This document shows positions 1 through 60,713 of a stretch of 60,713 bases of DNA, piece after piece. Made by a program: the position numbers and the translations under genes. The notes beneath the pieces were generated by a model. The model did no database searches, was not told the DNA's origin, and was given only the letters and a program-made list of their open reading frames with translations. The DNA comes from a virus, in IMG/VR virus record IMGVR_UViG_3300048905_000215, positions 1 through 60,713 of that record. One strand, given 5' to 3'. Every line of letters starts with the position of its first letter. Within the stretch, counting starts at the first letter, position 1.

Positions 1-285
1 ATGGGCGGTCTGTTCGCGTTCGTGCTCGCGCTGGGCGCGTGGTTGATGACGATGCCGTACCTGCTCGCGGCCGGCGCCATCGCACTGGTCCTCTGGCTGA
101 TGTTCCGCGAGCTGCGCCGCCAAGGTGAACGCGAAATCGCAAAGCGCAAGGCGAAACGTGAAGCCGAGGATGCGATCCTGGCGCGCGCGATCAAGCAACA
201 CAACCTGCGGATGCAGGGTGACCCCCGAGGGCTATACGGCGTCGCGACTCCAGCGGTCGACCAACTCAACAGGCTCCTGCGATGA
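1..285 (+). CDS. Small membrane protein, 94 aa
   Basis: The N-terminal 38 or so residues are almost entirely hydrophobic and can form one long or two short membrane helices. They are followed by a strongly charged, Arg/Lys/Glu-rich helical segment likely to sit in the cytoplasm. The ATG is the first base of the window, so an upstream ribosome site cannot be seen and the true start could lie outside. Its stop overlaps the next ATG by four bases (ATGA), marking the start of a plus-strand cassette of tiny genes. I do not recognise the family; a membrane-stress or exclusion role is only a guess. Confidence 0.6.
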   Translation: MGGLFAFVLALGAWLMTMPYLLAAGAIALVLWLMFRELRRQGEREIAKRKAKREAEDAILARAIKQHNLRMQGDPRGLYGVATPAVDQLNRLLR

Positions 286-476
286 CCGATCGTCTGCGCA
301 CCGTCAGCGCCATTGACGAACTCGCTGAGAAGGAGCGCCGAGAGCGCGAGCGCGCCAAGGCGCGCGCCGAGCAGTTGAAGGCCATCGGAGGCGTGTTGAC
401 GGTGCTCGCGCTCGCGGAAACCGTTGTGCTGCAGACGCTCGGCATCGCCGTTCTAGTGAAGGTGCTTCGCCGGTGA
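282..476 (+). CDS. Small membrane protein, 64 aa
   Basis: The first half is charged and helical (repeated Glu/Arg/Lys, possibly a short coiled coil). The second half is one hydrophobic helix ending in Lys-Val-Leu-Arg-Arg, so the topology is likely an N-terminal cytoplasmic helix with a C-terminal anchor. It is translationally coupled to the preceding membrane gene (ATGA overlap) and to the following GTG gene (GTGA overlap). No family is recognised; the pairing with the upstream membrane protein suggests they act together. Confidence 0.6.
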   Translation: MTDRLRTVSAIDELAEKERRERERAKARAEQLKAIGGVLTVLALAETVVLQTLGIAVLVKVLRR

Positions 477-631
477 ATCGTCTGGCGAAGGAGCTACGTG
501 AGAAGACCGGCTACCCCTGGCAGGACTGCATCGCAGCCGCTGCCCGTTCGGACCATTACGACACCGCCCGTGACAGTGCATTTTGCCGAGTCAAGCGCCT
601 AGCCGACATAAGGACACGCCGATGGATCTGA
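473..631 (+). CDS. Hypothetical protein, 52 aa (GTG start)
   Basis: It starts at GTG overlapping the preceding stop (GTGA). The product is a small basic protein with two Cys and a Trp, otherwise featureless. It overlaps the next gene by 10 bases. The spacing and codon pattern fit the cassette; no family is recognised. Confidence 0.5.
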   Translation: MNRLAKELREKTGYPWQDCIAAAARSDHYDTARDSAFCRVKRLADIRTRRWI

Positions 632-813
632 TCGCTGACGCGCTACTCGGCGCGGAGGAAATCCTAGAAGTTCTGCACCGACGCGGCACTCGCGGAGTCG
701 AACAAGAGTGCAACGCAGGCCGGATCGCCGACGTGCTCAGGACCATCCAAGTCGCCAAGCGAGTCATCAACGGCGCGCAGTTCTTCGGCCCCAACAGCCC
801 GCACGCAAGCTGA
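622..813 (+). CDS. Hypothetical helical protein, 63 aa
   Basis: The ATG at 622 is preceded by AAGGACACGCCG, giving an AAGGA ribosome site. A longer in-frame extension to 583 would be mostly antisense-like sequence, so it was not used. The protein is predominantly alpha-helical with no membrane segment. Function is unknown. Confidence 0.55.
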   Translation: MDLIADALLGAEEILEVLHRRGTRGVEQECNAGRIADVLRTIQVAKRVINGAQFFGPNSPHAS

Positions 814-828
814 CAGAAGAGGTATGAG

Positions 829-996
829 ATGGGATTGGACAACATCGACGACATCGCAGCGTCAATCGAAGACGAGGTTCTTCCTGCACTGGCCGACGCC
901 ATCGTCGCAGCGGAAGTGCGTGGCGACTATGGGCCACACGTGCGCGTACAGAATCGGCTCCGCGACATAGTGCAGCGACTGCGCGACCTGACGTAA
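829..996 (+). CDS. Hypothetical acidic protein, 55 aa
   Basis: The ATG lies just after AGAAGAGGTATGAG, which supplies a purine-rich ribosome site. The product is acidic in its first half and ends in a basic helix with several Arg. It is a member of the plus-strand run of tiny genes; no family is recognised. Confidence 0.55.
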   Translation: MGLDNIDDIAASIEDEVLPALADAIVAAEVRGDYGPHVRVQNRLRDIVQRLRDLT

Positions 997-1007
997 GGAC
1001 ATGGAGA

Positions 1008-1103
1008 TTGCGCGCGATCGTCAAACTACGGCCACGTTGGTGCCTCTACCCGCGGGGGCTGTGTGCGCTTTGCCTGCACCGCCACAACCCCGATGCACGC
1101 TGA
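1008..1103 (+). CDS. Possible 31-aa zinc-knuckle-like peptide (TTG start)
   Basis: This frame runs from TTG at 1008 to TGA at 1101 and contains the short Cys/His cluster CALCLHRH, which could bind a metal. A ribosome-site-like AAGGAC lies upstream. A different frame with an ATG at 1001 reads straight into the next gene, so the two readings compete. The small size makes this a weak call. Confidence 0.3.
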   Translation: MRAIVKLRPRWCLYPRGLCALCLHRHNPDAR

Positions 1104-1117
1104 ACGAAGGAATGACA

Positions 1118-1270
1118 ATGACCGATATGGAACTGGCCCGCAAACTGATCCAGACCGCCGTGTGGATGAAGCGGTCATATCAGGACGCAGGGATGATCGT
1201 GGCCCGCGTGTTCTGCGACGCCAAGGGCATCGACGCCGACGCGCTCGAATCCGAAGTCCGCACAGGCTGA
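1118..1270 (+). CDS. Hypothetical protein, 50 aa
   Basis: The start is placed at the ATG at 1118, seven bases after GAAGG; an ATG at 1112 is possible. The in-frame extension to 1001 is Pro/Ala-rich and looks like non-coding read-through. The product is a short helical protein with an acidic C-terminus. Unknown function. Confidence 0.55.
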   Translation: MTDMELARKLIQTAVWMKRSYQDAGMIVARVFCDAKGIDADALESEVRTG

Positions 1271-1284
1271 CGGAAGGCGCAGCG

Positions 1285-1434
1285 ATGGACGAAGACGAGA
1301 TGGGCACTGGCGACATCCCCGAGGTGACGCCGATCGAGGACGATCCGGTGGCGATGATGCTGGGCTTGGTCCCAGACAAGCGCACGCCGGGGCAGCGCGC
1401 GTGGGACGCCACGCTGCCATGGGAACGCCCCTGA
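1285..1434 (+). CDS. Hypothetical acidic protein, 49 aa
   Basis: The ATG follows GGAAGGCGCAGCG, with GGAAGG as ribosome site. The N-terminal half is very acidic (many Asp/Glu); the C-terminus is basic and Trp-rich. This resembles small phage adaptor or inhibitor proteins only in general character. Unknown function. Confidence 0.55.
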   Translation: MDEDEMGTGDIPEVTPIEDDPVAMMLGLVPDKRTPGQRAWDATLPWERP

Positions 1435-1464
1435 CGCAACGTCGTCGGCTCAGAAGAGGACACC

Positions 1465-1626
1465 ATGAACGTTCTGAGATACCGGATCTACGGCGTGTGG
1501 TTTGTGCTGAGAAATTGGCGCTATCACCACGCGCATCACTGCCTAGGGCGTGCGTTGGCCGACGAAGCAACCGACCGGCCGCCGCCACCTGGCCCCACAA
1601 TCGACTACTCGATCAACCTGACATAG
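1465..1626 (+). CDS. Hypothetical basic protein, 53 aa
   Basis: The ATG follows AGAAGAGGACACC, with GAGGA as ribosome site. The first 30 residues are Arg/His/Trp-rich and the end is Pro-rich. It is separated by 17 bases from the next gene. Unknown function. Confidence 0.5.
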   Translation: MNVLRYRIYGVWFVLRNWRYHHAHHCLGRALADEATDRPPPPGPTIDYSINLT

Positions 1627-1643
1627 GCGGGGGTTTAGCCACA

Positions 1644-1970
1644 ATGGTCGAAGACTCATGGGAAGCACGGATGGCCGAACGCGCGCGCGAGCGACGCGAG
1701 AAGAACACACCGGCTCCCGGCAGCGGCCCGCCGCCGCCCGACGACGACACGTTGTGCGTCGACCGCCCTTGGCTGCACGGCTGGCCACGCATCAACCGTG
1801 GCCGCGCGGTGCTGATGGGCACAGGTGTCCACTGCGTCTGTTGCGGCCGACTGCAGGGCGTCACCACGGTTGCATTCGATCCCGACTGGGTATCGCCACC
1901 AGATCCGGTGTGGCCGTTCGACATCGCAGACTGCCCGTTGTGCGCGCCGTTCCCGCCGTACACCCCGTAA
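1644..1970 (+). CDS. Zinc-ribbon-like protein, 108 aa
   Basis: The N-terminal part is charged and Pro-rich, with a run of four prolines. The C-terminal half contains CVCC and CPLC pairs spaced about 40 residues apart, consistent with one structural zinc site. The ATG at 1644 is chosen because the upstream extension is antisense-like. It is the last plus-strand gene before the strong hairpin at 1979-2022 and faces the leftward lysis region. No exact family is recognised. Confidence 0.55.
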   Translation: MVEDSWEARMAERARERREKNTPAPGSGPPPPDDDTLCVDRPWLHGWPRINRGRAVLMGTGVHCVCCGRLQGVTTVAFDPDWVSPPDPVWPFDIADCPLCAPFPPYTP

Positions 1971-1978
1971 ACGCAAAA

Positions 1979-2022
1979 GATGGCCGGTGCTCCGACCCCG
2001 AGGGGTTGGAACACCGGCCATC
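1979..2022. terminator. Strong hairpin between converging operons
   Basis: GATGGCCGGTG at 1979-1989 pairs perfectly with CACCGGCCATC at 2012-2022. A second short ACCCC/GGGGT pairing lies inside the loop. It lies nine bases after the plus-strand cassette and between it and the oppositely oriented lysis region, so it can stop transcription from both sides. There is no clear T-tract, as is common for actinobacterial terminators. Confidence 0.75.
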
Positions 2023-2057
2023 GGCCTTCGCAGGTCTACCTGTTCAGCGTCGCAACG

Positions 2058-2279
2058 TCAGAACAAGCCACCGATGCCTGGTAAGCGGCCCAAGATGCCG
2101 CCGATGATTCCTCGGTCCTGACCGCCGCCGCCGCCGCGAACACTGAAGTCTGGGAACGGGAACGGAGCGCACAGTTGCGGATTGACCCGCCGGAACGACG
2201 GCGTATCGCAGTTCGGATGTTCTGGCGGCGCCAACATCAGCACCACACCCACCGACAACACGGCGATCCAGCTACGCAT
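2058..2279 (-). CDS. Small exported or membrane protein, 73 aa
   Basis: It begins with Arg then a hydrophobic run of about 15 residues, typical of a signal peptide or anchor. The rest is Pro/Gly-rich with two Cys and a glycine run near the C-terminus. It overlaps the preceding gene by eight bases and is the last gene of the leftward late operon. Its position after the lysins suggests an accessory lysis or envelope role, which is inference. Confidence 0.55.
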   Translation of the reverse strand: MRSWIAVLSVGVVLMLAPPEHPNCDTPSFRRVNPQLCAPFPFPDFSVRGGGGGQDRGIIGGILGRLPGIGGLF

Positions 2280-2643
2280 CTTTCTTCTTCTCCGTCTCGG
2301 CGTGCATCGCCTGCTCGCGCTCGAGTTGCGCCATGCGTGACGGCGGAATCGGCGGCAGAGCCATCACCGTGTCGATGAGTCCGCGGGCGTGCAGATCACG
2401 CTCGCGCATGTCCCACCGCAGAGCCGTGTCGTGCGCCCACCGCTCCAAGTCCCAGAAGTCGTACTTGAGCGCGTTGAACAGCGCGAAGTCGTTGGCGATG
2501 GCCCGCATGCTGCGCTGGGTGAGTTGGACCGCTTCATCGTTGCGCCTGACTGTGTCAGCGTTTCGTTTCACGTACCAGCCGAGCAGGATGCCGATGATCG
2601 TAATGAAGCCGCTGATGACGGTGACGATGACGGTGGTATTCAT
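2272..2643 (-). CDS. Single-pass membrane protein with charged tail, 123 aa
   Basis: The start is at the ATG at 2643, overlapping the upstream stop by one base (TGATG). An N-terminal hydrophobic helix (residues ~3-25) is followed by a long charged helical region ending in Glu-Lys-Lys-Lys-Asp. The topology, one anchor with a helical cytoplasmic domain, fits accessory holin or spanin-like proteins of actinophage lysis cassettes. Motif-level proof is lacking. Confidence 0.6.
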   Translation of the reverse strand: MNTTVIVTVISGFITIIGILLGWYVKRNADTVRRNDEAVQLTQRSMRAIANDFALFNALKYDFWDLERWAHDTALRWDMRERDLHARGLIDTVMALPPIPPSRMAQLEREQAMHAETEKKKDA

Positions 2644-3104
2644 CACCATAGCCTCGGAATCAGTTGTGCCGCCCTCCAAGCGTTTCCGACTGCGAAGCCG
2701 AGGGCCCACGCGAATCCGTTGGCGCTGTAGGGATCAGTGATGGTCTGGATGAGGACGATCGCGTACATGGCGAACACGAAGACGAAACCCGCGCAACCGG
2801 CGCATTCAACGCCCCACGACCAGTATTGGCTCTTGCAGAACGCGGAGTAGATCACCAAACATGACGCAGCGATCACCAGCGACGCGAACGCGAAGGTCGC
2901 GGAGAAGCTGAATGACGCCTGCGACTGCACCGAATTGGGCGATGTCCCGGCGATGATCTGCACGAAGCTCACCCAGGCCAGACACACGTTCAGGCTCAGC
3001 AGCCGTGGATCTTTCGGTGGCCGAGGGTGCGGCCACACGCCCAGCACCGGGTCGTCGGGATGGTAGCGGTGGCGTCGCCGTAGCATCCGCGGTATCCGGA
3101 TCAC
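2643..3104 (-). CDS. Multi-pass membrane protein, 153 aa
   Basis: The GTG at 3104 overlaps the upstream stop (GTGA). A basic Arg/His/Pro-rich N-terminus of about 45 residues is followed by four hydrophobic segments, the third containing two Cys. It sits directly after the holin-like gene in the lysis cassette, so a second holin or a membrane helper of lysis is plausible. No characterised family is recognised. Confidence 0.6.
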   Translation of the reverse strand: MIRIPRMLRRRHRYHPDDPVLGVWPHPRPPKDPRLLSLNVCLAWVSFVQIIAGTSPNSVQSQASFSFSATFAFASLVIAASCLVIYSAFCKSQYWSWGVECAGCAGFVFVFAMYAIVLIQTITDPYSANGFAWALGFAVGNAWRAAQLIPRLW

Positions 3105-3361
3105 GTCGCTGGCGTGGTCTTCGGCGCGGTCTTCCGGCGGCGCCTCGGGCGGCGCTTGCCGTTCGGCGTCTGCCACACCAAGTACGTCGACAGCGCGGTG
3201 GTGCCGAGCGTGCGCGCCCATTCACCACCGCTCTGTGGCCACGCCGCGCCGCCGTCGGTCAAGTTCGCGGCGACGTTCGTCGCTACTGCGGCGACGAACG
3301 CGGCGACCGATTTCAGGTACGGCTTGATAGCCGCCCACGCCTGCGTCAATGCTGTTCGCAT
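3101..3361 (-). CDS. Holin candidate, 86 aa
   Basis: The ATG is preceded by a strong AGGAGG ribosome site. The N-terminal half carries a hydrophobic Ala/Val-rich helix and the middle has a Trp-containing amphipathic segment. The C-terminus is very basic (many Arg/Lys) and would stay in the cytoplasm. Size, charge pattern and position next to lysin B match phage holins that trigger lysis by making membrane lesions. The call is from layout and composition, not a sequence search. Confidence 0.6.
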   Translation of the reverse strand: MRTALTQAWAAIKPYLKSVAAFVAAVATNVAANLTDGGAAWPQSGGEWARTLGTTALSTYLVWQTPNGKRRPRRRRKTAPKTTPAT

Positions 3362-3459
3362 GGTGGTGCCCTCCTGATCTGAGTAGACGGATGACTCGAC
3401 GCCGATGCGCCGTATCACATCGGGAATGTTGTTGCGGCGCAGACTGAATCGCGACAGCA

Positions 3460-4551
3460 TTACGAGTGGACCGCCGCGCGGATCCGTTCGCGTACCCACT
3501 GCTTGGCGGGATTGAGGTCGTAGCCGCCGTGAGAGTCCATGCTTCCCAGGAACAGCACACCGCGAGAGATGGGCGGGATGAGTCTCCCGATCGACCCGAA
3601 CGGGTTCAGTCCGACCGCGATCAACTCCATGAACAGGTCGAGCGGATTCGACTCGGCGACAACCTTGTAGATCACCGTCATCAGGCGGCCTGTCTCGTCC
3701 TGCGGCGTCTCGGTGTAGATGTCCCGCCGACGGCACACGTACGCCAATCGTCCACGCAGTTGGTCGATCGGCAGCTTCTCGGGACTGATACCACCCGTTC
3801 CCGGTTCTGGCGGATCCGGCACCAGCAGCACTTCGCCCATGTAGTCGACGGGGCGGTACGGTGCGCCCATCTCGAGCACGCAGATCAGTTCCGCGAGCCT
3901 GTGATGGAACATGCCGAACTCGGGCAGAACGTGACGCATCAGGAACCGCGACACCACGATGTCGCCCTCGCTGAATCCCGAGATGAGCCAGCGCCGGCCA
4001 ATCGGCATAAGCACGGGATCCAGGAAGAACCGCACCAATTCGCTGACACCGGTGTCGCTTTGGAACGGCATGGCCTTGTTCGCGTACGTGGTGCCCTGCA
4101 TCTGCAGCAGCCCCTCGCGCTCCAGGGTGAACATCACGTCGGCGGTGGGACCGAAGTCCCAGTTCGACATGTGTCCCTCGACGCTGATGCCCAGCGGCTT
4201 CATCTTGAAGCCAGGCACCGGGGTTGGCGGCGGGGTTGTGACCGTGTCGAGCAGACCCAGTTGCTTCTTGGTGGCCCAGTCGAATTCGGGGTCGGTGTCG
4301 GTGATCGGGCCTGCCTGGCGGCCAGCCTGCACCAGCAGCCGCACCGCGTTCTTGTACGTCAGCAGCGCTCGCCCGAACCCGGCGGTGTAGGTGTCGTCGA
4401 CGTCAGTGACGCCGAGTCCCTCGGCCTTGCCGTAGCTGTACCGCTTCAGCTTGGCCTTGGCGTCGGAGATGAGGGGGTCGGTGTGGCCGACCCTGGACGC
4501 TGGAGCCCATGCCGGGTTGATCTGCGCGGCAGCGATGATGGGCGCGGACAT
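3460..4551 (-). CDS. lysB: Lysin B, mycolylarabinogalactan esterase
   Basis: This alpha/beta-hydrolase releases the mycolic-acid outer layer from arabinogalactan at the end of infection. The nucleophile elbow G-F-S-E-G places the catalytic Ser near residue 194. The likely His is in S-H-G-G-Y near 341, and Asp 277 is a candidate acid. Residues ~25-100 resemble a peptidoglycan-binding module, which some lysin B proteins carry ahead of the esterase core. At 363 aa it is within the family range. Its start overlaps the lysin A stop. Its presence is the main evidence that the host has a mycolic-acid envelope. Confidence 0.9.
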   Translation of the reverse strand: MSAPIIAAAQINPAWAPASRVGHTDPLISDAKAKLKRYSYGKAEGLGVTDVDDTYTAGFGRALLTYKNAVRLLVQAGRQAGPITDTDPEFDWATKKQLGLLDTVTTPPPTPVPGFKMKPLGISVEGHMSNWDFGPTADVMFTLEREGLLQMQGTTYANKAMPFQSDTGVSELVRFFLDPVLMPIGRRWLISGFSEGDIVVSRFLMRHVLPEFGMFHHRLAELICVLEMGAPYRPVDYMGEVLLVPDPPEPGTGGISPEKLPIDQLRGRLAYVCRRRDIYTETPQDETGRLMTVIYKVVAESNPLDLFMELIAVGLNPFGSIGRLIPPISRGVLFLGSMDSHGGYDLNPAKQWVRERIRAAVHS

Positions 4552-5834
4552 CAGAGCACCAGACCGAGGGACTGCGCGGTCAGCGGGCCCACGACGCCGT
4601 CGGGATCCAGGTGGTGCAACCTCTGGTAGTCGCGCACCTTCGCCTCAGTGTCGCGACCGAACACACCGTCGACGACGAGCCGGGAGTAGTTCCGCTGAAG
4701 CCGGGTCTGCAGCTTGATCACCGCGAGACCCTGCATGCCGTAATGCAGCAGCACGTCCGCGGTGTTGTCCGGTGGCGGCGCTGGAGGCGGGACGGGTGGC
4801 GGCGTGACGGGCGGGACCGGACGCGGGCCGCTCTCGCCCGGGAACACGAATCCCTCCATGTCCTTGCGGACTTCGTCTTGCAGCCACCCGACGACGGCCA
4901 TGTTGCCGGGATCCCACTTGCCCTGAGCGCGACCGGCGTAGTCCTTGTGGCCGATCACGCGGTCGGGTCCGAGATTCCCCCGCAGCAGGATCGCTGCGAC
5001 GGTGTTGCGAAGCGCGATGACCTGTGCGCGTGGCCACGGTTCGCGGTACGCGGTCGCGGCGGTGAGCGAGGTGTCGAACGGGTAGGCCAGTTCGATGCCG
5101 ATCATGTGCCAGTTGCCCATGTTCGTCGGCAGCCACGGATACGAGCCCACGCCGGCGTGCCAGCAGACGCCGACGGCGACGATGGTGACGGTGCCGTCGG
5201 GCGCGATGTGAATGTTCGCGAGCGGGCCCTCGAGGTCGGGTCGTCCTCGCCGGATCGACTCGGCGGATTCGCGGGCGTTGCCGGTGTGGTGCACCATGAC
5301 GCCGCGGATGTCCTTGAAGTCACCGTGGCCGGCGCCGTCCCACCCGGGCAGTGTCCGGAACTTCTCGACCGCCGGTTTGACGGTGTCGGCGAGCCACGTC
5401 GGGTCTCCGGTCCAAGTCATCGTTCCTCCTGTGTTGGGCAGCGGAATGGGGTTGCTTTGCCGGGTGTGGACGTGGTCGGTGTGGCCGCCGTAGTCGGCGC
5501 TGTAGTAGCCGCTGGCGGTCACGTCCTTGCCGCCCGCGACGCCGACACGTCGTCCATCTCGGGGGTTCTGCCAGATGACTTGCTCGAGCTCGGTGCGGAT
5601 GGACAGCAGGTACTCGGCGAACCGCTGCATGGCGTCGACGGGCCCGGACCAGTCGATGCCGCGGTTGAGCCGCTGAGGGTTTCGGGCGAAGCCAGCCTCG
5701 TTGCGGTCGGACTCCTGATGGCCGCGGTAGGTCGAGGCCTTCAGCCCGAACGCGTTGGCGACTTCATAGACCCACGGAGGGAAGCCCTTCGCGCCGTATG
5801 TGATGTTGGTGCCGGTTGGCAGTCCGTAACTCAT
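4551..5834 (-). CDS. lysA: Lysin A, modular peptidoglycan hydrolase
   Basis: Three modules are visible. Residues ~10-125 form a peptidase-like domain ending in G-H-T-D-H-V-H-T, a metal-site pattern like M15 peptidases. Residues ~175-315 are an amidase-2 domain with V-H-H-T (His 182/183), His 296 and the K-W-D segment near 307. Residues ~358-427 are a PG-binding-1 repeat (V-D-G-V-F-G then D-G-V-V-G-P), joined by a Pro-rich linker. It cuts peptidoglycan once the holin opens the membrane. The N-terminal module is closely similar to one in the tape measure protein. The length, 427 aa, is normal. Confidence 0.92.
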   Translation of the reverse strand: MSYGLPTGTNITYGAKGFPPWVYEVANAFGLKASTYRGHQESDRNEAGFARNPQRLNRGIDWSGPVDAMQRFAEYLLSIRTELEQVIWQNPRDGRRVGVAGGKDVTASGYYSADYGGHTDHVHTRQSNPIPLPNTGGTMTWTGDPTWLADTVKPAVEKFRTLPGWDGAGHGDFKDIRGVMVHHTGNARESAESIRRGRPDLEGPLANIHIAPDGTVTIVAVGVCWHAGVGSYPWLPTNMGNWHMIGIELAYPFDTSLTAATAYREPWPRAQVIALRNTVAAILLRGNLGPDRVIGHKDYAGRAQGKWDPGNMAVVGWLQDEVRKDMEGFVFPGESGPRPVPPVTPPPVPPPAPPPDNTADVLLHYGMQGLAVIKLQTRLQRNYSRLVVDGVFGRDTEAKVRDYQRLHHLDPDGVVGPLTAQSLGLVL

Positions 5835-5950
5835 CAGCGTTCCCTTCGGTGAGTGTCGGGGCCGAACAGCAGCCAGCCCCAGGCCAGCGCGACACCCAGC
5901 AGGGCGCCTGCGGGGATCGCGACAGCGCAGATCCCGCAGGCGCGTTTCAC
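5834..5950 (-). CDS. Very small membrane protein, 38 aa (GTG start)
   Basis: The GTG at 5950 overlaps the upstream stop (GTGA) and the stop overlaps the lysin A start. A C-x-x-C pair is followed by a hydrophobic helix of about 20 residues and a charged end. The size and place, directly upstream of lysin A, suggest a lysis accessory such as an antiholin, but this is inference. Confidence 0.5.
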   Translation of the reverse strand: MKRACGICAVAIPAGALLGVALAWGWLLFGPDTHRRER

Positions 5951-6162
5951 CGCAGGAGTCGCTCGATCGCGGCGAGGATCATGTCGATGGCAGCGGCGCG
6001 GCGGTGTGGCCACTTCGCGCGATGGAGCGCGTCGGGCAGTGTCGGGCCCACAGGGTGGTCGGTGACGGGCCACTCGCAGAGCTGACAGCGGTCCTCGGGC
6101 TGTCCCTCGTTGAAGTCGGGATCGTCTGTGCCCCAATGGTCGAGGCGATCCAGAAGCCTCAC
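5947..6162 (-). CDS. Hypothetical protein with CxxC, 71 aa (GTG start)
   Basis: The GTG at 6162 overlaps the upstream stop (GTGA). A C-Q-L-C pair sits in the middle and several His follow, so one metal site is possible. The C-terminus is helical and basic. It lies between minor tail genes and lysin A; function unknown. Confidence 0.55.
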   Translation of the reverse strand: MRLLDRLDHWGTDDPDFNEGQPEDRCQLCEWPVTDHPVGPTLPDALHRAKWPHRRAAAIDMILAAIERLLR

Positions 6163-6467
6163 GACTGCTCCGTCGCGTGACGGGGCTCGCCGGCCACGGC
6201 GTCGTTCCACGCTTCCATCTCGGCGCACCACGCGTTGAGTTCCTCGAGGAGCATGCCCTCGGTGGCGCGCGCCACATCCTGGAGGTAGCGCTGACCTTCG
6301 GCGACCGCAGCGTCGTACGCGGCCATCTCCTTGACGATGTTCGCGTTGGCCTTCTTCGTCGGCTTCTGCTTGCTCGGGGGCGGCAGTTCGATGACGGTGG
6401 GCCACTGGTCCAGCGGGACCAGGTGAGAACCGTCGCCGTCGATGATCGGTTCCTGTTCGTTAGGCAT
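6159..6467 (-). CDS. Hypothetical late protein, 102 aa
   Basis: The ATG at 6467 overlaps the stop of the SGNH tail gene by one base. The first 40 residues are acidic and Pro-rich; the rest is helical with a probable coiled coil. Small helical proteins after the tail genes often act as chaperones or tail accessories, but no family is recognised here. Confidence 0.55.
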   Translation of the reverse strand: MPNEQEPIIDGDGSHLVPLDQWPTVIELPPPSKQKPTKKANANIVKEMAAYDAAVAEGQRYLQDVARATEGMLLEELNAWCAEMEAWNDAVAGEPRHATEQS

Positions 6468-7900
6468 CAGACCTGCCCCCATGTCATCATTGCGTTGACG
6501 TAACTGGCCGAGATTTTGACGTTCTTCAACCACGCCACAAGCCAATTCGCGACTGTCAGACCACCCTTGATGTGCAAGTGGATGGTGTCGGTGGTGTTCA
6601 CGTTCGCGGTGCGCTGGCTCGTTGCGGCCGTCGAGGTGTCGACCCACATCGCACGGAGGTCGGCGTAGCTCAGGACGTTGCCTGGGTACACCGCCTTGCC
6701 CGCTGCGAACGCCGCCAATTGGCCCTGCAGGCTGAGGTCGCGGCTGTCGCCGCCGGTGATCGACACCGGCTCGATCGATGCGTACAGCAGCTTGATGTCA
6801 CTCTTGGCGGCGATGAACCGCTGGATGCCTTCCTGCACGCGGGTCTGGTACGTCGCCGCCACGGGCGCCGCTGGCAATGTGCCGTCGTTCCAGCCGCCCA
6901 GCGTCAGAACCACGGGGTTCCGAGACCCAAAGTTGGTGACCAGATGGTTGATTCGACTCACACCGTGGAACACGGAAGAACCGTCGGAGTTAGTGACGTT
7001 GGCCGCGGTCGCCGCAGAGTTGTTGGCGTTGAACTCCCCCGTCCCGCCTTGGCCCATCTGAATGACCGCCCCGCCGGTAAGCCGGATCAGCCACGTCGGG
7101 AGGAACGCCGTCCGGTAGGTACCGGTCGGCCACGCACCGCCGATCGGTGAGGCCAGTGTGCAGCCCATCGCCTCGCCCCAGGAGTCGCCGTTGTAGGCGA
7201 ACAGGAACTTGTTCGGGGCCTTGCGCACCGTCGCGCCGCTGTCGACGATGATGCCGATCAGCCAGTGCATGCCAGGCAGGATGAACCGCCACTCGGCCAT
7301 CCTGGCTTCCTTCACCGTGAGGGTGCGGTAGAAGAGTCCGGATCCGCCGGTTCCCGTCTTGGGAAGTGTCCCAAGCTCTTTCATTTGTCCTTGGTGCTCG
7401 TAGAACACCGTGTGGTCGTGGTGGGTGGTTGAACCACCCTGATTGGCGATCAGCGCGTTGTACACCAGCGTGACCGTGGTCGAGTCGGTCACGAAACTGA
7501 AGTCGATGAGCGACTCCAGCGGGTAACCGGTCATGGAGCCGAACGTCCACACACGGGGGGTGCTGGCATTCATGCACGCCGAGTAGCCCGACGTGTTCTG
7601 TCCCGCACCCGTGGGTACTGCCTGCCAGTTCTGCGACTGTGTGTTGAAGACCCCAGAGTTCCAGGCGTAGAACGTCTTTCCGCTCACGTTGGGGAATCCG
7701 GCGGGCACACCAGCAACGAATCCGGTGTCGGCGGTCCATGGCCCGTTGGTGGCATCGACGGCAGGGATCATGCCCATCGGCTTGATCCAGTTGTCCAACC
7801 CGACGTCGGTCGAGATGTTCGCAATGTCGGCGCGGGTCGTGGCTTCACCTGGCGCGGTACCGGCGACGATGCGTTGCTTGCTGAGTCCGTATGCGGGCAT
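6467..7900 (-). CDS. Minor tail protein with SGNH/GDSL hydrolase domain
   Basis: Residues ~230-450 show the SGNH blocks: G-D-S with Ser at 240, a Gly-rich Q-G-G-T-G near 284, G-G-W-N-D with Asn at 338, and D-T-I-H with Asp 438 and His 441. The first ~230 residues look like a beta-rich tail domain. The protein probably sits at the tail tip and removes acyl or acetyl groups from host surface polymers during adsorption; the substrate is inference. It follows the FN3 tail-fibre gene with a 12-base gap. Confidence 0.8.
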   Translation of the reverse strand: MPAYGLSKQRIVAGTAPGEATTRADIANISTDVGLDNWIKPMGMIPAVDATNGPWTADTGFVAGVPAGFPNVSGKTFYAWNSGVFNTQSQNWQAVPTGAGQNTSGYSACMNASTPRVWTFGSMTGYPLESLIDFSFVTDSTTVTLVYNALIANQGGSTTHHDHTVFYEHQGQMKELGTLPKTGTGGSGLFYRTLTVKEARMAEWRFILPGMHWLIGIIVDSGATVRKAPNKFLFAYNGDSWGEAMGCTLASPIGGAWPTGTYRTAFLPTWLIRLTGGAVIQMGQGGTGEFNANNSAATAANVTNSDGSSVFHGVSRINHLVTNFGSRNPVVLTLGGWNDGTLPAAPVAATYQTRVQEGIQRFIAAKSDIKLLYASIEPVSITGGDSRDLSLQGQLAAFAAGKAVYPGNVLSYADLRAMWVDTSTAATSQRTANVNTTDTIHLHIKGGLTVANWLVAWLKNVKISASYVNAMMTWGQV

Positions 7901-7912
7901 GGGTCAGGTCTC

Positions 7913-10774
7913 CTAGTTATCCGCGATGGTGATCGTGCCCTTGATGCCTGGCGAGCCGTACTGTCCGCTGGCGTACTCGGTCATGACGGCGAACCCGCCG
8001 TAGCGGCCCGGGGTGTGAACGTTGCCGGTGTCGGTCCACGTGAGGATCGGCGTCGTCATGTTGCCGTTCTTGTACAGCGAGTACACGTAATTGGTGCCGT
8101 TGAACGTCACCTTGAGTTGCAGTGTCTCGTCGCCGACGACAGTGCCCGCCGTCCATGCGCGCTCGGTAATCGTGGTGCCCTGCTTGGTGTAGATCGAGAT
8201 GCTGTTTCCGGAGTTGAATCCGGCCGCACCGGCGAACACGCCGTTGGTGAAGTTCGCATCCGAACCGGCGACCGCCGGTCCTGCCTTGCGTGGCGACGAC
8301 CCGTTGGTGCCCATGACGATCGACGAGGAATGCAGCGGCGTGGCCATCTGCGTGGTGTGCACGCCGCCGCCCCAGTAGAGCCCGTTCGCTGCAGGCGCCG
8401 ACCCGGATTGGACCACGCCACCCGACACGCTGTATGCGCCGAGTGCCTGCGGATTCCAGTCGGGGATTGCCGCCGGTTTGGCGGTGCCCGCGAACGTGTG
8501 GGACGCAGTGACATTGGCGAGGTTGGTCGTCGGCGTGACGGCCACCGACGCAGGCGATGCGTTGCCCGCCGCATCGATCGCCGTGGCGGTGATCGTGTAC
8601 TGGGTGTTGGGATTCAGGCCAGTGAAGGTGAATGCGCCGGTCGCTGTCCCGACGTAAGCCCCGTTGAGGAAGTAGTTGTACGCGGTGACTCCGACGGCGT
8701 CGGTCGCTCCCGATGGCGTCACCTGGATGCTGTTGGAGGTGATCGTGCCGACGGTCAGAGTAGGCGCAGTTGGTGCCGTCATGTCGCTGGAGCCGACGAT
8801 GCCCATCACGAGGACGTGCAGCTCGTTGGCTCCGATCGGCTCGTCGGGCTTGATGATGATCGCGTTCTTGTCGTTCGCGGGGTCACGCTGCCAGTCGATG
8901 GGGTCGATGTGCTGACCCTGCAACGCTCCCGTAAGGCTGACGCCGCCAACGTTCTTCGTGACGTCGACTATGACCGTGCGGGTGTTGAATCCGTGGGTGA
9001 TGGTGTACGGGCCAATGGTGCCGTTTCCGATGTTGGCTTCCAGGAACAGGATTCGGGCGTCGTTGCCGCCATTGGCGATGCCGGCCAGCTTCGTCTTCTC
9101 GGCGGCGGTGAATACCTTGTTGTTGGTGCCGTCGGTGAGGGTGTCCGCGGATTGTGTGCCGGTGTGGTTTCCCCGGTCACGGAGGAACGTGTCTGTGGCG
9201 TTGGCCGTCGCCCCGTTCGCGATGCCGCTGAGTTTGGTCCGTTCCGCGTCGGTCATCATCTTGACGCTGGCGGTCTCGGTGATGGTGCTGGCGGGCTGGG
9301 TACCGGTGTGCGTTGAGCGGTCTCGCAGGGCGGCGTCGGTCGAGTTGACCGTCGCAGTCGTGGTGATGGTGATCGTGTCTGCCGCGTCGTTGACGGTCAC
9401 GTTGATGTTGCCGAGTCCGACGAGCGCCACGCCGATCGCGTCCCGGACCGCTTCAGCGTCCAATCCGCCGCCGCCCCCAGCAGCGTTGACGGTCAGCGTG
9501 TTTCCAGCATCGTCGTATGACAGGGAGACGTTGGTGCCTTGCGTCAGGAATCCCGCGACGATGTCCTGCACTGCTTCGGCGAGGTCGGAGATGCTCGCGG
9601 AGGTCTGTTGCCCGGTGTGGGTGGATCGGTCCCGCAGTTGAGCGTCGGTGGCGTTGGCGGTTGCACCCGTTGCGACGCCGGCCAGCTTCGTCTTCTCGGC
9701 CGAGCTGTACAGACGGTTCGTTCCCCCGTCGGTGAGGGTGTCCGCGGATTGTGTGCCGGTGTGGTTTCCCCGCGCGCGCAGGAAGGTGTCCGTGGCGTTC
9801 GCCGTCGCACCCGCGGCCACACCGCCGAGCTTGCTCTTCTCGGCAGTGGTGTAGTCCTCGGTGGACAGCGCCTTGCCCGCGACCTTGTCGACCTTGCCGT
9901 CGAGTTGGGCCTGCAGCCCGGTGACCTGGTCGACCGTGTGGGTGTGGACCGTGTTGGCCTTGCCCTCCAGGGCGGTGGTCATGCCGTCGAACTGGGCGGT
10001 GAGCGCGGCTAGGTCGGCGGCGTTGGCCTTCCCGTTCTGCAGCGCGGTGATCTGGGACTGCACATCGGCGGCGAACGTCGGGTCGTTGCCGATGGCGGCA
10101 GCAAGCTCGAGGAACGAATCCAATGCTGCCGGGGCGCCACCGATGAGGTTGGTGACGGCGGTGTTCACCGCGGACGCCAGTTCGGCGGCGGTCACGGCGT
10201 CGATCAGATCCTGCACCGCGGCGTAATTGACCGCGCGCACCAGCGCGAGGCCAACCCCAGTGATGCCCAGCGCCTCCACGACGGCTTCCTCGGTGACCTC
10301 GCCGCCAGCGGGAGGCGGGTCCGGAACGGTGGGCATCGTGATCGCGCCGTCGACGGGCACCAACGATCGCAACGTGACCGTGGTGCCGCCAGGCTGGGCG
10401 TTGAACCACCAGGAGCGCGGCCGGACCCACCGACCGGCGATCAGGACGCGCCCCGGGTGGCACTTCCACTGCAGCGGCCTGGTCAGGTTGAGCGCGTCGG
10501 CCGCGAGCAGCGCGACACCGGTCGCGCCGATGGTGCCGTCTGCGTTGACCCGGCACAGCACGCCGGCCTCGTTGACGCGGCCTTTCACCGTCGAGACGAG
10601 CCACACGTCACCCGGACCGTCGCCGGGGATCATGGTGCCCGCCGGGATATTGCAGATGAAGTCGAACTCCATGCCCGCCAAGGCGGTGACATCGACATCG
10701 CTACCGACATCGACTCCGTCGCCGATGATCTGGGCGACGGAGCTGGCGGTGACGATCATCGTGGGTACGGTCAT
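7913..10774 (-). CDS. Tail fibre-like minor tail protein with repeats and FN3 domain
   Basis: This 953-aa protein has an N-terminal virion-binding part. Residues ~298-571 then carry about four imperfect repeats built around A-E-K-T-K-L-A-G and H-T-G-T-Q, typical of phage fibre shafts. A fibronectin type III domain follows at ~665-747, then a C-terminal beta-rich, lectin-like domain. It is probably the receptor-binding fibre. A 47-base stretch is repeated exactly at 9129-9175 and 9726-9772, 597 bases apart and in frame. Confidence 0.82.
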   Translation of the reverse strand: MTVPTMIVTASSVAQIIGDGVDVGSDVDVTALAGMEFDFICNIPAGTMIPGDGPGDVWLVSTVKGRVNEAGVLCRVNADGTIGATGVALLAADALNLTRPLQWKCHPGRVLIAGRWVRPRSWWFNAQPGGTTVTLRSLVPVDGAITMPTVPDPPPAGGEVTEEAVVEALGITGVGLALVRAVNYAAVQDLIDAVTAAELASAVNTAVTNLIGGAPAALDSFLELAAAIGNDPTFAADVQSQITALQNGKANAADLAALTAQFDGMTTALEGKANTVHTHTVDQVTGLQAQLDGKVDKVAGKALSTEDYTTAEKSKLGGVAAGATANATDTFLRARGNHTGTQSADTLTDGGTNRLYSSAEKTKLAGVATGATANATDAQLRDRSTHTGQQTSASISDLAEAVQDIVAGFLTQGTNVSLSYDDAGNTLTVNAAGGGGGLDAEAVRDAIGVALVGLGNINVTVNDAADTITITTTATVNSTDAALRDRSTHTGTQPASTITETASVKMMTDAERTKLSGIANGATANATDTFLRDRGNHTGTQSADTLTDGTNNKVFTAAEKTKLAGIANGGNDARILFLEANIGNGTIGPYTITHGFNTRTVIVDVTKNVGGVSLTGALQGQHIDPIDWQRDPANDKNAIIIKPDEPIGANELHVLVMGIVGSSDMTAPTAPTLTVGTITSNSIQVTPSGATDAVGVTAYNYFLNGAYVGTATGAFTFTGLNPNTQYTITATAIDAAGNASPASVAVTPTTNLANVTASHTFAGTAKPAAIPDWNPQALGAYSVSGGVVQSGSAPAANGLYWGGGVHTTQMATPLHSSSIVMGTNGSSPRKAGPAVAGSDANFTNGVFAGAAGFNSGNSISIYTKQGTTITERAWTAGTVVGDETLQLKVTFNGTNYVYSLYKNGNMTTPILTWTDTGNVHTPGRYGGFAVMTEYASGQYGSPGIKGTITIADN

Positions 10775-11064
10775 TCGCCGACGCCCTCTGCGTCAGGCAG
10801 CCGCTCCCAACTCAGAAACGTGTTCTCGAAGCTGATCACCTTGATACGGGATCCAAAGTGGTCGACCAGGATTGGGGTGTCTGGCTGCGAGGGGAGATCG
10901 ATCTGGATCCGACCTTGCAGGTGCGCCGGCGCGTCGGGATGCCGCCACACCGTGGCGACCAGCCCGAGGACGAACATGGCGTCCTGCATCTCCCGGAGGT
11001 CCGCGATCGAGTCGAGCGCCCACGTCGTGACGGTGACGCTGCCGCTCTCTTCAAGTGCTGGCAT
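10771..11064 (-). CDS. Hypothetical tail-associated protein, 97 aa
   Basis: A compact mixed alpha/beta protein with no membrane segment. It overlaps the start of the tail-fibre gene by four bases (ATGA) and so is coupled to it. Small proteins in this position may act as fibre chaperones or tail-tip subunits. No family is recognised. Confidence 0.6.
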   Translation of the reverse strand: MPALEESGSVTVTTWALDSIADLREMQDAMFVLGLVATVWRHPDAPAHLQGRIQIDLPSQPDTPILVDHFGSRIKVISFENTFLSWERLPDAEGVGE

Positions 11065-11079
11065 CGTTTTCCCCTCGTT

Positions 11080-12369
11080 CTAGAAGTCCGCTGCTGCGAA
11101 CACTTGGAAGGCCGGTGGGCCGAACTGGTAGGTAGTGCCGAACGGGCCTGCGCCGATACCGCAGTCACCGCCCCATGCGGTGAACTTGTGGTCGGGTCCG
11201 AATATCGCCAGCGCCTCGATGTCGGTGACGTCGACCTTCGGATTGTTGTTCTGCAACAGCCTGAATCGACGGGCCGTGCCGTAGCCGATCTCCAAGTCGT
11301 ACAGGGCGCCGTCGGTGTTCGAACTGAACGTCGACGCAGACCCGATGCGGGTGTATCCGGTGGTGAGCTGCACGCCGATCTCGCAGTGGCTGTCACCCCC
11401 GAACCACGCGATGATGTACTCGGTCATGGCCGCGTTGGCGCACGCGATCAGATACGCATTCGGGTGGTTGCCCGCGAATCCGTACTCGAAGGCGTTGATA
11501 ACCATCGACACTCGCTGCTTGTTCGTTGCGAGTGGCGTGTTGTGTCGAACCTTGATGGTGCGATCGGAGAACCCGACGGCGTTCCAAATCGTGGTGCCGT
11601 TGTTCGCCTTGGTCAATCCCATCGTTCCGGACCCGGGCCCGTAGAACGTCGTGTAGCTCGGGTCGTTCTCGATGTTGGCGAGATCGCGGTCGAACGTGTC
11701 CTGCAGCGTGACGCCGCCCGAGACGATCTCGTTCACCCGGTTGGTGAGGATCGCGAGTCCGACCAAGCCTGTGTCAGCCGTCGACTGCGCGTTGATCGCA
11801 CCCAGGCGGGTCAACCCAAGCAAGTTTGCGATCGTCAGCGCTGCGGTGCCCAGTACCGGGATGGGGCCCAGCATCTGGAGGAGCGCGTCGACGATCTCCT
11901 GAAACGCGTCGCGGATCTCTTGGATGATCGCGCCGGGGTTGCTCAGGTCAATTCCGGAGATCGCGTTACGGACACCGAGCATGAACGTGCCCAGGTCGGT
12001 GAGGTCACCGTCTTCCTCGCCGGTCACGGCCTCTACGAGGTCGGACACCAGGGGAACCTTCTTCAGCACCGACAGCGCATGCTCGACGTTGAAGAACACG
12101 TAGTCGTCGGGCAGCCCAAGGAGGCGCTTTATGATCGCCTCGAGAATGGCCAACGGCAGCGAGATCCCCACGCGCAGACCGTTGAACACCGTCTCGATGA
12201 TCTGTCCGAGGTTGAGATTGTCGAGGACGAACAGTTCCTTGAGGATGGCTTCGGCGTTCGGCTGGTCGAACGTCGACAGCCGTTGGATGCCCTGGCCGCC
12301 CGTGACCCCAGTTACCTCCTGAACCGGTCCTGGGGTGATCCCGTCAGGCCCGTTCGGGATTACGCCCAT
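11080..12369 (-). CDS. Minor tail protein, 429 aa
   Basis: The N-terminal ~220 residues are helical with amphipathic segments. The C-terminal ~200 residues are beta-rich with a jelly-roll-like pattern of alternating hydrophobics. Position in the tail operon and two-part build match minor tail proteins of actinophages. The shared beta-rich character with the 317-aa gene upstream suggests both display a concanavalin-like domain at the tail tip, as inference. Confidence 0.7.
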   Translation of the reverse strand: MGVIPNGPDGITPGPVQEVTGVTGGQGIQRLSTFDQPNAEAILKELFVLDNLNLGQIIETVFNGLRVGISLPLAILEAIIKRLLGLPDDYVFFNVEHALSVLKKVPLVSDLVEAVTGEEDGDLTDLGTFMLGVRNAISGIDLSNPGAIIQEIRDAFQEIVDALLQMLGPIPVLGTAALTIANLLGLTRLGAINAQSTADTGLVGLAILTNRVNEIVSGGVTLQDTFDRDLANIENDPSYTTFYGPGSGTMGLTKANNGTTIWNAVGFSDRTIKVRHNTPLATNKQRVSMVINAFEYGFAGNHPNAYLIACANAAMTEYIIAWFGGDSHCEIGVQLTTGYTRIGSASTFSSNTDGALYDLEIGYGTARRFRLLQNNNPKVDVTDIEALAIFGPDHKFTAWGGDCGIGAGPFGTTYQFGPPAFQVFAAADF

Positions 12370-12373
12370 TCAG

Positions 12374-12829
12374 CTATCCCTGCTTCTCGTACTGATCCGG
12401 TGGCGTGCGGTCCGCGATGTGCTTGGCCGTGGCGACGATGTCGGGGTACTGCTTTCGAATCACGTTGCGCAGAGCCGCTTCCCGATTCGGGTCGCCCTTG
12501 GCGGCTTCGATGTTGTCGGCGAGCTGCTTCAACGACGGCACCTCGGGGAATCCGCGCAGGATGTCGAGCAGCTCATCCATGTCAAGGACATCCTCGGACC
12601 GCTTCGATGCGTTCCCAGCCAGTGGCCCGTCGCCGTCGTCGACGAGCACCTTGGTCGCCAACTCGGGGTGCACTCGCACACCGAACTCGCGAACGAGCTC
12701 GGTCGCCCACTGCACCCGTTTGGCGGGGATACCGACGTTGATCCGTTGCGTGCTCCCCTCCTGGGGTGGCATCGACGCGAGCAGTTCGGCGAGAAGCTTG
12801 ATCTGGTTGAGTTCTTCCAAGTCGGCCAT
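12374..12829 (-). CDS. Hypothetical tail-region protein, 151 aa
   Basis: The ATG at 12829 overlaps the upstream TAA by one base. The product is helical with an acidic centre and a Lys-rich end. The in-frame extension to 13735 is antisense-like to the neighbouring tail gene and was not used. Function unknown; tail assembly is likely from context. Confidence 0.6.
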   Translation of the reverse strand: MADLEELNQIKLLAELLASMPPQEGSTQRINVGIPAKRVQWATELVREFGVRVHPELATKVLVDDGDGPLAGNASKRSEDVLDMDELLDILRGFPEVPSLKQLADNIEAAKGDPNREAALRNVIRKQYPDIVATAKHIADRTPPDQYEKQG

Positions 12830-13782
12830 TACACGGTGTCCTTTGCTGTCCACCCACTGGGCTGCGGTCCTGTGGATCCGAAGATGAGCGTGTTGCCGGG
12901 GTTGAAGATGAATCCGGTGTGGCAGTAGCCGTTTCCGTGCGGGATCTCGCCGTTCTGGTCGAACCAGGAACCCATCGGTGTGGTGGCGGGGCCGTCGAAC
13001 ACGTAGAGAGTGTCGGTGAGGTCGTTGTAGACGATGCGGTGGTAGTCGTTGTTCGCGACGACATTGGGGATCGGCGCGCCCAATTGCACGATGCTCGTCG
13101 GGCTGGTGATCCTTCCGAAGCGAATCACGTCCCCGACCGAATCCCATTGCACCGCCAGCCCGCTGGTGAACATGATGTCGGCGCACAATGCGACAGCGGC
13201 CTTGCCGTCGCTGTTGCCGGGGTTGACGAACGTGACGCCGATCTCGACGGAGTTGGTGGCCAACTGCTTGTAGTACTTGATCGCCGACGGCTGGTTGGCG
13301 AACAGGCCGACGTTGGCGCCGACGCCGTTGGCCAATGACGATGCGGAGTTGTCGTAGATGCGGGTGGCGCCGCGTACCGGTTCCCACCGGTCGCCGAGCC
13401 GTGTGCGCTGGAAGGTGTCGGTGAAGACACGCGCCTCGTCGCGGCGCTCGGCGGCAGGGGCGTCGTAGAACGTGGACTCGCGGCGGATGACGGTGCCGTA
13501 CCGGATCTGCATCGGGCCGTCGTCGGTGTTGACGAACACCTCGAACTTCGCGCCGGCCGGAATGTCGGCGTGTTCCTCGGGTTGTGCGAGGAACCGGATG
13601 GCCTGGTCGGTGACCTCTGTCGCCTGGATGCTGACCAGCAGCGCGCCGCGGGTGTTGCGGAACTCGACGTAGGCCGTCGCGAAGTCGGGCCACGCGTTCT
13701 GGTGGTATTCGAGGGCCCGGTACTCGCGGCTCCACACGCTGCCCTTGGACAGGGTGATCACGTCGGGCTTAGCTAGACTCAT
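12829..13782 (-). CDS. Minor tail protein, 317 aa
   Basis: The N-terminal ~100 residues form a beta-sandwich-like region resembling the LtfC/Gp6-type domain seen in some actinophage tail proteins (tentative). The remaining ~210 residues are a second beta-rich domain. It lies between the Gp37-like tail gene and other minor tail genes. It probably contributes to the tail tip. Confidence 0.68.
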   Translation of the reverse strand: MSLAKPDVITLSKGSVWSREYRALEYHQNAWPDFATAYVEFRNTRGALLVSIQATEVTDQAIRFLAQPEEHADIPAGAKFEVFVNTDDGPMQIRYGTVIRRESTFYDAPAAERRDEARVFTDTFQRTRLGDRWEPVRGATRIYDNSASSLANGVGANVGLFANQPSAIKYYKQLATNSVEIGVTFVNPGNSDGKAAVALCADIMFTSGLAVQWDSVGDVIRFGRITSPTSIVQLGAPIPNVVANNDYHRIVYNDLTDTLYVFDGPATTPMGSWFDQNGEIPHGNGYCHTGFIFNPGNTLIFGSTGPQPSGWTAKDTV

Positions 13783-13803
13783 CGAATCTCCTTGCCGTGC
13801 CGG

Positions 13804-15525
13804 TCAACTGACGATCCGGAACCCGATGTCGTGCAGCTTGTCCAACGCCTTTTTGAACATGCGAGCGGTGCGCTCGCCGGTGCTCATCGCGGCCTTGTTC
13901 TGGCCGATGGCCATCAGGAACTCATGGGCACCGGACTCGGTGCCGCGCAGCGTCATCTCCTTGATCTGATTGACGAACAAGAAGTGCACGCCGGCGTTTC
14001 GGCGCAGCGCGCCAGAGGTCGAGCCCGTTCGGTCTCCGATGGATCCGTGTAGGCCAGGGATGAACCATGTCTGGTTGCCGACCACCATCGTGTGCGCCGT
14101 CTCGGCGTCGGTGGCCTTGAAGCCGCCGCGCCATGCCGCCAGACCGGACAGCGACCACGCGTTGTGTTCCGCGCCGCCTTGGTAAATCTCGTGGAGGTGG
14201 ACCCATCCGAGATTCGTTGCGCGGGTGAAGTTCTTCCACTCCAGCCACGCCAGGATCGTGCCGACCAGGAACGGCATGATGATGTCCGCGGCGATGTCTC
14301 CGAGGGAGTCGAACCCGCCCAGCAGGAAGTAGCCGATGAGGTTGCCGGTGGCCTGGATTATCAACTGCGCCACGGCATTTGCCGTGGGATTGTCACCGCC
14401 GACTATCACCGACGACGCTGTGGCCGGCGAGTGGGTGACCTTCGATCGCAAGTCCATCTGATGGCTGTCGCGCAGCGTGTGCGCTGGTGCCGACGCCAGC
14501 GACGCCATCCACGACGACTGCCAGTACTCATCGGGGTACAGCGACTCGTTGTCATCGAACATGACGAGCGTGTCCTGCACCATGCCGTCGGTCCACTGCA
14601 GGATGCTGCGGCCGAACCCGGCGAACACTGTGCCGCCGAAGAACGTGCCGTCAGCGAGCGTGAATCCGGATCGGTCGACCACCTCGAACACCAACGCGCC
14701 GTTGGCAATGTTGTTGTCCAGCAAGCCATCGACCTGCTCGCCTTCGTCGGTGAAGACTCGGCGGTAGATGATGGAGAGCTGGCCATCTTCGAGCGAATCT
14801 CCGATCACCGAATCGACGGTGTTCATCCGGCTCGCAATGACCGTCCACAGCGACGTGTCGCTCAGGAACGACTTCGCCTTGATGTGGACTTGCCACTTGT
14901 GCCATTCGGACGGCAACGCTTCGAACCACTGTTCTAGGTCGAACGGGTCGTCGGGCAGCGTCCACGCGTGCCCCTCCAAACGCCAAATTTGGAGGAAAAT
15001 GAAAGTACTGATGCACCAGGCGCTCGGCCCGAAAAGGAAGAAATCCCTTGGCCATTGGAACAAAGGGATGGGTAGGGCAGGGTTCGGCGGGCCAAGCATG
15101 AACTGCAAAAATTGCAGGTCGTCGTTGAACGTCGCGGTGAGATAGTCGACACCGTCACGGGTTTCGACATCCCAGTGGTGCATCAGACCCGACCAGCGCC
15201 ACCGCCCGCCGTACATGTCGACGCGGATGATGACGTTCTTGCACTCTTCGGGGTTGTTCGGGATCGTCGCGATGAACCGCGCGATGTGGTGCGAGGCACG
15301 GGTCTCGAACCACCCCGACGAGGACACGTTGTCCTTCTGCGGGAATTCGTATTTCGTGCACTCGCGGATGTTCAGACGGCCCTGATGGATCAGGCCAGGC
15401 TCACCCTCGGGGTCGTTCTTGTAGATGTAAATCTGTGGCTTGGCCTGTTTGATGGCCTTGCGCTCACGGCGCAACTCGGTGGTGACTTCGCGGGTCCGCT
15501 CCAGGGTGACCGCGAGGTTGCTCAC
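13804..15525 (-). CDS. Tail hub/baseplate protein, Gp37-like, 573 aa
   Basis: Size, position two genes after the tape measure, and the pattern of Trp-rich beta segments with an extended middle match the siphovirus Gp37-like tail proteins that form the hub. Motifs near the N-terminus (Q-I-Y-I-Y-K) and the W-S-G-L segment fit that family. It overlaps the upstream tail gene by four bases. The family call is by recognition and should be confirmed. Confidence 0.72.
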   Translation of the reverse strand: MSNLAVTLERTREVTTELRRERKAIKQAKPQIYIYKNDPEGEPGLIHQGRLNIRECTKYEFPQKDNVSSSGWFETRASHHIARFIATIPNNPEECKNVIIRVDMYGGRWRWSGLMHHWDVETRDGVDYLTATFNDDLQFLQFMLGPPNPALPIPLFQWPRDFFLFGPSAWCISTFIFLQIWRLEGHAWTLPDDPFDLEQWFEALPSEWHKWQVHIKAKSFLSDTSLWTVIASRMNTVDSVIGDSLEDGQLSIIYRRVFTDEGEQVDGLLDNNIANGALVFEVVDRSGFTLADGTFFGGTVFAGFGRSILQWTDGMVQDTLVMFDDNESLYPDEYWQSSWMASLASAPAHTLRDSHQMDLRSKVTHSPATASSVIVGGDNPTANAVAQLIIQATGNLIGYFLLGGFDSLGDIAADIIMPFLVGTILAWLEWKNFTRATNLGWVHLHEIYQGGAEHNAWSLSGLAAWRGGFKATDAETAHTMVVGNQTWFIPGLHGSIGDRTGSTSGALRRNAGVHFLFVNQIKEMTLRGTESGAHEFLMAIGQNKAAMSTGERTARMFKKALDKLHDIGFRIVS

Positions 15526-16523
15526 GCGACCCGGGGTGTCCCAAACGGTTCGGCGTACCAGCGGTCCAGGTCGAGCTCGACCCGCGACCCGTCAGGGTTC
15601 GTCACATTCAGCATCCTCACCGTCGCCCATTCGTCCATGTATTCCTCGGTGGGCGGCGCGCCGCACCCCGGCTGGATCGGGTACTCGAAGTCGGTGCCGC
15701 CCATACGGTTTCCGACCGGGTTGTCGTTCTCGGCGCGGATCGTTTCCTCTTCCGGCGTGGTGAAGATGTCGATGTTCTCCCCCGCAGCGAGGGTGCCGAC
15801 GCGAGGCACCCGCAGCGTCTTCCCTTCGTCCTGCACACCGCGACCGAATTCCTCCCAACCCCAAGAGAAGTCGGGGAACTGATAGGCGGCGCGGTCGCTG
15901 GCGTACCAGCGTGGCCAGATCATGATGCTGGCCGGGTTGTAGAACGGGATCTTGAAGTGGTGATCGCCGTTGCCGTCCCACTCGTAGACGAACTTCTCCG
16001 TCGCGCCCACGTAGTACGGCAGTTCGGCGGCCGTCGGCATCACGATGGAGCCATACGGGAACAGGTGCGGGTCGCCGCCCTCCCACTGCTGGGTGGCGAA
16101 CGGTTCCGGTTCCTTCACCAGTCGCACGTTCAGGTGCCGCTCGCCATCGACCGACTCGTAGACGATGGTGTTCTCGTAATCCATCGACCACATCGCCCGC
16201 CAGCGCGAGTAGGTGATGTGCCACAGGTCCGGATCTGACTGCAGTGCCGGGGTGCCGTCGAGCGGGTTGACGATGTGGACGGTGAACACCGGGTCGCGGC
16301 GCTGCGGAGACCACGACTCGAACCGCTGGCCATGCATGCCCGGTCCCCAGTTGGTGCGGACCGGGGCCTCAAACAGCCCCTTGGAACCGGGAGCGAGGAA
16401 CGGGCCCCAGTCGTCGCGGGAGCCGGGTCCAGCGATGATGCAACTGTCACCGTTGTAGCCGCGCACCGTGATCCGGTCGCCACGGCGCATCAGAGGATGC
16501 CGGAAAGGATCCCATCCCGCCAT
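15522..16523 (-). CDS. Distal tail-like minor tail protein, 333 aa
   Basis: This is the first gene after the tape measure, the normal place of the distal tail protein that caps the tube. The sequence is beta-rich, with many Trp and Tyr and few long helices. Its start shares a base with the tape measure stop. The assignment rests on synteny plus composition. Confidence 0.7.
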   Translation of the reverse strand: MAGWDPFRHPLMRRGDRITVRGYNGDSCIIAGPGSRDDWGPFLAPGSKGLFEAPVRTNWGPGMHGQRFESWSPQRRDPVFTVHIVNPLDGTPALQSDPDLWHITYSRWRAMWSMDYENTIVYESVDGERHLNVRLVKEPEPFATQQWEGGDPHLFPYGSIVMPTAAELPYYVGATEKFVYEWDGNGDHHFKIPFYNPASIMIWPRWYASDRAAYQFPDFSWGWEEFGRGVQDEGKTLRVPRVGTLAAGENIDIFTTPEEETIRAENDNPVGNRMGGTDFEYPIQPGCGAPPTEEYMDEWATVRMLNVTNPDGSRVELDLDRWYAEPFGTPRVA

Positions 16524-19500
16524 CAGCGGAACTCCGGCAGGTTGGCGAGCGCGGACTGCGCTTCGATGTTCTCTCGCATCTGCAACTCCTGCAGCATGTT
16601 TCGGGTATCGACACCCTGGATGTGGTAGGTGGCGCTGCGGCCACCGCTGAACGGAGGCATCGCGGTCTTGGGGACGTTCTGCTCGGGCCGCAGCGTGCGC
16701 CCGTACGCCTCGGGGGTGGTCATGAACGAACCGGGGACCGAACCGACCAGCGCACCGCTGATGACGTTCGCGACGCCCTGCACGACCTTGCCGCCCTGCT
16801 GGAACATGCCCTGGATGGAGATGCCACCCAGGCTCCCGCCGCCACCAGCGAGCGCACTCATGCCCATCGTTCCTCCCGCGGCGGCGGCAGCGACTGCGGT
16901 CTGCACCGCGCTACCGATCGCCGACGCTCCGGACTCGATCGCCTGATTGACCCACGGCAGGGTGTAGTCGGTCGGCCCAGGCGGGGCGACGCCGCCGGTC
17001 CCGTCTTCGGCCGGCGCGAACGTCGGCGACTGCTCAGGTGGCTGCACGGCCACGGGCGGCGGCGCGGGTGCCGGTGCGGGCGGGGCGGCCGGGGTCGGCG
17101 GGCGCACCGCAACGGGCGGCGTTGCGGGCGGCGCTGGTCGCGGCTTCTTCGTCTGCGCATCGGGCGGGCGCGGAGGCGGCGGCGTCGGGCGCGCCATCGC
17201 CAACCGCAGCGCGTCGCGTGCCGCGCCGCCGACAGCCATGTGTGGAATCTGGTCGGGGTCCAGGCGAAGGTCATTGACCGCGTTCATGAACGGCAGGCCG
17301 TACTTCTCCACCGCCGCGTTGCGGTGCACGAACTCATCGCCGTGCAGCACCGCCGGGATCGGAGTGTTCTTCGACCCTGGCGTGTGGCCCCCGTTGAGGT
17401 ACCAGTTGTTCGCGTCGTGGAACGCCAGCGCAGCCGCGGGCGACCCGTGATAGCGATCTCGGATGTACTGGAAGCCCGCAGCGAGCTGCTTCATCGGATC
17501 AGTGCTGTATCCGCCCAGTTGGCCGTAGATGTCGTTCTCATGGCCGAGGAACTGCTGCAGTCCGAATGCCCCCGACGTTGGGTTGCGCGCCGTCGGATCC
17601 CAACTCGACTCCTTCTGGATGAGTCGGTCGAATGCGGCCCATTCGTCGGGCGGCAGACCGGATTCGATGTACGCCCGGTATGCCCGTCCCTTCAGTCCGT
17701 TGAGTCCTGCCGACGACGCTCCGATGCCCGGTGCCGGTGCTCCGCTGTCGCCGTAGAGCTGCTTCAGGAACGACGCGAACCCGGGCGAACCAGGGACAGG
17801 GGCGGATCCGCCTGCGGCGGCGGGGTCACCGCTGATCAGGCCTGTCGCGAATCGGGTATGCACGTGGTCGCGGTGGCCGGCCCAGTCGTCGCGGTAGTAG
17901 TCATCGATCGTCTGGTCGGGGCCCCGGTCGCCGGGGTCGCGGCCGACACGGCTCTGGGTGAGGGGGTTCTCGTAGATGATCTGCTCGACGCCCGGTGCGC
18001 TCTGCAGGGCGTTGGCGAACCGCTCCAGCGCTGCCGCGCCCTCGGGGCTGTCGGGCGCGAACCCCTTGGGACGCCAGTCGATGCCACGGTTCTGTCCGGA
18101 CTTCTCTTGGTGGCCGCTGTAGGTGCTGGCCTCGACGCCGTATTGATCGGCGAGTTGGTACACCCAAGGTGGAAAGCCCTTGCCGCCGTAGCTGATGTTG
18201 GTGCCCGCATCCAGTCCGTAGGCATCTCCGGCGGTGAATCCCGCCGTCGCACCGGGCAGCGCGAACTGGCCAGCTCCGTTTGCCGTCGGGGTGAGGAACT
18301 GATCGAGCGGTATCTGCGTGCCGTCGGGCATCGTCACCATGCCGCCGGTCGCCGCGTCGCCCTGCGTCTGGGCGCCCATGCCCGCGAAGTGATTGAACGT
18401 CTTGGTGAACGCTGCGGTGTACGGGTTGTTCAGGATGCCGCCCAGCCCAACGGAATCCAGCACATTCGGCAGGACGGAGTTCATCAGTCCGCCGACGATG
18501 GTGCCGCCGACCCAGTCGTTCACCAGCCACTTGAGGGTTTGTTGTTGCCACATCTGCTGCTTGAGCGGATCGTCGCCCGCTTGGGCCAGTCCCCATAGCC
18601 CCGGCGTCATCCCCGTCTTTCCGGTTCCGGTGGTGCCCGTCTGTTGCAGGCCGGGGATGTTCACGCCGAACTGTCCGAGGATGTTGCTGCCGATGTTGGC
18701 GAGCGGATCGACCGCCTGCCCGGTGATGTTGTTGATCGCCCCGGGTTGTGTCGCGGTGAACGGGTTCGGCGCGACCGGATCCACTGGCCCGGGTGTCGCG
18801 CCGGTCAGATGCGGGGTGCCGCCGACGTAGTTCGGGTCGTTCGGGTCGGTCGGGCCACCCCAATCGAACTTCGGCAACAGCCCCCTGATCGCCTTGGGGT
18901 CAATTTGCTTGCGCCACAGGGCATTCATTACGTCGCGGCCATAGGTCTGGACGGTGTCGGCGTCGTGCACCCACTCCTGGCCATGCAGTTCGGCCAGGAA
19001 GCCCTGGTTGCGCGCGCCCGGTGTCGGGCCGCCCTTCTTGTACTTCTCGACCAGCGGTGAACCGTGCGGCAGCGTCAGTTCCCACGAGTTGTCGTACGGG
19101 TTCCTGGTCGCCTTGATGCCCGCGCGCTCTAAATCGTCTGCCCGCAAACCAATCTCGGAGTTCGGTGGGGTGACAACCTTGTACACGGTGTCGGGGCTGG
19201 CGTCCGGTCCCGTCGCCGTGACCTGGTAGTCGCCTCCGAGCACGCCTTGACCTTCGGAGTTCAGGCGGAACCGGCCGAACTGCGCTTGGTTGCGCTGCAC
19301 CGTCGGTCCGCCGGTCGGCAGCTGCGCCGTCAGGTACGCCAGCGCGCCGCCGGCGAGCACCGACTGCTGACCAGTCTGCGACAAGCGCTGCGCGATCCCA
19401 GCGAGGTTGTAGGAGTTGATCGTTGCCTGTGCAGTCGTTTCGTCGCCGTTGGCCGCCGCGTAGGCACCCTTGCGGATTTCCTCGGTGTACCGGTCGACCG

Positions 19501-22072
19501 CGCCGGGGTCGCCGATGAGTGCCTGAAGCAGTGTGTCCTGGTTGATTGCGCCGCCGGTCAGGTTGCTGATCTCGGTGGCCGTGGTACCCAGCTTCTGGTT
19601 GGCTTGGAATTCGGGCAGCAGGTTGTTCTTGATCAGGACGTCGCGGACCTGCTTCTGTGCCTCCGGATCGTTGAGCAGGGCCTTGCCGTACACCTCGGGT
19701 GAAATACCCAAAGCCGTTGCAGCAGCGACGGCGTCACCCTGACTGATGCCCTTGATTCCAGCCCCTGGGCCTAATGGGTCGTAGTTCTGCGCGGCGGTGA
19801 TCTGCGAGTCCAGTGACTGGGCGCTCAGCTTGCCGGTGACCCGGTCGAGGGTCTGCTCGAGCGCCAACTGTCGATCGTTGAGGTTGTCGGTCTTCTCCGA
19901 TGCCTCATCGAACTTGTCACCCAACGCGAGCAGGCCGGGGATCGCGACGGAGGCGATCGTCGTCGCGAGGATCCCGAACGGTCCCCCGGCGAACGCCAGC
20001 GCGCCGACGCTCTTCGAGAAGCCAGCTAGCTTGCTCCCAGGCTTGCCAGCGTCATCGAAAGCCTTGTTGATGCGCGACATTTCGGCGTCAGCCTTCGCGC
20101 GGGTACCGGCGAAGTTGGTGCCGATGCCGATCACCCCGGTGTTCAAGGCGTTGATGCCGTTCTGGACGGCACCCATGATCGGGCTGACCGTCTTCCACGT
20201 CAGCCACGCCGCGACGGCCGCCGACACCAAACCGGGATGATCACCAAGCAGGTCAGCCATCGTCGTGAGCAGCGGCAGCAGCCCGCCGACGTAGAGCGTC
20301 GACCCTTCACCGAGTGCCTTGAACAACCCCGGAAGTTCCTGCAGTAGCGGCATGAACTCGCGCAGCGCGGAACGGCCTTGGTCGAAGTACTCCTTCAGCT
20401 TCGCTTGTCCCTCAGTGGAATTGAGGAAGGTCTGCATCCGACCGGTCGCATCCTGCAGCCACCGCAGGAACTCCTTGCCGCCGCCGACCGACTTGGTGAT
20501 CGCGGTGAACGTCTTACCGACGTTGAGCAGGCTGTTGCCGAGACTGGTCGCCCCGTCGATGCCGTCGTTGATCCACTTGTCGAGCCGGCCGTCCTCGTCG
20601 GCTTGCACGACGAAGTCGCGCAGTCGGTCCAACGCGGCAGCAGCGCCGTCGGCCAAGCGCGGCAGCGCATCTGTTCCAGCCGCGGTCAGTGTGCCGATAC
20701 CTTCGACCAGCGGACTGATCGCCTGCGTGAAGCGGGCCTGCGCATCCCCGGTGTTGCCCAGGATGCGATCGATCAGCCCAGTGCCGCGCTCCGACCCGAC
20801 TGCCCCGAAGAGAGCGGTGATGTTCTTGTTCCAGCCAGCCGCGATGCCCGCGAGTCCCTGCTCGGCGACCGGGCGCACCGTGGTGAAGAACTTCTCGAAC
20901 TCCTCGGCCTTGCCGTCCAGAAGCGGGTCGCTGATGTTGGCGCGGAACTTCTCGAACTCGGGTGTCAGACGCACCATCGTGTCCACGACGGCCTGTGCTT
21001 TCGGGCCCAGCTTGCCCATCGCCTCGGCGGCCTTGTCCTGCGCCGCCGTGCCTTGGTTCGCCGCCGTCGCCATCGCCAACTGCGCCTCGGCAGCGGCCTG
21101 CTGCGTGCGAGTCAGCCGTTCCTGAGCGTCGCGCACGGCATCAGTGCCCTGCACACCGGTGCGGTTGATCTCGTTGAGTCGCTCCGCGGTCGTCATGTTG
21201 CGGTTGCGGACTTCGATCAGCCGCTGGTCGGCCTCGGCCACGCGCAGGGTGGCGTCACGAACATCGCTGTAGTTGCCGCGCGCGAGGTCTTCGCGAGCCT
21301 TCTGCGCCTCCAGGATGGCGCGGGACTCGTCGATCATGCCGCCGCGCTGCTCGGTGCGAAGGTCGCGCAGTTCTTGCGCCGACTGGCGGGTCGCACGGGC
21401 GACGTCTTCGCGGGCACGTGCCTCGTCGACGACGGCGTTGCGGAGGTTGTTCGATGCCGTGGTAGCGGCTCTCGCCTGCGTGGCTTGGTCTTTGGCCGAC
21501 GACGTCGCGGCGTCGGAGACTGCGTCGTAGGCGTCCTTGATGCCCGACAGGCCCAGCACCAGCGTCCCGACCGACGCTGCCGCGCCGGCGAATACACCGG
21601 GCAGCGCGAGTCCCGCCTGCGACACCTGCTGAATGCTGGCGGCCACTTCAGCCAATGCAGCGATCGTCGGCTGGAATGCGGCGGCGCCGAACGCACCCAC
21701 GTTGACAAACCCCAGTTGCCGGGTGCTGAGCTTGTTCAACTGGTTGTCGAGAGAGGCGAGCTCCGCGCGGGCCTTGCCTGTGTCAGCGTCGACCTTGACG
21801 ACCAAACCGTCGCTCTGCTGACGTGCACGGAACGCCGCCATGTCAGCCTGCGCCTGGCCCAACGCGACGTCGACACCGAGCTTCATGCCGTCGCGTTGCT
21901 GGAGCTGCCGGAACCGTTCGATGTCGGCCTTCGCCTGCCCGGTGTCCGCGTCGACACTGATCGTGAAGCGGGGATCCTTGACGGCGCGGAGCTTCGCCTG
22001 CAGATCGCGGAGGAATGACGTCGCGTCCGGAGTGATCCGAACGGAGGCGGTACCCGCGCTGTAATCAGGCAC
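16523..22072 (-). CDS. Tape measure protein with two wall-hydrolase-like domains, 1849 aa
   Basis: It sets tail length and is ejected ahead of the DNA. The first ~1000 residues are Ala-rich, helical and coiled-coil-like, with hydrophobic stretches near 120-170 and 690-715. Residues ~1285-1405 match the lysin A N-terminal peptidase module (G-F-P-P-W-V-Y and G-H-R-D-H-V-H-T). Residues ~1465-1560 form a transglycosylase-like domain (Q-K-E-S-S-W-D-P then G-A-F-G-L-Q-Q). A motif ending H-G-x-E-(W/F)-V-H occurs twice, near 1014-1053 and 1558-1597. A Pro-rich linker follows at ~1625-1700. By the usual rule of about 0.15 nm per residue the tail would be near 270 nm. Confidence 0.92.
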   Translation of the reverse strand: MPDYSAGTASVRITPDATSFLRDLQAKLRAVKDPRFTISVDADTGQAKADIERFRQLQQRDGMKLGVDVALGQAQADMAAFRARQQSDGLVVKVDADTGKARAELASLDNQLNKLSTRQLGFVNVGAFGAAAFQPTIAALAEVAASIQQVSQAGLALPGVFAGAAASVGTLVLGLSGIKDAYDAVSDAATSSAKDQATQARAATTASNNLRNAVVDEARAREDVARATRQSAQELRDLRTEQRGGMIDESRAILEAQKAREDLARGNYSDVRDATLRVAEADQRLIEVRNRNMTTAERLNEINRTGVQGTDAVRDAQERLTRTQQAAAEAQLAMATAANQGTAAQDKAAEAMGKLGPKAQAVVDTMVRLTPEFEKFRANISDPLLDGKAEEFEKFFTTVRPVAEQGLAGIAAGWNKNITALFGAVGSERGTGLIDRILGNTGDAQARFTQAISPLVEGIGTLTAAGTDALPRLADGAAAALDRLRDFVVQADEDGRLDKWINDGIDGATSLGNSLLNVGKTFTAITKSVGGGKEFLRWLQDATGRMQTFLNSTEGQAKLKEYFDQGRSALREFMPLLQELPGLFKALGEGSTLYVGGLLPLLTTMADLLGDHPGLVSAAVAAWLTWKTVSPIMGAVQNGINALNTGVIGIGTNFAGTRAKADAEMSRINKAFDDAGKPGSKLAGFSKSVGALAFAGGPFGILATTIASVAIPGLLALGDKFDEASEKTDNLNDRQLALEQTLDRVTGKLSAQSLDSQITAAQNYDPLGPGAGIKGISQGDAVAAATALGISPEVYGKALLNDPEAQKQVRDVLIKNNLLPEFQANQKLGTTATEISNLTGGAINQDTLLQALIGDPGAVDRYTEEIRKGAYAAANGDETTAQATINSYNLAGIAQRLSQTGQQSVLAGGALAYLTAQLPTGGPTVQRNQAQFGRFRLNSEGQGVLGGDYQVTATGPDASPDTVYKVVTPPNSEIGLRADDLERAGIKATRNPYDNSWELTLPHGSPLVEKYKKGGPTPGARNQGFLAELHGQEWVHDADTVQTYGRDVMNALWRKQIDPKAIRGLLPKFDWGGPTDPNDPNYVGGTPHLTGATPGPVDPVAPNPFTATQPGAINNITGQAVDPLANIGSNILGQFGVNIPGLQQTGTTGTGKTGMTPGLWGLAQAGDDPLKQQMWQQQTLKWLVNDWVGGTIVGGLMNSVLPNVLDSVGLGGILNNPYTAAFTKTFNHFAGMGAQTQGDAATGGMVTMPDGTQIPLDQFLTPTANGAGQFALPGATAGFTAGDAYGLDAGTNISYGGKGFPPWVYQLADQYGVEASTYSGHQEKSGQNRGIDWRPKGFAPDSPEGAAALERFANALQSAPGVEQIIYENPLTQSRVGRDPGDRGPDQTIDDYYRDDWAGHRDHVHTRFATGLISGDPAAAGGSAPVPGSPGFASFLKQLYGDSGAPAPGIGASSAGLNGLKGRAYRAYIESGLPPDEWAAFDRLIQKESSWDPTARNPTSGAFGLQQFLGHENDIYGQLGGYSTDPMKQLAAGFQYIRDRYHGSPAAALAFHDANNWYLNGGHTPGSKNTPIPAVLHGDEFVHRNAAVEKYGLPFMNAVNDLRLDPDQIPHMAVGGAARDALRLAMARPTPPPPRPPDAQTKKPRPAPPATPPVAVRPPTPAAPPAPAPAPPPVAVQPPEQSPTFAPAEDGTGGVAPPGPTDYTLPWVNQAIESGASAIGSAVQTAVAAAAAGGTMGMSALAGGGGSLGGISIQGMFQQGGKVVQGVANVISGALVGSVPGSFMTTPEAYGRTLRPEQNVPKTAMPPFSGGRSATYHIQGVDTRNMLQELQMRENIEAQSALANLPEFR

Positions 22073-22090
22073 GCTTCACCTCCGTTCGGA

Positions 22091-22584
22091 TCAATTCAGG
22101 TTGACGCCCAATGCCTTTGGGTTCGCACGGAAGATGTCGACCAGCAGGTTGTTCTCCTGCACGTCCTCGCGCTCACGCACCCACCGCTCGTACGCGGACT
22201 CTGGTGTCTTTGGCATTGGGATGCCGAGGTTCTTGGCCATGTGCCGGTGCAAGCGGGTGATGGCTTCCTCGACTTGATGTGTGTGCCGGATTTGCCTTGT
22301 CCAGCCCACCATCTCGGGCCTGCCGACCTCATGGTCGCCGGCCTCGATCTTCTTGAACAGATCCTCGAATTCCTTCAGAACCTCGGGATCTGCCTGCAGG
22401 GCAACGAAAGTCTCGGAGCCCTCTATTCGGGCAACGCGCTCGGCGTAGTTGACGAACTGGGACCAGGGGCGGATGCCTCGGAACCAGTCGAAGGCATCGA
22501 CTCCGTGGAGGTGGACGGCGAAGTCTGAGTCGAGCTGGTCCCAGCAGTGTTCGACCCACCAGAAGACTCGCCGCCGGATTCCCC
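22091..22584 (-). CDS. Tail assembly chaperone, -1 frameshift extension
   Basis: This frame has no stop from just after 22593 down to 22091 and encodes clear protein sequence (Trp/Phe-rich, then charged helices). It lacks a good start near the beginning of the open stretch. It is offset by -1 from the upstream chaperone gene, exactly the arrangement of the G/GT chaperones that coat the tape measure during tail assembly. The fused product would share the first ~183 residues of the upstream gene. An internal ATG at 22312 is unlikely to be the real start. Confidence 0.8.
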
Positions 22585-23133
22585 CGCACGCTCATCAATC
22601 ACGGTGCCGCACACCTTGCATGCGCCGTCCTTCGGCAGCCGCCGAAACTGGTGGTTCACCGCGTCTATGAACGCTTGACGCTCCCAGCCCGGTCGGGTGG
22701 CGAAGTACTCGTTGATCCGCTGGTACATCTCGGGGCCACCGAAAAGCGCCTCGTTGAACTTCTGCTCGGCTTCCTCGGCGACTTGGCGGGCCATGTCGAG
22801 CTCGGCGTTGCGTTGCTGCGCCCATGTGATCCGCTGTTCGGGGTCTTCCGGTGCCTTACCTTGGGACCGCAGCAGTTGCAGCGCGCTGCCCTGAGCGAGC
22901 AGGTAGGCCGCCGAGTAGTGCTCGATGAGTTTGGTCTGAGACTCGGTCGGCGGCTGCAGGATGAGATCCTCGGTGATCTCGAATGGCTCGATCGCCAGCC
23001 CCGCGGCGCGAGCTTCCTGCAGAACACGTGCGAAAGCACCAGTGGGCTCCCCGCCCACCGTCACCGCGCGTACACGCGATGCGGCGGGCGGGGAGCCCTT
23101 GGTCGCCTTCTTCTTCGGCGAGGGTGCGGCCAT
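22423..23133 (-). CDS. Tail assembly chaperone (unshifted form), 236 aa
   Basis: It sits between the major tail protein and tape measure, the standard chaperone position. The N-terminus is basic and Lys-rich, the middle is helical, and a C-x-x-C lies near residue 173. After the slip site the zero-frame tail is a low-complexity Ser/Thr/Gly/Pro run that ends at 22423. Most ribosomes should make this form and a minority the -1 fusion. Confidence 0.85.
   Translation of the reverse strand: MAAPSPKKKATKGSPPAASRVRAVTVGGEPTGAFARVLQEARAAGLAIEPFEITEDLILQPPTESQTKLIEHYSAAYLLAQGSALQLLRSQGKAPEDPEQRITWAQQRNAELDMARQVAEEAEQKFNEALFGGPEMYQRINEYFATRPGWERQAFIDAVNHQFRRLPKDGACKVCGTVIDERAGESGGESSGGSNTAGTSSTQTSPSTSTESMPSTGSEASAPGPSSSTTPSALPE
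22579..22585 (-). other. Candidate -1 slippery heptamer
   Basis: GGGGGAA, read with zero-frame codons GGG GAA, lies at the start of the region where both frames are open. The P-site tRNA can re-pair perfectly after a one-base backward slip, the A-site pairing is imperfect. Stop codons in the -1 frame just upstream (TGA in GATGAG) mean the slip must occur at or after this point. Confidence 0.6.
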
Positions 23134-23134
23134 A

Positions 23135-24040
23135 TCAGGCGACGACCGTGACCAGCGTCGTGTCCGTCAGACCGTTCAGCTCGGCGGTGATCAGCGACGT
23201 GCCGACGGTGACCGCCTCGACACGACCACCGGAGCTGACCGTGGCCACAGCCGGAGTTCCCGAGGTCCACGTGACCTGGTTCGTCCGATCGTTGCCCGCC
23301 GAGTCGGTCACGTACAACTGCTGGAACTCGTCGGTGGACAGATCGATCATCGCGTCGGCCGGTTCGATGGAGATCGACGTGATGCCGACACCGAACCCGG
23401 CGTCGGCAGCCGCCTGCATCTTGACCCAGCCGGGGCCGAAGATGTCGATGATGAACGGGTCGCCTTCGTGCTCGTCGACGCCCTGGAAGTTCATCGTGTA
23501 CGGGTAGCCGATCACGTCGGCGTCGGTGACCGCCTGCTCGGAAGTCTCCGCGATGTTCACCCGGTTGCCGAGCCACGCGATGTACGCGGGGTCGCCGTCG
23601 TAGTCCCAGCGACCCAGCAGTGCGACGCGGGACAGCTTGTTGAGCGGCAGCGACGGAACCCGCAGAGTGACACCGCCACTGGCGTCGGGAGTCACCCCCG
23701 ACCAGTCCGCACCCCAGTAGTTCTCGAGGTTCACGCGATGCGTCTCGTAGGGCTCCAGACCGATGCCGATCCGGCGTTCCGTGGGGATCTGCAGCGTCGG
23801 GCCGCCCTCGCCGTGAGCCATCACGTCGTTGAGGGTCTGCGCGTTCGACAACGCGCCGCCCTTCTGCTTTCGGTGCAGGCCGATCACGAAGCCGTTGTCG
23901 GGGATTACCAGCGCACCCGTGGTCGGGTTGTGCAGGCGTTCGATCAGCGGCTCACCGATCGGCCACTGAATCGCGACCAGCTTTCGAGCTGCGAACTGGA
24001 GTGCCTTCCGCGTGGTCCACGGCGAAGCGGTTGGTGCCAT
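23135..24040 (-). CDS. Major tail protein with C-terminal Ig-like domain, 301 aa
   Basis: It forms the tail tube. The first ~220 residues are the tube domain; residues ~225-301 match a bacterial Ig-like (Big_2) fold with the T-W-T-S-G-T-P-A-V-A-T-V-S pattern. Ig-like domains on tube proteins project from the tail surface and may bind host glycans. The ATG at 24040 follows GAAAGGAACAGTCAC; seven extra upstream codons are possible but lack a ribosome site. Confidence 0.85.
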   Translation of the reverse strand: MAPTASPWTTRKALQFAARKLVAIQWPIGEPLIERLHNPTTGALVIPDNGFVIGLHRKQKGGALSNAQTLNDVMAHGEGGPTLQIPTERRIGIGLEPYETHRVNLENYWGADWSGVTPDASGGVTLRVPSLPLNKLSRVALLGRWDYDGDPAYIAWLGNRVNIAETSEQAVTDADVIGYPYTMNFQGVDEHEGDPFIIDIFGPGWVKMQAAADAGFGVGITSISIEPADAMIDLSTDEFQQLYVTDSAGNDRTNQVTWTSGTPAVATVSSGGRVEAVTVGTSLITAELNGLTDTTLVTVVA

Positions 24041-24057
24041 GTGACTGTTCCTTTCAA

Positions 24058-24597
24058 TCAATCATCGAGGCCCAGGACCTCGCGGGTGTCGGGCAAGCTA
24101 TGCGGTAGATCAGCGTGGAGGTTCCACGTCGTCGACACGTAACGCTCATCCCTGATAAGTTCCGGAATCAATTGCGGCCCAACAACTTCCCCCGGAACTT
24201 TCAAGAAGGTTGTTGAGAGTCCTGATCGATGCGGCACAGACCGCCGCACGGTCCCACCGTCTTCCCCGTAGCCAGTGCTCAAGATGTCGGCCACGTAGGA
24301 GATCAGTTCGTTGGAGTCGTCGCGCGACTTCGTCAGCGCGGCGAGCTCGGTGATGCTGCGATCGACCAACGGCGCGGTGCTCTTGTCGAGGCTGCCGCCG
24401 CGCCGATGCACGAACAGGAACCCGTTACCGTCCCTGATCCACGTCTCGCGTTCCTCGGTCGGTGGGGTGAACGGCTCGACCTTCAGGCCGGTGATCTCCT
24501 GCGCGGCCTTGTTCTCATCGAACAGAAACAGGTCACGCATCAGGCGTTCAACGTCCCAGCGGAAGCCCTTCCACCATGACGGGAATCCCAGTGTCAC
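24058..24597 (-). CDS. Tail terminator/completion protein, 179 aa
   Basis: The GTG at 24597 overlaps the upstream stop (GTGA). It lies directly upstream of the major tail protein and downstream of the gp10-like neck gene, the usual terminator position. The sequence is mixed alpha/beta of the expected size. The function is inferred from synteny. Confidence 0.68.
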   Translation of the reverse strand: MTLGFPSWWKGFRWDVERLMRDLFLFDENKAAQEITGLKVEPFTPPTEERETWIRDGNGFLFVHRRGGSLDKSTAPLVDRSITELAALTKSRDDSNELISYVADILSTGYGEDGGTVRRSVPHRSGLSTTFLKVPGEVVGPQLIPELIRDERYVSTTWNLHADLPHSLPDTREVLGLDD

Positions 24598-24974
24598 GGA
24601 AGTGAATCCATGATCGCCAGTGACTTGACCCAATCGTCGGCCGGATCCTGCGGCATCCATGGAGTCGGAGGAACCTGTGAGTCGTCGTGGATGCCGATGC
24701 CGAATTCGTGGCTGGCGCCGTAGCCGCCGCGGGGGGTGCCGCGACCGGACACGACATCGATCACCAGGCGGTCGTTCTTCTCGCCGCCAATCACCGGAGG
24801 GTCGACCTCGACCGACTCGGCCAGGCGGTTCGATCGCCGCGCCACGATGCTCGAGTAGATGCCGCCTACGAGCGCGCCGGCCTCGCGTAGCACGTTGGCC
24901 ATGTCGCCGCTGAGCAGCTTCTGCGACACCGCGGGGTTGTTACCGGTGGTGCGTCCATAGATGTTGCAGTCCAT
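24594..24974 (-). CDS. Head-tail neck protein, HK97 gp10-like, 126 aa
   Basis: Helical N-terminal half, then a beta strand segment with G-A-S-H-E-F-G, which resembles the Y-x-x-x-x-E-F-G pattern common in HK97 gp10-type neck proteins. Its neighbours are the stopper candidate and the tail terminator candidate. It probably joins the completed head to the tail. Confidence 0.7.
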   Translation of the reverse strand: MDCNIYGRTTGNNPAVSQKLLSGDMANVLREAGALVGGIYSSIVARRSNRLAESVEVDPPVIGGEKNDRLVIDVVSGRGTPRGGYGASHEFGIGIHDDSQVPPTPWMPQDPADDWVKSLAIMDSLP

Positions 24975-24977
24975 CGG

Positions 24978-25310
24978 TCACCCCCGTTCGATGTGGTAGC
25001 GCTTCACTCCGAAGTCGTTGCCGTCCAACGGGTTCAGTTGGTCGTTCTCCGGTGGCCCGTACACGATGAAGTCGCCTTCGGGGAGGCTGAACTTGTCGCC
25101 TTCTTTCACGTCCTCGTTGCGGTAGACGTACAGCAACCCGTCCTGGGTGTAGGAGTTACCGCCGGCGTCTGAGCGGACCCGAACGGGCGGGTTGAGTTTG
25201 CGAGCGACCCGCACCTTGGGACGGGTCGGAGTCTGTGGGTAGCCGGTCTCGCCGAAGTCGTTGACCGGTCGGCGCATCGGCACGTCGATGCCGTACTCCA
25301 GACTCAGCAC
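24978..25310 (-). CDS. Head-tail stopper-like protein, 110 aa
   Basis: A small beta-rich protein located second after the adaptor in the connector cluster. Stoppers are small barrels that close the portal channel after packaging. The start overlaps the upstream gene by seven bases. Assignment is by position and predicted fold. Confidence 0.6.
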   Translation of the reverse strand: MLSLEYGIDVPMRRPVNDFGETGYPQTPTRPKVRVARKLNPPVRVRSDAGGNSYTQDGLLYVYRNEDVKEGDKFSLPEGDFIVYGPPENDQLNPLDGNDFGVKRYHIERG

Positions 25311-25786
25311 GGCAGTCCGGAGGGGTGGATCCGGATGGACCCGAACTTCGGCTTGCGCTTCTTCGGCAACCGCACCCGGTTCAGCTCTTCCTCGGTGAAC
25401 GTCACGCCGGAACCGCGTCCGCCGTCACGGTTCTGGCCGAACCCGATGGTGGTGCGGAAACCGTCCATCTCCGATGTCAGCGAGGTGCCACCCTTGGCCT
25501 TCGCCAAGTCGTAGAGCTGCAGCACCTTGTCGATGACCAGCGTGCGCACGCTGCGCACCCGGCGGCCGACCTTGGCTACTGCTGGATCTGTAGACATCGG
25601 GTCGGCGTTCACGTCGATGGTGGCCAGCGACGGAACGAGGTTCATCAGTTCGTTCTCCACGTCGAGGATGCGCCACTTGACCCACTCGACCCGGTCCGCG
25701 GGGAAGTCCCCCACGAACCGGGCCACCACGGCGTCGCTGGTGACGAACCGTCCGTCACCAGGCGACGTCTCCGTGGGCGTGGTCAT
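25304..25786 (-). CDS. Head-tail adaptor protein, 160 aa
   Basis: Helical throughout, with an F-P-A-D-R-V-E-W-V-K-W segment and several helices spanning residues 20-110, as in gp15/gp6-type adaptors that dock under the portal. The C-terminus is basic. It is the first connector gene with a clear adaptor-like helical profile. Confidence 0.68.
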   Translation of the reverse strand: MTTPTETSPGDGRFVTSDAVVARFVGDFPADRVEWVKWRILDVENELMNLVPSLATIDVNADPMSTDPAVAKVGRRVRSVRTLVIDKVLQLYDLAKAKGGTSLTSEMDGFRTTIGFGQNRDGGRGSGVTFTEEELNRVRLPKKRKPKFGSIRIHPSGLPC

Positions 25787-26184
25787 TCCGTGCGGATCCC
25801 CTCCGCGTCAAGGGCGTCGATCACGTCCTCACGACTCGCATCCTCCGGAAGGGAGACCTGGGGGAAGTACGACGCATAGATCAGCCACTCCTCCAGCCCA
25901 GATCCCTTGCCGCCCTTCGGTGGCGGTTCAGGCAGGTTCTGCCCGCCGTCTCCACCGTCGGTCGATCCCTGGCCCGATCCGGCGCCATCGTCGGCAGGAT
26001 CGCTGCCTCCAGCGGTACCGGGGTCGTCGGAGTCGTCGGAGTCGTCGTCGCGGTCGCCTTCCCAGAGCTTCGGGTTGGTGATCCGCTTGGCTGCCCACTC
26101 CGGAACATCGCTGTCTGGACCGAACGAGTGGGTGACGCCGTCGTCGTCGCGGACTGCCGTCCAGCCCGTCAGACGCCCCGCCAT
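25783..26184 (-). CDS. Hypothetical head-region protein with acidic linker, 133 aa
   Basis: The N-terminus (W-T-A-V-R-D-D-D-G-V-T-H-S-F-G-P) is a short beta domain. A long Asp/Gly/Ser/Pro linker follows and the C-terminal ~35 residues are helical. The ATG at 26184 overlaps the capsid gene stop by one base. Similar small proteins after the capsid gene are common in actinophages and unassigned. Confidence 0.62.
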   Translation of the reverse strand: MAGRLTGWTAVRDDDGVTHSFGPDSDVPEWAAKRITNPKLWEGDRDDDSDDSDDPGTAGGSDPADDGAGSGQGSTDGGDGGQNLPEPPPKGGKGSGLEEWLIYASYFPQVSLPEDASREDVIDALDAEGIRTE

Positions 26185-27224
26185 CAGGCCACGTCCAGCA
26201 CGCTGACGAGACCGGCGTTGGTGAGCACCGGCATGCCGACCGCGTCCACGAAGGTGAACTCGCGGTACGGAGGTCCGACCTTCTCGACCACGCCGACGAT
26301 GCCTGCGGCGTTGCCGAAGGTCATCTCGGCCAGACCGGAGCCGACGATCTCCAGCGCGGTTGCCGTGAGTCCGTACACCATCGTGCCGGCGTCGGACGGA
26401 TTCTCCGGAAGGAGAACGACCTTGTCCGCTGGCAGCACGCGCTGATCGGCACCGTCGACGTTGAGCTGCGTGTCGTAGGTGACGACCGTCGGGAGATCCT
26501 CCGACTCGAGCAGGTCGTTCAGCTCGGCGACGGTGACGCTGGTACGGCCCTGAGTGGACCCGTACACCGCGTCGATGACCTCCTTGTTGCGACGCAAGAT
26601 GCTGCGTCGAGCGCGCGACATCAACATCTGGGCGGCACGTGCGTTGCCGTTTGCGATGCGGACCTCCTGCTGCGCCTCCAGATCGGTCAGCGGCCTGGCG
26701 GTCGCCTGGTTGGCGTCCGTCCACGCCGCGCCTGCCGGTGCCGCCTTCTGGTTGGCGGGGATGCCGTAATCGGCCTCACCGGAGAACCCACCCTCGTTGA
26801 TGGTGAGGATGCCGTCGTTGAGCACGTCGCCCCACGCCAACTCGACGCGGTTGTGCATGGTCCCCATGAGCCGATCCGCGTCGTTGTAGGCAGCGCGGGT
26901 CTGCGCGGCACGGTTGGTGCCACCCAGAAACGCGATCTGCTCTGCGATGCGCTCGTACTCACCCTTGTTCAGCGAGTCGCTGAACGGGATCAGCTCCACG
27001 AACTTGCCCGACCCGGCGTCACGCGCCGACACGTGGATCAGACCGTCGAACGACCGGTAGGCCGCGGTCCGGTTCGTCTGGACCATCTCGGCCCAGTCGA
27101 TCCGGTTGGTTTCCCGCGTGATCGAGCCGAACATCTGCTCGAGCAGGTTTCCGGCCGGAATCGGCACGGTGCGGACGAACGTAGTAAGGGCGTCGGGAGT
27201 GACTGGCCCGTCGAAAACGATCAT
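26184..27224 (-). CDS. Major capsid protein, 346 aa
   Basis: Length and sequence layout match the lambda gpE-type branch of HK97-fold capsids, including the N-terminal arm, the E-loop region near residues 60-110 and the long central helix. It is preceded by a decoration-like and a scaffold-like gene, as in lambda-type head operons. It forms the icosahedral shell. Confidence 0.82.
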   Translation of the reverse strand: MIVFDGPVTPDALTTFVRTVPIPAGNLLEQMFGSITRETNRIDWAEMVQTNRTAAYRSFDGLIHVSARDAGSGKFVELIPFSDSLNKGEYERIAEQIAFLGGTNRAAQTRAAYNDADRLMGTMHNRVELAWGDVLNDGILTINEGGFSGEADYGIPANQKAAPAGAAWTDANQATARPLTDLEAQQEVRIANGNARAAQMLMSRARRSILRRNKEVIDAVYGSTQGRTSVTVAELNDLLESEDLPTVVTYDTQLNVDGADQRVLPADKVVLLPENPSDAGTMVYGLTATALEIVGSGLAEMTFGNAAGIVGVVEKVGPPYREFTFVDAVGMPVLTNAGLVSVLDVA

Positions 27225-27237
27225 GGTTCAGTTCCTC

Positions 27238-27645
27238 TCAAACCCAGACAATCAGGGGCAGGTCGGCCTTGCCGGCGGCATCGACCGCACCGCCGTTGGG
27301 GAGCTTGGACTCCTTGACGACGCCGTGGACGAAGCGAGCGCCGCCCACCTTGGTACGGACGGTGCCGAACTCGTCGACGGCCTTGGCGAAGCTGAACAGC
27401 AGCCCCGCGCAGACCTCACGGCCATCGTTCGCCGTGTTGTCGTAAGGGCCGTACAGACCCGTGGCGGTCACCTTGCCAATACGCGTGCCCGACGGGATGA
27501 ACCCGTTCGGGTAGTGCGTGGCCTTGGTGAACAGCGAAATGTCCAGCGTCACACTCGGAGTCATGTCGACACCGTGCTGGCCAATGAGCCAATCGCGGTT
27601 GTCGACCTGGTACGAGTGGGACCGGACGGAGATGTCACCCGACAT
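27238..27645 (-). CDS. Head decoration protein, gpD-like, 135 aa
   Basis: A small beta-rich protein immediately upstream of the capsid gene. The order D then E, the size and the segment T-L-D-I-S-L-F resemble the lambda gpD/HDPD family that trimerises on the capsid surface and stabilises it against DNA pressure. Confidence 0.72.
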   Translation of the reverse strand: MSGDISVRSHSYQVDNRDWLIGQHGVDMTPSVTLDISLFTKATHYPNGFIPSGTRIGKVTATGLYGPYDNTANDGREVCAGLLFSFAKAVDEFGTVRTKVGGARFVHGVVKESKLPNGGAVDAAGKADLPLIVWV

Positions 27646-27654
27646 CGTTCCTCC

Positions 27655-28437
27655 TTAGTCCTTGATGTAGCCGCGGCGACGTGCCTCGGCCAGTCCTTCG
27701 TCGCTCTCCTTCTTCTGAGAGGGAGGTCGACCGTTTCCTTGGCCCCACTGTCTGGGTTGATTGCCACCTGCTCCGGTGCCGCCGCCGAATGCGGTCTGCA
27801 GGCCTTCGAGGTGATCGATGAGTCCCTGGCGGTCGAACTTGCCGTCCTTCACGAACTTCATCGGGTCTATGCCAGCCATGACCCGCTGGCGGGCCTCGTC
27901 GTCCGGAATGAACCGGGTCGCGATCTCCTCGGCCAGCTCCGGTGCCCACACGCTGATGGCTTCCTGCGTGCCTTGGGTGCGCGCCTCCGTACGAGCGTCC
28001 TCGAGAGCCCGCTCGTCCGGTGGCAATCCGTCGCGACGCCGTTGGTCGGCTTCTTCCTTCAGGCGGATGGCCTCCTCCGGACTGATGCCGTTGTAGGCCT
28101 TGAGGCGGTCGTTCTTCTGCCGGTCGTAGTGCCGCCAGTACGCCGCTTGCTGCTCCGGAGTCATGTCCTTCACAGCGGTGTGTGCAGGAAAACCCCTGTC
28201 GCCGTCGGCGTTACCGCCGCCTTGGCCACCATCGCCACTGCCTTGGCCACCGTCGCCGCCGTCACCGGCACCGCCGTCACCACCACCTGCGCCGTCGCCG
28301 GAACCGTCACCAGCGCCGCCGTCGCCACCCTCACCGTTGCCGCCCATGACGGGCCAGATCGGCTTGCCGCGCTTGGTGAAACCGAGCGCCTGCATGCCGG
28401 GGATGATCGGGTGGAACGGAAGGTTGAGATCGTTCAC
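27655..28437 (-). CDS. Capsid scaffolding protein, 260 aa (GTG start)
   Basis: The GTG at 28437 is chosen because GGGGAG lies five bases upstream; a GTG or ATG at 28482 would add 15 codons. A Gly/Asp low-complexity stretch of about 50 residues is followed by a long charged helical region and a basic C-terminus, the classic scaffold build. It should be lost before DNA packaging. Confidence 0.78.
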   Translation of the reverse strand: MNDLNLPFHPIIPGMQALGFTKRGKPIWPVMGGNGEGGDGGAGDGSGDGAGGGDGGAGDGGDGGQGSGDGGQGGGNADGDRGFPAHTAVKDMTPEQQAAYWRHYDRQKNDRLKAYNGISPEEAIRLKEEADQRRRDGLPPDERALEDARTEARTQGTQEAISVWAPELAEEIATRFIPDDEARQRVMAGIDPMKFVKDGKFDRQGLIDHLEGLQTAFGGGTGAGGNQPRQWGQGNGRPPSQKKESDEGLAEARRRGYIKD

Positions 28438-28497
28438 TGCTACTCCCCTGTCGGGATTGGGAACCCATGACGGGTCAACCACCTGATCGGTGGAAGT

Positions 28498-29550
28498 TCA
28501 GGCGCGGGCGCGTCGGCGCTTCGCGCTGGTGCGCTTCGCGCGGCGCACGTATTCGCGTTGGTAGTCCTTGCGCGGCTTGCGTTCCCGCTGTGGCACCAGG
28601 ACTGGGCCCAGTTCGCCGTGCTCGTCCAGTTGGTACCGAACACGCTTCAGTCCCGGGCCGGCGGTGCCGCCGGCGAGGTCGTACAGCGCGCCGAGGTCCG
28701 CAGCGTTCACGTCGTCGGCCGGATCGTGGTCCTCGGTGATCGCGGCCACGGTGCATTTGCACCGCGCGTGGATCGGTAGCAAGTCACCGACCTTGTACCG
28801 CTGGTCGGCCGCTGCGATGCAGAGACCGCAGACACCTGTTTCCGACAACTCGGGATGTATCACCCTGCGGTACCCGATGATCCGCGGACCGGGCGCGTCC
28901 AGATCGACGACCCGCTGAAGCACTTCGGCTTCGGCGAAACGCTGCGCGAGCATCACGTTGTCCTCGACCAGTTGGTCGATCCGATCGCGGGCCTGGGCGT
29001 CGGCTACCTCCCGGGTCGCGCCGGCCGCCTCGACGGCGCGCAGCGTGCGGGCGGGCCGGTTGAACATGCCTTGAGTGGTCATGTTCTCGGCGCGGATCCT
29101 CGTGTCGGCGCGAGTGTCGTAGCTGACCCGGACGCTATCCGGACGCTGCAGCACCAACGCCCCGTCGACCACGTCGGCGCCGGGAGCTCGCACGTCGACC
29201 GGGTTGGACGTCACCCCCGGCGCGGCGATGCCCATCGTCTGTAGGATCGCCGACTGCGCGGCGGCGGCCGTCCTGGCGGTAGTGGTCTGCGCGGTCACCA
29301 TGTGCACTGCCGCCGAAACGGTGAAGTCCTCCACCGCGTTCCCGTCGTACGGGTCCGTGTCGGCCCACAATGCCCAGATCAGGGTCTTGGCGTACGCGGC
29401 GGCGACCTCGCGGGCGTTGATCACCGCAGTGGACAGGTCGAGCACCGTCGCGGCGACGGCGTCACGCGCTGCCACAGCCGTCTGAGCCGCCGCCACCGCC
29501 GCCAGCGCCTCCTCGAATGTGAAGGTGTCAGGCGACTGCGGCTGGGTCAT
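28498..29550 (-). CDS. MuF-like minor capsid protein, 350 aa
   Basis: It follows the portal, as MuF proteins do. The C-terminal part carries the typical metal motif: C-G-L-C-I-A-A-A-D, then H-A-R-C-K-C about 20 residues later. The end is very basic (Arg/Lys-rich), consistent with DNA or capsid contact. The first ~150 residues are Ala-rich and helical. It overlaps the portal by 23 bases. Confidence 0.8.
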   Translation of the reverse strand: MTQPQSPDTFTFEEALAAVAAAQTAVAARDAVAATVLDLSTAVINAREVAAAYAKTLIWALWADTDPYDGNAVEDFTVSAAVHMVTAQTTTARTAAAAQSAILQTMGIAAPGVTSNPVDVRAPGADVVDGALVLQRPDSVRVSYDTRADTRIRAENMTTQGMFNRPARTLRAVEAAGATREVADAQARDRIDQLVEDNVMLAQRFAEAEVLQRVVDLDAPGPRIIGYRRVIHPELSETGVCGLCIAAADQRYKVGDLLPIHARCKCTVAAITEDHDPADDVNAADLGALYDLAGGTAGPGLKRVRYQLDEHGELGPVLVPQRERKPRKDYQREYVRRAKRTSAKRRRARA

Positions 29551-31090
29551 TCACCGGCTCCGGACGCGCGCGCGGCGGCTGCTGAGGCTGCCCCGGTGTC
29601 GGCGCTTGGTTCTGCTGGTTCTGCTGCTGGCGGGCGGCGAGTGCAGAGGCGCGTGCATCGGCCATCAGCCGCTCCGCTTCCAACTCGGCCTCGTTCTCAG
29701 CGATGTCCTCGGGTGGCATCTCCCAGATGTCCCGCTGGATACGACGATTCGACAGAACACCCTTCGCCTGGGTGGTCGCCGATCCCTTCTCGGCGAGCGA
29801 CTTGAATTCGATTGGACCCCACCGCAGCTTGATGTCGCCGCCGCGGGCCTTTTCCCCGGCCATCGCGAACGCGATACGCCACAGCAGCTTCAGCGACACA
29901 GTGTCCCGCGAGCGGCGGTCGCGCACCTTGGAAGTCAGCGCCTCACGGAGTATCTCCGCGCCGGCCGCCGAGCCTTGCGCGTCATCCGGCTGGATCAGGT
30001 ACAGCGGGGTATGCGTGTTGGTCGCGAACTCCTTGCTGGCGTCGCGCTTCGCGCCGAGAATCCCCTGCACGTCGCCGGGGGCACCCTGCCAGACCTTCCA
30101 GTCCTTGGGGAGTTTCCAGACTTCACCCGGGCCAGCCTTGAGCACGTCCTTGAAATCTTCAATCCGGTCAGCGAGTTCACTGATCTGATCAACCGCATCC
30201 AGAGACGGGGGCGGCTGAAAGAGGTCTCGGTGCTCCGTCCTCTCGTCGTCGTACTCGTCCTCTTCGGGCTCGTCGCCCATCACCGCGGTCGGGCGCATCG
30301 CCTGGAACCGCATAAGGATCATCGATTGCAGCGTGATGTCGATCAGTCGGTCGAGCACGTCGATGTGACCCTCGTACTCGCCCATGCCCAGCGGATTGGA
30401 GAACCGAACCACCGGAATGCCGCCGAGATCCGTTATCCCAGTGATGAACTCAGTCGGCTCGTCGGGCACGTCATCCCACTTGCCGTCGTCGTCTTTTCCG
30501 ATCGTCCACTTCTTGCCGGGGAGGAACATGTGCGCGATGTCGCGGCCGAGTTCCTCATCGAACTCCTTGATCAGCACGGCCTTCATGCGGACCGGGATCA
30601 GCGGATCATCGATCCCGACGCAGCGGCGCGGGTCGATGGCGTGGATCGAGGGCTTCTCACCGGATCCCTCCGGCGGCGCGACGACCAGACCGAACGACTC
30701 ACCCATCGCCGACTTGAACACCTCGATGTCCTTGAACTGCGCGGCGAAGCCGGAGTTCTCCATGATCTCGTTCGCGATGTCGTCGCCGTTGGCGTCGTTG
30801 TCGAGTTTCGTTGAGATGCCGAGCAATTCCATGCGTGCGACAACTGCCGAGACGCACATCTCGGACGGGTTGCAGCGGGCCTTGCGCATGATGTCGCGGA
30901 ACACGTCCTGGTACTCCGCGGAGACCTGCGGCAGCGGCGGATCACCGCAGTAGTAGCTCCACAGAGTGTCGAGCCACTCCTCGCGCGGCGCCGGGTCGCG
31001 TGGCCGTTCCTTCTTGTCCCGCCACTTCGGCTTGGTGCTTTCGCGGAACTTCTGCTCCAGCTTGTCGAACCACTCCTGTGGAGTCAGCAC
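29528..31090 (-). CDS. Portal protein, SPP1 gp6-like, 520 aa
   Basis: The portal ring forms the DNA entry and exit channel. Length, location after terminase, and family-like segments (C-V-G-I-D-D-P and the central T-H-T-P-L-Y-L) support the SPP1-type portal family. The last ~50 residues are Gln/Pro-rich and likely disordered. Confidence 0.87.
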   Translation of the reverse strand: MLTPQEWFDKLEQKFRESTKPKWRDKKERPRDPAPREEWLDTLWSYYCGDPPLPQVSAEYQDVFRDIMRKARCNPSEMCVSAVVARMELLGISTKLDNDANGDDIANEIMENSGFAAQFKDIEVFKSAMGESFGLVVAPPEGSGEKPSIHAIDPRRCVGIDDPLIPVRMKAVLIKEFDEELGRDIAHMFLPGKKWTIGKDDDGKWDDVPDEPTEFITGITDLGGIPVVRFSNPLGMGEYEGHIDVLDRLIDITLQSMILMRFQAMRPTAVMGDEPEEDEYDDERTEHRDLFQPPPSLDAVDQISELADRIEDFKDVLKAGPGEVWKLPKDWKVWQGAPGDVQGILGAKRDASKEFATNTHTPLYLIQPDDAQGSAAGAEILREALTSKVRDRRSRDTVSLKLLWRIAFAMAGEKARGGDIKLRWGPIEFKSLAEKGSATTQAKGVLSNRRIQRDIWEMPPEDIAENEAELEAERLMADARASALAARQQQNQQNQAPTPGQPQQPPRARPEPVNDPAAVA

Positions 31091-31097
31091 CGCGAAA

Positions 31098-32762
31098 TCA
31101 CCTCACTCTCACCACTCTTCCCCGCTTCTTCGGCAGGTACTTCAGGCATTCCATGCGGGCCTGCCACGACAGCACCGCCGCCATAGCCAAGTCGAACTTC
31201 CGATCCCTGTGCAGCTTCGTCAGCAGCCACAGCGGCTTACCGGTTTCGATGTCCACCCGGTTGAGCAGCTTCTTGCCAGCGTTGCCGACGTGCCGCACCA
31301 GATCGCCGTGCTTGGCCGGTACGCCCTTGGTGAAGTCGTGGTCGGCGATGCGGACCTTGCCGCCGTTGATCGCCGTCTCGTAGGCCAGCAGAGCCTTGAT
31401 CATCCGGTCTTGCTTATTGGTCCAAAACTCTTGAATGACAGCCTGTTTGGTCAGCGCGCTGTCACCGGCAGCCGCTGACCAGTTGCCGACCGTCGTCTCC
31501 CAGTACGCCGGATCCGCGTAGAACAGCATCACCCGGTAGTTGCGCCGGATCCAGTTCCACTGAGCGTTGACCGCCTTCTCGTCGACCTCCCAGTTGTCGA
31601 CGTTCAGCGGCTTCTCCCACAGCCCGATCGGCTGCTGCACGCCCGTGCGCACGTCAGTGAGCACGATGCCCGTCGAGTCCCGGAACCGAGCACCATCCAT
31701 GCCCACCGTCACAAACGATCGGCGCGGGATGATCAACTCCGGATAGCAGAGATCCTTGAACTGACCGAGGTTGAACGCCTGAGCACCCTGCTGAGTCCAC
31801 CGGTTGCACCACACTCGCTCGAGGTACGCGGTGTCCGCACCGGGGATGTCCCACTGCGACGCCAAATCCTCAAGGTCGGTGCGCGCCGCCAACTCTGGAC
31901 CTGACGCCTCCCGGATCGCCTCAACCCGCTGCTCGAAATCCTCCATATCCCAGTCGTCCGAGGCCTGGCGGTGGAAATACCACATACGGGGACGCTTGAT
32001 CTCGTTGCGGGACATCGCCTCGGCCTCGAAGTGATCGGTCTCCGCAACGGAATTCTGACCCGGTTGGCCAGCAGTCGTCGTCGACATCGACCACGGATCC
32101 TGCGCTACGCGCTTGCCGAGGTTGGCCTCCATCGTCGTGACCGCGTTGCGTTCCGACTCCAGATACAGGCGGTGCGTCTCATCGAAGCACTGGAACGTCG
32201 TGCGGCCACCGTCGTTGGAGTCCGGAGCGTTCGCCAGCGGGACAGCCTTACCGTCGGCCTTCCCGCGAGAGTCAAGCCGGATGATCCGGTCCAGCGACAC
32301 GTCGAACAGGTCAGCATCGACGCATTCCTCACAGATCAGCTTCAGCGCGCCGTACGCGAGTTCCTCGACCTGCAGCTTGGCGTTGGCCAGCATCGGGATG
32401 TACGGATCGACCACCGGCCGGCCCTGCTTCAACCGGCCCCACCGGTCGAACCCGTCGAACCGCACCGGAGCCTCCGGATGCAACTCCGCGAACGCGATCA
32501 ACGCCGCCAGCTCCGTCTTCGCCGCACCCTTGCGCACCGACATCGCGACGCGCTTCCACCGCCGTTTACCCGCACGCGGATGACCCTTCGGCCACACCTC
32601 ATACGCCCGGTGGATGATGAAGCGCCGATCAGCGTCGAGTTTGAGCTTCTGCCCCTTCAGATCGCCAGGGCCGAAACAGGCACGCTCCTCGAGGAAGTCG
32701 CACACCTGATCGCCCAGAGTGGGAAAAAGCTCGTCCTCGATCGCCGGGACGATGAGATCCAT
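31098..32762 (-). CDS. terL: Terminase large subunit, 554 aa
   Basis: The ATPase half has a Walker A-like S-V-R-K-G-A-A-K-T-E with Lys 82 and a Walker B-like F-D-E-T with Asp 194 and Glu 195. The RNase H-like nuclease half shows acidic residues in V-G-M-D-G (Asp 356), F-Y-A-D-P (Asp 417) and F-D-L-A-M (Asp 524). It powers DNA into the prohead and cuts the concatemer. It lies nine bases downstream of the small subunit. Confidence 0.92.
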   Translation of the reverse strand: MDLIVPAIEDELFPTLGDQVCDFLEERACFGPGDLKGQKLKLDADRRFIIHRAYEVWPKGHPRAGKRRWKRVAMSVRKGAAKTELAALIAFAELHPEAPVRFDGFDRWGRLKQGRPVVDPYIPMLANAKLQVEELAYGALKLICEECVDADLFDVSLDRIIRLDSRGKADGKAVPLANAPDSNDGGRTTFQCFDETHRLYLESERNAVTTMEANLGKRVAQDPWSMSTTTAGQPGQNSVAETDHFEAEAMSRNEIKRPRMWYFHRQASDDWDMEDFEQRVEAIREASGPELAARTDLEDLASQWDIPGADTAYLERVWCNRWTQQGAQAFNLGQFKDLCYPELIIPRRSFVTVGMDGARFRDSTGIVLTDVRTGVQQPIGLWEKPLNVDNWEVDEKAVNAQWNWIRRNYRVMLFYADPAYWETTVGNWSAAAGDSALTKQAVIQEFWTNKQDRMIKALLAYETAINGGKVRIADHDFTKGVPAKHGDLVRHVGNAGKKLLNRVDIETGKPLWLLTKLHRDRKFDLAMAAVLSWQARMECLKYLPKKRGRVVRVR

Positions 32763-32771
32763 CGAACGCGG

Positions 32772-33266
32772 CTACGAAGCCTTCCCGCCCTTGACGACCT
32801 GGAACGCCGCCCGCGGATCCGCAGCCTTCTTCGCCGCCCGCTTCCGCGGAGCCGCCTTCTTCGCCGCGCCGGCGGGTTGCTCGTCGTCCTCGCCGGGAAG
32901 CTCCCATTGCAACGAGCGCCGCGACATAGGCGTCAGCCCGAACTGCGCCTCCAGCAACCGCAGCTCAGCCGACAACGCCTTCATGTCCTTCGTATCGACG
33001 TAGTTGCCGTCCTTGTCCGGGGACCACAGTCGCTGCATGAGCAGAGCACCCCGATACAGCCCATCGAGATCCGCGTCAGCCCACTCGCCACGCATCGGCG
33101 ACGACCACACCCGCTGCCACCAGTCCTTGACCCGCGAGTGCCACTCAGTGTCCTCGGGCAGTGGCGGAACAGCGGGCTTCGGTTGGGCTCTCAGCTTCGC
33201 CTTCGTCGACGTCGTATTGCGACGAGCGCGGACAGACGGATGCTTCGCGTTCGGACCTGGCGGCAT
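32772..33266 (-). CDS. terS: Terminase small subunit, 164 aa
   Basis: A basic N-terminus precedes a helical core containing W-W-Q-R-V-W and D-L-D-G-L, similar to P27-type small terminases of actinophages. The C-terminal ~40 residues are Lys/Arg/Ala-rich. It recognises the packaging site and loads the large subunit encoded next. Confidence 0.82.
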   Translation of the reverse strand: MPPGPNAKHPSVRARRNTTSTKAKLRAQPKPAVPPLPEDTEWHSRVKDWWQRVWSSPMRGEWADADLDGLYRGALLMQRLWSPDKDGNYVDTKDMKALSAELRLLEAQFGLTPMSRRSLQWELPGEDDEQPAGAAKKAAPRKRAAKKAADPRAAFQVVKGGKAS

Positions 33267-33380
33267 GGCGGGCTCCTATGTCAGGAAAGGTTTTCCCCTG
33301 GCGGGAAAGTCAGTCGAGCCACCTAGCGGCGATCACCCGCTCAGACGGTCCAGCGCGGTCGGCAGCATCCCGCACCTCAG

Positions 33381-33797
33381 CTAGTGGGCTACAACCAATC
33401 CCAGCTCGGTCAGTAGCGATGTCGCGATGCCGTGGACCGAGTAGGCGAGCGCTTCTTCGTTGTCGATGGTTCGCTCACCGTCGCTCCACGCGTCTAGGTG
33501 CAGACGATTCACGTCGCGGGTCTTCTGCACGTAGACCAGCGCTGCATGCACGGCTTCGTGCACGACCGCCGCGACCGTGAGGAACTCGCGCGAGAAGCGC
33601 GCGATGCCGAGATAAGTGGCGTGGGTGGTCCCCGCGGCCTGGAAACACGCGCCGCACTCGCTTATCGCGACCGGATCCGACGACGGCCTGTGCCGCATCG
33701 ACGCACGACGCATCTCCTCGGTGGTGTCGTAAACCACGACGTTCATCCAGCAGCGCGGCGCGGAGTGCACCGTCAGCACGAACCGCCGGGTGGTCAC
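33381..33797 (-). CDS. Metalloprotease-like protein with HExxH, 138 aa
   Basis: V-V-H-E-A-V-H at residues 78-84 is a zinc-protease HExxH motif, with a later N-E-E-A-L-A-Y (Glu 114/115) that could supply the third ligand. A C-G-A-C pair lies near residue 48. There is no signal peptide, so it would act in the cytoplasm or on the virion. It is coupled to the 97-aa gene upstream (ATGA). Its role so close to terminase is unknown. Confidence 0.65.
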   Translation of the reverse strand: MTTRRFVLTVHSAPRCWMNVVVYDTTEEMRRASMRHRPSSDPVAISECGACFQAAGTTHATYLGIARFSREFLTVAAVVHEAVHAALVYVQKTRDVNRLHLDAWSDGERTIDNEEALAYSVHGIATSLLTELGLVVAH

Positions 33798-34087
33798 TGA
33801 TCAGGGTCGGGCGCGGACAGATCCTCGGCCTCGGCGTCACGTTCGGCGGCGCGGGCTGCACGGCGCTCCTCGAGGAACTGGGCGACGAGCACGGCGGACG
33901 CGCGAGTGTCACCGCCGTTGTACGGCTTCGTGAGCCGACGCTGGTTCTCGAGCCAGTCGGTGTATGCGAGCAGCAGCGTCGCGGCCGGCGGCGCCATCGC
34001 CTCGATCGCACGTTGCAGGACTTCGGTGAAGTCGGCGATGTTCGCGACTACGTCGACCACAACCTCGCCCACGGGTGCAGATGCCAT
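33794..34087 (-). CDS. Hypothetical helical protein, 97 aa
   Basis: It is almost entirely helical, ending in an acidic tail. The ATG at 34087 follows GAGGAGTCCGAC, with GAGGAG as ribosome site. This is the first gene leftward of the presumed packaging region, so it may start the late operon. Unknown function. Confidence 0.6.
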   Translation of the reverse strand: MASAPVGEVVVDVVANIADFTEVLQRAIEAMAPPAATLLLAYTDWLENQRRLTKPYNGGDTRASAVLVAQFLEERRAARAAERDAEAEDLSAPDPDQ

Positions 34088-34388
34088 GTCGGACTCCTCA
34101 TCTCGACGGGATCTGAAATCCCCCGAACCCGTACGGAGCTTTTTTCACAGGGTGTTGCGGCAGGGCAGCCATACCCCCGGGGGGCTCCCCACCCCTCCCC
34201 TTTGACTAAACCTGCAGGTCAGAGCGTTGGAGGGTGAACGAGGTCCGGCGCGGTGCTTTTCAAGGCACCGCGCCGGATGTCACCACCTCACCAACCACCA
34301 CAGAAGGAGGGCACCGATGACGAGCACGAACGCTACCGGAGACGAAGGGTCAGTCCCGTCAGCGAGAGTCGTTGGTGTGTCCGCTGAG
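34088..34388. other. Non-coding region, candidate cos/packaging site
   Basis: No supported gene fills these 301 bases. They hold a C/G-rich block at 34171-34199 (CCCCCGGGGGG core), an A-tract on the minus strand near 34140 and the long hairpin listed separately. The place, between an HNH gene and the terminase operon, is where cos lies in many HNH-encoding siphoviruses. The exact cut cannot be read from sequence. Confidence 0.4.
34244..34277. repeat. 13-bp perfect inverted repeat (hairpin)
   Basis: TCCGGCGCGGTGC at 34244-34256 and GCACCGCGCCGGA at 34265-34277 are exact complements around an 8-base loop. No T-tract follows on either side. It could terminate transcription coming from the HNH gene or be part of the packaging site. 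Confidence 0.75.
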
Positions 34389-34748
34389 TCAGCGTCTGCG
34401 CTGGCGGTCTGCGGTGCGGGCCTTGTGCTCGTTGCAGGCGTCGCATGCGGCGCGTAGGTTGCGCCGCACTGTGGCCAAGTCGGGTCGCCGTGCTGCTGGT
34501 GTTGTCTTGTCGACGGTGGTTGCTTCGCCTGTGCATATGCCGGGATACATGATCTGGCACTGGTATTCGTCGCGTTCGAGGATGTCGGCTCGGAGCTGTT
34601 GCCATTCCCATGTGGTGGTGGCTTGGCTTGATGCGGTGCGTGGGCCGTGCCATGCGACGGTGTGGTCGGGGCAGTGTTTCTGTCCGCCTTGGATGAGGTT
34701 GGGGCATTCGTAGTTGTCGCCTGGGCAGCGGCGGGGTGCGCGGGGCAT
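34389..34748 (-). CDS. HNH endonuclease, 119 aa
   Basis: The core has a C-Q-I-M-Y-P-G-I-C half and a C-D-A-C half that form the zinc-bound beta-beta-alpha-metal fold. Phage HNH proteins next to terminase help cos cleavage in packaging. The usual V-D-H-I-x-P is V-D-K-T-T-P here, so the first catalytic His is replaced by Lys; the central Asn appears kept (R-N-L). It may be catalytically altered. The N-terminus has a further Cys/His cluster. Confidence 0.75.
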   Translation of the reverse strand: MPRAPRRCPGDNYECPNLIQGGQKHCPDHTVAWHGPRTASSQATTTWEWQQLRADILERDEYQCQIMYPGICTGEATTVDKTTPAARRPDLATVRRNLRAACDACNEHKARTADRQRRR

Positions 34749-34763
34749 CCATCCCCCAATTCT

Positions 34764-34806
34764 GTCTAGTCCACACTTGACATGTTTGTCTAGAGTGGGC
34801 TAGACT
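34764..34806 (+). promoter_or_regulatory. hicAB promoter inside a palindromic operator
   Basis: TTGACA at 34777-34782 and TAGACT at 34801-34806 are spaced by 18 bases. The -10 box ends six bases before the hicA ATG, predicting a leaderless mRNA. The arms GTCTAGTCCACAC (34764-34776) and GAGTGGGCTAGAC (34793-34805) match as an inverted repeat at 11 of 13 positions. Another GTCTAG lies at 34788-34793. Autoregulation by the antitoxin is the likely use. Confidence 0.65.
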
Positions 34807-34812
34807 GATAGC

Positions 34813-35028
34813 ATGCCCAAGCGGACAGAGATCATCAAGAAGATCACCAAGGCAGCCACTGCCAACGGTATGACCTTCGCGTTTGACCGTCGTGGTGGCA
34901 ACCACGACATCTACAAGCTCGACGGCATGCCGATCCCGGTTGGCCGCCACCGTGACTTCGATCCCTCGTACGCGGTCATGGTCTACAAGGAGTGCGAGCC
35001 CAAGCTCGGGAAGGGGTGGTGGAAGTGA
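34813..35028 (+). CDS. hicA: HicA-like toxin, 71 aa
   Basis: HicA toxins are small double-stranded-RNA-binding-fold mRNA interferases. Size, the basic helical N-terminus (P-K-R-T-E-I-I-K-K-I), the central R-G-G-N-H-D-I-Y with the catalytic-type His 31, and the following P-V-G-R-H-R-D match the family. No ribosome site precedes the ATG, consistent with leaderless translation. It is coupled to hicB by a GTGA overlap. It is the only clear plus-strand operon in the middle of the genome. Confidence 0.8.
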   Translation: MPKRTEIIKKITKAATANGMTFAFDRRGGNHDIYKLDGMPIPVGRHRDFDPSYAVMVYKECEPKLGKGWWK

Positions 35029-35417
35029 TCACCTATACCGCTGTCGCTAGTCGCGGCGAACGTTGGTGGGTTGTGCGGGTGCTCGGCCTAGGCAATGACC
35101 CGGATGAGGGGTTGCCCACGCAGGCAAGGACTTTGGCCGAGGTGGAGCCGATGGCCCGTGACCTGGTGGCGCTATGGCTGGAAGCTGCGCCGGATTCGTT
35201 CGACATCACGGTTCAGGTCGAGTTGCCTGATTCGGTGAACGATCATCTGCGGCGGGCGAAGAAGTACGCCGACGAGGCCGCGCACGCGCAAGCCGAGGCC
35301 GCTTCTGAGCGTCGGCTCGCGGCGCGGGACCTGAAGGAGGCGGGACTCACGGTGCGAGACGTTGGCTTCGCGTTGGGGGTTTCGCACCAGCGTGCACAGC
35401 AGCTACTCGCGGGCTGA
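35025..35417 (+). CDS. hicB: HicB-like antitoxin with HTH, 130 aa (GTG start)
   Basis: Residues 1-55 fit the HicB partial RNase H fold (Y-T-A-V-A-S-R-G, then P-T-Q-A-R-T-L-A-E-V). Residues ~80-105 are an Ala-rich helix. The C-terminus, L-T-V-R-D-V-G-F-A-L-G-V-S, is a helix-turn-helix for DNA binding. It should neutralise HicA and repress the palindromic promoter. The GTG overlaps the hicA stop. Confidence 0.78.
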   Translation: MITYTAVASRGERWWVVRVLGLGNDPDEGLPTQARTLAEVEPMARDLVALWLEAAPDSFDITVQVELPDSVNDHLRRAKKYADEAAHAQAEAASERRLAARDLKEAGLTVRDVGFALGVSHQRAQQLLAG

Positions 35418-35427
35418 ATCGCACGTT

Positions 35428-35443
35428 TGCCCAGATGTGGGCA
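35428..35443 (+). terminator. Short hairpin after hicB
   Basis: TGCCCA and TGGGCA form a six-base stem with loop GATG, 11 bases after the hicB stop. It is short, so termination would be partial. It could also limit transcription arriving from the leftward early operon. Confidence 0.4.
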
Positions 35444-35487
35444 TAGCTCTGCTGGGCACAATGTACCGCATGCGTTGCGTGTGGCGT

Positions 35488-35892
35488 TTAGCCTGCGCGT
35501 TTGCGGCGGCGTGTCAGGTAGCCGAGGACTTCGCCGACGTTGTAACGGGGGCTGCCGTCGGGGGCGGTTTCGCTGCTGATTCGTCCACGGTAGTGCCAGT
35601 CTCTGACATCTCGGGCTGTGAAGGTGGTGAGGTGCGCGAGGTGCACGACGATGTCGGCTGCGGACATCCACGCGTCGATCTCGACGGGCTGCGGGGTGGG
35701 TACGGGCCAGTGCACGCCGTGGTCGTGCCAGAACCGGTCCACGTTCTGTAGGTCGGCGGCGGGGTCGTCGCTCCAGGATTGGGCGATGCGGTGCAGTGCG
35801 CTGCGGTATGAGTCCGCGACCAATCGGGTTTCGCCTTCCCGGGTGCCGTCCCAGCGGGCGCAGAGGCAGACGGTGTCGCCGCACAGCTTCAC
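35488..35892 (-). CDS. DNA-binding-like protein, possible C-terminal part of a split gene, 134 aa
   Basis: A GTG at 35892 overlaps the upstream stop (GTGA). Two Cys pairs occur near the N-terminus and the last ~45 residues look like a MerR-type helix-turn-helix (T-A-R-D-V-R-D-W-H-Y-R-G-R-I). Coding-like codon use continues upstream of the GTG to about 35939 in this frame, so the gene may be the 3' part of a longer ancestral gene joined to the one at 35889-36881. Confidence 0.6.
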   Translation of the reverse strand: MKLCGDTVCLCARWDGTREGETRLVADSYRSALHRIAQSWSDDPAADLQNVDRFWHDHGVHWPVPTPQPVEIDAWMSAADIVVHLAHLTTFTARDVRDWHYRGRISSETAPDGSPRYNVGEVLGYLTRRRKRAG

Positions 35893-36881
35893 GCTCGTCT
35901 CCTGCCACGCTGCCTCCGACGCATAGTGGCCGGCGCGGGTTGGCCAGCGCCGCGATGTCGGGGTGTGGCCGGCTGGCGACGGTTGGGCCCGTGATCGGAT
36001 CGCTCGAGCTGGGCAGTGAGCGCGGTGAAGTCGTAGCCCGGTCGGTCGGGCAGCGGGTATGCGGGCGCGGTGAGTTCTCGCCAGTGGTTCCGCACGGCAA
36101 CCTCGATCGGCGAGAGGAACCGGAAGTATGGCCTCGGAAACTGTCGCTCGGTGGGGATGCGGAGAAGCTCGTAGTGCCACAGTTTGGGGCCGAGATCGAC
36201 GGTGACCGGCGGGGTGCAGTGCTCGCGCCACCATGGATGGTTCTCGACTCCTGGGACTGTGACATGGTTGTGTCCGAACCACGCTGAAAAGTCCAGGTTG
36301 AGTGTCGGATCCGGCCAAGACTGTATCGCTTCGAGCCACCTGATTTCGCGGCGCCGCCACTCTTGCGCGAAGCGTGCGAACACTTCGGCGCACTCGTCCA
36401 TCACAACGCCGAACTCGATCATCCGCCGCGTGGTGCTTCGATACGACTGATGATTTCTACCTTCGGGGACTGTTGGTGGTACTCCGATTTCGGATCCCGG
36501 GCAGAGGATTTCGGTGTCGTCGTCGGTGTAGCTGTAGTCGTGGTCGTACTGGCCGCGGGCGTACATGCGGGCGATGCGTTCGGTGACGGGTAGGCCGTGC
36601 CAGTGGCGTCCGCAGCGGGTGCAGCGGTCGTAGTCGCCTTGGAGGTAGGCGATTTCGAACTCGCCGACGGTGCCGAGGTAGTTTCCGTCGTCGTCGGAGT
36701 TTGCGTTTTCGCCGTGCACAGGGCAGGACCACATTGATGCTTCGGTCATGGCGCATGTGCAGTCGTCGTCGGAGGTGCACGATGGGCTGTCGCAGTGGTC
36801 GCCGTTGAGGCAGATCGGGCAGACGCACGGGCACTGGAGGCCAGCGACCGCGTGGTCGATTCGGTCGATGATGTCGGGCAT
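35889..36881 (-). CDS. Cysteine-rich zinc-binding protein, probably frameshifted, 330 aa
   Basis: The N-terminal ~120 residues contain many Cys and His (C-P-C-V-C-P-I-C, C-T-R-C), suggesting two or more zinc sites. The middle is Trp-rich and of unknown fold. The last ~40 residues become Arg/Pro-rich with poor codon bias, while a different frame shows good coding bias over 36001-35940. The end is thus probably not the ancestral one. The ATG at 36881 overlaps the upstream stop. Confidence 0.6.
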   Translation of the reverse strand: MPDIIDRIDHAVAGLQCPCVCPICLNGDHCDSPSCTSDDDCTCAMTEASMWSCPVHGENANSDDDGNYLGTVGEFEIAYLQGDYDRCTRCGRHWHGLPVTERIARMYARGQYDHDYSYTDDDTEILCPGSEIGVPPTVPEGRNHQSYRSTTRRMIEFGVVMDECAEVFARFAQEWRRREIRWLEAIQSWPDPTLNLDFSAWFGHNHVTVPGVENHPWWREHCTPPVTVDLGPKLWHYELLRIPTERQFPRPYFRFLSPIEVAVRNHWRELTAPAYPLPDRPGYDFTALTAQLERSDHGPNRRQPATPRHRGAGQPAPATMRRRQRGRRRA

Positions 36882-37090
36882 CAGTCGCAATCTCCTGCAT
36901 GGATGAGATGGCAGTCGGTGCAGTGTCGTTCGGTTCGGCTGGGTGGGTCGAACATGGTGGCTTGGCCGCGTTCGACGTTGCCGCATTCAACGTGTCGGTG
37001 GCCTTCACCGGGGACGGCTTCGATGTCGTCGCCGACGTGGATTCGGCCGCCGCAGGACCCGACACAAGGTCCGGGGTACCGGGCCTTCAT
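36881..37090 (-). CDS. PARP-type zinc-finger-like protein, 69 aa
   Basis: P-C-V-G-S-C-G-G-R-I-H-V-G-D-D-I followed by H-V-E-C resembles the small PARP-like zinc fingers often encoded by actinophages. A second Cys/His group (H-C-T-D-C-H) lies at the C-terminus. The ATG at 37090 overlaps the upstream stop (ATGA). Likely a DNA or protein contact module. Confidence 0.6.
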   Translation of the reverse strand: MKARYPGPCVGSCGGRIHVGDDIEAVPGEGHRHVECGNVERGQATMFDPPSRTERHCTDCHLIHAGDCD

Positions 37091-37533
37091 GGCAGCCTCG
37101 CGATGATGAATACGCTGTCGCACTCGACGATGCCAGCGCGGGATGGGTGGGGGTCGTGGACGGGTTCGCCTGTCTCGTTGTCGCCGACGATGGCGTGAGG
37201 GAACGGTCCACGTGGGGATGGTCCGGACAGGATGATGAGCGGGTAGGCGGACTGTTCGATGCGGTTAGCTGCGGGTGCTGCAGTGCCGGTGTCGAAGTAG
37301 TAGAACGTGAGGCCGCGCTCGGCGAGCCATTCGCGGGTGAGTGTGGCCCATAGTGGTTGGCCGTCGTCGTCGCGGACGTCGTTCCCGTCGGGTCCGGTGC
37401 CGAGTTTGACGAAGTGCGGCACCTCGTCGCGAGGCAGGCCCATAATGGTGGCGACGCAGGCGCGGAAGCAGTCGCCGACCACGCCGCCGGGGGCGTCGTG
37501 CATGAACTCCTGGTCTACGAGAACGGCGCTCAT
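37087..37533 (-). CDS. C39-like cysteine peptidase-like protein, 148 aa
   Basis: G-D-C-F-R-A-C-V-A places a nucleophile-like Cys at 22. P-H-A-I-V supplies His 113 and V-H-D-P-H-P supplies Asp 127, in the order Cys-His-Asp of papain-like C39 peptidases. No signal peptide is seen, so it acts inside the cell. The family occurs in phages without a known target. Confidence 0.6.
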   Translation of the reverse strand: MSAVLVDQEFMHDAPGGVVGDCFRACVATIMGLPRDEVPHFVKLGTGPDGNDVRDDDGQPLWATLTREWLAERGLTFYYFDTGTAAPAANRIEQSAYPLIILSGPSPRGPFPHAIVGDNETGEPVHDPHPSRAGIVECDSVFIIARLP

Positions 37534-37730
37534 AGCATTGCCCGCAATCCGGCGATGATCAGGTTGATGCCGATGCGTAGTGCTTCGCCGCGCTTGAGCA
37601 GGATCGTTTTCTCTTCGCCGCCGCCGGTTAGTCGGCTAGCGAAGAGGATTCGGTCGTCGCCGCTGTGGTGCTCGACGTCGACGTCGTCGCCGCTGAGGCA
37701 TTCGACGGTTGCGCGGATGCGGGATCTCAT
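37530..37730 (-). CDS. Hypothetical protein, 66 aa
   Basis: A small beta-then-helix protein (R-S-R-I-R-A-T-V-E, then G-E-E-K-T-I-L-L-K-R-G). The ATG at 37730 lies within the coupled early operon. The long in-frame extension is antisense-like. Unknown function. Confidence 0.55.
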   Translation of the reverse strand: MRSRIRATVECLSGDDVDVEHHSGDDRILFASRLTGGGEEKTILLKRGEALRIGINLIIAGLRAML

Positions 37731-38956
37731 CGCTTGCCCTTGCCTTTCTTCCGGTCGGGTGTGGTTTGGCGTTTGTCGGGTGGCTGGTGACCGTCGCCGG
37801 CGTTGAGGATGATGTCGATGCCGTCGAGGACGAATTGTCCGGAACCTGGTTCGTCTAGGCGTGGGTCGTTGCGGATGGCGTTGGCTCCGCGTTGGAGGGT
37901 GTCGAGTCGCCAATATGCTTCTGCGAGTAGCCATCTGAGCATTTCTATCTCCTTGTCTCCTGCGATCTGGGTTTTCAGCCAGTCGTATTCGCGTTCGGTC
38001 CATTGGGTGCCGCAGGTTGTGCAGTCGACCCAGTCGCTTCCGTCGTTTCGTCCCAATGTCAGTGCGCCGCAGTAGTATCCGTGTTTGTCGACGGCTGGGC
38101 AGGGCATTGTGTAGTGCAGTCGGAGGCGGGTGTGGCCGAGGTGGGCGCGGGCTTGGTGGTGGATGTCGCGGATCTGTTGTGCGATGTCGAGTCCGGTGTA
38201 GACGGCGGATCCGCGGGCTTGTCCCCAGCGGTGGTCTGTTGACCAGCCGTTGCAGTCGTCGCATGCTCCTGCCTTGCGGAGCGCGTCGGTGAGTTCGTCT
38301 TTGGCTTTGTCGCGGTCGTGTGGGGGTGCGATCGATAGCCATGCTTCGGCCGAGGTGATCAGGGTGTCGTGTTGGGCGCAGCGTTGTGGTCTCTCCCATA
38401 CGAAGTGTGATTCGGCTGGAGCTTCGGCGAGGACGTCGATGTTGGGTTCGATGAGGCGGCTGTTCGCGATGAGCGCAGAGATGGGGGCAGGGCGGCTGTC
38501 GTCGTGGGTGCGCAGGGCTACGGTGCCGACGCTGGCGGGGCGCTTGCCGGGTGTGATGCCCAGCTTCTCGGCGACCTCGGGTTTGATGTCGATGTCGGGC
38601 AGTCGCACGCGTCCAGTGGGTTGCTCAGTTTTCAGTTGGTCGGATACGACGGCGGCTGCGCGGTCGGCGATTTCGCAGATGGCCGACATGATGGCTTCAG
38701 CGCCAGCGTTGATCGGGATCGCAGGCGTGGGTGTGGATTTCACGAACTCTGTTGTGTCGCTCCTGCGCTCGCCGAGGCTCTCGGCGAGCATTCGGTAGTC
38801 GCTCGGGAGTTGTCGCGCGCAGTCGGCGATGTGTTTGGTGCAGGCGTCGCAGAGAGCGTGGGCTTCGATAGTGCGGGCGCCGTGGCGTTTCCCATCGATC
38901 TTCTCGGCTTGGCGGCAGGCTGGACCTGCGAGGCAACGGTGGAGCTCGGTGCTCAA
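37727..38956 (-). CDS. Large zinc-finger protein, ~409 aa (probable TTG start)
   Basis: Several Cys pairs are visible: C-L-A-G-P-A-C near the N-terminus, C-D-A-C, C-D-D-C, and C-P-A-V ... C-G-A-L ... C-T-T-C-G in the C-terminal half. The start is placed at TTG 38956, overlapping the upstream stop; an in-frame GTG/ATG further up (to 39019) would overlap that gene. The last ~40 residues are Lys/Arg-rich. It may be a multi-domain DNA or RNA binder. Confidence 0.55.
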   Translation of the reverse strand: MSTELHRCLAGPACRQAEKIDGKRHGARTIEAHALCDACTKHIADCARQLPSDYRMLAESLGERRSDTTEFVKSTPTPAIPINAGAEAIMSAICEIADRAAAVVSDQLKTEQPTGRVRLPDIDIKPEVAEKLGITPGKRPASVGTVALRTHDDSRPAPISALIANSRLIEPNIDVLAEAPAESHFVWERPQRCAQHDTLITSAEAWLSIAPPHDRDKAKDELTDALRKAGACDDCNGWSTDHRWGQARGSAVYTGLDIAQQIRDIHHQARAHLGHTRLRLHYTMPCPAVDKHGYYCGALTLGRNDGSDWVDCTTCGTQWTEREYDWLKTQIAGDKEIEMLRWLLAEAYWRLDTLQRGANAIRNDPRLDEPGSGQFVLDGIDIILNAGDGHQPPDKRQTTPDRKKGKGKR

Positions 38957-39321
38957 AATCGGATCACTTTCTGCAGGATGTCGGATGCCTGCTTCAGCGG
39001 CATATGGCATGTGGCGCAAAACATTCGGACCTCGGCGTTGAACATGGTGGCCATCAGCGGCGGTTGGCTGTTGAGCAGCTCGACGGCGAGGCCGATGAAG
39101 AAGTCGAGGTGTTCCTGGCAGACGTTGCCTTCCATGTTTCCGCGTGCGTTGGCTTCCTCGCCTTTGCAGTCACCGACCTTGTGGAATTCGATGAACGCGA
39201 CGGCTGGCTCGTCGCACTTATCGTCTTTGGCCTTGCTGTAGACGTGGCAGGTCGGAGCGAAGTCGAGGTCTTCGATGCTCTGGTCGTTGACCTTTGGCGT
39301 GGTGATGGTGGCGGCGGTCAT
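38953..39321 (-). CDS. Hypothetical Cys/His protein, 122 aa
   Basis: The ATG at 39321 follows GAGGAGGAACTG, a strong ribosome site. The sequence has a Cys/His pattern (T-C-H-V-Y, C-D-E-P, C-K-G-E, C-Q-E-H) and a C-terminal C-A-T-C-H, consistent with metal binding. Unknown family. Confidence 0.58.
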   Translation of the reverse strand: MTAATITTPKVNDQSIEDLDFAPTCHVYSKAKDDKCDEPAVAFIEFHKVGDCKGEEANARGNMEGNVCQEHLDFFIGLAVELLNSQPPLMATMFNAEVRMFCATCHMPLKQASDILQKVIRF

Positions 39322-39629
39322 CAGTTCCTCCTCGGGTCGAAGTCGGGGTTCCAGTTCGTGGTGGCTTGCTCGATGAGCCGTTCGTATTCGGCGAGGTACT
39401 GCGGGTCGATGCAGGGCGATCCCAGTCCGGATCGATCGCGGAGTTCGGTGTCGAAGATCAACGTGGCGAGGCTGCCGCCGGGTGGTGTCCAGAGCTCGTC
39501 GGGCCAGTCGTCGGAGTGGCCGTCGGGCAGCGGCTCGTCGTGCAGCGGGCGTTGGGCGTCGAGCACCTCGAGGACGCGTTCGGCGGCGTAGATCGTGATG
39601 TCGCATGCGGCGCGGATCCAGTCACGCAT
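39321..39629 (-). CDS. Hypothetical protein, 102 aa
   Basis: An N-terminal helix is followed by a Pro/Asp-rich linker and a helical end. It is coupled at both ends to its neighbours by short overlaps. No motif is recognised. Confidence 0.55.
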   Translation of the reverse strand: MRDWIRAACDITIYAAERVLEVLDAQRPLHDEPLPDGHSDDWPDELWTPPGGSLATLIFDTELRDRSGLGSPCIDPQYLAEYERLIEQATTNWNPDFDPRRN

Positions 39630-39972
39630 CGAAGTACTCCGCTTCGTCGGCAGCGCCGGCGATGAGCGCGATCACTGCGCGGTGCATCAGCGGGGCGATG
39701 TGGCGGTCGAAGGTGCCGTCGTCGGGCAGGCCGAGGATCCCGAGGATGGTGGCCCAGGCGGCGCCTGCTGCCTCGATGCGTGCGACGAGGTCGGCGTGCA
39801 GATCGGATGTCCACGTGATGGTTACCGGTTCGGGGATCGCCCAGAGGGCGCCGGGGCCAGCAGCCAGCGCTTCGTCCCAGTCGACGTCGTCAGCGATGGG
39901 CGGGGCGAAAACGCCGAGCCCGTACGGGTGTGGGGCGGCGTCGGACTCAGGCCGCGATTCCGACCCGCTCAT
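39622..39972 (-). CDS. Hypothetical protein, 116 aa
   Basis: The N-terminal third is acidic and probably disordered; the rest is helical and Ala-rich. It lies in the early operon between a zinc-ribbon gene and the 102-aa gene. No motif is recognised. Confidence 0.55.
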   Translation of the reverse strand: MSGSESRPESDAAPHPYGLGVFAPPIADDVDWDEALAAGPGALWAIPEPVTITWTSDLHADLVARIEAAGAAWATILGILGLPDDGTFDRHIAPLMHRAVIALIAGAADEAEYFDA

Positions 39973-40115
39973 CGCGGCGCTCCCGCCTCAGCGGACGCTT
40001 CTCGGTGGGAGAACCGCCAAACTCCATTGACACGGGTCCAGACTTGGCCGCACTGCTCGCAGGTCCACCACTGACGGCGTGCGGGTGCGTTCACCGGCAC
40101 CTCGCAGATGTGCAT
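39969..40115 (-). CDS. Zinc-ribbon protein, 48 aa
   Basis: W-T-C-E-Q-C-G-Q-V-W is a zinc-ribbon knuckle of the kind found in phage small proteins. The ATG at 40115 shares a base with the upstream TAA. Small zinc ribbons recur throughout this operon. Confidence 0.55.
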   Translation of the reverse strand: MHICEVPVNAPARRQWWTCEQCGQVWTRVNGVWRFSHREASAEAGAPR

Positions 40116-40474
40116 TACCGGCCTCCCTTGCCGAGTGCGGCCCGTACAAGCGCCATGCCGCGCTGGTAGGTGGGGCGGCGGTCGATGTGGTCGCAGATGA
40201 TGGCTCCGCGGTAGCCGTCGGTGTCGCACAGCGAGCAGTTGGCGATGCGGATCCCGTTGCGGTGTGTCTCTGCGCGGGCGGTGGTGTTCTGTCGGTGCGC
40301 GCGGGCCGCGGCGGACTGCGTTGGCGTGAGAGGTGCGTGCACGTCGCGGGTCTCGGCGAGGCGCTGGCGTTGGAGCCTGGCGCGTTCCACCGCGGCAGCG
40401 TTCTCGCGGGCTTGGCGGCGGGAGTCGAGGTCGACGATGGGTTCGGTGTCGTCGGCGCCGTACCGGTCAGGCAT
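40115..40474 (-). CDS. Hypothetical HNH-like or zinc-knuckle protein, 119 aa
   Basis: The N-terminal 75 residues are charged and helical. The C-terminal part has C-S-L-C-D-T-D-G followed by I-I-C-D-H-I-D, which looks like a zinc-bound element and loosely resembles a zinc-ribbon. It follows the replication-associated gene. Function unknown. Confidence 0.55.
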   Translation of the reverse strand: MPDRYGADDTEPIVDLDSRRQARENAAAVERARLQRQRLAETRDVHAPLTPTQSAAARAHRQNTTARAETHRNGIRIANCSLCDTDGYRGAIICDHIDRRPTYQRGMALVRAALGKGGR

Positions 40475-40892
40475 GGTCGATCGCCTTGCGGTCGGCGAGC
40501 GATGCGACGAGGTCGCGGATCTTGGGTCGATCGAGTGCTGGGGCAGATTCCCGGGCGCGGCGCAACGCGGCCAGCTCGGCGGCATCGGTGCCCTTCGACT
40601 CGCACAGCGCCTCGTACTCAGGTGTAGGCCCGGTTTCGCTGTCGCGGGCCTGTCGGATTCCGCGGGCGAACGCGATGATCTCGGCCGGCTCGGGTGCGTC
40701 GGCGTGTGTCGCGGCGCGCTTCTTGACGGCGGCGAGCAGGTCCGGAAGGGCGAGTCTGTGAGCGTTGAACAGTTCGGCCCACGTTGCTGCGGTGGCGCGT
40801 GCGACGTCCTTGTCGTCGAGTCGGGGGCCGGTGCGGCGATGGCATGCGGTGACGACGGTCATCACTTCAAGGGCGTCGGCAACGGTTATCAC
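40467..40892 (-). CDS. Putative replication-associated protein, 141 aa
   Basis: Helical throughout, with no Walker motif or catalytic signature. It is coupled to the replication-initiation candidate upstream and resembles small loader or replisome-helper proteins in size and place, which is inference only. Confidence 0.5.
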   Translation of the reverse strand: MITVADALEVMTVVTACHRRTGPRLDDKDVARATAATWAELFNAHRLALPDLLAAVKKRAATHADAPEPAEIIAFARGIRQARDSETGPTPEYEALCESKGTDAAELAALRRARESAPALDRPKIRDLVASLADRKAIDHA

Positions 40893-41866
40893 GGGAGTTC
40901 CTTTCTGGCGGTGGCGGTTTCAGCGAGTTCGAGGGCGCGTTCTTCGGCGGCGAATTCGGCCCACGCTCGGGTTTTGTCGATGGCTGTTCCGCGGGTACCG
41001 GCGGCGTGATCGCGGATTACGTCGGCGCACAGATGCGGGAGCAGGCCGGGGCCAGCGCCCGGAGTGGTCACCCATCGGCGAAGCGTCTCGGCGACTATTT
41101 CGGACGGTATGCCGTCGCGGACGATGAGCTGAGACGCCGCGAGTCGAAGCGAGGTCTTCACTGCCGCTGGGATGTTGCTCGGGATCAGCGTCGCGACGAG
41201 CCGAGAGGCAGACGGTTCGACGGGGTTTGATCGTCCGCGCTCTTGCCCTCGCTCGTCAGACGACTCACGTAACGGTGCGTGAGTACTGGACCCCTGTATT
41301 AAGTCTCTGTCTCTAGTCTCAGACTCAGACTGTCCGGACGTCCGACGGACGTCCTCCGGACGTTTCTCCGTTTCCGCTGGTTGAGACCTTTCATCGGCGA
41401 TTACTATCGGATTGCTAAACGGCTCTTGTGCGGTTGCAGTTGGATAGTGATCCGGTAGTACTTCGGTAGTACCTTGATTGCGATTTGCCTTCTTGGCCGC
41501 GCGGGCGATCCGTTTCCGCTCAGCTTCGGCCTCGCGATAAGCCGTCACTTCGGCTCGAGAGCGCTGCCATTTGTCCCACTTTGTGAACTGGATACCGCCC
41601 GCGGGTGCCTCGATCCAGAGCGGGTCGGGTTCGCCACCCTGGCCCAGCGTGTTCATGAGCGCGCGCCGGATTGCTGGCCCGCAGCCCAGATCCTTCAACG
41701 TCTCAGCGTCCACGTAGCCGTCGGACAGTCGGGTTGCGGAGTAGTTCCCGGCCAGCGCCCACACTCCGATCGCAGCAGCGCGGATCCGCCGCGGAATCGA
41801 CCGCACCTCGGGTCCGTCATAGAAGCCCAGCGGAATCGTGAAACCAGGCATCATCCGCTCAGTCAT
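40889..41866 (-). CDS. Putative replication initiation protein, 325 aa
   Basis: The N-terminal ~120 residues form a winged-helix-like domain (R-R-I-R-A-A-A-I-G-V-W-A-L then W-I-E-A-P-A-G-G-I-Q-F). A long charged low-complexity linker and a C-terminal helical domain follow. This is the layout of actinophage replisome-organiser proteins that bind the origin. No helicase or primase motif is present anywhere nearby. The charged linker region could also hold the origin. Confidence 0.6.
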   Translation of the reverse strand: MTERMMPGFTIPLGFYDGPEVRSIPRRIRAAAIGVWALAGNYSATRLSDGYVDAETLKDLGCGPAIRRALMNTLGQGGEPDPLWIEAPAGGIQFTKWDKWQRSRAEVTAYREAEAERKRIARAAKKANRNQGTTEVLPDHYPTATAQEPFSNPIVIADERSQPAETEKRPEDVRRTSGQSESETRDRDLIQGSSTHAPLRESSDERGQERGRSNPVEPSASRLVATLIPSNIPAAVKTSLRLAASQLIVRDGIPSEIVAETLRRWVTTPGAGPGLLPHLCADVIRDHAAGTRGTAIDKTRAWAEFAAEERALELAETATARKELP

Positions 41867-42291
41867 CAGGCCTGCATCCCCCTGTCGACATAGCCGTCGT
41901 GGCAGTCGTTGCATCGCGGGCGGCCCGCGCTGTGGGGCTTGGCTTGGCAGTCGACGCAGATCCCTTGGAGGTAGGCGTCTGCGCGGCTGATTTTCTCGAC
42001 ACGGTTGGCCGCGTCGCGGTCAGCGATCTTGCGCCTCATCAGGTCTCGGGACTCTTGGCTCATGTAGCCGATGGGCACGGCGCCGAGCCTGATCGCCATT
42101 GCGCGGACGTTGTCGGTCACGTCGTAGTGGGACAGCACGGTGCCAGGTTTCTGTGCCCACGATCGCTTCAGGCCGAGCTTCTCGGCGAACGCGTGGAGCT
42201 CCTCGTCGGAGTCGGCTTGCAGGTGCGACCATCTGGCGGTGATGCGGCCCACCTTCGCCTGCATCCGCATGTCGTCGACGTAGACGGTCAT
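41866..42291 (-). CDS. DUF4031 family protein, 141 aa
   Basis: It begins T-V-Y-V-D-D-M and contains R-W-S-H-L-Q-A-D-S and H-Y-D-V-T, which I recognise as the DUF4031 pattern common in actinophages. A C-terminal C-V-D-C ... C-N-D-C zinc ribbon is added. The acidic N-terminal Asp pair and His residues suggest a metal-dependent enzyme, but no activity is established. Confidence 0.72.
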   Translation of the reverse strand: MTVYVDDMRMQAKVGRITARWSHLQADSDEELHAFAEKLGLKRSWAQKPGTVLSHYDVTDNVRAMAIRLGAVPIGYMSQESRDLMRRKIADRDAANRVEKISRADAYLQGICVDCQAKPHSAGRPRCNDCHDGYVDRGMQA

Positions 42292-42575
42292 CGGCAGACC
42301 TTCGGTCGCCACGGGTCGTACAGAGGTTCCGTGCGTCGTGCGACCGTCCAGGCCGCGGACTCCTGGTCAATGTGGAGCAGCCACCACGGGTCGCTGATGA
42401 CTTGCAGGGGAAGGCTCGTGAGTGCCCAGACCACGATGCCGATGTCCTGGACGCGCACAGCGCGGCAGGTTTCGGCCCAGAGCGGCGTCGCGGGGCAGGC
42501 CCACCACGATTCGTCGTGGTACTCGTTGCCGCACGCGGCGCATTGCTGTCGTTCCTCGATCGCGTTGTCAGGCAT
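42288..42575 (-). CDS. Zinc-ribbon protein, 95 aa
   Basis: C-A-A-C-G-N-E-Y-H near the N-terminus and further Cys (W-A-C-P, T-C-R) suggest a zinc site. The rest is Trp-rich and beta-like. The ATG at 42575 overlaps the DUF1643 stop by eight bases. Function unknown. Confidence 0.55.
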   Translation of the reverse strand: MPDNAIEERQQCAACGNEYHDESWWACPATPLWAETCRAVRVQDIGIVVWALTSLPLQVISDPWWLLHIDQESAAWTVARRTEPLYDPWRPKVCR

Positions 42576-43149
42576 CGGCGCGGACCTCCGTGAGTTCTTC
42601 GCCCATGAACGGGATCGGGCGGGTATCGGCACGCACGTACAGCGGATGTCGCGGCCCCCACTCGGTTTTCGTCCAACCGAGGGTGGCTAGTTGGCCGCCG
42701 TGGTCATAGCAGCGGTAGAGGATGTTCGCGACGGCCACCGCGCGGTCCTGGCGAGCCTTGCCGCCCCAAGCGAGGATGATCAGTCGAATGTCTTCGGCGA
42801 CGCGATTTAGGTGTTCGTCGTTCTCCGCGCCGACCGGGTCAGGGTGTGACCACAGCGCTCTCGGATCGGTTGAGCGGAGTCCGTAAGCGTTGACCGCGAC
42901 GAGCCCGCCATAGCCCCAGTCCCAGGCGAAGTCCATGCAGCGCACGATGGTTGGGTCGTCGTCGTCTGCGTCGGCCGTGGATGGATTGAGCATGGCGAAG
43001 GCGCAGAGCGGTCGATCGTCCCAGCGCCGGCCGAGTTGCCATCGATAGGTGCCGTCAGCGGAGAGGATCGCGCTGCGGTGCACCGGCCCGTCGCGCCACC
43101 GCCGCTTGGACCGAGGTGCCTCAATGTCGAACTGGAATTGCTCACCCAT
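42568..43149 (-). CDS. DUF1643 family protein, 193 aa
   Basis: The family pattern L-N-P-S-T-A-D-A, D-P-T-I-V-R-C and the later A-W-G are clear, and length is typical. DUF1643 proteins occur in many phages and bacteria near nucleotide or restriction genes; biochemical role is not established. It overlaps the DUF5131 gene start by eight bases. Confidence 0.78.
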   Translation of the reverse strand: MGEQFQFDIEAPRSKRRWRDGPVHRSAILSADGTYRWQLGRRWDDRPLCAFAMLNPSTADADDDDPTIVRCMDFAWDWGYGGLVAVNAYGLRSTDPRALWSHPDPVGAENDEHLNRVAEDIRLIILAWGGKARQDRAVAVANILYRCYDHGGQLATLGWTKTEWGPRHPLYVRADTRPIPFMGEELTEVRADA

Positions 43150-44152
43150 TGGCCATCACCGCCTCCGGGTACTCGTCCCAGGTGCGGCCGTCGACCTCAC
43201 GTCCGGCCGCCTTCTTCCCGAAGCGCCAGACGCCGGTCCAGTCCCCGCCGTCGCTGATCGCGGTGTCTTCGTCGGCTACGCGCCCATCAGCGACATTGAC
43301 CCAGGCGTGCGGTTCGCGGTAGTCGTGGCCATCGAGGTGCCCTCGCCACTCGCCCCACTGCTTGAACAGGAACGCGACACCAGCGTCCTCGCACTGGTCG
43401 CGGAGGCCGCGAACCCAGTCGGGGTGCATCGGTCGGGCGCCGTGGCCTGATTCGCCGCCGACGATCACCCAGTCGAGTTGGCTGCCCCAGAATGGCGACT
43501 CAGCTTCGATGGGATCCGTATGGAGGTCTATCGGGCCGAGTAGTGGTTCAGCGCTGACGAATCGGACGGCGGCAGGGGTCTCAAGTAGCGCCGGGACGCG
43601 GATGTCGGCCCACTTCTGATTCTCCGTGCTGACGCCCAGCCAGACGTTCGGGAGCGGCCATACGGACGGTCCCCACACGTTGAAACCGTCTGTCGTTGTT
43701 CGGTCGAAGGTCACTGGCCAGTAGCGTCCGGGCGGCGTCGCGGCTGCCATCATGTCCGTGATCTCTTCGGCGACCTGGTCTCGGAAGTCTCCGCTGAGCA
43801 ATGCCCGCATGCGCCCGTGACGCTTCGTTAGCAACTGGAATGTGTGATCCGGGCAGACGGCCATCACGGCGAACACGCGCGCGATGTATTCGTCGGGCAC
43901 GCTGTCGTGAAACAGGTCGGACATGCTGTTGACGAAGATGCGCCGCGGTCTCTTCCAGCGGAGCGGTTGGTCGAGCTTCTCGGGTCGGAGCTGGACGTCG
44001 AATCCATTCTCGAAGTAGTGGCCGGGTGTGCCGCGCCAGCGTTCGGCGAATGTATTGGCGTAGCAGTGATCACAGCCGGGTGAGACTTCGGTGCATCCGG
44101 TGACGGGATTCCAGGTTGCGTCGCACCATTCGATGCCGGTGTTGTCGGCCAC
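43142..44152 (-). CDS. DUF5131 (phage Gp37/Gp68) family protein, 336 aa
   Basis: The start (T-G-I-E-W-C-D-A-T-W-N-P), followed by G-C-T-E-V-S-P-G-C-D-H-C-Y-A, is the family signature. The Cys spacing is like iron-sulfur radical-SAM proteins such as photoproduct lyases. Other family marks are F-V-N-S-M-S-D-L-F and L-L-T-K-R. It may modify or repair DNA or RNA, but the activity is unknown to me. The ribosome site is AAGGAGAACACCGTGGCC. Confidence 0.78.
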   Translation of the reverse strand: MADNTGIEWCDATWNPVTGCTEVSPGCDHCYANTFAERWRGTPGHYFENGFDVQLRPEKLDQPLRWKRPRRIFVNSMSDLFHDSVPDEYIARVFAVMAVCPDHTFQLLTKRHGRMRALLSGDFRDQVAEEITDMMAAATPPGRYWPVTFDRTTTDGFNVWGPSVWPLPNVWLGVSTENQKWADIRVPALLETPAAVRFVSAEPLLGPIDLHTDPIEAESPFWGSQLDWVIVGGESGHGARPMHPDWVRGLRDQCEDAGVAFLFKQWGEWRGHLDGHDYREPHAWVNVADGRVADEDTAISDGGDWTGVWRFGKKAAGREVDGRTWDEYPEAVMANG

Positions 44153-44177
44153 GGTGTTCTCCTTGATGTGGTGGTGA

Positions 44178-44218
44178 CCCGCACCGCCGCCTATCGCGAG
44201 GACCGGCGGCGGTGCGGG
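44178..44218. terminator. 14-bp perfect hairpin before the DUF5131 gene
   Basis: CCCGCACCGCCGCC at 44178-44191 pairs exactly with GGCGGCGGTGCGGG at 44205-44218. It lies between the DUF2303 gene and the DUF5131 gene in the leftward operon. It has no T-tract. It could attenuate transcription inside the early operon. Confidence 0.6.
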
Positions 44219-44227
44219 CGTCAGGGG

Positions 44228-45058
44228 TTACTGCGCGTACACCGGCTTGTTGACGATTTCGGTGACGGTGCGGGTGATCTCGTCCCATGCCTCGCGGAGG
44301 ATCTGCCGTGTGGGCTTGAGCTTGATGGTCAGCGCGAGGTTGCCGCTGTCGACCTTGAGCCGGAAGTACGCCTGGATGTCGTACGTCGTCGGGTGGCCTT
44401 CCCACGGTCGCAGGCGCAGCGTGACGAACTGCGGCACCTCGAGGGTGTTGGTGGCTTTGCCTGCGGTGGTGCTGATCTCGGTGTTGAACACCACGGTCTG
44501 GGCGCCGTTGGCACGGTTGATGCTCGACTGGAACTCACCCTTGGTGCTGGCGCGTACGGAGTCGATGACCTCGAGCAGCTCGGCTTGGTCGGGATCGATC
44601 ACGGTGTGCAGGAGTTCTTCGACCTGATCGCCGAAGTCGACCTGCCGGAAGTACTTCCCCGACATCGCGTGCCATGCAGCCCAGTCCGGATCCTGCTTGA
44701 GCTGCAGGGCGAGGGTGTCGTCACGCCACCCGCCGATCATGGAGTTCACGTCGTGGTCGTTGTAGATCGCGGTCAGCTTGCCTGTGGCGGCCGTGCCCCA
44801 CAGTGTGCCGTGTTCGTCCAGTGGCCGGCGGTGCAGTTCGGCGAGGAACGAGTCGAGTTCGGCGACGTTGCGGGTGCCTTTGGAGCGTCGCGGGAATGGC
44901 TGGTGGGCCTCCTCGTCCAAGGTGTGCACCTGGAGGCCGTGATCCACGTCGAGGGCGATGACGTGCCGTAGGTGCGGTGTGTGCGGGCTGGGGATTACCT
45001 CGTAGGCGAGGTTGACCGCGTTGTCGGCGACGTTCGCCAGGGCGTCTTTGATGTCCAT
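44228..45058 (-). CDS. DUF2303 (YfdQ) family protein, 276 aa
   Basis: The pattern of family features (P-H-L-R-H-V-I-A-L-D, V-N-S-M-I-G-G-W-R-D-D, A-W-H-A-M-S-G) fits phage DUF2303. It is a conserved mixed alpha/beta phage protein of unknown role. It is next to a 117-aa gene typically found with it and upstream of the methyltransferases. Confidence 0.75.
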   Translation of the reverse strand: MDIKDALANVADNAVNLAYEVIPSPHTPHLRHVIALDVDHGLQVHTLDEEAHQPFPRRSKGTRNVAELDSFLAELHRRPLDEHGTLWGTAATGKLTAIYNDHDVNSMIGGWRDDTLALQLKQDPDWAAWHAMSGKYFRQVDFGDQVEELLHTVIDPDQAELLEVIDSVRASTKGEFQSSINRANGAQTVVFNTEISTTAGKATNTLEVPQFVTLRLRPWEGHPTTYDIQAYFRLKVDSGNLALTIKLKPTRQILREAWDEITRTVTEIVNKPVYAQ

Positions 45059-45090
45059 GTGTGAGTTGACCTTTCGGAGTGGTGGTTTGG

Positions 45091-45444
45091 TTACTTACCG
45101 GCGGCGGCGGACTTGCCGTCGCTGGCTTCTTGGGTGTCGTCCCACAGTTCGCGCTGTCGGGGGTCGTTGCGGTGCAGGCCGCCGTCGTCGTCGGGGTAGT
45201 AGATCCCGGGCTTCGGGGATGGCTTGGGGATCTTCGCCGAGGATGTGATGGTGGTGCTGAGCACGTCGGGGTTGCCCTTGAACGGCTCGATCTTCACGGT
45301 GAGCGAGACGCTTGCCGCCTTGCCCTGCTCCTGTACTGCGGCGACGGCTTCGCGAAGCTCCTGGGACACCTTGTCGTGCGCGGTTCCCTTGTTGTGCTGC
45401 ACCAGGAATGTCGCGAGTTCCTGCTGGTTGGTGTTGTCGGGCAT
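45091..45444 (-). CDS. Hypothetical protein paired with DUF2303, 117 aa
   Basis: The ATG at 45444 follows GAAAGGAAACACC. A helical N-terminus (L-V-Q-H-N-K-G-T-A) is followed by a beta segment and an acidic, Asp/Pro-rich tail. It lies 32 bases upstream of the DUF2303 gene; the pair may form a complex, by inference from proximity. Confidence 0.6.
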   Translation of the reverse strand: MPDNTNQQELATFLVQHNKGTAHDKVSQELREAVAAVQEQGKAASVSLTVKIEPFKGNPDVLSTTITSSAKIPKPSPKPGIYYPDDDGGLHRNDPRQRELWDDTQEASDGKSAAAGK

Positions 45445-45455
45445 GGTGTTTCCTT

Positions 45456-45707
45456 TCATCTATTCATTGGGTTGTGCGGGTGGCACATCTTGTAGGCGTC
45501 CAACGCCTTGGCGAGGAGGACGGTCCAGTGGTCGCCGTAGCGGTGCGCGACGGTGACGGTGCGGGGTACGTCGCCGGGATGTTCGACGACCGACGCCTCA
45601 TAGATGTTCACCGAATCGGGTTCGCGTCCAACGGCTTCGACGCAGGCGATGTCGATGAAGCCGAACACGGTTCCGTCGGGCTTCTGAACGGGGATGTGGA
45701 TGGGCAT
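45456..45707 (-). CDS. Hypothetical protein, 83 aa
   Basis: A small beta-rich protein ending in a helix with Lys-Met-Cys-His. The ATG at 45707 overlaps the methyltransferase stop (GTGATG, so GTG 45710 is also possible). Unknown function. Confidence 0.55.
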   Translation of the reverse strand: MPIHIPVQKPDGTVFGFIDIACVEAVGREPDSVNIYEASVVEHPGDVPRTVTVAHRYGDHWTVLLAKALDAYKMCHPHNPMNR

Positions 45708-46501
45708 CACGCACCGGTCCCGAAATCGATCGCGGTTTGGTCGATTCGGTGGATGGCTTGGCCCTGGGCGCGACGGATCCGGTCCTCTGCTACTTGCACG
45801 TAGTCGCTGGAGAGTTCGATGCCGATGAAGCGTCGGCCCTCAATGATGGCTGCTGCACCGGTCGTGCCTGATCCGGCGAACGGGTCAAGTACTACTGACT
45901 CGGGCGGTGCGATCTTCACCAGATGCCGCATGACATCCATGGGTTTTTGGGTGATGTGCTCGCGATCTCGTGGAGCGTTAGAAAGGAAGTATCCGGCGTG
46001 GGTGGTTTGTTGGGATCCGGCGCTCATGTCGATCGCGCGGGCACCTTTGGTGGCCCACACGACATACTCGGCGTTGGCGGTGAATCGACCCATCTGGGGA
46101 CGCGCGGTCGGCTTGATCCACGGAATGACGCCGCGCCACACCCATCCGCCCGCCTGTACTGCGTCGCTGGTCGCGGGCAGTTGACGCCAGTCGGTGAACT
46201 GCGCGAGCACTCCTCCGGGCTTGGTTATGCGTAGGCATTCGGCCAGCCATAGGGCGCACCAGTATTGGTAGCTACGTTGGTCTCGGTTGTCGCCCTCGAA
46301 ATCTTGGAGGCTGTGCAGAGCGCCGCTGTCGACATACTTGGTGCGTGTCGATTGTGAGCGCATCGACTTGGTCTGTCCGCCGGAACTGTATGGCGGATCG
46401 GTGATCACAGCGTCGACGGTGTTGTCGGGCAGTTGCGCGAGGACCGACAGGGCGTCACCGTGATGAAGCGTGACGCGGTCATCGGAGTAGTGCACGGTCA
46501 T
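45707..46501 (-). CDS. DNA N6-adenine or N4-cytosine methyltransferase, 264 aa
   Basis: Motif IV D-P-P-Y at 35-38 comes before motif I D-P-F-A-G-S-G-T-T-G at 206-215, the beta-class order. D-P-P-Y is used by both N6-adenine and N4-cytosine enzymes. No partner endonuclease is encoded nearby, so it probably protects phage DNA or tunes regulation. The longer in-frame reading to 46741 is antisense-like and is not used. Confidence 0.85.
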   Translation of the reverse strand: MTVHYSDDRVTLHHGDALSVLAQLPDNTVDAVITDPPYSSGGQTKSMRSQSTRTKYVDSGALHSLQDFEGDNRDQRSYQYWCALWLAECLRITKPGGVLAQFTDWRQLPATSDAVQAGGWVWRGVIPWIKPTARPQMGRFTANAEYVVWATKGARAIDMSAGSQQTTHAGYFLSNAPRDREHITQKPMDVMRHLVKIAPPESVVLDPFAGSGTTGAAAIIEGRRFIGIELSSDYVQVAEDRIRRAQGQAIHRIDQTAIDFGTGA

Positions 46502-46635
46502 GAGGCGCGCTCCTCTGTGTGGAGGGCGGCTGCTACCTCCGAGATGTGGACGAGTTGGTGGAGTGATGGAGCCCCGCTCCGGAGACGTGATGTCTCGTAG
46601 TGGGGGACATCGCGGTGTTTTTGGGGGTTGTTCAC
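46498..46635 (-). CDS. 45-aa protein repeating the Dcm C-terminus (GTG start)
   Basis: The GTG at 46635 overlaps the methyltransferase stop and its stop overlaps the next ATG. Its last residues, A-A-L-H-T-E-E-R-A-S, match the end of the upstream Dcm-like protein, A-A-L-H-S-E-E-R-A-S, at nine of ten positions, with many synonymous differences. The first ~30 residues are unrelated to the Dcm end. It may be a duplicated tail, or a small partner peptide. Confidence 0.5.
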   Translation of the reverse strand: MNNPQKHRDVPHYETSRLRSGAPSLHQLVHISEVAAALHTEERAS

Positions 46636-48641
46636 GATGCACGCTCTTCGCTGTGCAGCGCCGCGCGGAGCCGATTGCCGATCCATTCCCCGACTTGCGG
46701 TGATACCGCGTTGCCGAACCCGTCGACTTGATTGCGGGCACTCCCCCAGACGATGAAAGTGCCTTGCTGGCCTGCGAAGTCGACGTCGAATCCGCATCCC
46801 CTTCCGACTTCGTGGGCGGCCATCATGCGGAAGTAGCAGTCCTCGATCGATAGGTCGGCGAGTGCTGCGTGCCACTCGGCCGTGAGTAGCGCGGTCGTGT
46901 CTCGCGCTGTCAGGGTGCCGAGTGGGTCGGTGACGGGGTGTGGCGCGGTGGCGGTTTCGGTGCTGCCGTTCTGCTTGTACCAACCGGAGAACAGCAGGCC
47001 CTGTGTGATGGCGGAACCCACCACGGTGCCCATTGGCTTGTCGACCGGATACGTCCGGTACTTCGCTTCGGTGATCGATCCGTTGCACTGCACCCGTCCC
47101 GCGGCCGTGAGGACACCGGGAATCTGGTCGCTGGTGACCGTCGGCATCGACTCGCCGTGTGAGGTCGGGATGGTGTTCTTGCGGAACGGGACAACCCCTG
47201 ATGACAGCACGCCGAGGCCTCCGGACCCTGCGCCTCCGACGACGGTCTCCATTGGCTCCCCGACGCTTCGGCTGGTCGCGTTCGTTCGGTTCGGCATCAC
47301 CCGTGCGGACACCAACCCCAGTGTCTCCGAACCCCCCTGCGTGGGTAGTGCTTCGTTCGCGCCGCGCGGGGCGCCCTGGAAGTTGTTCACTGCCAGCGCC
47401 ACCGGAGGCGTGATCAGACCCGTCGTGTTGGTCGCCGTCTGTGCCCACAGTGGCTCACCCAGGTCGCGACTCCTGCAGTCCGACCCGGGCCGCTCGTACG
47501 TGTTTCCGGCTGCCGCCATGACGGCACCCGTTGACAGGATCGCGGTCTCCTGCTGGCTCGTCTGGGTGGCGAGCGGCTGCCACGGGTGCTTCTCGGTTCC
47601 GTGCACAGCCTTGGCGGGCATGAGGACCGCGGGGAACTCTGCGAACCGCTGACGGCAACGCTCAGCCCGCGCCATCGTGGCGGCTGCCAGTGGCTTCTTC
47701 CGGTCTCCGATCCGCGTTCCCAGGTCGCTCAGGTCCAGGGCGGCGAGGGACGGCGTCATGGGCGGCACAACGGCGCCTCGGCAGGATGGGCATCGGTATT
47801 CGTACTGCTTGCCGTATCGAACCGAGCCGGTGGGCGGCACACCTGTGCGCCACGTCCAAACCGCCTCGACGACGGTCGAGCAGCTGCCGCACCACGACGG
47901 CGGTCGATGGTCCAGAGCCGGTGTCGGTAGCCTCCGGTCCCAGAACGCGATGTACAGGCGGTCCCTCGACTGAGGCACACCGAAGAACATCGAGTTGAGG
48001 TACAGCACCCGGTAGCGGTAGCCGAGGTTCTCGAACTGCTGCAGCCACCAGCGGTACGTCGAGCCGTCGCCCACCTTGGTCTTGCCGGGGACCGCTGGGC
48101 CCCAGGACGTCAGCTCGGTGGTGCACTCCACGAGGATCAGCCGCGGGTGATGCTGGGCGGCGTAGTGCAGTACGCAGTTGGCGGTAGCACGGTCGCGCTC
48201 GGAGCGGGTGACCCGGGATTCGAAGTCGGGGTCGTCCATGTCGAACAGCGACAAGCCTTGTGCGTAGGCCTTTTTGGTGTTGGCTGGCGAGTGGTTGACG
48301 CAGCTCACGCCAGCGACGAGGAGGTCGGCGGCGGGCAGTTCGCGCGCGGAGTGGTAGTCGGATGATTCTGGGTCGACGAGGTCGGCGATCCAGTGCTCTG
48401 CGTCGGGGTGGTTGGCTTCGTGAACTTCGACCTTGTAGCGGTTGTGGTTGGCCGCCATGATCGTGGTGAATCCGGCTCTCTTGATTCCCTCGGTGAGGCC
48501 GCCGAACCCGGAGAACAGGTCGACGGCGACGAGGTCGTCGTGCGCGAACCGGCGCCGGCGAACGGCTGGGCGGTGCTCGGCCGTGGCAGTCGTCCGTGAA
48601 CGCCGCGAACGCCCGTATCTGGGTGAGACTGGATGGCTCAT
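46632..48641 (-). CDS. Atypical C5-cytosine DNA methyltransferase, 669 aa
   Basis: Motif I D-L-F-S-G-F-G-G (41-48) and motif VIII Q-S-R-D-R (224-228) are intact, and motif X G-N-A-V-S-P lies near 648. Motif IV reads V-S-C-V-N-H-S with Cys 114 instead of P-C-Q, and motif VI reads V-E-C-T instead of E-N-V. A zinc finger sits at Cys 251/254 and 284/287. The following ~220 residues hold about six repeats of a P-(L/M)-x-T-(V/L)-type unit. It would methylate cytosine for protection from host restriction. Confidence 0.82.
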   Translation of the reverse strand: MSHPVSPRYGRSRRSRTTATAEHRPAVRRRRFAHDDLVAVDLFSGFGGLTEGIKRAGFTTIMAANHNRYKVEVHEANHPDAEHWIADLVDPESSDYHSARELPAADLLVAGVSCVNHSPANTKKAYAQGLSLFDMDDPDFESRVTRSERDRATANCVLHYAAQHHPRLILVECTTELTSWGPAVPGKTKVGDGSTYRWWLQQFENLGYRYRVLYLNSMFFGVPQSRDRLYIAFWDRRLPTPALDHRPPSWCGSCSTVVEAVWTWRTGVPPTGSVRYGKQYEYRCPSCRGAVVPPMTPSLAALDLSDLGTRIGDRKKPLAAATMARAERCRQRFAEFPAVLMPAKAVHGTEKHPWQPLATQTSQQETAILSTGAVMAAAGNTYERPGSDCRSRDLGEPLWAQTATNTTGLITPPVALAVNNFQGAPRGANEALPTQGGSETLGLVSARVMPNRTNATSRSVGEPMETVVGGAGSGGLGVLSSGVVPFRKNTIPTSHGESMPTVTSDQIPGVLTAAGRVQCNGSITEAKYRTYPVDKPMGTVVGSAITQGLLFSGWYKQNGSTETATAPHPVTDPLGTLTARDTTALLTAEWHAALADLSIEDCYFRMMAAHEVGRGCGFDVDFAGQQGTFIVWGSARNQVDGFGNAVSPQVGEWIGNRLRAALHSEERAS

Positions 48642-48847
48642 TCGACGCCGTGCCTCTTCATGATCTGTCGGATGCGGCGCGCGGGGATGAGTGGCTGCTT
48701 CTTGTCGAGTCCGTTTAGCAGTTCGCGTATTTCGGTGACTGCTTGGTGTTCTCGGTTGGCTTGGTCGGCTGCGGACAGGATCTTGCCGACAGCGCCGCGA
48801 CCGGGCCTGTCCAGCATGTCCAGCCGGTTGAGTCCTCCTGTGGTCAT
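48638..48847 (-). CDS. Hypothetical basic helical protein, 69 aa
   Basis: Helical with Arg/Lys-rich end (R-R-I-R-Q-I-M-K-R-H). It overlaps the Dcm start by four bases. Possible small DNA-binding helper; no family is recognised. Confidence 0.55.
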   Translation of the reverse strand: MTTGGLNRLDMLDRPGRGAVGKILSAADQANREHQAVTEIRELLNGLDKKQPLIPARRIRQIMKRHGVE

Positions 48848-49155
48848 GCGAGGCTCACCGGGTGACCGGCCGCTGCAGAAAGCCGCGCCTCGTACCTACG
48901 GACCTCTTCGCGAAGTGCTTCCACCTGGGATCGCCAGAACTCGACTTCGGTGATGATGCCCTTCTTCATCAGAAGTTGTACGAGGGCACTGTTTTGCACC
49001 AGTGCCGAATTGACGCCGACGCGTAGATGTTTCGGGCTCTGCGCGTCGCTGACCCGCCACTCATGCTCGAACCGGACTCCGCTCTGCATGGCGTGGAGCA
49101 GTTCGTGATACTCCGAGTGAAGTGCTTCCACTGCTTTGTCGTCTGCGGTCGTCAT
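48844..49155 (-). CDS. Hypothetical coiled-coil protein, 103 aa
   Basis: The ATG at 49155 overlaps the upstream stop. Helical, with a short internal repeat (N-S-A-L-V-Q twice) and a C-terminal coiled-coil-like region (L-R-E-E-V-R-R-Y-E-A-R-L). Unknown function. Confidence 0.55.
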   Translation of the reverse strand: MTTADDKAVEALHSEYHELLHAMQSGVRFEHEWRVSDAQSPKHLRVGVNSALVQNSALVQLLMKKGIITEVEFWRSQVEALREEVRRYEARLSAAAGHPVSLA

Positions 49156-49295
49156 CCGATGACCTTTCGTGCGGGGATGTGGTCGGGGTCGTCTTCGTCG
49201 TCTACCCAAGGGTTTTCGTGTCCGTTGGGGCAGACGCGTGTGCGGTCTTTGTCGTTGAACATCCGGCCGCACTGCAGGCATTCGATGATGTCCAT
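49152..49295 (-). CDS. Zinc-ribbon protein, 47 aa
   Basis: C-L-Q-C-G-R-M-F followed by V-C-P-N-G-H is a small zinc ribbon. The ATG at 49295 shares a base with the upstream stop. Function unknown; one of several small zinc proteins. Confidence 0.55.
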   Translation of the reverse strand: MDIIECLQCGRMFNDKDRTRVCPNGHENPWVDDEDDPDHIPARKVIG

Positions 49296-49558
49296 CACCG
49301 CTTCGCTCCTCGCAGCTTTACGAGCATGGACACCATTTCGCGAGCGCGGTTGGCCGATCGTGTCTCCTGTGCCGCGAGGTTGCGGTGCGTGACGATCTCG
49401 CACTCGAGGGACAGGCGTTCGAGCGCGGCGACGGCGCGGCGAGCTGCCCACTGGACACGGTCGGCGTCGCGCTGTGACTCGTAGCGGCCGGGAAATGTGA
49501 CCTGGTTATAGGCCGATTGCAGCGCGCTACGGTCGACGATGGCTGGATCGTCAGTCAC
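49295..49558 (-). CDS. Hypothetical helical protein, 87 aa (GTG start)
   Basis: The GTG at 49558 overlaps the RecT stop (GTGA). It is helical and basic. It is coupled to RecT and so may assist recombination, by inference from neighbourhood only. Confidence 0.55.
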   Translation of the reverse strand: MTDDPAIVDRSALQSAYNQVTFPGRYESQRDADRVQWAARRAVAALERLSLECEIVTHRNLAAQETRSANRAREMVSMLVKLRGAKR

Positions 49559-50766
49559 TGCAGTGGCTCCTGTCCGTTGTCGTCGTCGGGGGTGCCTTTG
49601 TCGGGCTGCGTGGCGACCCATGCGTTGAGCACCGAGGTGACCATGTCGTTGGCGGCGGCGTGGTCGCCTACTTCCTCGAAGGTCTTGATGACGGTGCGGA
49701 CTTCGGTGTCGGTGAGGTCGTTGGACGAGGTGATGAGTTCGTCGCGGCCCGCGATGCGGGTGAGGACGATGAGCCGGTTGTTGCGCTCGGAGTCGGTGGT
49801 GAGTCCGACCGCGCCGAGGTACCGGAACATGACCGCGTTCAGCTTCTCCCGCGTCGTCTTGGGTTTCGGCTGTTCGGTGGGTGTCTCGACGTCGCCGTCG
49901 ATGACCTGCTCCCGCTTCTTCGCTTCGCGCTCTTCCCGGGCCTTCCGGACGGCGTCGACCCCGCTGCCGCCAGCGCGGCGTGGCTTGGCGGGCTGTTCGA
50001 CGTTGCCCTCTTCGTCGATGATGGTGGGCTGCGCCGCGTCCTCGAGGTCGAGTCCGGAGAAGTCATCGGGATACGCTCGGCGCCACGCCATCGCCTCCGC
50101 GCACTTGGCGGTCTGATTGCGTGGCATCTTCTCCCACATGGAGTTCGGTTCATCGCGGACCTTGTGCCGGTTCCGACCCTCACCTTCGTAGACGGCGTTG
50201 GTCTGGACGAACTCGTCGTAATGCACCACAGCGGAGAATCTCTCGCCGTTGCGGACGATGGTGTACTTCGCCGCGGTGGGCGGCGTCTTGGCGGGCCACA
50301 CTTCACGCCAATCTCCGTCTTCGCCGCACCAGTACGGGCCTTCGAACGCGAGGGTGTCGCCTTGCCTCTTCGCGGCTTCGCGACCGTTCCGGCGGTAGCC
50401 GTCGATACCAGTCTGGATGGTGTACTTCACCACCCACTTCTCGCGCTTGTCCTTCTGACCGTCGGGGTTCGCGGGGTCGCGGGGCACCCACTCGGTCAGC
50501 TTGGTCTTGCGCCCGATCATGTATATCTGCTTACGGAACGGATCGAGTCCCGTTGTGCGGCAGTAGTGGAAGAACAAGTCAACGTCGGCCTGGGTAGCAT
50601 CTTCGATGCCGATTTGCCGAAGTAGGGCGATCTGTTCAGGCGTCCAGGTTCTCTGGTCGGGGGTGATCGTGGCGAGGCTCTTCGCGCCAGCTTCTTCGGC
50701 GGCACGCTGGGCGGCTTCCACGAGATTCTCGTCGGTCATCTGATCGGCGGTGGTGGTGTCGGTCAT
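49555..50766 (-). CDS. recT: RecT family single-strand annealing protein, 403 aa
   Basis: RecT/Bet-type recombinases anneal single strands for recombination. The family core runs ~40-240 with G-L-D-P-F-R-K-Q-I-Y-M-I-G and later W-R-R-A-Y-P. The C-terminal ~170 residues are charged, with a helical end, longer than typical. The ATG at 50766 is chosen because the upstream reading is antisense-like. It overlaps the exonuclease stop. Confidence 0.87.
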   Translation of the reverse strand: MTDTTTADQMTDENLVEAAQRAAEEAGAKSLATITPDQRTWTPEQIALLRQIGIEDATQADVDLFFHYCRTTGLDPFRKQIYMIGRKTKLTEWVPRDPANPDGQKDKREKWVVKYTIQTGIDGYRRNGREAAKRQGDTLAFEGPYWCGEDGDWREVWPAKTPPTAAKYTIVRNGERFSAVVHYDEFVQTNAVYEGEGRNRHKVRDEPNSMWEKMPRNQTAKCAEAMAWRRAYPDDFSGLDLEDAAQPTIIDEEGNVEQPAKPRRAGGSGVDAVRKAREEREAKKREQVIDGDVETPTEQPKPKTTREKLNAVMFRYLGAVGLTTDSERNNRLIVLTRIAGRDELITSSNDLTDTEVRTVIKTFEEVGDHAAANDMVTSVLNAWVATQPDKGTPDDDNGQEPLQ

Positions 50767-51713
50767 GATGGTTCTCCTGTCGATTCGATGATGCGTTCGG
50801 GGGTAATGGTTTTGGACGGCACGAAGGACACACCGCTCTTGTGGGGCTGGCGGCGAGCGATCTGCAGGCCGTTGAATTCGGCGTAGCGGGCGTTGCCCAT
50901 CGTCGCGGCGATCCGGTTGCACTCCAGATTCAGCGCCTTCTCGGCGGCATCGAACTCGACACGGGCGTGGGCGTACCGAAGTGCGTCGTCCTGGTCGTAT
51001 TCGATTGCGGTGCCGTCGATGTCAGGATGCAGAGCCTTGATGCACTCGTACGTGGGTTTTGACTCGTCCAGTTCTGGTGCCTCGTCGCCGGCGAGGGACT
51101 GCCAGAACTCGCGGCATTGGGTGATGATGTCTTCAGCTTCGACCTGGGCTGCGTCGTTGTACTCGACGGAGTAGATCCGTTCCTTGTAGTTGGGGCCGAG
51201 GCAGATGAGGTGGCCGGGGTATTTCGTCCAGCCGGTGAAGATCATCGCGACGAGCACCTGCGTCCAGTAGTCGGCGGGTAGGTCGCCGCTGAGGTCGTCG
51301 CCCCACTTCTCCAGGTCGTACTGATCGCGGGCGAGTTTGGCCTCGAAGACGCCGCGGGCGGCACCGTCGGAGCGGCGGGCGTCGAGGGTGACCATCGCAG
51401 GGAACCCGAAGTAGTCGGGGTCGAGGACGAACTGCACTTCGGTTGGTGACAGCTTCCAGTTCGGGTAGCGGCGGCGGTAGCGGCGCCGCGCGAGGGCTTC
51501 CACGTCGTGGCCAAGTGCGAACTGATCCTTGGGCTCCTCGGGGGGCAGGTCGCCGCGCATGCGGTGCCAGAGCGAGTACTGCGACTCCCAGCGGGATAGC
51601 CGCATGATCGCGCCGACCTTCGACGGGGAGATCATGCGGAGGTGCTCAGGCGATCCGGGTGCGATCCATCCTGCGTCGCGTGGGGTGAACACGCCGATGT
51701 GTCTGGGCCTCAC
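50763..51713 (-). CDS. YqaJ-like (lambda-exo type) exonuclease, 316 aa (GTG start)
   Basis: The GTG at 51713 overlaps the upstream stop. P-S-K-V-G near the N-terminus and the Gly-His-Asp-Val-Glu segment match the start of the nuclease fold. The core D-A-R-R and F-E-A-K (Glu and Lys) supply catalytic-type residues of the PD-(D/E)xK class. It should resect double-strand ends for the RecT encoded next. Confidence 0.8.
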   Translation of the reverse strand: MRPRHIGVFTPRDAGWIAPGSPEHLRMISPSKVGAIMRLSRWESQYSLWHRMRGDLPPEEPKDQFALGHDVEALARRRYRRRYPNWKLSPTEVQFVLDPDYFGFPAMVTLDARRSDGAARGVFEAKLARDQYDLEKWGDDLSGDLPADYWTQVLVAMIFTGWTKYPGHLICLGPNYKERIYSVEYNDAAQVEAEDIITQCREFWQSLAGDEAPELDESKPTYECIKALHPDIDGTAIEYDQDDALRYAHARVEFDAAEKALNLECNRIAATMGNARYAEFNGLQIARRQPHKSGVSFVPSKTITPERIIESTGEPS

Positions 51714-52006
51714 CGGAATGCCCCCTGCCACACGTGCCAGACGAGGGCGCTGGGTGTGACCACGGTGCCGAGGAACTTGCCCATCAGGATGGCTTCCTCG
51801 GCCGCGGTCGAGATGCGGTTGCCGGTGCCGATGATGAACACGTCGACTGAGCGGGCGATGCCGGTGCCGTAGTCCACTGACCACAGGTCGATCCTGTAGT
51901 CGGGGTCGGTGCGCGACATCGCGACGGACAGCAGTTCTCCGTTGCAGGGAAGTTGGACGGTCTGCTGGTCGACGATGTCGAGCTCATGTCGGAGGATCCG
52001 CGTCAT
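51710..52006 (-). CDS. DUF7352-like protein, 98 aa
   Basis: It opens M-T-R-I-L-R-H-E-L-D-I-V-D-Q-Q-T-V-Q-L-P, a pattern I associate with a small phage family (DUF7352 type, tentative). It is beta-rich and ends V-W-Q-G-A-F. It is coupled to the exonuclease. Role unknown. Confidence 0.62.
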   Translation of the reverse strand: MTRILRHELDIVDQQTVQLPCNGELLSVAMSRTDPDYRIDLWSVDYGTGIARSVDVFIIGTGNRISTAAEEAILMGKFLGTVVTPSALVWHVWQGAFR

Positions 52007-52350
52007 GATGCGACCGCCGGTGGTCGGTAGTTCTGGATCCACTGGTCGGCTTCGCTGTAGCGGAGGTCGAACAGCCCTGCGAGGTCGGGGTTTTCGATCA
52101 TGATGAGTCTCGCGTAGAACGGCGTGTAGTTGTTGTTGATCTTGAAGTCGGTGTCGCTGGTGGCGAATGCGATTTCCCAGCGGGCGGTTTCGCGGAGCGC
52201 GGCGAGCCCGACCTTGGCGTCGCGGCCGAACTTCTCCTTCCACTCCCGGGCCAAGCGGACCAGGGTGGTGTACACGATGGGGTTGTCGGCGTGGAACTGT
52301 TCGAATCGTTCCCCGACCTCGCGGTCGAACGGCAGGCACGGCTGAGTCAT
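52003..52350 (-). CDS. Hypothetical actinophage protein, 115 aa
   Basis: Helical, with the segments F-E-Q-F-H-A-D-N-P and F-K-I-N-N-N-Y-T-P-F-Y-A-R; I have seen this general pattern in other phages but know of no characterised member. It is located just upstream of the recombination genes. Confidence 0.62.
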   Translation of the reverse strand: MTQPCLPFDREVGERFEQFHADNPIVYTTLVRLAREWKEKFGRDAKVGLAALRETARWEIAFATSDTDFKINNNYTPFYARLIMIENPDLAGLFDLRYSEADQWIQNYRPPAVAS

Positions 52351-52607
52351 TGGTCCGTCCCGCCGTTGAACACCTTGAGCGGTGGGGGTGGGGGTTTGTG
52401 GGCACCGGTGATCCGGTCGCGGACTTGCTGCTTGAGCGCCTCCATCGCGATGGGGTCACCTTCGATCTGCGCGGCGATCTCGTTGGCCATGCCCTCGGCA
52501 CACTCGGCGTCATGGCCGAGTGTCATCGCGAGACTGGCTACGCCCGTGCCAATCCCGTCCATGTAGAGGCTGAACAGCGTGTCGAAGGTGATCGGAAGTG
52601 TCGGCAT
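52347..52607 (-). CDS. Hypothetical protein, 86 aa
   Basis: Helical with a Pro-rich C-terminal run (five prolines). The ATG at 52607 shares a base with the upstream stop. No motif recognised. Confidence 0.55.
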   Translation of the reverse strand: MPTLPITFDTLFSLYMDGIGTGVASLAMTLGHDAECAEGMANEIAAQIEGDPIAMEALKQQVRDRITGAHKPPPPPLKVFNGGTDQ

Positions 52608-53209
52608 CAGATGTCCTCCCCACATCCCGCGTCGCCGAACTCCTGCCACGGCACGAACCGCTCGCGTTGTGTGTTGGTGAAGTCGCCCCGGGACGTACAC
52701 CAGAAGCCCCACGGACGGGCGCGGCGGCCGGTGACGATCAGCGTCCAACACGACAGCTCGCCGTGGGCGACCTCACCCGCTCCATCACAAACGCCGCAGT
52801 CGGTCTCCATCCACCGCCCGTCGGGAACTGCTCCGTAACCGGTGCCAGTGCCTTCACATGACTGGCAGGATGTCTCCGTCACCAGGCGCACGCGGTGCCG
52901 CCACTCAGCAGGACGATAGGCAACTGATCCAGCCTGTCGACGCTTAACACCCATCTCCGTCACCTCGTCGTAGCGACCACGCAGGATCAGCGAGACGAAC
53001 CACCAGGGGTGATCGTGCAGTGCTCGGTCGTCGTCGGAGCGGAGGAACTTGTGCACGTACACGTTGAGCACCGGGTTGCGTGGAATGACGTACCAGCGCA
53101 GCATGTACGGGTTTTCAGGACCGCCGATTATCTGGTGCGGCTCACCTGAGAACAGGCGCCGCAACCACCGGACTCCAGTGGCGTAAGGGTGTGTCGACGT
53201 TGCACTCAT
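52607..53209 (-). CDS. Cupin-like protein with zinc-ribbon insert, 200 aa
   Basis: L-H-D-H-P-W-W (His 65/67) and later W-R-H-R (His 105) are in the order of cupin metal ligands on a beta barrel. A DnaJ-type insertion follows with C-Q-S-C-E-G-T-G and C-G-V-C-D-G-A-G (Cys 115/118/138/141). The combination is uncommon. It may bind a metal-dependent small molecule or nucleotide sugar; the target is unknown. Confidence 0.6.
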   Translation of the reverse strand: MSATSTHPYATGVRWLRRLFSGEPHQIIGGPENPYMLRWYVIPRNPVLNVYVHKFLRSDDDRALHDHPWWFVSLILRGRYDEVTEMGVKRRQAGSVAYRPAEWRHRVRLVTETSCQSCEGTGTGYGAVPDGRWMETDCGVCDGAGEVAHGELSCWTLIVTGRRARPWGFWCTSRGDFTNTQRERFVPWQEFGDAGCGEDI

Positions 53210-53769
53210 CAGGCAGCCGCCTTCGATGCCTCAGTGACGGCGTCGAACTGGGCGCGGACCCAGAGCACGTCACCCATCGCGGTATGCCGTTCGTACTGTT
53301 GGGGATTGACACCGACAGCCTTGGACAGCTCGTTGGAGTCGTACGGTGGCAGCAGCATCTCCCCCGTGCCGGCGAGGAAACCCACGATGACGTTCTCGAC
53401 GTCGACGAGGTGGTAGTGCCACGGTTCGGGATCGAAATACACGCTGGACAGCAGCATCCCGAGGCGGACGGTGTCGAAGCTGGGCACTGCGCCGACCACG
53501 TATGCGCCCTCAGTCGCGGCGAAAACCATCGCGGCGGCGTCGTGGCGACTGATGGCCTGCTCAGCAACGTAGCGGCCGAGGTAGTCGCCACGGAATCGTT
53601 CGGGCATCTCACCGAGCCACGGTTCGGGGTCGTGGTCGATGAAGCAGTGGAACCTCTGCTCCTCCCCCGTGACGCCGTTGCGGCGGATGGCGGCGAACTC
53701 CCAGACGGGGGCGTTGGGGTCGAGGCCGAGCGTCTCGGTGTCGAGGAACGTGATGTCGGCGGCGCTCAT
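53209..53769 (-). CDS. DnaQ-like 3'-5' exonuclease, 186 aa
   Basis: D-T-E-T-L-G (Asp 10 and Glu 12) is the Exo I motif, and H-T-A-M-G-D (His 162 and Asp 167) matches Exo III. Exo II Asp is probably in the central region. It degrades single strands in replication or recombination. It lies ahead of the cupin-like gene in the early operon. Confidence 0.78.
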   Translation of the reverse strand: MSAADITFLDTETLGLDPNAPVWEFAAIRRNGVTGEEQRFHCFIDHDPEPWLGEMPERFRGDYLGRYVAEQAISRHDAAAMVFAATEGAYVVGAVPSFDTVRLGMLLSSVYFDPEPWHYHLVDVENVIVGFLAGTGEMLLPPYDSNELSKAVGVNPQQYERHTAMGDVLWVRAQFDAVTEASKAAA

Positions 53770-54164
53770 GCTGTGGCTTCCTCCTGGATGGGGATGGTGG
53801 TGGTTTTGGCGTTGGGTAGTTCGGTGACCCACGCGAACATCTCGGCGACGGTCTGATCGATGGGGATCGCGGCGAGGGCGAGCATCATCAGGCGTTGAAG
53901 TTCGTTGGCGGGCAAGGCGGTCAGGTAATCCCAGACCACGGTCGGGTCTTCGTCTTGGACGCCGGCGGCAAGGTTGGCGACGATGTGAGCGCGTCCCACG
54001 TAGTCGGTCGGGGACTGTTGGTGCGACTGGTAAGGCGCGTGCATCGTCGACAGCGGGCACACCTCCCCGTGAGTGCCGTCGTTGTGCAGGCTGTAACGCC
54101 CGTTGGTGGTGGAGATGGGCCGGTCGCAGCGCGGGCACAGCGCGATGCCCTTCTGAGCGCTCAC
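53766..54164 (-). CDS. Zinc-ribbon protein, 132 aa
   Basis: C-P-R-C-D-R-P-I and then E-V-C-P give a likely zinc site at the N-terminus. The C-terminal ~80 residues are helical. It overlaps the WhiB stop and the exonuclease start. Unknown role. Confidence 0.58.
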   Translation of the reverse strand: MSAQKGIALCPRCDRPISTTNGRYSLHNDGTHGEVCPLSTMHAPYQSHQQSPTDYVGRAHIVANLAAGVQDEDPTVVWDYLTALPANELQRLMMLALAAIPIDQTVAEMFAWVTELPNAKTTTIPIQEEATA

Positions 54165-54580
54165 GCCACGCTCCGACGCTTCAAAGCGGCGGCTTCACGG
54201 CAGGACTGCGAGCAGTACAGCTTCTCCGGTCCGAACTTGGCCTGCACCACCGTTTTCGAGTCGCAGTTGCGGCAATTGGTCACCGTTTCTGCGGTGGGCC
54301 TGGTGCGCTTGAGGGCGCGGCGTTCACGCTCGGACAGGCCACCCCAGATGCCGAACCGTTCGTCGTGCTCGAGCGCGTAGTCGAGGCACTCGTCCTTGAC
54401 CTCGCAGCGCCCGCATATCTTCTTTGCTTCCCGTGTGCTGCCGCCCTTTTCAGGAAAGAAGGCTTCGGGATCGGTCTGCGCGCAGAGTCCCTTGTCTTGC
54501 CAGGTCGGTTCGGGTTCGGATTCGAATCCGTAGGACGAGTGCCCAGTGGATGGAACGTCGTCGTCGTAGGTGAGACCCAT
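54161..54580 (-). CDS. whiB: WhiB family regulator with C-terminal zinc ribbon, 139 aa
   Basis: Four Cys (33, 56, 59, 65) have the WhiB iron-sulfur spacing, followed by G-I-W-G-G-L-S-E-R-E-R-R. The D-P-E-A-F-F-P segment is typical. Residues ~103-127 add C-R-N-C ... Y-C-S-Q-S-C, an extra zinc ribbon. Mycobacteriophage WhiB proteins can repress host whiB genes; here the partner and targets are unknown. The ATG at 54580 follows a ribosome-site-like GGAAGGGCTGAAC. Confidence 0.85.
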   Translation of the reverse strand: MGLTYDDDVPSTGHSSYGFESEPEPTWQDKGLCAQTDPEAFFPEKGGSTREAKKICGRCEVKDECLDYALEHDERFGIWGGLSERERRALKRTRPTAETVTNCRNCDSKTVVQAKFGPEKLYCSQSCREAAALKRRSVA

Positions 54581-54582
54581 GT

Positions 54583-54798
54583 TCAGCCCTTCCGTTGGAG
54601 ACGCCGGGACCGTCGAGCGGTCTTGTTGCGTCGGCGGTTGACGGTCTTGGCCCGCTCGACACGTTGTTCTTTGCGATCTAGCGCGGCTTGGATTCGGCGC
54701 AATCCGGCGGTGCGGTCGTACGGACCGGGGAGGATGCCGCGCTTGGTGTTGAGTCCGTCCGTATCGCCGTCGGCGGCGGGTATTTGCCAGTGGCTCAT
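54583..54798 (-). CDS. Hypothetical basic protein, 71 aa
   Basis: The C-terminal half is extremely Arg/Lys-rich (R-R-R-N-K-T-A-R-R-S-R-R-L). It probably binds nucleic acid. It is two bases upstream of the WhiB start. Confidence 0.55.
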   Translation of the reverse strand: MSHWQIPAADGDTDGLNTKRGILPGPYDRTAGLRRIQAALDRKEQRVERAKTVNRRRNKTARRSRRLQRKG

Positions 54799-54959
54799 GC
54801 GGCGTACCCGCCTCGCTGGTAGTAGTAGCAGGGCCAGCAGGTTCTGCCCTTGTTCGGCTTGATTCCCTTGTGCCGCTTCGCCTCATCGTGGTTCTCGCAT
54901 GCGGGGTCGGTGGCGTCGTGCCAGTGATGTTCGGTTGGCACTGCGGGCTTGTTGCTCAC
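54795..54959 (-). CDS. Small zinc-binding-like protein, 54 aa (GTG start)
   Basis: GTG 54959 overlaps the upstream stop. His/Cys pattern C-E-N-H and R-T-C-W-P-C-Y-Y-Y suggests a metal site. Function unknown. Confidence 0.55.
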   Translation of the reverse strand: MSNKPAVPTEHHWHDATDPACENHDEAKRHKGIKPNKGRTCWPCYYYQRGGYAA

Positions 54960-55246
54960 TGGACGGCCCCGTAATGCGTGCTGGTTCGGTTTCCGTCGTG
55001 GTCGGTGCGGTGCTCGAACACCAGTCGGCCGCGCCGCCATGTGCGCCGCACCTCTTGGTGCTGGATGAGGTAGTTCTTGTCGAACGCGTGGTGCGCGACC
55101 ATCAGAAAGAACCCGATGGCGACGAAGTGGTCGTGGCCGAAGAGCGCCGCAAACCACTCGCCTTGGACGATGTCGATGCAGATGCTGATGACGTTGACGG
55201 CCGCGAGCAACAGGCTCAGGTATGCGAGGGCAAGGAGGCGGTTCAT
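54956..55246 (-). CDS. Two-helix membrane protein, 96 aa
   Basis: The ATG at 55246 is used. Two hydrophobic helices (residues ~2-25 and ~33-55) are followed by a basic C-terminal region. It belongs to the early operon, so it is a candidate host-membrane or exclusion factor. No family recognised. Confidence 0.58.
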   Translation of the reverse strand: MNRLLALAYLSLLLAAVNVISICIDIVQGEWFAALFGHDHFVAIGFFLMVAHHAFDKNYLIQHQEVRRTWRRGRLVFEHRTDHDGNRTSTHYGAVQ

Positions 55247-55458
55247 CGTTGGCCCTCTTCGGTGAGGAACGGTGCGCACCAGGGGCATTCATCGCGTACA
55301 TCCGGTAGCGGTAGTCCACGGATTACTGCGGCGAGCTCGTCGTCGGTGGCGTCGCCGACCTCATGTCCGCAGCCGTTGCAGACGCGTTGCACGGTGTGCG
55401 TCGTGGTGGTGCGGCCATCGGGATTGACGTTGACGCGAGGCTCGGTGTGGGTACGCAT
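55243..55458 (-). CDS. Zinc-ribbon protein, 71 aa
   Basis: C-N-G-C-G-H-E and later C-P-W-C define a classic four-Cys ribbon. The ATG at 55458 lies in a TGATG junction with the preceding gene. Unknown role. Confidence 0.58.
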   Translation of the reverse strand: MRTHTEPRVNVNPDGRTTTTHTVQRVCNGCGHEVGDATDDELAAVIRGLPLPDVRDECPWCAPFLTEEGQR

Positions 55459-55784
55459 CAGCGGCCCAGCCTTTCGGCAAGTTGCCGTCGGGCCTCTGCG
55501 TTTCCCTGCCATCGCCAGTAGTCGGTATTGTTGTCAGGGGCGCAGGTTTTGAGTGCCGTGATGTACTGCTCGCGTTCGGCGATGAACGCATCGATCACGC
55601 TCTTCGTGTGGGCGGGATCGCAGGTCTCGGCGAGGCGTCGCAGCGTCTCAGCGGTCCACGCGTTATCGCCGCGGGAGCGGAATGTGGTTGTCCCGTCGGC
55701 CTTGACGATGACCGCTAGGACGGCTTGACGGGCGTCGATGACTTCGATCTCAATGCCGTCGGCGGGATCGTTAGGCGCGGTCAT
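55458..55784 (-). CDS. Hypothetical protein, 108 aa
   Basis: An N-terminal beta segment is followed by helices with the W-R-W-Q-G-N-A-E-A-R motif. No catalytic signature. In the coupled early operon. Confidence 0.55.
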   Translation of the reverse strand: MTAPNDPADGIEIEVIDARQAVLAVIVKADGTTTFRSRGDNAWTAETLRRLAETCDPAHTKSVIDAFIAEREQYITALKTCAPDNNTDYWRWQGNAEARRQLAERLGR

Positions 55785-56167
55785 CGTGCGCCCGCTTCGT
55801 CCCAGTGTCCTGCTACTTTCAGCTCGTCAACTGCGCTGAGTAGCAGGTAGAACAGGTGGTCGGCGTCTTCTTTGTGCTTCGAGAGCATCGACCAGAACTG
55901 CCACTCGGGGGTATCGGTGTTGACGCTTCCGACCTCGCCGTCGGCGAGCAGGTTGAATCCAGGCGGCTTGACGAGGTCCTGAATGTCGACCTTGCTGAGT
56001 TCCCGCAGGGTGCGGTAGGTCGTGACGAGGGCGTCGTAACTGATGCCGGATCGGGTGACGAATTCCTGACGGGCACGACGCTCGGCTTCCCTCGATGCGA
56101 GCGCGCGGGCTCGTGCTTCGGCGTACCGACGTTCCTGCAACAGGACGTACGGATCGGTAGTGGTCAT
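55781..56167 (-). CDS. Hypothetical helical protein, 128 aa
   Basis: The N-terminal ~40 residues form a charged helix, the rest is a helical globular domain. A GTG at 56179 overlaps the upstream stop and is an alternative start adding four codons. Unknown function. Confidence 0.57.
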   Translation of the reverse strand: MTTTDPYVLLQERRYAEARARALASREAERRARQEFVTRSGISYDALVTTYRTLRELSKVDIQDLVKPPGFNLLADGEVGSVNTDTPEWQFWSMLSKHKEDADHLFYLLLSAVDELKVAGHWDEAGAR

Positions 56168-56175
56168 GGCGGTGG

Positions 56176-56805
56176 TCACACCCACTTCCGGAGGCAGGAC
56201 ACCTGGTGTCCGTCGCCGCGCGCGGCGCCGTCGGAGTAGACGATTTGGCCGTTGACGGCGAGGGAGCAGGCGACGATGTCGGCTCCGGACATCTGAGGGT
56301 CGGCGCCGACCCATTCGCCGGGGTGGGCGACGTAGGTGGCGCTGGCGGTGCGGTCGGGGTTGCAGATCGCGCCGTACCGGAGGTCGCGGCGGTCGGCGGG
56401 ATCCGGCTCCCACGCGTTGATGCAGGCCGGTTCTCCGGTCCAAGTGACGGCGACGGTGATCGTGTCGTAGCGGGCGATTCCGTGGGCGTCTGGTGCGAGC
56501 CACAGGCCTGCGGGGATGAGCAGCAGCGGCAGGGCGGCGAGCACGGGCCACGGGGTTAGGCGCTTCACCAGTCGGGAGAACGACCGCCGACGCGGGGTGT
56601 TCGGGGGTAGCAGCGTCGTGACGAGAGGTGACGCGATGCTGTGACCGGTTGCGGCGGCGTGGCACCAAGCGCGGTCGGTGGCCATTGCCTTGAACCAGCG
56701 GGGTTTGTCCGTCCAGCCACAGTCGCAGGCGCCGTGGTAGTTGCCGCTGGGGAACTTCCAGACGATCGTCGTCTTGTCGGTTCGGTTTATGATGTGCTCG
56801 CCCAT
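56176..56805 (-). CDS. Membrane-anchored protein with cytoplasmic CxC and external domain, 209 aa
   Basis: The N-terminus has C-D-C-G-W and several His, a possible metal site inside the cell. A single hydrophobic helix near residue ~85-105 follows, then a beta-rich domain with several Cys likely outside. The ATG follows GGAGAACCCG. It is transcribed soon after Cro and Xis, after the hairpin. It may sense or block at the membrane, as inference. Confidence 0.58.
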   Translation of the reverse strand: MGEHIINRTDKTTIVWKFPSGNYHGACDCGWTDKPRWFKAMATDRAWCHAAATGHSIASPLVTTLLPPNTPRRRSFSRLVKRLTPWPVLAALPLLLIPAGLWLAPDAHGIARYDTITVAVTWTGEPACINAWEPDPADRRDLRYGAICNPDRTASATYVAHPGEWVGADPQMSGADIVACSLAVNGQIVYSDGAARGDGHQVSCLRKWV

Positions 56806-56831
56806 CGGGTTCTCCTGTTCTTGGTGGGCTG

Positions 56832-56863
56832 GGCCCGTTCCCGGGTGAGGCCGGGGGCGGGCC
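56832..56863. terminator. GC-rich hairpin after the excisionase gene
   Basis: GGCCCG (56832-56837) and CGGGCC (56858-56863) pair, with an inner CCCGGG-type pairing. It lies 29 bases downstream of the excisionase-like gene in the leftward operon and before the 209-aa membrane gene. It may act as a terminator or attenuator that splits the immediate-early genes from later ones. Confidence 0.5.
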
Positions 56864-56891
56864 TACTTCGTTGTCGTGCGGTCCGTTTCGG

Positions 56892-57152
56892 TTATGAGGC
56901 GACCCGGCGGGCCGTGGTCGCGGTGAAGGACAGGGGCCGCGCTTTCTCGGCGGCGGGACTGACCGGTGCCTTGGTGGCTGGGCGCGCGAAGGTTTCGAGT
57001 GCGGCTTCGATGTCGGACTCGGTGAATCTCCAGTGGCCAGCGATCTTTCGGCCGGGAATCACCCCGGCGTGGGCTTGTTGGCGCAGCCACTCGCGACGGA
57101 CGCGCATCTCGTCGGCGAGTTCGTCGAGCGTGTACAGCCGTGGTCGGGTCAT
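56892..57152 (-). CDS. xis: Excisionase-like HTH protein, 86 aa
   Basis: MerR/Xis-type winged helix: L-Y-T-L-D-E-L-A-D-E-M-R-V then R-K-I-A-G-H-W-R-F-T-E-S-D-I. Small proteins of this type bind att-site arms and steer integrase to excision. It is coupled to the Cro-like gene by ATGA. Length and position support the excisionase reading over a general regulator. Confidence 0.72.
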   Translation of the reverse strand: MTRPRLYTLDELADEMRVRREWLRQQAHAGVIPGRKIAGHWRFTESDIEAALETFARPATKAPVSPAAEKARPLSFTATTARRVAS

Positions 57153-57406
57153 GCGGCGGCCGTCTTCCGCTTGGGTACCGACCGTTTGCTAGTCGGGGAC
57201 TTCTCTTCCACGAAAATGGTGCCGGGGAGGACGCGGAGTTTCTCCTCGATGCGGCGAGCGAGCTTGGCGCCGCATGACTTTCGTTGGCCGTGGTAGAGCA
57301 TGTGGATGTACTGGCGGTCGCAGTCGACCAGCTTGGCCAAGTCGGCTTGCGATAGGCCCGCGAGCTTCATGTACTCGGGGAGGAGTTCAGAGCTGCGTTG
57401 GCGCAT
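57149..57406 (-). CDS. Cro-like HTH regulator, 85 aa
   Basis: L-S-Q-A-D-L-A-K-L-V-D-C-D-R-Q-Y-I-H-M-L is a lambda-repressor-type helix-turn-helix. The C-terminus is basic (R-S-V-P-K-R-K-T). The ATG at 57406 is chosen because AAAGG lies upstream and the earlier reading is Arg/Pro-rich. It is the first gene of the leftward operon facing the repressor, the classic Cro place. Confidence 0.75.
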   Translation of the reverse strand: MRQRSSELLPEYMKLAGLSQADLAKLVDCDRQYIHMLYHGQRKSCGAKLARRIEEKLRVLPGTIFVEEKSPTSKRSVPKRKTAAA

Positions 57407-57695
57407 CCAGGTGCCTTTCGCGCGCGGTCTTCGGTGGACGTTGGTGGGGTGTGGTGTGGCTCTCATCCTGACCCTTCGGTGTCGTTCCTGTCAACTACTA
57501 CGAGACATAATTTCGCAAAGTTGTTGACATATTGCAAGTAATTACACGGTTGTTCTTTCGCACGTCGCAGGTCACGGAGGGCTAGACGTGTCCCCCATTT
57601 GTTGACAGAATCGTCCCCCGGTAGGGCACCATTCGCCTTGACAGCGTCAACAAGCGGGTGACAGATTTGCTAGGACCATAGGTGGAGGTTGGTTC
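57407..57695. promoter_or_regulatory. Genetic switch with repeated GTTGACA sites
   Basis: This 289-base gap separates the divergent Cro-like and repressor genes. Sites matching GTTGACA or its complement lie at 57489-57495, 57523-57529 and 57601-57607. A related inverted pair, TTGACAGCGTCAA, is at 57638-57650. A leftward promoter is possible at TTGACA 57494-57489 with a CAGGAT-like -10; rightward promoters are less clear. The repeats are good operator candidates. Confidence 0.6.
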
Positions 57696-58130
57696 ATGCA
57701 CGAATATCGACGTTTCATCCAAGCCGAGCTAGATGCTCGCGGGTGGGAGCCGGCCGATCTGGTTCGGCGCTCAGGACTACGTCGGCAGTTGGTCTGGAAG
57801 ATTCTGCACGACGAGCGAGATGCATTGGGACAGATGCCCGATGAAGCGACGCTGGAGAAACTCGCGACCGGTTTCGGGGTGAAGGTCGAGCGCGTCAGGA
57901 CTGCTGCCGCCCGTTCGCTGGCACGTTACAGCGATGACGGACAACCGATCGGGACCAGCTTGGCAGACGTGGATGTGGACGTGCTGCTCGCCGAGGTCAG
58001 ACGCCGAATACTCGCCGGGACTTCGTCAACCGGCGGTGCCGGGTCCGATGCGCTCATCAACAAGATGGGTCGTCGTCGGCGCGGGCAGAGTGATGAGCCG
58101 GAGGATCCGTCCGTCGCCGCCGCTCCCTGA
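57696..58130 (+). CDS. Immunity repressor-like HTH protein, 144 aa
   Basis: The N-terminal ~75 residues form a helix-turn-helix domain (G-W-E-P-A-D-L-V-R-R-S-G-L-R-R-Q-L-V-W-K-I-L). The rest is linker and a Gly/Ser/Arg-rich tail without a RecA-cleavage (S24) domain, as in mycobacteriophage-type repressors. GGAGG precedes the ATG. Being on the opposite strand to the lytic genes supports expression in the lysogen. Confidence 0.78.
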   Translation: MHEYRRFIQAELDARGWEPADLVRRSGLRRQLVWKILHDERDALGQMPDEATLEKLATGFGVKVERVRTAAARSLARYSDDGQPIGTSLADVDVDVLLAEVRRRILAGTSSTGGAGSDALINKMGRRRRGQSDEPEDPSVAAAP

Positions 58131-58373
58131 TGGTTGCCGCTTTTGCTGTTCGAACTGACGGGACTTGGCGCTCGCCAGCGCAGCAATGATGACGGCCCGT
58201 TCCTGACGATCGAGGTCGGCGTAGGTGAGGTCGCCCATCAGATTATCGAACAGCCACTCAAGGTATCCGTCCAGAATGGCGAGATTCGTTGTGTCGGTTA
58301 GCGCTTGGAGGCAGTTACTGACGAGGCGCAACATGTCGTCTGCGGCGTCGGCAGCACCAGCGGCCTGGGTCAC
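58026..58373 (-). CDS. Hypothetical protein overlapping the repressor end, 115 aa (GTG start)
   Basis: The GTG at 58373 follows a strong AGAGGGGGGA ribosome site. The first ~75 residues are helical with good codon bias. The C-terminal part overlaps the last 105 bases of the repressor on the opposite strand. A promoter-like TTGTCA/CAGGAT pair lies ~120 bases upstream. The convergent overlap could couple the two genes by antisense RNA. No family recognised. Confidence 0.55.
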   Translation of the reverse strand: MTQAAGAADAADDMLRLVSNCLQALTDTTNLAILDGYLEWLFDNLMGDLTYADLDRQERAVIIAALASAKSRQFEQQKRQPSGSGGDGRILRLITLPAPTTTHLVDERIGPGTAG

Positions 58374-58616
58374 GGATTGGTCCCCCCTCTGAGGAGTAGG
58401 CGAGGTGGTTAATGGTGACCGACAATTCGACCACCCTGGGGTGAACTCCCCGCAGTTCGCTACCCATCCTGCCTGGCAATTAGCTGGGTTGACAAGATCC
58501 TCTAGCAAGCTGACGGGTGTCCAGATTCCAGGCGCAGGCCAGCAGCAAATCTGACCTTTGTACCATCATTCAATCGAGGCCAGGGAAAGTCGACATGTGT
58601 TGCGGCGACAGCAAAT
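58374..58616. promoter_or_regulatory. Non-coding region between integrase and small gene
   Basis: These 243 bases hold no gene I can support. A GTTGACA copy at 58488-58494 matches the switch sites, and a minus-strand promoter-like TTGTCA is at the same place. The phage attachment site could also lie here, next to the integrase end; no core can be defined without a bacterial sequence. Confidence 0.4.
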
Positions 58617-59744
58617 TCAGTCGTCCAGCATTTCGCTGATGGCTGCAGCCGCCGCTTCGGCACTGGATCGATCGAGGTGGCCGTAGGTATTGACCGTCGT
58701 GGTGATCGACTCATGGCCCAGGTGTTGCTGAATGACCGGAAGCGGAACGCCGGCGGCGATCATCCACGACGCGCACGTGTGCCGAAGGTCGTGTATCCGC
58801 GGTCGCTTCGTCAGGACCGGTCGGCCTTCCTTCTTGGCCAGATCCTCGTTCATGGCGCGGGCCAACGCCGGCCGCCACAGGTTCGACTGGAACGAGTGGA
58901 TCCGCACCGGGTTGCCCCTGCCGTTGACGAACAGCCACTCCCTCGAATAGTCCAGTTGATCGAGCACCCGCCCGGGCACGTTGATCGTGCGGACGGACCT
59001 TCGGGTCTTCGTCGTGCCGAGCGTCATGCGGGAATGGCCATCCATCTTCCACGCCCTGGTGATGCGGACGGTGCATGCGTCGCGGTCGACGTCGGACGGT
59101 CTGAGCGCCGTCGCTTCACCCCACCGCGCACCCGAGGCGACGAGGAACTCGATCAACGGGCGGTACTGCTGGCTGACGGCTCGCTGCATGATGCGGAACT
59201 CGTCGCGGGTGAGGAACACCATCTCCGTGCGGTCCCAGCGCGGCAGGCGGTTGCCGTCGCACGGGTTGGACTGAAGGTGCTTGGGCATACCGGCGGCGAG
59301 CGCTCCCGAGAGGAACCCGTGCTTGTTCATGATCGTCTTGCCAGACGAACCGGAAGCCGCCAGCAGGTTCACCCAGCGCCGCACATCATCACGCGACAGC
59401 TCGGCCAGGGGGATGTGGCCCAAGTGCGGCGAGATGTCGTTGATGATGAACGCGGTGTAGCGGTCCCTGGTGCCCTTGTCGACGCCGGTCAGGTGTTCGA
59501 CGTGATGGCGCAGGTACTGGTCGACGGTGAGCTTCGTGCGTTCGGCGCGGATGACCTTGAGTAGCTCGAGGGCGCGACCGGGACCGTGGGTGTTGAAGAG
59601 TTCCAACGCATAGCGGGCGTCGGCTTCGCCTTGTTCGCCCTCGAACGACAAGGAGTGCTGGGTTCCTTTGCGACCGCCAATGCGGTACAGCACCGACCAG
59701 TACTTGGTGCCGTCGGCCTTCTTGCGCTCACGGAAGCTGGCCAT
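58617..59744 (-). CDS. int: Tyrosine integrase, 375 aa
   Basis: Catalytic residues are all visible: Arg 207 (S-G-A-R-W-G-E), Lys 246 (T-K-T-R-R), His 318 with Arg 321 (H-D-L-R-H-T), His 344 (L-G-H-E-S-I) and Tyr 354 (N-T-Y-G-H-L-D). An N-terminal arm-binding segment and a core-binding helical domain (~72-150) are present. It recombines attP and attB. The ATG follows a GGGGGG-containing purine run. It indicates a temperate life cycle. Confidence 0.92.
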   Translation of the reverse strand: MASFRERKKADGTKYWSVLYRIGGRKGTQHSLSFEGEQGEADARYALELFNTHGPGRALELLKVIRAERTKLTVDQYLRHHVEHLTGVDKGTRDRYTAFIINDISPHLGHIPLAELSRDDVRRWVNLLAASGSSGKTIMNKHGFLSGALAAGMPKHLQSNPCDGNRLPRWDRTEMVFLTRDEFRIMQRAVSQQYRPLIEFLVASGARWGEATALRPSDVDRDACTVRITRAWKMDGHSRMTLGTTKTRRSVRTINVPGRVLDQLDYSREWLFVNGRGNPVRIHSFQSNLWRPALARAMNEDLAKKEGRPVLTKRPRIHDLRHTCASWMIAAGVPLPVIQQHLGHESITTTVNTYGHLDRSSAEAAAAAISEMLDD

Positions 59745-59815
59745 CAGCGCCCCCCGAAGGTGGTTGCTGCGATAGTTTCGGGTCGGCTCACAGTCGACCC
59801 ACAGAAGAGGTTCGG
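59745..59815. promoter_or_regulatory. Intergenic region with GGGTCG inverted repeat
   Basis: GGGTCG (59780-59785) and CGACCC (59795-59800) form an inverted pair between the divergent integrase and membrane-protein genes. It may hold the integrase promoter, arm sites or part of attP. No clear consensus promoter is seen. Confidence 0.35.
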
Positions 59816-60115
59816 ATGGTCACTCCACGGGCGTTCATTGCCGGCGTCGGCGTCGTCGCGGTCCTGATCGCGGCGTTCCTGTTGTTCGTGCCGTTCTCAG
59901 CTGACGGGGTGTCGTGCGGGAACGCGGTGTCTGTCGATACGTCGCGCGCGGCGGGCGTCGATAAGTTCGAGCGGATCCGCGGGAACGACTCGACGCTGTT
60001 GGCGTCGTGCACCGGTTCGGCATCGACGCGGCGAACGAGTGGCTTCGTGCTCGGCGGCATCGGCGCCGTCGCGGCGGCGGGCGCGCTGCTCGTCCGCGTG
60101 CCGTCGACCCGGTAG
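59816..60115 (+). CDS. Two-helix membrane protein, possible lysogenic gene, 99 aa
   Basis: A hydrophobic N-terminal helix (~8-28) and a C-terminal helix (~73-92) flank a ~45-residue loop with two Cys, likely outside and disulfide-bonded. AGAAGAGG precedes the ATG. It faces away from the integrase, so it may be expressed in the lysogen and alter the envelope or block superinfection. No family is recognised. Confidence 0.6.
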   Translation: MVTPRAFIAGVGVVAVLIAAFLLFVPFSADGVSCGNAVSVDTSRAAGVDKFERIRGNDSTLLASCTGSASTRRTSGFVLGGIGAVAAAGALLVRVPSTR

Positions 60116-60116
60116 C

Positions 60117-60713
60117 TCATTGGGCCCCAGCGCGGAGGTGGTCGAGGAACACCTCGACGGCCGCGTCAGCGAGGTCGCTGACGGTGACGATGCCGTGGAC
60201 TGCCATCAGGTCGGGGTCCGCAGTGGTGTCAGCAGTGAGTCCGCCGTGCCGCCGCGCCTGGTTGTGCAGCTTCGCCTTCAGCGCCGCCGACACCTGATCG
60301 GTGAGAGCGTTATGGGCGAGTGCTTCCTCGAACTGGCGGGCCACCTCTTCGTCGACGGGTCGGGCGGCGTCGGCCGTGGTCATGCCCCATCCGTACTCGG
60401 CCCGGGGCAAGTCCGCGGCGGTGGCGCGAAGTTGGGCGGCGGTGTGGACGTGCGTCTCGTTGGCGATGGCCATCGGCGGGTAGAACCGGGCGATCGGCTC
60501 ATCGCTGCCGAAGTGGACTTGGTCGACGGGTCCGACACCGCGCAGCGCTTCCAGTTCGAAGTCGTAGTAGCGCGGCGGCGGCTGTGTGCGCCAGCCGTCG
60601 CAGACGGGGCACTGGCCTATGCCGGTGGCGTGGAATCGCTCGGGGATTGGGCGCTGGAGTCGCTCGGGGCATGCGCACGTGTGCTGTGGCCAACCACCGT
60701 CGGGAATCGCCAT
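60117..60713 (-). CDS. Zinc-binding hypothetical protein, 198 aa
   Basis: The N-terminus has C-A-C-P and C-P-V-C-D-G-W, spaced as a zinc ribbon. The rest is mixed, with a helical C-terminal half. The ATG occupies the last three bases of the window, so the promoter and any true upstream start are outside. The one-base gap to the membrane-protein stop means the two genes converge tightly. Function unknown. Confidence 0.58.
   Translation of the reverse strand: MAIPDGGWPQHTCACPERLQRPIPERFHATGIGQCPVCDGWRTQPPPRYYDFELEALRGVGPVDQVHFGSDEPIARFYPPMAIANETHVHTAAQLRATAADLPRAEYGWGMTTADAARPVDEEVARQFEEALAHNALTDQVSAALKAKLHNQARRHGGLTADTTADPDLMAVHGIVTVSDLADAAVEVFLDHLRAGAQ

What the first reader, a model, noticed from the sequence alone, without database searches (positions are those of the whole stretch)
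34764..35417. HicA/HicB-type module with leaderless promoter inside its operator
A two-gene toxin-antitoxin unit on the strand opposite to both flanking operons has a -35/-10 pair embedded in an 11/13 palindrome, with the ATG right at the expected transcription start. In a lysogen it could stabilise the prophage or abort infection by other phages. The divergent HNH gene shares the region, so HicB could also affect the packaging end of the genome.
Basis: partly seen in the sequence, partly recalled or inferred. Interest (0 to 1): 0.6.

Follow-up and report, generated by a model that had tools for sequence, protein, structure and literature searches.

The report
Prophage hicAB toxin–antitoxin, self-repressed leaderless promoter
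This mycobacterial prophage carries an ordinary HicA-type RNA-cutting toxin gene with its HicB antitoxin, and the promoter that starts the toxin gene exactly at its first codon lies inside two copies of HicB's probable binding site, a layout that turns out to be shared by most related modules in actinobacterial phages and genomes.

Summary
At 34764–35417 lies a class 3 hicAB operon: HicA 34813–35028 (71 aa) and HicB 35025–35417 (130 aa, C-terminal HTH). HicA is 55% identical to the proven toxin gp91 of phage Adephagia and keeps R4, R26, G28 and H31, needed for gp91 toxicity. The "palindrome" is two tandem inverted repeats (34764–34781, 34788–34805); the -35 lies in the first, the -10 in the second, and the ATG falls on predicted +1.

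The layout is a family trait. Of 74 distinct hicAB loci found by HicB protein alone, 53 have strict GTCTA…TAGAC next to hicA and 7 a looser form, against 0 of 821 other ORF starts. A DNA-pattern scan returned 55 sites, 26 of them hicAB with the ATG of hicA in place. Class 2 hicBA modules without the HTH lack it (0/7).

So: a new member of a known kind. Autorepression by HicB is the best reading; binding, toxicity and any defence role are untested. The HNH/packaging idea is weak: no HNH promoter-like site was seen and the operator occurs once in the phage. M. tuberculosis toxin–antitoxin operons are already known to be mostly leaderless.

The parts
34764..34781 (+). operator site 1, GTCTAG-N6-CTTGAC (5/6 symmetric), overlaps the -35
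   Evidence: same element in relatives
34777..34782 (+). -35 hexamer TTGACA
34788..34805 (+). operator site 2, GTCTAG-N6-CTAGAC (perfect), overlaps the -10
   Evidence: conserved in 53/74 distinct loci (strict)
34801..34806 (+). -10 hexamer TAGACT (fits the mycobacterial TANNNT)
   Evidence: logo; TANNNT from PMC3898074
34813..34813 (+). predicted transcription start = A of the hicA ATG (leaderless)
   Evidence: inferred from spacing; 55 of 71 relatives have an in-frame ATG/GTG at the same spacing
34813..35028 (+). hicA, 71-aa HicA toxin with R4, R26, G28, H31
   Evidence: phrog_353 toxin 5.6e-14; alignment to Adephagia gp91; fold
35025..35417 (+). [quoted passage not shown] GTG start overlaps the hicA stop
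   Evidence: phrog_8245 HicB-like antitoxin 2.5e-23
34389..34748 (-). divergent HNH endonuclease gene (neighbour, not part of the module)
   Evidence: phrog_144 3e-16; 61% to prophi68-1 gp47
32772..33266 (-). terminase small subunit (context)
   Evidence: PF25673 5e-18
31098..32762 (-). terminase large subunit (context)
   Evidence: phrog_9 2.5e-49; 66% to M. abscessus prophages
58617..59744 (-). tyrosine integrase (supports a temperate phage)
   Evidence: PF00589 1.7e-23, phrog_1 2.9e-73

Best explanation
A self-repressed class 3 hicAB toxin-antitoxin operon in a temperate mycobacterial phage. HicB, probably as dimers, binds through its C-terminal HTH to two tandem GTCTAG palindromes that cover the -35 and the -10, so that HicB blocks RNA polymerase. 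When HicB runs low, or excess HicA pulls it off the DNA, transcription starts at the A of the hicA ATG and gives a leaderless mRNA translated for HicA; HicB follows by translational coupling over the GTGA overlap, binds HicA and re-represses. Free HicA cuts RNA. Shown by sequence: gene identities, operator geometry, its conservation and its link to HTH-bearing HicB. Inferred: HicB as the binder, leaderless mRNA, toxicity, release by excess HicA. The benefit to the phage (maintenance or exclusion of other phages) is unproven.
For: HicA: phrog_353 'toxin' 5.6e-14; 55% identity to Adephagia gp91 with R4, R26, G28, H31 kept, residues whose substitution removes or relieves gp91 toxicity (PMC11373665); alpha-beta-beta-beta-alpha model, pLDDT 96, with solved HicA toxins as the three best Foldseek matches. 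HicB: phrog_8245 2.5e-23; N-domain matches the T. thermophilus structure 2yzt, prob 0.98, and RNase H folds. Operator: strict form in 53 and loose in 7 of 74 distinct loci chosen by HicB protein, control 0/821; 16/17 HTH-type pairs in separately searched Mycobacterium genomes; DNA pattern finds hicAB in 26/55 hits; absent from seven class 2 hicBA loci without HTH. Symmetric changes of the outer operator base (G/C to T/A twice, to C/G twice; shuffles do not reach the observed pairing) speak for a dimer site rather than a bare -10. In-frame ATG/GTG exactly at +1 in 55/71 and one base further in 9, matching the RTG rule for leaderless translation (PMC4633059).
Against: No binding, transcription or toxicity data for this module. 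Foldseek E-values for HicA (0.2-0.5) are not significant on their own; Pfam HicA_toxin is below its cut-off (17.2 vs 27) and NCBIfam gives nothing. The compensatory-change test rests on four loci, two of them closely related. A few relatives (e.g. L136, L147) lack a recognisable operator, and L186 has TTG with a broken -10.
Confidence: 0.85

Rival explanations
1. The operator is bound by the phage immunity repressor or a host regulator, so hicAB is part of the lysogeny circuit and HicB is only an antitoxin.
For: In several relatives hicAB lies beside integrase and repressor on the same strand (Babsiella, Phrann, WST1). Unrelated Cro/YdaS-like regulators carry look-alike GTCTA..TAGAC promoters in other phages.
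Against: The same operator goes with HTH-type HicB across phages and chromosomes of several actinobacterial families, is absent where HicB has no HTH, and occurs once in this phage.
Confidence: 0.08
2. The module is a decayed or inactive remnant: HicA is not toxic or the promoter is silent.
For: No experimental data; Pfam score below cut-off.
Against: Both frames intact, catalytic residues kept, operator perfect at site 2, promoter 10/12.
Confidence: 0.07
3. HicB also controls the divergent HNH gene next to the terminase and so events at the packaging end.
For: The HNH start lies 16 bp from the operator; HNH is the last gene before the genome end in GAL1.
Against: No minus-strand promoter-like site there; relatives have the HNH gene with other genes in the hicAB slot, so its expression does not depend on HicB in general.
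Confidence: 0.08

Closest known systems
Adephagia gp90/gp91 (cluster K class 2 hicBA; PMC11373665)
   Same: HicA 55% identical with the same catalytic and essential residues; HicB N-domain 45% identical; near the right genome end as in this phage; a leaderless start was predicted there too (for gp90).
   Different: Gene order hicB-hicA, HicB has no HTH, promoters are ESAS type without GTCTAG palindromes.
HicAB pairs of Gordonia phage Powerball and Mycobacterium ostraviense (L003, L127)
   Same: Same gene order, HTH-type HicB (43% and 66% identical) and HicA (54% and 68%); Powerball has the same tandem operators and leaderless ATG.
   Different: Other hosts and genome positions.
Yersinia pestis hicAB3 (review PMC11594946)
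   Same: hicA-hicB order; two operators upstream of hicA, the main one over the -10; HicB autorepresses.
   Different: RHH-type HicB; whether its mRNA has a leader was not examined here.
E. coli K-12 hicAB (PMC11594946, PMC10865869)
   Same: HTH-type HicB, operator over a promoter, derepression by excess HicA.
   Different: Two promoters, with the HicB-repressed one giving only HicB; here one promoter is seen and it starts at hicA.
Leaderless toxin-antitoxin operons of M. tuberculosis (PMC3898074)
   Same: 32 of 37 TA pairs with a primary start are leaderless.
   Different: A genome-wide transcript map; operators were not its subject in the passages read.

Membership tests
HicA toxin | HicA sequence family | tested here: met
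   phrog_353 toxin 5.6e-14; 55% to gp91. Pfam PF07927 hit is sub-threshold.
HicA toxin | catalytic His and upstream Gly | tested here: met
   H31 and G28 present; H31 invariant in 26/26
HicA toxin | dsRBD-like fold, alpha-beta-beta-beta-alpha | tested here: met
   AlphaFold2 model pLDDT 96; best PDB matches are HicA chains, though E 0.2-0.5
HicA toxin | RNA cleavage and toxicity | not testable with these tools
   toxicity shown only for the homologue gp91 (PMC11373665)
[quoted passage not shown]
   phrog_8245 2.5e-23; beta-beta-beta-alpha-beta order; 2yzt prob 0.98
HicB antitoxin, class 3 of Gerdes | C-terminal HTH | tested here: met
   helices 69-105, 110-117, 121-129; phrog_686 HTH 6.4e-6; Pfam HTH_23 sub-threshold
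HicB antitoxin, class 3 of Gerdes | hicA upstream of hicB, close or overlapping | tested here: met
   GTGA overlap at 35025-35028
HicB antitoxin, class 3 of Gerdes | binds palindromic operators of its own promoter | tested here: inconclusive
   operator conserved and linked to HTH-type HicB; binding not measured
Leaderless mRNA | transcript starts at an ATG or GTG | tested here: inconclusive
   predicted +1 = ATG; RTG at +1 or one base further in 64/71 relatives; no 5'-end data
Prophage defence system | protects lysogens from other phages | not testable with these tools
   no PADLOC match; negative panel for the homologue (PMC11373665)

The most novel reading that the evidence does not exclude
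Operator plus HTH is a common regulatory cassette carried by toxins that share as little as about 20% identity. HicB of one resident prophage could then repress the hicAB operon of another incoming phage or prophage without being able to neutralise its toxin, a form of cross-talk or incompatibility between prophages that ordinary toxin-antitoxin thinking does not expect.
Probability: 0.15. Interest if true: 0.6.

Novelty: new member of a known kind. Interest (0 to 1): 0.36.

Why it matters
Class 3 hicAB modules of actinobacterial phages are annotated often, but their operator was not found described in the searchable literature. A fixed DNA signature that predicts the HicB site, the promoter and the true hicA start (it suggests a start one codon later than annotated in Phrann gp34) makes the binding, the leaderless start and cross-regulation directly testable.

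Tried and rejected
Megablast of 12 kb of the window against phage genomes found nothing. phmmer of HicA against PDB gave only unrelated weak hits. HicA as a query in IMG/VR found no relatives, so HicB was used. The search for related loci with the diverse alignment A1 failed on genome contigs; A3 was used instead. First family scans failed because of wrong frame coordinates. The spread of GTCTAG-TAGACT-ATG in 299 whole genomes of the order was too rare to be useful (6 hits, 2 in the reversed control). No Rfam match, no tRNA. The idea that inner operator bases co-vary was not supported (P 0.24-0.35); only the outermost base shows it.

Full report
What is there. On the plus strand, between minus-strand genes on both sides, lie hicA (34813-35028, 71 aa) and hicB (35025-35417, 130 aa from GTG; the GTG overlaps the hicA stop as GTGA). 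HicA matches phrog_353 'toxin' (5.6e-14) and HicB matches phrog_8245 'HicB-like antitoxin' (2.5e-23); Pfam HicA_toxin is reached only below its cut-off. tblastn finds 273 phage records with relatives of HicA, nearly all mycobacteriophages, annotated as HicA-like toxin where named, and 175 with relatives of HicB.

The toxin. HicA is 55% identical over its length to Adephagia gp91, the most toxic protein of that phage, neutralised by its partner gp90. Substitutions G28C, H31A, H31R, R26H and R4C abolish or relieve gp91 toxicity (PMC11373665); all four residues are present here at the same positions, and H31 is invariant in 26 diverse relatives. The model (pLDDT 96) has the alpha-beta-beta-beta-alpha order and its three best PDB matches are HicA chains of solved HicAB complexes, although the E-values (0.2-0.3) are not significant by themselves. 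Toxicity of this protein is inferred.

The antitoxin. HicB has an N-terminal partial RNase H-like domain (best clean match 2yzt, prob 0.98), a long helix and a C-terminal HTH with the conserved pattern S-x-Q-R-x-x-Q-L. Its N-domain is 45-52% identical to the short, HTH-less HicB of cluster K phages. So this module and the Adephagia module share toxin and toxin-binding domain but differ in gene order and in whether a DNA-binding domain is attached: class 3 versus class 2 of Gerdes (PMC10865869).

The promoter and operator. Upstream of hicA lie two tandem 18-bp inverted repeats, GTCTAG-tccaca-CTTGAC (34764-34781) and GTCTAG-agtggg-CTAGAC (34788-34805), centres 24 bp apart. TTGACA (34777-34782) overlaps the first, TAGACT (34801-34806) the second, spacer 18; six bases later comes the ATG, on the expected +1. 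It is the only promoter-like site in 1.3 kb (0.2 expected), and the second palindrome is unique in the window (0.01 expected).

A family-wide test. Loci were collected by HicB protein similarity only, from phage records, IMG/VR and GTDB genomes. Among 74 distinct hicA-hicB pairs, 53 have a strict GTCTA-N3..8-TAGAC close to the hicA start, 7 a looser TCTA..TAGA, and most of the other 14 differ from the strict form by little, by eye; none of 821 other ORF starts in the same loci has the strict form. Mycobacterium genomes searched separately gave 16 of 17 HTH-type pairs with the strict form. In reverse, a DNA pattern (TTGAC, GTCTA, TAGACT, six bases, ATG), written from the first loci, was run over IMG/VR: of 55 hits, 26 are hicAB modules with that ATG as hicA start; some of the 26 contigs are also in the protein-derived set, and the remaining hits are mostly Cro/YdaS-like regulators in other phages and a few other genes. 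Seven class 2 hicBA loci with related HicA but no HTH have no such site. The -10 hexamer is nearly invariant, and an in-frame ATG or GTG stands six bases after it in 55 of 71 loci and seven after it in 9; there is no in-frame TTG, with one TTG exception in the later set where the -10 is also broken. This fits the finding that mycobacterial leaderless translation needs ATG or GTG at the 5' end (PMC4633059). Where the outermost operator base differs from G/C, four loci changed both arms together (T/A in two related Gordonia phages, C/G in two unrelated loci), which shuffled arms do not reproduce; numbers are small. The logo chose start codons by fit to the motif and is therefore descriptive, not a test.

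Mechanism. The best reading is autorepression: HicB dimers on the two palindromes cover -35, -10 and the neighbourhood of the start codon. Low HicB or excess HicA would free the promoter. The latter step is taken from E. coli, Burkholderia and Yersinia HicAB as summarised in PMC11594946 and PMC10865869. Leaderless expression of toxin-antitoxin operons is common in M. tuberculosis, 32 of 37 pairs with a primary start (PMC3898074), so that element is not new.

Context and biological role. The phage is temperate-looking (integrase) and its large terminase subunit is 66% identical to those of M. abscessus prophages. HNH lies on the terminase side; in the linear genome record of Gordonia phage GAL1 its homologue is the last gene, and in M. 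abscessus prophages the slot beside it holds different genes, some on the opposite strand. hicAB is therefore probably cargo at the packaging end, as in cluster K phages where hicBA lies near the right end (e.g. Curiosium). Any lytic transcript that reads from the right-hand minus-strand genes into HNH would cross hicAB in antisense; whether that happens is unknown. HicB control of HNH is not supported beyond proximity. For Adephagia, deleting the module did not reduce prophage stability and no defence was seen against about 60 phages (PMC11373665), so neither proposed benefit can be assumed.

Novelty. A new member of a known kind. What seems not to have been described, in the papers that could be searched (most subscription papers are not held), is the conserved tandem operator and its coupling to a leaderless hicA start. 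HTH regions are the most alike part of these HicBs (median pairwise identity 57%, against 40% for the N-domain and 29% for HicA), so the control cassette is kept while the toxin varies. This raises the testable possibility of cross-repression without cross-neutralisation between co-resident prophages.

Noticed in passing
L072, L073, L076, L077, L082, L084, L086, L090 and similar (pattern hits): Many non-hicAB hits of the operator pattern lie directly before small Cro/YdaS-like HTH regulator genes of other phages, with a further upstream GTCTA not asked for by the pattern: a look-alike operator with the ATG at the same spacing.
   Followed up: no
L007 2280-2286 (Phrann gp34), record NC_031266.1: The promoter spacing suggests that HicA starts one codon later (second GTG, L007 position 2283) than annotated.
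   Followed up: partly
window 34088-34388: A 300-bp stretch with no convincing gene between the HNH gene and the terminase-side genes; by comparison with GAL1 it may hold the cos site.
   Followed up: no
L005 2032-2253 (Francois gp35): Annotated 'HicA-like antitoxin' although it is the toxin; the gap of about 210 bp to hicB and a changed operator (TTCTA..TAGAA) are shared with BetterKatz (L017).
   Followed up: partly
window 35418-35487: hicB and the minus-strand gene ending at 35488 converge with no terminator-like site found between them, so transcripts may overlap.
   Followed up: no
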